The notes under the pieces are model-generated. The model saw only the letters and a list, made by a program, of their open reading frames with translations, searched no databases and was not told the DNA's origin. 15,389 nucleotides of DNA from Actinomycetales bacterium (GTDB lineage: Bacteria; Actinomycetota; Actinomycetes; Actinomycetales; Microbacteriaceae). The first letter of the stretch is position 1; every line of letters starts with the position of its first letter. The position numbers were made by a program, and so were the translations under genes. The stretch covers positions 1 to 15,389 of the forward strand of contig JAATFJ010000377.1 of NCBI GenBank assembly GCA_015655255.1, written 5' to 3'. This document shows positions 1 to 15,389 of this stretch, one piece after another.

Positions 1-225
1 CGGAGTGAGAACGGGGGCGATCGATGTCGCGAGCGGGAGGATGATGCCCAGAGCGCCCACGACCTCGAGTGCCGCGATGCCCTTAATCGTCCCCGCGGAG
101 AAGTCCTCGGTCCAGGTGAGTCCGCGCTCTGCGAGCTTCTCCTTCGGCGTGACGAGTTTCATGATGCCCACGCCGAGCATGGCAAGGGTGAGCAGACTGC
201 CGGTGATCCAGAGTGCGATGAGCAT
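1..225 (-). CDS. DoxX-like membrane protein, C-terminus outside window
   Basis: The reverse strand reads open from an ATG at 225 to the window edge, giving 75 residues that begin MLIALWITGS. The fragment has a hydrophobic segment at about residues 1-22, a short charged loop (TPKEKLAERGLTW) and a second hydrophobic segment at about 46-70 (an ALEVVGALGIILPLA-type stretch). This is the pattern of the small four-helix DoxX/DoxX-like family, whose members are usually about 120-130 residues, so roughly the second half is missing. Family members are poorly characterised; some are linked to thiol or redox stress, and nothing here gives a substrate. It diverges from the metal regulator at 364 with a 138-bp gap. 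A weak AGAG lies 8 nt before the ATG. The family call rests on overall pattern, not on a unique motif. Confidence 0.7.
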   Translation of the reverse strand, partial: MLIALWITGSLLTLAMLGVGIMKLVTPKEKLAERGLTWTEDFSAGTIKGIAALEVVGALGIILPLATSIAPVLTP

Positions 226-324
226 GGGGGAACTCTTTTCGTCCGTTTTCGTCTTATGAAGCAGAGGACGTGCGTGGTGCTCTGATCAGTATGGCGTGCG
301 GTGAGGGGGAGACGGCGCGATGAC

Positions 325-363
325 TTATCGACAACAGGTCAGTAATCGCTGTATGGTCAGTGG
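325..363 (+). promoter_or_regulatory. Promoter of the cmtR-like gene, probably leaderless
   Basis: A -35-like TCGACA (328-333) is followed after 18 bp by a -10-like TATGGT (352-357). The expected transcription start, about 7 nt past the -10, falls on the ATG at 364, and no Shine-Dalgarno sequence precedes that ATG, so the mRNA is probably leaderless. Two direct GGTCAGT copies (337-343 and 355-361, 18 bp apart) overlap the promoter and could be part of the operator. The operator role is inference. Confidence 0.5.
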
Positions 364-753
364 ATGCTGACCCTTGCCTCTCGTCTCGACGTGCTGAACC
401 GTCTCGGGCGCGCGATGGCTGACCCGACACGCTCGCGCATCCTCCTGCAGCTCCTCGACGCCCCCGGCTATCCCGCCCAGCTCGCCCAGGACCTCGGGCT
501 CACTCGGACGAACGTCTCCAACCACCTCGCCTGCTTGCGCGGCTGCGGCATCGTCGTCGCCGAGGCGGAGGGGCGCCGCACGCGCTACGAGATCGCCGAT
601 CCGCACCTCACCACGGGTCTTCTCGCGCTGCTGGACACGGTTCTCGCGGTCGATGAGGGCGTCCCCTGCATGGATGACGACTGCGACTGCGGCGGTGCCG
701 ACGCGAGCGCGTGCGCTGTGCGCACCGGTGAGGCATCCGGAGCCCACGCATGA
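364..753 (+). CDS. cmtR: CmtR-like ArsR/SmtB-family Cd(II)/Pb(II)-sensing repressor
   Basis: This 129-residue winged-helix repressor is expected to bind its own promoter and release it when Cd(II) or Pb(II) binds. Helix-turn-helix: residues about 37-60, including LTRTNVSNHLACLRGCG. The metal ligands described for Mycobacterium tuberculosis CmtR are Cys57, Cys61 and Cys102. All three occur at exactly those numbers here (C57 and C61 in LACLRGCG, C102 in GVPCMDDDC). The family-typical LGRAMADPTRSRIL and EGRRTRYEIADPHL stretches flank them. The C-terminal tail adds C107, C109 and C117, which could change metal number or affinity. The stop codon overlaps the start of the CDF transporter (ATGA), so both genes are translated together, as expected for a metal-sensing resistance operon. 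Start chosen because the promoter places +1 on this ATG and because it reproduces the CmtR cysteine numbering. Confidence 0.9.
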   Translation: MLTLASRLDVLNRLGRAMADPTRSRILLQLLDAPGYPAQLAQDLGLTRTNVSNHLACLRGCGIVVAEAEGRRTRYEIADPHLTTGLLALLDTVLAVDEGVPCMDDDCDCGGADASACAVRTGEASGAHA

Positions 754-1412
754 CCGCTGTCGCCACCGACCCCGCCCGCCTCGGCGTCGTCCGCCGGCGC
801 ATCCGCGGGATCGTCGCCTTTACGATCGCCTACAACGTCATCGAGGGCATCGTCGCGCTGCTCGCAGGCGGGGAGGCATCCTCGGCCGCGCTCATCGGAT
901 TCGGCCTCGACTCCTTCGTCGAAGTGCTCTCCGCCGCTGCCGTCGCCTGGCAGTTCTCCGCCCCCGACCCGGAGGCGCGCGAGAAGACCGCGCTGCGTAT
1001 TATCGCCCTCGCCTTCTTCGCGCTCGCCGCCTATGTCACAGTCGATGCGGTCCTCTCGCTCACCGGGATCCACGAGCCCGAGCACAGCCTCGTCGGCGTC
1101 GTCCTCGCCGCGGTGAGCCTCGTCATCATGCCCCTCGTCAGCCTCCTGGAGCGGCGCGCGGGACGCGAGCTCGGCTCCGCGTCCGCCGTCGCCGACTCGA
1201 AGCAGACGCTCATCTGCGCCTAACTCTCCGCTGCGGTCCTCGTCGGCCTCCTCGCGCATCAGTTCCTCGGCTGGACGTGGGCTGATGCCGTCGCCGCCCT
1301 CGTCATCGCCGGTTTCGCGGTGCGCGAGGGCATCGAGGCCTGGCGCGGCGAAGCCTGCACGACGCCCGTCGGTGCCCTCACGGGAGAGATCGAGGACCAC
1401 GAGCACGACTGA
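750..1412 (+). pseudogene. Cation efflux (CDF-type) transporter interrupted by an in-frame TAA
   Basis: The frame from ATG 750 runs to TGA 1410-1412 (221 codons including the final stop) but has a TAA at 1221-1223, codon 158. The stretch before it (GLDSFVEVLSAAAVAWQF, then SAVADSKQTLICA) and after it (LSAAVLVGLLAHQFLGW, then WADAVAALVIAGFAVREG) are consecutive parts of one short CDF-family pump without a cytoplasmic domain. Homologues as I recall them have Tyr at this place, so one C-to-A change (TAC to TAA) would explain the stop. The 157-residue product would keep the first membrane helices and likely ligands D54/E58 but lose the last helices with D179. The expected job is export of the metal sensed by the overlapping upstream CmtR-like regulator. 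It could be a true loss-of-function mutation, a sequencing error, or, less likely, read-through. Confidence 0.85.
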
Positions 1413-1416
1413 TCCC

Positions 1417-1432
1417 CTCGTGGGCACACGAG
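1417..1432 (+). terminator. Stem-loop after the cation efflux gene
   Basis: CTCGTG (1417-1422), loop GGCA and CACGAG (1427-1432) form a perfect 6-bp hairpin 4 nt past the transporter stop. Only a weak T-containing tail (AGTTATTG) follows, so termination is plausible but not proven. Confidence 0.4.
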
Positions 1433-1454
1433 AGTTATTGAGCAGGGCGACGCG

Positions 1455-1470
1455 GGCGGGGCGACCCGCC
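1455..1470 (-). terminator. Stem-loop at the end of the acyl-CoA synthetase gene
   Basis: GGCGGG (1455-1460), loop GCGA and CCCGCC (1465-1470) form a perfect GC hairpin reaching the stop codon of the minus-strand synthetase. There is no clear U-tract. With the hairpin at 1417-1432 it separates two convergent genes. Confidence 0.35.
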
Positions 1471-3182
1471 TAGCGGTAGTCGCGATCGAGGAACTGCCCC
1501 GAACGGTCCCCCGTCTCCACGCGGGCCGCCTCGCGCAGGCGCAGCTCCACGCGCCGGATCTTCCCGGAGATGGTCTTGGGGAGGTCGGGGACGAACTCGA
1601 GGATGCGCACCCACGCGTAGGCGGAGAGGCGTTCCCGGGCGAAGGCGTAGATGGCGCGCGCCGCGTCCTCGGGCGAGACCGCGGTGTCCTCGCGCAGGCA
1701 CACGTAGGCCTTGGGAACCGCGAGGCGGGTGGGGTCCGGGCTCGGCACGACCGCCGCTTCGGTGACGAGGTCGTGCTCCAGCAGCACTGACTCCAGCTCG
1801 AAGGGGGAGATCTTGTAGTCCGATGCCTTGAACACGTCGTCGTCGCGCCCCACATAGGTGAGGTAGCCGTCCGCGTCGCGTGTCGCGATGTCGCCGGTGT
1901 GGTGGTAACCGCCCTGTCGCACTTTCGCCGTGCGCTCCGGATCGTTGTAGTAGCCGGACATGAGACCGAGCGGCGCGCGGGAGAGGTCGAGCGCGATCTC
2001 GCCTTCGTCCGCCACCTCTTCGCCCGTTGCGGGGTCGAGGAGCACGACGGGGTAGCCGGGCAGCGGACGGCCCATCGATCCGTCCTTGATGACCTGGCCG
2101 GGAGAGTTGCCCACGCAGCACGTCATCTCCGTCTGCCCGAAGCCGTCGCGGATGGTCGCGCCCCAGGCCCGGCGCACCTGGCTGATGACCTCCGGGTTGA
2201 GGGGCTCACCCGCACCGAGCAGCTCGCGCGGCGGGCGGTGCAGCCGAGTGAGATCCGACTGGATGAGCATGCGCCACACCGTCGGCGGAGCGCAGAACGT
2301 GCTCACCTGATGGGCGTCCATGACCTGCATGAGCGTGTTCGCGTCGAAGCGCGCGTAGTTGTAGACGAACACCGTTGCCTGCGCGAGGAAGGGGGAGTAG
2401 AAGCTCGACCAGGCGTGCTTCCCCCAGCCGGGGGAGGAGATGTTGAGATGGACGTCGCCCGGTCGCACGCCCAGCCACCACATGGTGGAGAGGTGACCCA
2501 CGGGATAGGACACGTTCGAGTGCTCGACGAGCTTGGGGTGGCTCGTCGTTCCCGAGGTGAAGTAGAGCAACGCCGCATCGCCCGCGAGGGACGGGCCGTC
2601 GGGCGTGAACTCGGGGGATGCGTTCCGGGAGTCGGCGAAGTCGTGCCAGCCCGCGGGCGTCATCTCGCCGACCCCGATGCGCAGCACGGCTGCATCCGTC
2701 TCCTCCAGGCGCTCCTCGGCGGAGTCGAGGGCGATGACGGCCTTCGCCTCGCCGTGCCGCGCCCGGTAGGCGACGTCCGCGGCCGCGAGGAGCGTCGAGG
2801 TGGGGATCGCGACGGCCCCGAGCTTGGACAGCCCCAGCATGACCTCCCACAGCTCGATCGTGTTGTTCAGCATGACGATGACGTGGTCGCCGCGCCCGAT
2901 GCCGAGCCCTGCGAGCCAGTTCGCCACCTGGTCGGAACGGTCGGAGAGCTCCGCGTACGACCAGCTGTTCAGGGTGAGGTCAGCGTCGACGATCTGTACG
3001 GCGGGTCGATCCGGATGCTCACCCGCGACGACGTCGAACCACTCCAGCGCGAAGTTGAACTCGGCCAGCTCTGGCCAGCGGAAGCCTGCGCGCGCACCGT
3101 CGTAGTCGGTGGCATGGTCGAAGAGGAAGTCGCGCATCTCGCGAATCGCGGTGGTGGCGGCGGTTGCGGCGCGCTGCATCAT
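1470..3182 (-). CDS. AMP-forming acyl-CoA synthetase (medium-chain/ACSM-like)
   Basis: A 570-residue ANL-superfamily adenylating enzyme expected to activate a carboxylic acid with ATP and load it on CoA in the cytosol. Motifs in order: P-loop-like YFTSGTTSHPK (207-217), SSPGWGKHAWSS (249-260), FCAPPTVWRML (296-306), GFGQTE (347-352), HTGD (428-431), GRDDDVFKASDYKISPFELE (445-464) and PKTISGK with catalytic Lys541. The FCAPPTVWR and SPGWGKHAWSS blocks are typical of the medium-chain (ACSM) branch rather than acetyl-CoA synthetase; the true acid cannot be read from sequence. An upstream extension of the frame to 3410 exists, but the ATG pair at 3182/3179 has a GGAG 8 nt upstream and the expected N-terminus. 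It is divergent from the MATE gene and convergent with the CDF gene, so it is probably monocistronic. Confidence 0.9.
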   Translation of the reverse strand: MMQRAATAATTAIREMRDFLFDHATDYDGARAGFRWPELAEFNFALEWFDVVAGEHPDRPAVQIVDADLTLNSWSYAELSDRSDQVANWLAGLGIGRGDHVIVMLNNTIELWEVMLGLSKLGAVAIPTSTLLAAADVAYRARHGEAKAVIALDSAEERLEETDAAVLRIGVGEMTPAGWHDFADSRNASPEFTPDGPSLAGDAALLYFTSGTTSHPKLVEHSNVSYPVGHLSTMWWLGVRPGDVHLNISSPGWGKHAWSSFYSPFLAQATVFVYNYARFDANTLMQVMDAHQVSTFCAPPTVWRMLIQSDLTRLHRPPRELLGAGEPLNPEVISQVRRAWGATIRDGFGQTEMTCCVGNSPGQVIKDGSMGRPLPGYPVVLLDPATGEEVADEGEIALDLSRAPLGLMSGYYNDPERTAKVRQGGYHHTGDIATRDADGYLTYVGRDDDVFKASDYKISPFELESVLLEHDLVTEAAVVPSPDPTRLAVPKAYVCLREDTAVSPEDAARAIYAFARERLSAYAWVRILEFVPDLPKTISGKIRRVELRLREAARVETGDRSGQFLDRDYR

Positions 3183-3253
3183 GCTTCTGGCTCCGTTGCT
3201 CTGCGGATCGGGTGAGTCTCCATCCTCCCGCACTCTTCCTTCTTCCGGGTTAC

Positions 3254-3265
3254 CGAAACGATTCG
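3254..3265. promoter_or_regulatory. Inverted repeat in the synthetase/MATE divergent promoter region
   Basis: CGAA-ACGA-TTCG is a 4-bp inverted repeat with a 4-bp spacer in the 160-bp divergent gap. A -10-like TAGACT (3267-3272) follows it on the plus strand, about 70 nt before the MATE start. No good -35 was found. The operator role is inference. Confidence 0.3.
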
Positions 3266-3342
3266 ATAGACTGGTCGGGTGGTGCCGCCCGACGTCGGCA
3301 CCTTCTTCTGTTTCCCGCCCACTCGCTGTCCTGGAGCGCCGC

Positions 3343-4839
3343 ATGTCCACCGCACTCACCACGGGTCGTCCGTGGCGTGTCATCCTTCTTTTCTCGATCC
3401 CGCTGCTCATCGGGAACGTCGTGCAGCAGCTCTATCAGGTCATCGATGCGATCGTCGTCGGGCGGCACCTCGGCGTCACCTCGCTCGCCGCCGTCGGCGC
3501 GACGGGGAGCCTCATCTTCCTCCTCATCGGATTCGCCTGGGGGATGACGAGCGGCTTCGCGATCCCCACTGCTCAGGCCTTCGGCGCGCGGGATGAGGAG
3601 GGCGTGCGCCGATCCGTCGCGACGGGAACGATCCTCGCCGCCGTCGTGAGCATCCTCCTCACGATCGCCGGCCCACTCCTCGCCGAACCCTTCCTCGTGC
3701 TCCTGCAGACGCCGGCGTCCCTGTTGCCGGAGGCCGTCACCTTCACGCGCGTGACGTTCTTCGGGATCGCCGCGATGATGTTCTTCAACTACCTCGCGGC
3801 GATCATCCGTGCGATCGGCGACTCCCGCACGCCGCTCGTCTTCCTCACGATCTCCTGCCTCCTCAACGTGGGGCTCGTCCTCCTCTTCGTCGGCACCTTC
3901 GAGTGGGGTGTCGGCGGCGCCGCGCTCGCGACCGTCATCGCGCAGAGCGTGTCGGTGCTGCTGTGCCTCGTCTACATCCTCCGCCGCATCCCCGTGCTGC
4001 GCGTGGGCCGCGACGACTGGCACGTGGGCGGGCAGGATATCGCCGACCACCTCCGGCTCGGCCTCCCCATGGGTTTCCAGGCGTCGATCATCTCCATCGG
4101 CACGCTCGTCGTGCAGGTCGCACTCAACACCCTCGGCGCGGATGCCGTCGCCGCCTACACGACGGCGACGCGCGTGGACACCCTCGCGACGGCGCTCCTC
4201 GCCTCCCTGGGCCTCGCCGCATCGATGTACACGGCGCAGAACCTCGGCGGGCGGCGTCCCGACCGCATCCGCAAGGGGGCGAGGCAGGCAGTGGTCATGG
4301 CGATCGTCGTGGCGCTCCTGCTCGGCATGCTCCTCATCTCCTTTGGCGCACAGATGGTGCGCCTGTTCATCGGCGAGGGTTCCGATGAGGTCGTCGGCAT
4401 GGCGCACCTCATGCTCGTCATCAACGGCGCGACGTATTCGCTGCTCGGCGTGCTCTTCGTGCTGCGCGGCGTGCTGCAGGGACTGGGCAACGCCCTCATC
4501 CCCACCGTGACGGGAACGGTGGAGCTCGTCATGCGCGTGGCGGCAGCCCTTCTCTTCGGAGCGTTCTTCGGCTACGTCGGAGTGGTGATGAGCAACCCGC
4601 TCGCCTGGCTCGGCGCGATCGTGATCCTCATCCCCGCGTTCCTGCGCGCCGACCGGCGTCTCGCGGCGATGCCCGTCGATCCGGATGAGTTCACGCTCAC
4701 GACGCCCGTGCCGATCGTCGGTCCCGTGGACGGCTCCCGCGTCGTGGACATGGTCGTGACGCAGACGATCCCGCTCGTCGTGCCCGGCCCCGCGCGGCGG
4801 GGACGGGGGATCCGCGGGCGGTTCGTTTCGCGGCGGTAG
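3343..4839 (+). CDS. MATE-family multidrug/cation antiporter
   Basis: A 498-residue inner-membrane efflux pump expected to export drugs or metabolites using a H+ or Na+ gradient. It begins with the classic MATE N-terminus (residues about 9-45, including PWRVILLFSIPLLIGNVVQQ and then IDAIVVGRHLG). About twelve hydrophobic helices follow in two halves; the second MatE half starts near LGLPMGFQASIISIGTLVVQ. A charged, Pro/Arg-rich C-terminal tail of about 50 residues lies after the last helix (after FLRADRRLAAMP). Start: ATG 3343 with GGAG at 3333-3336, 6 nt spacing; the frame is open further upstream but that part overlaps the divergent promoter and has no family similarity. No partner gene identifies the substrate. 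The length is slightly above the usual 440-460 because of the tail. Confidence 0.92.
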   Translation: MSTALTTGRPWRVILLFSIPLLIGNVVQQLYQVIDAIVVGRHLGVTSLAAVGATGSLIFLLIGFAWGMTSGFAIPTAQAFGARDEEGVRRSVATGTILAAVVSILLTIAGPLLAEPFLVLLQTPASLLPEAVTFTRVTFFGIAAMMFFNYLAAIIRAIGDSRTPLVFLTISCLLNVGLVLLFVGTFEWGVGGAALATVIAQSVSVLLCLVYILRRIPVLRVGRDDWHVGGQDIADHLRLGLPMGFQASIISIGTLVVQVALNTLGADAVAAYTTATRVDTLATALLASLGLAASMYTAQNLGGRRPDRIRKGARQAVVMAIVVALLLGMLLISFGAQMVRLFIGEGSDEVVGMAHLMLVINGATYSLLGVLFVLRGVLQGLGNALIPTVTGTVELVMRVAAALLFGAFFGYVGVVMSNPLAWLGAIVILIPAFLRADRRLAAMPVDPDEFTLTTPVPIVGPVDGSRVVDMVVTQTIPLVVPGPARRGRGIRGRFVSRR

Positions 4840-4854
4840 CGGCGGGGGTGCCCG

Positions 4855-4928
4855 GGAGGTGGAGCGGCGGAGGTGCGCGGCGGGTGCCGGGCGGGTGCCG
4901 GGGCTTCGGAGGTGGAGCAGCGGCGGTG
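4855..4928 (+). repeat. G-rich direct repeats in the 445-bp gap after the MATE gene
   Basis: The gap 4840-5284 holds no gene I can support. Its first part is strongly G-rich on the plus strand and carries two near-identical 21-nt copies of a GGAGGTGGAGC(G/A)GCGG motif (4855-4875 and 4908-4928, 19 of 21 identical), with GCGGGTGCCGG repeats between them. Clustered GGG runs could form a G-quadruplex on the plus-sense RNA or DNA. The rest of the gap holds an inverted-repeat copy (see 5043) and the presumed promoter of the lipoprotein gene. Confidence 0.6.
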
Positions 4929-5042
4929 TGTGGGCGGGCTGCGCGGAGATGCCGGAGGCGCGGGGCAGCTGGCGAGGTGTGCTGCCGCAGGTGAGGCATA
5001 CCGTTCTGCGTGAGAAACCACCCAGGACGTGGGGTTTCGTGC

Positions 5043-5068
5043 TGTGAATCCGCTGCCCAGGATGATGT
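5043..5068 (-). repeat. 26-bp inverted repeat, left copy
   Basis: The reverse complement of 5043-5068 is identical over 26 bp to 7173-7198. Weaker similarity continues on both sides; for example GTCCTGGGTG and GGTTTCTCACGC also occur next to the right copy. An imperfect hairpin (GAAACC at 5014-5019 with GGTTTC at 5033-5038) lies beside it. The two copies bracket the truncated lipoprotein gene and the IS in inverted orientation. Confidence 0.85.
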
Positions 5069-5284
5069 GTCATCAGCGAGTGGGGCGGACGCACAGGGCG
5101 AGGCGGACGGCACGGGCGGGGTTTTGTCGGGGCGCGTACCCGAGTTGACGGGGGCCGCAGGATCGGCGAACGGGCCTTCAGGTGCGCGCGCGGCCGTCCT
5201 ACCGTGGCCGGAAGCGGCAGGCGACGACGCCCCCGCAGGCACGCACGCCAACGCCGACGTGCGCCGACAGAACGGAGCCCGAAC

Positions 5285-6190
5285 GTGAACCCTTCCGAGC
5301 ACAGCACCCGCGGTGTCCTCTCCCGCCGGTTCGTCCTCCCCGCCTCCGCCCTGGCATCCGTGCTCCTCCTCGCCTCCTGTGGCGGCGGGGGTACCTCCAG
5401 CGCCGGAGGCGAGGAGGGGTCCGCGGAGGCTTCCTCCGACTCTGCGGAATGCGGCACCGTCCCCACTGTGGAGCCCAACGACCCCGACGGCCTCCTGGAC
5501 GGCCTCTCCGAGGACATCCAGACCGCTTTCAACGGCTGGCCTGACCTCATCGAGGCGAGCGCCTGGGCCGACCTGGAGTCGCAGGTCGCCGACGGACCGA
5601 TCACGGTGGGCTACCTGCAGCAGGACTCCGGGAGCCCCGCCGCCGCCGCGCTGCGGGAGGAGATCGAGCGTCTCTTCGAGGAGTCGAAGGCCGCGGGGGA
5701 GGTTGCCGCCCTCATCATCGAGACCCCCGGCGGCACGGGCGGCGATGTCACGGCCGCCGATCAGGTCCGCTCCTACGAGCAGCTCGTTAGCAAAGGCGCC
5801 GACATCATCATCGCCCAGCCGCTCTCCGGCGAGGCGCTCGTAGCCGCCGTGAACAGCGCGGGGGAGAAGGGCGTCCCCACGGTGAGCTTCACGGGCTACA
5901 TCGCCTCGCCCTACGCGCTCAACATCACGCCCAATCCCTTCGACGCCGTCGCGCAGGCCGTCGCGCGGGGTGTGGAGCTCATCGGCGGCGAGGGCAACGC
6001 CCTCATCGTCCAGGGGATCGAGGGGATGACCGTCAACACCTCCTCCGTCGCGGCGGCGGAGCAGGTGCTCGCCTACTGCCCCGACATCACCGTGGTGGGG
6101 AAGCCCGCGGGGAGCTTCAACGACCCCGGCGCGAAATCGGCCGTCGTCACCTTCCTCGCGTCCCACCCCGAGCAGATCGACCTCGTCTAG
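5285..6190 (+). pseudogene. Sugar-type ABC substrate-binding lipoprotein, 3'-truncated at the IS junction
   Basis: A 301-residue fragment of a ribose/RbsB-type (Peripla_BP_4-like) binding protein. It has a lipoprotein signal with a twin-Arg-like SRRFVL (13-18) and lipobox LLLASC with Cys32, a Gly/Ser/Glu-rich linker, then the binding fold: a first-strand region ITVGYLQQDSGSP, later SKGADIIIAQPLSGEALVAA, GVPTVSFTGY, and NALIVQGIEGM. It ends abruptly at SHPEQIDLV-stop, where homologues continue into the remainder of the second lobe. The TAG (6188-6190) sits exactly on the left IS boundary. No sugar permease or ATPase is nearby, so it is an orphan and probably non-functional. Start: GTG 5285 with GGAG 7 nt upstream (5274-5277); an earlier in-frame ATG at 5204 adds an Arg-rich stretch unlike a signal peptide. 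Confidence 0.8.
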
Positions 6191-6852
6191 GGCGTGTCTC
6201 CCAATAGGCGTGTCCAGGTGAGGATCGCGCAGAGGGTGACGCCTGCGCGGTAGGTGATCGCGAATTTGTCGAACCGTGTCGCGATGCCGCGCCACTGCTT
6301 GGCGAGAGCGAAGAACCGCTCGACGACGTTGCGGCCCTTGTAGGCGTCGGCGTCGAGCCCGGGTGGCCTGCCTCCCTTGCTGCCGCGTCGTTTCCGGGCG
6401 GCGGCCTGGTCACGCTTGTCCGGAATGACGGCCTTGATGCCGCGTCGGCGCAGTTCGGTGCGGATGACCCCTGTCGCGTAGGCGCGGTCCGCGAGCACGG
6501 CATCGGGTCGGGTCCGTGGCCGCCCTGGGCCGAGCCGGGGAACGTGGATCTCGCCCAGCACTTCTGCGAGCATCGCGCCGTCGTTGCGCTGGCCACCGGT
6601 AACGATCATCGCCAGCGGCCTGCCGTGCCCGTCGACGGCATGGTGGATCTTCGTGGTCAGGCCACCGCGGGAGCGGCCGATGCCGTGCCCAGGTGGTTCA
6701 ATCTCGTGCCAGGGCAGGTTCTTGTGATTCGATCCCGCCCCCTGTGTCCTGCTCGGGGCGGGTGGTGTTCGTCGCGTGCTGGTGTGCCCGCGCGATCGTC
6801 GCATCGATCGATACCGCCCAGTCGATCTTCCCAGCCGCATCGGCCTCGGCAA
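6187..6852 (-). CDS. IS5-family transposase, orfB (catalytic C-terminal part)
   Basis: The recognisable region begins near HGIGRSRGGLTTKIH and runs through GQRNDGAMLAEVL, the second Asp in LADRAYATG, IPDKRDQAA and the Glu in KGRNVVERFFALAKQWRGIA. It ends at LLGDTP. The first ~45 residues of this open frame are an out-of-frame shadow of orfA; a separate start is unlikely, and expression by ribosomal frameshifting is expected. A run of five G (minus strand, 6742-6738) in the overlap is a possible slip site. The TAG stop uses the target bases CTA at 6187-6189, outside the IS itself. Confidence 0.85.
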   Translation of the reverse strand: MPRPMRLGRSTGRYRSMRRSRGHTSTRRTPPAPSRTQGAGSNHKNLPWHEIEPPGHGIGRSRGGLTTKIHHAVDGHGRPLAMIVTGGQRNDGAMLAEVLGEIHVPRLGPGRPRTRPDAVLADRAYATGVIRTELRRRGIKAVIPDKRDQAAARKRRGSKGGRPPGLDADAYKGRNVVERFFALAKQWRGIATRFDKFAITYRAGVTLCAILTWTRLLGDTP

Positions 6853-7164
6853 GGATCCGCGTCAACACCCGATCCCACGTGCCGTCCCCGGCATACCGGC
6901 GATGCCGCTTCCACACCGTCTGCCACGGCCCGAACTGCTCGCGAGGCAGATCACGCCACGGGATCCCGGTCCGGAACCGGTAGGCGATGCCCTCCACGAT
7001 CCGCCGGTTGTCGCCGAACGGGTGCCCCCGCCGCCCCCGATTCGAGGGCAGCAACGGCTCGATCCGCTCCCACTGCTCATCCGTGAACACCCGATACCGC
7101 GAACCCGTCGACCTCACCCCACCAGACTGCCGCGAACCCCTTCACCCATATGGGAGACACGCCC
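6190..7164 (-). mobile_element. IS5-family insertion sequence (IS427-like), 975 bp
   Basis: Perfect 14-bp terminal inverted repeats GGGCGTGTCTCCCA at 6190-6203 and, reversed, at 7151-7164. Both ends are flanked by TA (6188-6189 and 7165-7166) within CTAG, matching the TA/CTAG target preference of this group. It carries a two-frame DDE transposase on the minus strand (orfA 6698-7117, orfB 6187-6852). The intact ends and frames suggest a recent insertion. Subgroup assignment is from size, layout and target, not from a database search. Confidence 0.9.
6698..7117 (-). CDS. IS5-family transposase, orfA (N-terminal part)
   Basis: 139 residues from a GTG start. It contains the DUF4096-type N-terminal region (FTDEQWERIEPLLP, about residues 10-24, then GIAYRFRTGIPWRDLP and FGPWQTVWKRHRRY) and the first catalytic Asp in SIDATIARAHQHA. 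The frame then diverges into a stretch unlike the family (ending ALARD). The rest of the catalytic domain is in orfB, so a frameshift product is the likely active transposase. orfB lies one nucleotide further 3' in phase (+1, or -2). Confidence 0.88.
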   Translation of the reverse strand: MRSTGSRYRVFTDEQWERIEPLLPSNRGRRGHPFGDNRRIVEGIAYRFRTGIPWRDLPREQFGPWQTVWKRHRRYAGDGTWDRVLTRILAEADAAGKIDWAVSIDATIARAHQHATNTTRPEQDTGGGIESQEPALARD

Positions 7165-7172
7165 TAGCTGAG

Positions 7173-7198
7173 ACATCATCCTGGGCAGCGGATTCACA
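7173..7198 (+). repeat. 26-bp inverted repeat, right copy, beside the IS
   Basis: Identical to the reverse complement of 5043-5068 and starting 9 bp outside the right IS end. An extra partial copy (CAGCGGATTCAC, 7199-7210) follows directly, then a hairpin CACCC-GTCCT-GGGTG (7208-7222) and GGTTTCTCACGC further on, echoing the left copy. No gene is seen between the IS and 7361. Confidence 0.85.
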
Positions 7199-7360
7199 CA
7201 GCGGATTCACCCGTCCTGGGTGTGGTGCTTCGTGTGTTCGCTGGTGGTTTCTCACGCCGAATGTGTCGGTTCACGCGGGGAGTGGTTTCTCGTCACACGA
7301 GTACCCCGCGTCGGCCACAGATTGGTCTCATCCCCTCTCCGTCTCTCCCCCGGAGGTCTC

Positions 7361-7903
7361 ATGCGCCGTCCTCTTCTCACGCTCGTGTTCGCCGGTCTTG
7401 TTGCCGCGGGAGGAGCCGGTCTCGTCGCATGCGCACCCGCGGGCGCCCCGTGCGGCGGGCTGGTCCTCGAAGACGACGCGCGCGTGGCCCCCACCCCCTC
7501 GCAGGGCTGGAGTATGAGCGATCACGGCTGGGTCGAGGCGGCCGCCGAAGGGGACTGGGAGGCGATGTACGCCAACGACCTCGTCACCGCGCTGCGCACC
7601 CAGGTCGATCCGCAGTTTCTCCCCGCGATACTCGCCGCCGCCTCGGGATATACCGTGGCAGGGAAGGAGGAGACGCAGCTCGCCGATGGGAACACCGCCT
7701 CGCTGTGGAAGATCGTCTCCGATGCGTCGGTCACCTACGCCGAGGGCGTCGCGCCCACGGACGTCGCGGTGTACACCGAAACGCTCGGGCCGATCGTCAA
7801 GGTCTTCACGACCTCGGGCGCGGCCTCGAGCACCCGGTACTTCAGTAACTGGGGCGGCTCCTTCGACCGCTCCGAGATCGAGGATCTCGTCGCCGGAGGG
7901 TGA
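7361..7903 (+). CDS. Small secreted lipoprotein of unknown function
   Basis: 180 residues. Signal peptide with MRRP, a hydrophobic core (LLTLVFAGLVAAG) and lipobox LVAC, Cys24, so it is probably anchored to the outer face of the membrane. The mature part begins APAGAPCGGLVLEDD and contains a second Cys at 30. From about residue 55 it reads like a compact alpha+beta domain (GWVEAAAEGDWEAMYANDL, then VDPQFLPAILAAASGYTV). No catalytic motif was recognised and I do not assign a family. ATG 7361 is preceded by CGGAGG (7351-7356), 4 nt away; the frame is open upstream to 7220 but that part covers the repeat region. It lies 124 bp before the iron operon, on the same strand but with the iron box in between, so a shared role is possible, not shown. 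Confidence 0.75.
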   Translation: MRRPLLTLVFAGLVAAGGAGLVACAPAGAPCGGLVLEDDARVAPTPSQGWSMSDHGWVEAAAEGDWEAMYANDLVTALRTQVDPQFLPAILAAASGYTVAGKEETQLADGNTASLWKIVSDASVTYAEGVAPTDVAVYTETLGPIVKVFTTSGAASSTRYFSNWGGSFDRSEIEDLVAGG

Positions 7904-7982
7904 GGCGGGCTCCGCGCGGGTGGAACGGCCAGGCGACAAGCCCTTTCAGAGCCACGGGCAGAGGGATATGCTGAGGAGTTAA

Positions 7983-8001
7983 TTAGGCATACCTATCCTA
8001 A
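7983..8001 (+). promoter_or_regulatory. IdeR/DtxR-type iron box of the siderophore transport operon
   Basis: TTAGGCATACCTATCCTAA matches the 19-bp IdeR/DtxR consensus (TTAGGTTAGGCTAACCTAA) at 13 positions, including both outer TTAGG and CCTAA half-sites. It lies 26 bp before the lipoprotein start. A possible -10 TATGCT (7967-7972) lies just upstream, which would put the box over the transcription start. Iron-dependent repression is inferred. Confidence 0.75.
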
Positions 8002-8027
8002 CTATTTCCCCTCGTGTTCTACCCGAA

Positions 8028-9158
8028 ATGAAGAATCACATGAAGAAGACCGTTATTCGTCGCGCCTGCGCGACTGCGTCGATCCTCGCGCTCGCCTTCG
8101 GCGCGGCAGGATGCAGCTCCTCCTCATCGCCGATCGAGGAGTCCTCCTCTCCCTCGGCCGAGGAGATCACCGTCACCGATCAGCGCGGCGTCGAGGTGAC
8201 TCTCGACGGCCCCGCGGAGAAGATCGTCTCCGCCGTCATCCCCGCGCCCGCGATCATCGCCGCCGTCGACGGCTCCTGGGACCGCATCGCAGGCATCAAC
8301 CAGTCCCTGCTCGACGCCAACAAGCTCGGCATCATCAGCAAGATCTTCCCCGAGAGCATCGCCACCCCCGTCATCGCTGGTTCCGACTTCGTGCCGAACA
8401 TGGAGGAGATCCTCTCCCTCGACCCCGACGTCGTCGTCCAGTGGGGCGACCGCGGGGATGACGTCGTCGCCCCGATCGAGCAGGCCGGCTACCCGGTGGT
8501 CGGTCTCGAGTACGGCACCCAGGAGGACCTGGAGACCTGGATCTCCCTCTTCGGCGACCTCATCGGCAAGGAGGAGCGCGCCGACTCCATCATCGATTGG
8601 ATGCACACGGAGGCCGATGCGGTGGCCGCGCAGGTCGCGGAGATCGGAGGGGAGTCCCCGACGGCGCTCAGCATCTCGTACTCCGATCAGGGCATCAGCG
8701 TCTCGACGGGCTCCGACTATGCCCAGTACGTCTTCGACCTCACCGGCGTGACGAACGTCGCGGAGGGCGCCCAGGTCTCCGATGGCGTCGCGAGCGTCGA
8801 GCAGATCATCGCCTGGGATCCGGACATCATCTTCCTCTCCGCGTTCGACGCGGCGACGCCGGAGGACGTCTACGCGGACGAGCGGCTCGCCGAGGTGTCG
8901 GCGGTCAAGGAGCACCGGGTGTATCGCTCGCCGCTCGGCGTCTACCGTTGGCAGGTCCCCAGCGCGGAGTCGCCGCTGTTCTGGAACTGGGTCGCCGCCC
9001 TCGCCTACCCTGGCGAGTACGAGGTGGACCTTCCCGCGGAGATGCGCGAGCAGGAGCAGTACCTCTACAACTACGAGATGACGGATGAGGATATCGACCT
9101 CGTCCTGCGCACGGACATCAACGAGGGCAGCGCGAACTACGACGCGGTCTCGGAATGA
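8028..9158 (+). CDS. Iron-siderophore ABC transporter substrate-binding lipoprotein
   Basis: 376 residues, expected to capture a ferric-siderophore (or heme-like) ligand outside the membrane. Signal peptide to lipobox AAGC, Cys29, then a Ser/Glu-rich linker. The FecB/TroA-like fold starts at ITVTDQRGVEVTLDGPAEKIV. The two lobes are seen in NMEEILSLDPDVVVQWGD and SVEQIIAWDPDIIFLSAFD, repeated 'site-DPD' elements typical of this family. The C-terminal lobe has YRSPLGVYRWQVPSAESPLFWNW. ATG 8028 begins MKNHMKK; ATG 8040 (MKKTV) is an equally possible start, as neither has a strong ribosome site. It follows an iron box and its last codon overlaps the permease start (ATGA at 9155). The ligand cannot be read from sequence. 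Confidence 0.9.
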   Translation: MKNHMKKTVIRRACATASILALAFGAAGCSSSSSPIEESSSPSAEEITVTDQRGVEVTLDGPAEKIVSAVIPAPAIIAAVDGSWDRIAGINQSLLDANKLGIISKIFPESIATPVIAGSDFVPNMEEILSLDPDVVVQWGDRGDDVVAPIEQAGYPVVGLEYGTQEDLETWISLFGDLIGKEERADSIIDWMHTEADAVAAQVAEIGGESPTALSISYSDQGISVSTGSDYAQYVFDLTGVTNVAEGAQVSDGVASVEQIIAWDPDIIFLSAFDAATPEDVYADERLAEVSAVKEHRVYRSPLGVYRWQVPSAESPLFWNWVAALAYPGEYEVDLPAEMREQEQYLYNYEMTDEDIDLVLRTDINEGSANYDAVSE

Positions 9159-10270
9159 CACCGGCCGACGCCTCGGAGGCGGCCACCGCCTCCGAGGCGG
9201 GCCCCGCGGCGGCGCGGAATGTGCGCCGCCGCGCCCGTCGTGAGCGCGGTGTGATCCTCGTCCTCGCGCTGGCCCTCATCGTCATGGTCCTTGTGGCGAT
9301 GGGCACCGGTCGCCTCGCCGTCCCGATCGAGAAGGTCGCTCTCATCGCCGCTCACGACGTCTCGGAGTTCTTCGGCTGGGACTGGGGCATCCCCGTGACC
9401 TGGGGGAACGGAGAGCACAGCGCCGTCTCCCTCATCCGCGCTCCGCGGGCGCTCCTCGCCGTGCTCGTCGGGAGCGCGCTCGCCCTTTCGGGGGCCGTGC
9501 TGCAGGCGCTGTTCCGCAACCCGCTCGTATCACCCGACATCGTCGGGGTCTCCTCCGCGGCGTCCTTCGGAGGTGTTCTCGCCATTCTCCTGGGATGGGG
9601 CGGATTCGCCCTCATGGGCGGCTCCTTCCTCTTCGGGCTGCTCGCCGCGGGCCTCGTCATGATCCTCTCCCGGCTGCGCACGAGCTCCCCCACCCTGACC
9701 ATCGTGCTCGGCGGCATCGTGATCTCAGCGCTCTTCAACGCCTTCGTCTCCCTCGTCACCTACCTCGCCGATCCGTACACGACCCTGCCGTCGATCACCT
9801 TCTGGCTCATGGGCTCCTTCGCCACGGCGACCTGGACGCAGGTGGGATGGGCGGTGGCACACATCATGGTGGGCACCATCGTCGTGCTCGCACTGCGCTG
9901 GCGGCTCAACGTCCTCTCCCTGGGGGATGAGGAGGCGCTCGCCCTTCACGTACGCCCTGTTCCGCTGCGGCTCGTCCTGCTCATCGCGGTGTCGATGCTC
10001 ACCGCGACGACCGTGGCGGTGAGCGGCGTCATCGGCTGGGTCGGTCTCGTCATCCCGCATCTCGTGCGACTCGTGACCAGTGGGGACAACCGCACGCTGC
10101 TCCCCGCCTCCGCCCTGCTCGGCGGCCTGTATATGCTCGCCGTCGACACGCTGGCGCGATCGGTCGCCGAGGTCGAGGTCCCCGTGGGCATCCTCACCGC
10201 CATCATCGGCGCGCCCGTCTTCGTCCTCCTCCTCGTGCGCCGCGCGCGGACGGGGGCGAGCCTTGCTTAG
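9155..10270 (+). CDS. FecCD-family iron-siderophore permease
   Basis: 371 residues; the membrane channel of a type II ABC importer, working as a homodimer with the ATPase encoded next. A charged, Ala-rich cytoplasmic N-terminus (about 30 residues) precedes about ten hydrophobic helices. Family signatures: SLIRAPRALLAVLVGSALALSGA then VLQALFRNPLVSPDIVGVSS, LGGIVISALFNAF, LSLGDEEALALHV (coupling region) and GVIGWVGLVIPHLVRLVTSGDNR, ending with the usual PVGILTAIIGAPVFVLLLVRR. It starts inside the stop of the binding-protein gene (ATGA) and ends 8 nt into the ATPase gene, so the three are translationally coupled. Only one permease gene is present, consistent with a homodimer. Confidence 0.95.
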   Translation: MTPADASEAATASEAGPAAARNVRRRARRERGVILVLALALIVMVLVAMGTGRLAVPIEKVALIAAHDVSEFFGWDWGIPVTWGNGEHSAVSLIRAPRALLAVLVGSALALSGAVLQALFRNPLVSPDIVGVSSAASFGGVLAILLGWGGFALMGGSFLFGLLAAGLVMILSRLRTSSPTLTIVLGGIVISALFNAFVSLVTYLADPYTTLPSITFWLMGSFATATWTQVGWAVAHIMVGTIVVLALRWRLNVLSLGDEEALALHVRPVPLRLVLLIAVSMLTATTVAVSGVIGWVGLVIPHLVRLVTSGDNRTLLPASALLGGLYMLAVDTLARSVAEVEVPVGILTAIIGAPVFVLLLVRRARTGASLA

Positions 10271-11036
10271 CGCGCGAGATCTCGGCTTCCGCTACGGCAC
10301 CTCTCAGCCCTGGCTCTTCCGTCACCTCGAGCTGTCTGTCGCAGAGGGCGGGGTCGTCGCGATCCTCGGACCGAACGCCCGGGGGAAGACGACGCTCCTC
10401 ACGTGTCTGTCTGGCGTGCGCCGACCCGCGGAGGGGGAGGTCGTCACGGGCGGTGGCGTGGGCTATGTGCCGCAGACCCATTCCGTCGAGCACGCCTTCT
10501 CCGTCCATGAGATGGTCGTCATGGGCCGGGCTTCCCGCATCCGTGCCTGGTCGGCCCCCTCGGCGGGCGATCTGGATGCCGCGTGGGACGCGCTGGAACG
10601 CGTCGGGATGGCATACCTCGGAGACAGGGTGTTCGGCGCGCTCTCCGGAGGGCAGCGGCAGCTCGTCCTCATCGCGCGCGCTCTCGTGTGCGACCCCGCT
10701 GTGCTCATCCTCGACGAGCCGACGAGCGCGCTCGACCTCCGCAACCAACGACGGGTGATCTCGGTGATCCGCGACCTCGCGGCCGGGGGCATGAGCGTCG
10801 TCTTCACCACGCACGACCCCACCCACGCACTGCACGTCGCCGCGCACACCCTCGTGATGGACGACGACATCCGGTTCGGCCCGACCGCCGACCTGCTCAC
10901 GGCGCCGGTGCTCTCGGAACTGTACGGGACTCCCGTGGTCACCGCCCGCGTCGAGTTCGCGAGCGGTGTGCGCACCGTCGTCGCTCCCGACCTCCTCGCA
11001 GAAGAACCACCTGCCTCAGAGAAGGGAAAGTCATGA
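10263..11036 (+). CDS. FecE-like ABC transporter ATP-binding protein
   Basis: 257 residues; powers the FecCD-type permease. Walker A GPNARGKTT (residues about 39-47), Q-loop YVPQTHSVEHAFSVHEMVV, signature LSGGQRQ, Walker B plus D-loop LILDEPTSALD and H-loop TTHDP are all present. The Walker A has Ala where Gly is usual (GPNGxGKTT). The start is a TTG at 10263, followed by LSARDLGFRYG, the normal N-terminus for this family. No ATG or GTG fits: the frame upstream is an Arg/Pro/Ser-rich shadow of the permease. It overlaps the permease by 8 nt and the next gene by ATGA. The C-terminal tail (about 30 residues, ending ASEKGKS) is hydrophilic. Confidence 0.93.
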   Translation: MLSARDLGFRYGTSQPWLFRHLELSVAEGGVVAILGPNARGKTTLLTCLSGVRRPAEGEVVTGGGVGYVPQTHSVEHAFSVHEMVVMGRASRIRAWSAPSAGDLDAAWDALERVGMAYLGDRVFGALSGGQRQLVLIARALVCDPAVLILDEPTSALDLRNQRRVISVIRDLAAGGMSVVFTTHDPTHALHVAAHTLVMDDDIRFGPTADLLTAPVLSELYGTPVVTARVEFASGVRTVVAPDLLAEEPPASEKGKS

Positions 11037-11647
11037 TCCTGCAACTCGTGCAGCGTCGTCCGGAAGAGGGCGGCGGCGGGGCGTTCGAGACCCGCGACGT
11101 CTACGACCTCGACGGCATCGCCCTCGACGACTACCGGGGCATCGTCATCAGCGGGGGATGCGATCAGCGTTTCCTCGCCGCGCGGGGCGACCGGCTGGGC
11201 GAGTGGGTCTCCGCGGGTGGACGGATTCTCGTGAACGGCCATCCCGTCCTGCCCTTCCTCCCCGGAACACCCGCGCATCGCGCGCTCGACTTCCACACCA
11301 CCGAGGACCTGTGGCTCACCGAGATGAGCGACCATCCCCTCTGGCACGGTGTCGACCGGAAGGATCTGCTCTTCAACACCGGCGTCCCTGGCTCGCACAC
11401 CTTCGCGGAGCTCACACGCATCGGTGTGGCGGGGTTCTATGCCCACGCCTACCTCGTGGGACTTCCCGAAGGGGCCACCGTCATCACCGGCATCGGCCCG
11501 GGGCGGCTGCCCGTCGACGTCGCCTACCCGCTGGGGGAGGGTGAGGTCATCCTGCACCTCGGGAACGACCTCGCCGGCTTCGCGAAGCAGGGAACCACCG
11601 CGAGCGTGCTCGGTGAGCGCATCGTCGCACATCTGGAGGAACGATGA
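11033..11647 (+). CDS. Putative ThuA/class I glutamine-amidotransferase-like-fold protein, first of a pair
   Basis: 204 residues with no signal peptide or membrane helix; cytosolic. The pattern LDDYRGIVISGGCDQRFL (31-48), EWVSAGGRILVNGHPVLPFL (57-76), PEGATVITGIG and GEGEVILHLGNDLAGF (169-183) resembles flavodoxin-like glutamine-amidotransferase/ThuA-type proteins: 'is it here' loop, strand leading to the nucleophile-elbow position, and a late 'G.G.VI..GND' strand. The usual nucleophile Cys is absent; NGH (68-70) stands there and the only Cys is C43. ATGA overlap with the ATPase stop and AAGGGA 5 nt upstream show tight co-expression with iron uptake. It shares LPGT (76-79) and (S/T)DHP(L/F)W (99-104) with the next protein. 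Possible roles are a non-catalytic partner or hydrolase acting on the imported siderophore; neither is shown. The fold call is my inference. Confidence 0.6.
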   Translation: MILQLVQRRPEEGGGGAFETRDVYDLDGIALDDYRGIVISGGCDQRFLAARGDRLGEWVSAGGRILVNGHPVLPFLPGTPAHRALDFHTTEDLWLTEMSDHPLWHGVDRKDLLFNTGVPGSHTFAELTRIGVAGFYAHAYLVGLPEGATVITGIGPGRLPVDVAYPLGEGEVILHLGNDLAGFAKQGTTASVLGERIVAHLEER

Positions 11648-12309
11648 TGAGAAGGACCGCTTTCGTCCACACGGGAAGCTTCTTCCACCTGGCGACGCTC
11701 CGCGACCCCGCCGTCATTGCGATGGATGTCGAAGACGTCTACGCCCCGGAACTGGAGCCCGGCGATCTCGACGCCTACGACGCGGTTTACGTCGCGGCCC
11801 GCCTGCATCCCGTGCAGTGCGCGCGCATCGCCCCGCAGCTCGTCGCCTTCCTGAATCGGCCCGGAGCGCGGATGTACATCGACGGCGAGAACGGCGTCTG
11901 TGAGTGGCTGCCGGGAACCACGGAGATCCGGCGCGGCACCAACTTCTGGGCTTGGCGTGTGGGCGAGGACGTGGGACGGCGCTCCGTGCACACCGATCAC
12001 CCCTTCTGGCAGCGTCTCAGCGCGCGTTCCGTGCACTGGCATTACCACGGCGTGCTCCCGCACCCGCAGGGGGCGGTCCCTCTCGTCGCGTTGGAGGAGC
12101 TTCCCGGAACCGCGCAGGAGGAAGATCCCTGGGGGCTGAACTACCGTGCGGTGCCCGGTCACCCCAACACCCTGCTCTACTACGACGAGCACACCTTCGC
12201 CGCCGATCTGGTGGTGAGCACGATGGACGCCGCCTACCATCACGGCTCCGGTTTCATGCCCGGAGCGACGCAGCTCCTCTACCGCATGCTGCGCTGGCTG
12301 GGGGAGTAG
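11644..12309 (+). CDS. Putative ThuA/GATase-like-fold protein, second of a pair
   Basis: 221 residues, soluble, no signal peptide. LDAYDAVYVAARLHPVQ (42-58), VAFLNRPGARMYIDGENGV (67-85), WLPGT (88-92), TDHPFW (117-122), NTLLYYDEHTFAADLVVST (175-193) and a C-terminal helix QLLYRMLRWLG follow the same order as the upstream protein, indicating distant paralogy. It has an unusual HWHYHG cluster (131-136) with H140 and a later HH (199-200), which could hold a metal. C86 lies near the elbow position (ENGVCEW). ATG 11644 overlaps the upstream stop (ATGA) and is preceded by GGAGGA. It is the last gene of the operon and ends 4 nt before the convergent SIP gene. I know of no function for this family. 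Confidence 0.6.
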   Translation: MMRRTAFVHTGSFFHLATLRDPAVIAMDVEDVYAPELEPGDLDAYDAVYVAARLHPVQCARIAPQLVAFLNRPGARMYIDGENGVCEWLPGTTEIRRGTNFWAWRVGEDVGRRSVHTDHPFWQRLSARSVHWHYHGVLPHPQGAVPLVALEELPGTAQEEDPWGLNYRAVPGHPNTLLYYDEHTFAADLVVSTMDAAYHHGSGFMPGATQLLYRMLRWLGE

Positions 12310-12313
12310 CCGC

Positions 12314-13111
12314 TCAACTCGGCGCGCTGCGCCCCACCCGCCAGTAGCCGGAGAAGGTGACGTTCTGCTTCGGGAGGCCGAGCTCGGAGACGAGGTACCG
12401 GCGCACTCCCGTGGCCACGGCCTGCTCGCCCACGGCGAAGGCGGTGAGGTCCGTGCCGAGTCCGAGCTCGCGTATGGCGGGCAGGACGGCTGAGCCGGGT
12501 GCGTCGTCGTGTCCGCGCACGAGCCAGTGCACTGTTATACCCGCCGGTGCCTCGGCCGCCTGCTTGTCCGCCTCGTCGAAGAGCTCGATGACGGCGTCGC
12601 CCACGGCATCCCGGGGCATGTCGCGGAGGATGCCGAGGACGGCCGGCATCCCGCTCTCGTCCGTGGCGAGGAGGGTGCGCGCCGCGGTGACCGGCTTCCA
12701 CCCGCAGCCCTGGTCGATGAACGCCGTCTGTGCCCCCGCCTCGACGGTCGCGGCCCAGGGCCCCGCGACCCCCTCCGTGCCGTGCACGAGGAAGTCGACG
12801 TCCATCTCGGCAAGACCGGTGCGGAACTGCCGGATCGTGTAGTTGCGGATGCTCGGACGCGTGCCCTTGGGGAGCGTGAGGTATTTGAGGAGGCCGCCAA
12901 CCCCGAATCGCTCCGGCAGGTTGTCGAAGCGGTCGGCATCGTGCACGGGAATCGCGAGCCGGAACCACTGGTCGAAGCCCTTGTACTCGAACCGCTCCAG
13001 TGCCTCCCCGCCGAAGGTCACGCGCGTCATATGCGGAGTGATGCGTTCCGTGCGGAGTACCTCGACCGGGACGAGCCCGGAATCGGAATGGGTCACGGTG
13101 ATGTTGCTCAC
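12314..13111 (-). CDS. Siderophore-interacting protein (SIP), NAD(P)H/flavin ferric-siderophore reductase
   Basis: 265 residues; a cytosolic flavoreductase of the ViuB/SIP family that reduces ferric siderophores to release Fe(II). FAD-binding domain, residues about 14-130, with RNYT (89-92), the RxYS/T motif binding FAD, and GTEGVAGPWA (111-120). The SIP C-terminal domain follows, with LLATDESGMPA (147-157) in place of the common GDETALPA, FAVGEQAVATGVRRYL (225-240) and the terminal GYWRVG (255-260). GTG start at 13111 with AGGA 7 nt upstream. It is convergent with the transport operon and has its own iron box 47 bp upstream, so both would be induced together in iron shortage. Confidence 0.95.
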   Translation of the reverse strand: MSNITVTHSDSGLVPVEVLRTERITPHMTRVTFGGEALERFEYKGFDQWFRLAIPVHDADRFDNLPERFGVGGLLKYLTLPKGTRPSIRNYTIRQFRTGLAEMDVDFLVHGTEGVAGPWAATVEAGAQTAFIDQGCGWKPVTAARTLLATDESGMPAVLGILRDMPRDAVGDAVIELFDEADKQAAEAPAGITVHWLVRGHDDAPGSAVLPAIRELGLGTDLTAFAVGEQAVATGVRRYLVSELGLPKQNVTFSGYWRVGRSAPS

Positions 13112-13157
13112 GGAGGTCCTCTCGATTCACTGCCGTCATGATCCCCCGCGACGGCAC

Positions 13158-13176
13158 GCAGATAAGGCTATGCTTA
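13158..13176 (-). promoter_or_regulatory. IdeR/DtxR-type iron box upstream of the SIP gene
   Basis: The 19 bp at 13158-13176 (minus strand TAAGCATAGCCTTATCTGC) match the iron-box consensus at about 12 positions, including the central TAGCCT and an outer TAAG/CTTA pair. It lies 46 bp before the SIP start. It is weaker than the box at 7983 but in the expected place for an iron-regulated reductase. Confidence 0.6.
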
Positions 13177-13339
13177 CTCGGCTTCCGTGGCTAGATCTCG
13201 CGGCCGAATGGTTGACACTCGGGGCGCCCCGCGGTGCGACGGGCGTACCGTCACGGTGAGGGGACAGAGGCGAGGGGAACCGGCTGCCCCGGCGGGCCGA
13301 GCCCGGTTCCTCTCGGCGGAGCCCCGCCGCCCTCGACCG

Positions 13340-13460
13340 TTCTGCAGGACTCCCGTGTCGTTCTGCAGAAGCAGATTTCCTCCCCGGCCTCCGGCGACGG
13401 CGTGTCGCCGTCGCGCAGACCGTTGCTCCTGCAGAACGGCGGGGTTCTCCTGCAGAACGG
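13340..13460. repeat. Palindromic intergenic element, copy A (four phased CTGCAG motifs and a hairpin)
   Basis: Located in the 373-bp gap between the SIP promoter and the SDR stop, where I see no gene. Order: TTCTGCAGGA (13340), TTCTGCAGAA (13361), hairpin stem GCGACGGCG (13394-13402) with loop TGT and CGCCGTCGC (13406-13414), TCCTGCAGAA (13427), TCCTGCAGAA (13448). The motifs in each arm are 21 bp apart, and the right arm is the reverse complement of the left in layout. A second copy is at 15143-15263. The gap also has a perfect 12-bp palindrome CGGGGCGCCCCG (13220-13231). Confidence 0.9.
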
Positions 13461-13484
13461 CAAGGAGCGCGTCGAGACTCCTGT

Positions 13485-14489
13485 CTACTGCACCGACCAG
13501 CCTCCGTCGGAGGGGAGGATGACGCCGTTGATGTTCACGCCGTCGTCGGAGAGCAGGAAGGTGAGGGAGGCGGCGAGCTGCTCTGCCGTTGCGAGCGTGG
13601 GGATCTGGCTCTGGAAGGGCTGGAGCTTCGCCGACCCCGCCTCCGAGACGTGCGGCGGGAAGGGGATGCCCGTCGCAACGCCGCCGGGGGCGACGGCGTT
13701 GACGCGGATACCCTGCGATCCGTACATGAACGCCGCCGACTTCGTGAGGCCCACGACGGCATGCTTGGACGTCGTGTACGCGTTCCCGGAGGCGTTGCCG
13801 CGCAGGCCCGCCTCGCTCGCGACGTTGACGATCGATCCCCGTCCCGCGGCGATCATGGCGGGGAGTGCCGCGCGCGTGAGCTTGAAGGTGCCCGTGAGGT
13901 TCACGCCGATGACCCGCTCCCACATGGCGTCCGTCGTCTCGTGCAGGGGCGAGAAGTCGTCGTTGATGCCCGCGACGTTCGCGAGGGCGTCGATGCGCTC
14001 GCCCGCGGCGGCGATGATCGCGTCGACGGAGTCCTGCTGCGTGATGTCTCCCGTGACCGTGATGATCTCGGCATCGGGGAGGGAGGCGGCGAACTCCGCG
14101 AGGCGGTCGGCGGAGACGTCGACCGCGACGACGCGGCCTCCTTCGCGCGCGATGCGCGAGGCCGTTGCGCGCCCGATCCCGGACGCGGCGCCTGTGACGA
14201 TGACAGTCTTGCCCGAGAAGCGGCCGGGTGCCGTCGCCTCCTGCCAGATCCCCGTCTCCTCCTCTTCGGGAGCGACACCATCGTTGGCCTGCAGCACGAG
14301 GCCGTCGATGACGGACTGGGGGAGCTGGCCCTGGCTCAGTGCGACGAGCTGCTGCAGCGGGAGCCCGCGTGCGGGGGCGAGGGACTCGGCGGATCCGCCG
14401 GACTGTGCGAGCAGCCCGGTGAGAAGGGGGCCTCCGACGGGGCTGTCGAGCCAGTCTCCGATGGGGGAATTCGCGGTGAGGGCGGTCAT
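13485..14489 (-). CDS. Short-chain dehydrogenase/reductase with an extra N-terminal helical domain
   Basis: 334 residues, about 85 longer than a classical SDR. The C-terminal part (from about 88) is a complete oxidoreductase: TGAASGIG (99-106) for cofactor, acidic VDV with Asp124 favouring NAD(H), NVAG (171-174), catalytic Ser225, Tyr238 and Lys242 (YTTSK), and VAPGGVATG after it. The N-terminal part has two amphipathic stretches (SPIGDWLDSPVGGPLLTGLL, 8-27, and LPLQQLVALSQGQLPQSVID, 43-62) followed by an acidic linker (GVAPEEEETG). This resembles the small helical domain I recall at the C-terminus of some actinobacterial GH3 glycosidases. The substrate is unknown. The start ATG has GGAAAGG 6 nt upstream. 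It diverges from the MarR gene over an inverted repeat, so it is a likely target of that regulator. Confidence 0.88.
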   Translation of the reverse strand: MTALTANSPIGDWLDSPVGGPLLTGLLAQSGGSAESLAPARGLPLQQLVALSQGQLPQSVIDGLVLQANDGVAPEEEETGIWQEATAPGRFSGKTVIVTGAASGIGRATASRIAREGGRVVAVDVSADRLAEFAASLPDAEIITVTGDITQQDSVDAIIAAAGERIDALANVAGINDDFSPLHETTDAMWERVIGVNLTGTFKLTRAALPAMIAAGRGSIVNVASEAGLRGNASGNAYTTSKHAVVGLTKSAAFMYGSQGIRVNAVAPGGVATGIPFPPHVSEAGSAKLQPFQSQIPTLATAEQLAASLTFLLSDDGVNINGVILPSDGGWSVQ

Positions 14490-14553
14490 GTCCTGCCTTT
14501 CCAGGGTGCGGGCTATCGAAAGGCGACGGGGTGGCCACGTCGCCCAAAAAAGG

Positions 14554-14568
14554 TTAGCTCTCGGCTAA
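14554..14568. promoter_or_regulatory. Inverted-repeat operator between SDR and MarR genes
   Basis: TTAGC-TCTCG-GCTAA is a perfect 5-bp inverted repeat with a 5-bp spacer (6 of 7 bp if extended), placed in the 122-bp divergent gap. Its position and symmetry suit a MarR dimer controlling both genes. The left half AGGTTAGC also looks like half of an iron box, but the right half does not complete it. Confidence 0.5.
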
Positions 14569-14611
14569 GCAGTTTGGCCGGGCTTTTCCTGTGAACCAGT
14601 ACCGTGGAGGG

Positions 14612-15073
14612 ATGGATGCCGCGGACTCCCGAACGGAGGTGCAAGGCCGGATCGAGGCGCTGACCCTCGCGATCACCGTGCGCTCGCTGCCCTACATCGT
14701 CGGGTCGCTCATGAAGACGCGACTCACGGTCCCCCAGTTCAAGGTGCTCGCCTCCCTCGCGATAGGCGAGGAGGATACGCCGAGCGGGCTCTCGCGGAGC
14801 CTCTCCGTCACGCTCGCGACGATGTCCAAGACCGTCGATCGCCTCGTCGCGCAGGACCTCGTCGTCCGCATCGCCGACCCGGAGGATCGTCGGGTTCGAC
14901 GCCTGCGGCTCACGTCGCTGGGACGTTCGGTTGTCGAGGAGGTCATGGCGCCGCGTCCGGAACTCGGCCCGCAGATGCTCGCGCGCCTCTCGCTCGAGGA
15001 GCTCGCGTCTCTCGAGGTCGGCCTCGGCGCGCTCAGCCGCGAACTCCACACCCTCGCCGCGCCCTCCCTCTAG
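14612..15073 (+). CDS. MarR-family transcriptional regulator
   Basis: 153 residues with the MarR winged-helix layout: a dimer helix (ALTLAITVRSLPYIVGSL), helix-turn-helix (TVPQFKVLASLAIGEEDTPS then SLSVTLATMSKTVDRLVAQD), wing DPEDRRVRRLRLTSLG and C-terminal dimer helices (LSLEELASLEVGLGALSREL). It has no cysteine at all, so it cannot sense peroxide like the Cys-based OhrR although an ohr gene lies next to it in convergent orientation. More likely it responds to a small-molecule ligand and represses itself and the divergent SDR gene. Start: ATG 14612; GGAGG is only 1 nt upstream, unusually close. A GTG at 14591 in the same frame adds 7 residues and has no ribosome site; it could serve a leaderless mRNA. 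Confidence 0.85.
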   Translation: MDAADSRTEVQGRIEALTLAITVRSLPYIVGSLMKTRLTVPQFKVLASLAIGEEDTPSGLSRSLSVTLATMSKTVDRLVAQDLVVRIADPEDRRVRRLRLTSLGRSVVEEVMAPRPELGPQMLARLSLEELASLEVGLGALSRELHTLAAPSL

Positions 15074-15142
15074 CGCGGGTGCGCCGTGGTGCGCGGCCCC
15101 TCCCCTCCGGTGAACCGGTAGTCCCGCCCTCCGCCCCGACCT

Positions 15143-15263
15143 TTCTGCAGGACGGCCGTGTCGTTCTGCAGGAGCGGATTCCTTCACCGGCTTCCGGCGG
15201 CGACGTGTCGCCGCCGCGCGGGACCGTTGCTCCTGCAGAACGGCGGTGTGCTCCTGCAGAACG
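15143..15263. repeat. Palindromic intergenic element, copy B
   Basis: Located between the convergent ends of the MarR and ohr genes. Order: TTCTGCAGGA (15143), TTCTGCAGGA (15164), hairpin stem CGGCGGCGAC (15195-15204), loop GT, GTCGCCGCCG (15207-15216), TCCTGCAGAA (15231), TCCTGCAGAA (15252). Same length as copy A, roughly 80-85% identical by eye with one 1-nt shift, and the same 21-bp spacings. Confidence 0.9.
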
Positions 15264-15314
15264 ACGGGAAGTGCGCCGAGGCTCAGGCCTCCCGCACGGT
15301 TCCCGTCGGGGACC

Positions 15315-15389
15315 TCAGGCGACGGTCGCGTCCACCGTCACGGGGATGTTGCCGCGCGTGGCGTTGGAGTACGGGCACACCTGGTGCGC
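15315..15389 (-). CDS. ohr: Organic hydroperoxide resistance protein (Ohr), C-terminal end only
   Basis: The last 24 residues of a minus-strand gene whose start lies outside the window: AHQVCPYSNATRGNIPVTVD, then ATVA and TGA at 15317-15315. The VCPYSNATRGN motif is diagnostic of the Ohr branch of the Ohr/OsmC thiol peroxidases, and its Cys is the second (resolving) catalytic cysteine that reduces organic hydroperoxides with lipoyl-type thiols. It is convergent with the MarR gene; the element at 15143-15263 lies between them. Confidence 0.93.
   Translation of the reverse strand, partial: AHQVCPYSNATRGNIPVTVDATVA

Follow-up and report, generated by a model that had tools for sequence, protein, structure and literature searches.

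Two inverted repeat elements in the window, by which we mean the whole 15.4-kb stretch of DNA that was analysed, are members of a patchy, dispersed repeat family in Microbacteriaceae, here called class A. In relatives, elements of this class lie beside a gene for a predicted nuclease, and inverted arrays built on different motifs flank other genes of the same nuclease family. On this comparative evidence we think it rather probable that the window holds solo copies from a repeat family that is one half of a two-part mobile system. Such a system would be REPIN/RAYT-like and run by an unrelated nuclease, and the data suggest that nuclease-linked inverted repeat arrays are a type of small mobile DNA system that has escaped notice until now. 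The window itself yielded no nuclease homolog, so its link to the nuclease runs through relatives, by shared motif, spacing and layout.

The window elements and the class A family

The motif TTCTGCAG occurs nine times in the window, where 0.23 matches are expected (at least nine in 0/200 shuffles), and all nine lie inside two similar elements, each consisting of a pair of units, a spacer and an inverted pair of units (Table 1). This is the arrangement described in the first-pass annotation, as is the 21-bp step within an arm, which is present in all four arms. The eight unit cores have one or two mismatches to GTTSTGCAGGG, the spacers are 56-57 nt long, and the copies are 85% identical over 86 nt and 82% identical over 76 nt. 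Both copies lie past the 3' end of a gene, as had also been observed. According to a simple gene-calling script written for this analysis, copy 1 starts 27 bp from the stop codon of a gene for an SDR-family oxidoreductase (84% identity to a protein named from M. aurum), and copy 2 lies 69 bp from that of a gene for a MarR-like regulator. The SDR match places the host close to Microbacterium. A distant search of a plasmid collection with copy 1 gave no match. Elsewhere in the window, positions 5019-7222 hold a probable insertion sequence (inverted ends 6182-6203 / 7151-7172) with transposase-like minus-strand frames, named by eye, which is nested within a larger inverted pair (5019-5072 / 7169-7222).

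Table 1. The two window elements, their parts and the adjoining genes
Feature	Position	Strand	Remarks
Copy 1, solo element	13339..13458	.	Inner distance 67
Copy 1, units	13339, 13360; 13427, 13448	forward; reverse	
Copy 1, left arm	13337..13373	+	Two units, 21-bp step; 81% complementary to 13424-13460
Copy 1, spacer	13371..13426	.	GCGACGGCG/CGCCGTCGC stem; the family at large lacks such stems as a general feature
Copy 1, right arm	13424..13460	-	Two inverted units, 21-bp step
SDR-family oxidoreductase gene	13485..14489	-	3' end abuts copy 1
MarR-like regulator gene	14591..15073	+	Named by eye; 3' end faces copy 2
Copy 2, solo element	15142..15262	.	Inner distance 68
Copy 2, units	15142, 15163; 15231, 15252	forward; reverse	
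Copy 2, left arm	15143..15175	+	79% complementary to 15229-15261
Copy 2, spacer	15174-15230		
Copy 2, right arm	15229..15261	-	

A scan of genome contigs found six stretches, three from Microbacterium sp. USTB-Y (G001), one from the MAG SZAS-7 and two others (L004 and L008). Exact class A unit pairs are present in 5/295 genomes of the genus (32 in G001, 15 in G267, 13 in G250, and one each in G112 and G119; control 0), and a stricter pattern is present in 3/398 genomes of the family (G001, G473 and G595; control 0). Facing inner pairs were found in six of the seven element-bearing genomes, the exception being G112. G250 has about eight class A places, and G112 has one broken element. In the latter genome (L173, around 2984-3400) a small gene that looks cupin-like by eye comes after a class A element without its right half; this gene is absent there in G001 and G267, so the element was probably broken by insertion. 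The possibility that only the two window copies exist is removed by the many copies in relatives, and the suggestion of a dispersed intergenic repeat family with a REP/BIME-like layout is borne out. Repeats of TTTCTGCAGAAA in two AT-rich viral contigs (L001 and L002), some at 21-bp spacing, were rejected as family members as they look unlike the rest by eye, and are probably unrelated. A later scan of viral contigs gave six further matches.

Class A elements are built from arrays of 1-10 units (core GTTSTGCAGGR), placed head-to-head at a preferred inner distance. We scored 52 elements, including the two from the window; 10 of the 57 fetched loci yielded none under the mismatch and spacing limits of the script and were left out. 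The inner distance is 66-69 in 39 elements, 89-91 in nine, 75-76 in three and 97 in one, and it is the clustering of these values rather than their range that counts as a result, because the script admitted inner distances of 60-76 and 82-98 only. The number of units in one arm correlates with that in the other (rho 0.85, with orthologs counted repeatedly). Many element loci are orthologous between species, and in orthologous elements of related species the cores are kept, with spacers and unit numbers varying.

Among 165 steps, 120 are of 21 bp, 23 of 18 bp (mainly in G473), 18 of 20 bp and four of 22 bp. The 21-bp spacing is therefore true of the window copies but not family-wide. The proposal that a protein contacts one face of the DNA also stands in part: the unit cores look like candidate protein-binding sites, and an element is probably contacted by protein, but helical phase is partial, with 18-bp steps common in one genome. 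Helical phasing as a rule was dropped, given the 18-bp steps in class A and steps of 19 and 30-32 bp in other classes.

The idea of a DNA-uptake sequence, which would have many solitary sites, was dropped on counts of CGTTSTGCAGGR. This sequence occurs 77 times in G001, largely within elements among the matches listed, and 3-14 times in five genomes without arrays. Counts in G112, G119 and G473 are only 7-10, in part since a base other than C often precedes their units. In four of the five genomes without arrays the single-site counts exceed the reversed control (3-14 vs 0-5), which makes this control imperfect.

A nuclease gene beside class A elements

In G001, two class A elements flank one gene, the last codons of which are encoded by the repeat units themselves. 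In Pfam, the 305-aa product exceeds the cut-off for DUF559 and falls just short of it for AbiEi_4; it also has weak matches to several PADLOC AbiEi models. A Pfam scan of two element-adjacent proteins gave DUF559, AbiEi_4 (below cut-off) and MTES_1575, and no Y1 family. The best fold match of the nuclease is the homing endonuclease I-Bth0305I; fold comparison finds a Vsr-like EDxHD catalytic fold, and an AbiEi fold is found as well. Candidate active-site residues (E198, D225, D237, H242, D251 and D255) are conserved in 89-90/90. The gene product is predicted to be an AbiEi-like winged-helix protein fused to an EDxHD/Vsr-like (DUF559) nuclease. No AbiEii nucleotidyltransferase partner was recognised by eye among the neighbour genes inspected.

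Nuclease homologs were matched in 11/12 genomes searched, and class A elements lie beside one in five relatives' genomes. They lie on both sides in G001, G267 (homolog 88% identical) and G595 and on a single side in G473; the G119 homolog is downstream of a class A cluster with a common spacer centre. None of the homologs found in G250 and G112 was seen with class A elements. Homologs of the AbiEi-like plus DUF559 protein are present at E 1e-60 or better in 36/99 genomes of the genus, and at E 1e-25 or better in 6/118 genomes of the class.

The G119 copies are about 78 bp long and have GGAAWAA-type inner ends. They are found at three separate places (L140, L146 and L277) with a common centre, CAGAAAACCCCWGGTCAG, that differs by up to three substitutions, and one of these places adjoins a nuclease gene. 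The class A nuclease genes of G001 (L164) and G473 (L129) are both near a dapA-like gene, named by eye, in different gaps, and this region may have long housed the nuclease gene or may be a site that it prefers.

Motif classes and nuclease clades

Strict quartets were found in 28/112 sampled windows, at 19/56 nuclease loci, compared with 0/336 shuffles and 10/335 other windows; the control windows with quartets (8/336 and 10/335) include true elements of class A and other families. After loci were added, quartets were present in 32/181 sampled windows and at 24/91 loci, on both sides in eight, and 67/91 loci are without a strict quartet. Quartets are concentrated near the nuclease gene (31/180 near vs 2/180 far). 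These locus counts are not independent, because orthologs are included.

Direct repeats bracket 43/89 nuclease genes, with 46/89 lacking them, compared with 0/87 mismatched loci and 0/132 other genes (Fisher p 4e-21), the 132 control genes being drawn only from the seven element-bearing genomes. The five class A nuclease loci (L174, L175, L182, L183 and L277) are all outside these 43. The elements that flank them have units in common but not spacers; for G001 and G267 the match between the two elements is limited to 35-37 bp and is in inverted sense. Two of nine class-level loci pass the direct-repeat threshold (L300, 69% over 99; L303, 85% over 71). In 5/15 nuclease loci tested, identity between the flanking copies reaches at least 90% over 74-99 bp.

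Class B (CACGATCNGCAC, step 19) was found only in G001, G112, G250 and G267 among 15 genomes (control 0), and the same four genomes carry a class B-flanked nuclease. All 20 of the fetched class B places, which were chosen by one direct pair, have inverted partners (two mismatches allowed) at an inner distance of 30 or 31. G001 holds further inverted-array families, CGAGACCGA, TGCGACGAT and CGACGCCCC, with steps of 19-20, at about 350 and 1605 in L152, about 988 in L157 and about 4501 in L158.

In most classes, the motif class matches the nuclease clade. In a tree of 91 proteins, classes B, C, D and J each form one supported group. The 13 labels need 12 changes, which is the minimum, compared with a mean of 16.9 when shuffled (as low in 0/200). 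Labels were taken from the array sequences and cover 23/91 rows; L175, L277 and L202 received their label from class A-like units instead of from a class A quartet. L249 and L251 were grouped under one label by eye, and no label was given to the quartets of L181, L203 and L220. Class A is found in three places of the tree (three changes), which may reflect one gain and two losses.

Turnover, alternative readings and known systems

A composite of 1.33-1.37 kb lies between the same two convergent genes in G001 and G267. In six relatives with both flanks found it is missing, with 9-63 bp between the flanks, so that this one composite is an insertion absent from six relatives; seven further loci in the comparison have one flank only. 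At the composite site G250 has a lone CGTTCTGCAGAACG. A search for empty sites of one solo element found both flanks in 3/11 relatives' loci, 72 bp apart in G030, touching in G023 and about 1.1 kb apart in G022. No target-site duplication is evident in the composite and solo empty-site sequences, the boundaries of which have diverged. Past the SDR gene, no class A unit (at most one mismatch) lies within 400 bp in the 14 best-matching relatives' loci. In G001 a class B element lies past the 3' end of the SDR ortholog (G001:C9, about 18490-18640; L293), so that two families have reached this gene end, class A in the window and class B in G001. Movement or turnover appears slow, because within a class most nuclease loci are orthologs across species, as are many element loci.

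In the system that we propose, the first part would be the element itself, with short tandem arrays head-to-head at a preferred inner spacing and each unit acting as a binding site. The second part would be the AbiEi-like/DUF559 nuclease gene, located between copies of its own element or next to them. The AbiEi-like part would bind the units, the nuclease would cut at or in the element, and repair of the break would copy or recombine elements. Composites (element-gene-element) would insert, solo elements would spread to gene ends, and flanking copies would become nearly identical in some classes. We infer the binding, the cutting and the nuclease-driven dispersal. AbiEi of S. agalactiae binds 23-bp inverted repeats as cooperating monomers, whereas its M. 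tuberculosis relative shows negative cooperativity in binding; I-Bth0305I forms a dimer on a long site. A fused protein beside head-to-head arrays would fit a bind-and-cut model, because AbiEi binds inverted repeats and I-Bth0305I dimerises.

The same protein could instead be a domesticated AbiEi-nuclease regulator, or a defence regulator, with the arrays serving as 3'-end control, insulation or nucleoid sites that are immobile now. The conserved cores at orthologous loci would suit such a role, as would the mostly orthologous nuclease loci of one class, the autoregulation known for AbiEi proteins, and the sites themselves, which are few per genome and in G473 scattered across the chromosome. 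It sits poorly, however, with a composite that two genomes carry and six relatives lack, with the near-identical flanking copies, with the conserved nuclease residues, with the patchy presence of the elements, and with the spacer centre common to G119 copies at three places, and we consider it fairly unlikely.

We regard as improbable a structured 3' RNA element or bidirectional terminator, in which the inverted arms would form a long mRNA hairpin. The first-pass annotation had listed a structured 3' RNA and had read the central stems as a covarying hairpin with its structure kept. Both window copies do have a paired central stem that differs in sequence between them, their spacers have a z of -2.33 on one strand, and on either strand the folding of whole copies is stronger than that of shuffles (z -5.5 to -8.9). 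The strong folding of whole copies is due to their inverted arms, which must pair. Elements are also depleted in divergent gaps (6/50 vs 44/122, p 0.0015) and have stop codons nearby, which favours an RNA role; their gaps are 29 tandem, 15 convergent, six divergent and two other, compared with 55 tandem, 23 convergent and 44 divergent among other gaps of at least 80 bp. Against this, facing units agree at their variable C/G position in 67/107 cases where 67.4 are expected within genomes, and the spacers of the 52 elements fold like shuffles (mean z -0.22 and -0.28), those of G473 folding somewhat better (mean z -1.46 and -0.89; n=13). A conserved central hairpin was rejected on the absence of arm covariation and the shuffle-like folding of the spacers. 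By eye the variable parts of facing units are unpaired, and an Rfam scan at gathering scores and a tRNA scan of the window gave no matches.

Most doubtful is a classic REP/BIME or MITE with a standard transposase elsewhere (HUH/Y1 RAYT or DDE) and nuclease genes that share its intergenic niches, which would account for short, dispersed inverted doublets near gene ends but not for the bracketing of nuclease genes by direct repeats (other genes 0/132), the match of motif to clade or the lack of a visible target-site duplication at composite or solo empty sites.

Returning to the two-part system, its extension to a general class is more tentative and could well be wrong: an AbiEi-homing-endonuclease fusion would disperse and homogenise its own head-to-head binding-site arrays, with motif, step and inner spacing specific to each clade, and would leave solo elements at gene ends, as a functional analogue of REPIN-RAYT with an unrelated enzyme. 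Because CTGCAG in facing class A units is palindromic, cut ends would be able to rejoin, a possible reason for the lone CGTTCTGCAGAACG at the place where the composite is absent in G250. If true, a two-part system of the proposed kind would assign both a function and a target to the common, unexplained AbiEi-like plus DUF559 architecture. The enzymes with which REP-like repeat populations arose would then be of more than one sort, and there would be many natural, mutually different nuclease-target pairs from which a recognition code could be read directly. Within the DUF559 literature searched, largely outside subscription papers, no paper concerns repeats by its title or the start of its abstract.

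Several known systems share features with these arrays. Structured cis RNAs and terminators differ in that compensatory base-pair change was not found in the 52 elements. MITEs and solo-LTR-like remnants likewise occur as solo copies and as composites with flanking copies (direct in 43/89 loci here), but no target-site duplication and no transposase were seen beside the copies examined. The AbiE type IV toxin-antitoxin system shares the AbiEi fold, whereas here a C-terminal nuclease is added and the sites are dispersed arrays and not only the protein's own promoter. EDxHD homing endonucleases (I-Bth0305I) and Vsr share the Vsr-like EDxHD catalytic fold, but the nuclease here was not seen in an intron or intein, is flanked by arrays and is fused to an AbiEi-like module.

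The closest parallel is REPIN-RAYT, which two papers describe as short, non-autonomous, extragenic inverted doublets matched to a particular nearby enzyme gene that is kept vertically (PMC3116915; PMC8049555). Inverted doublets dispersed in the intergenic space of a single genome, matched to a particular nearby enzyme gene, were found here also. The arrays nevertheless accompany a Vsr/EDxHD-type nuclease with an AbiEi-like part and no adjacent tyrosine (HUH) transposase, and because the adjacent enzyme belongs to another superfamily they are not a RAYT system. Their units are in tandem arrays with 18-32-bp steps, spacer folding is not conserved, arms and spacer are not kept as a hairpin, and there are some tens of copies, compared with 69-235 REPINs per E. 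coli genome (PMC8049555).
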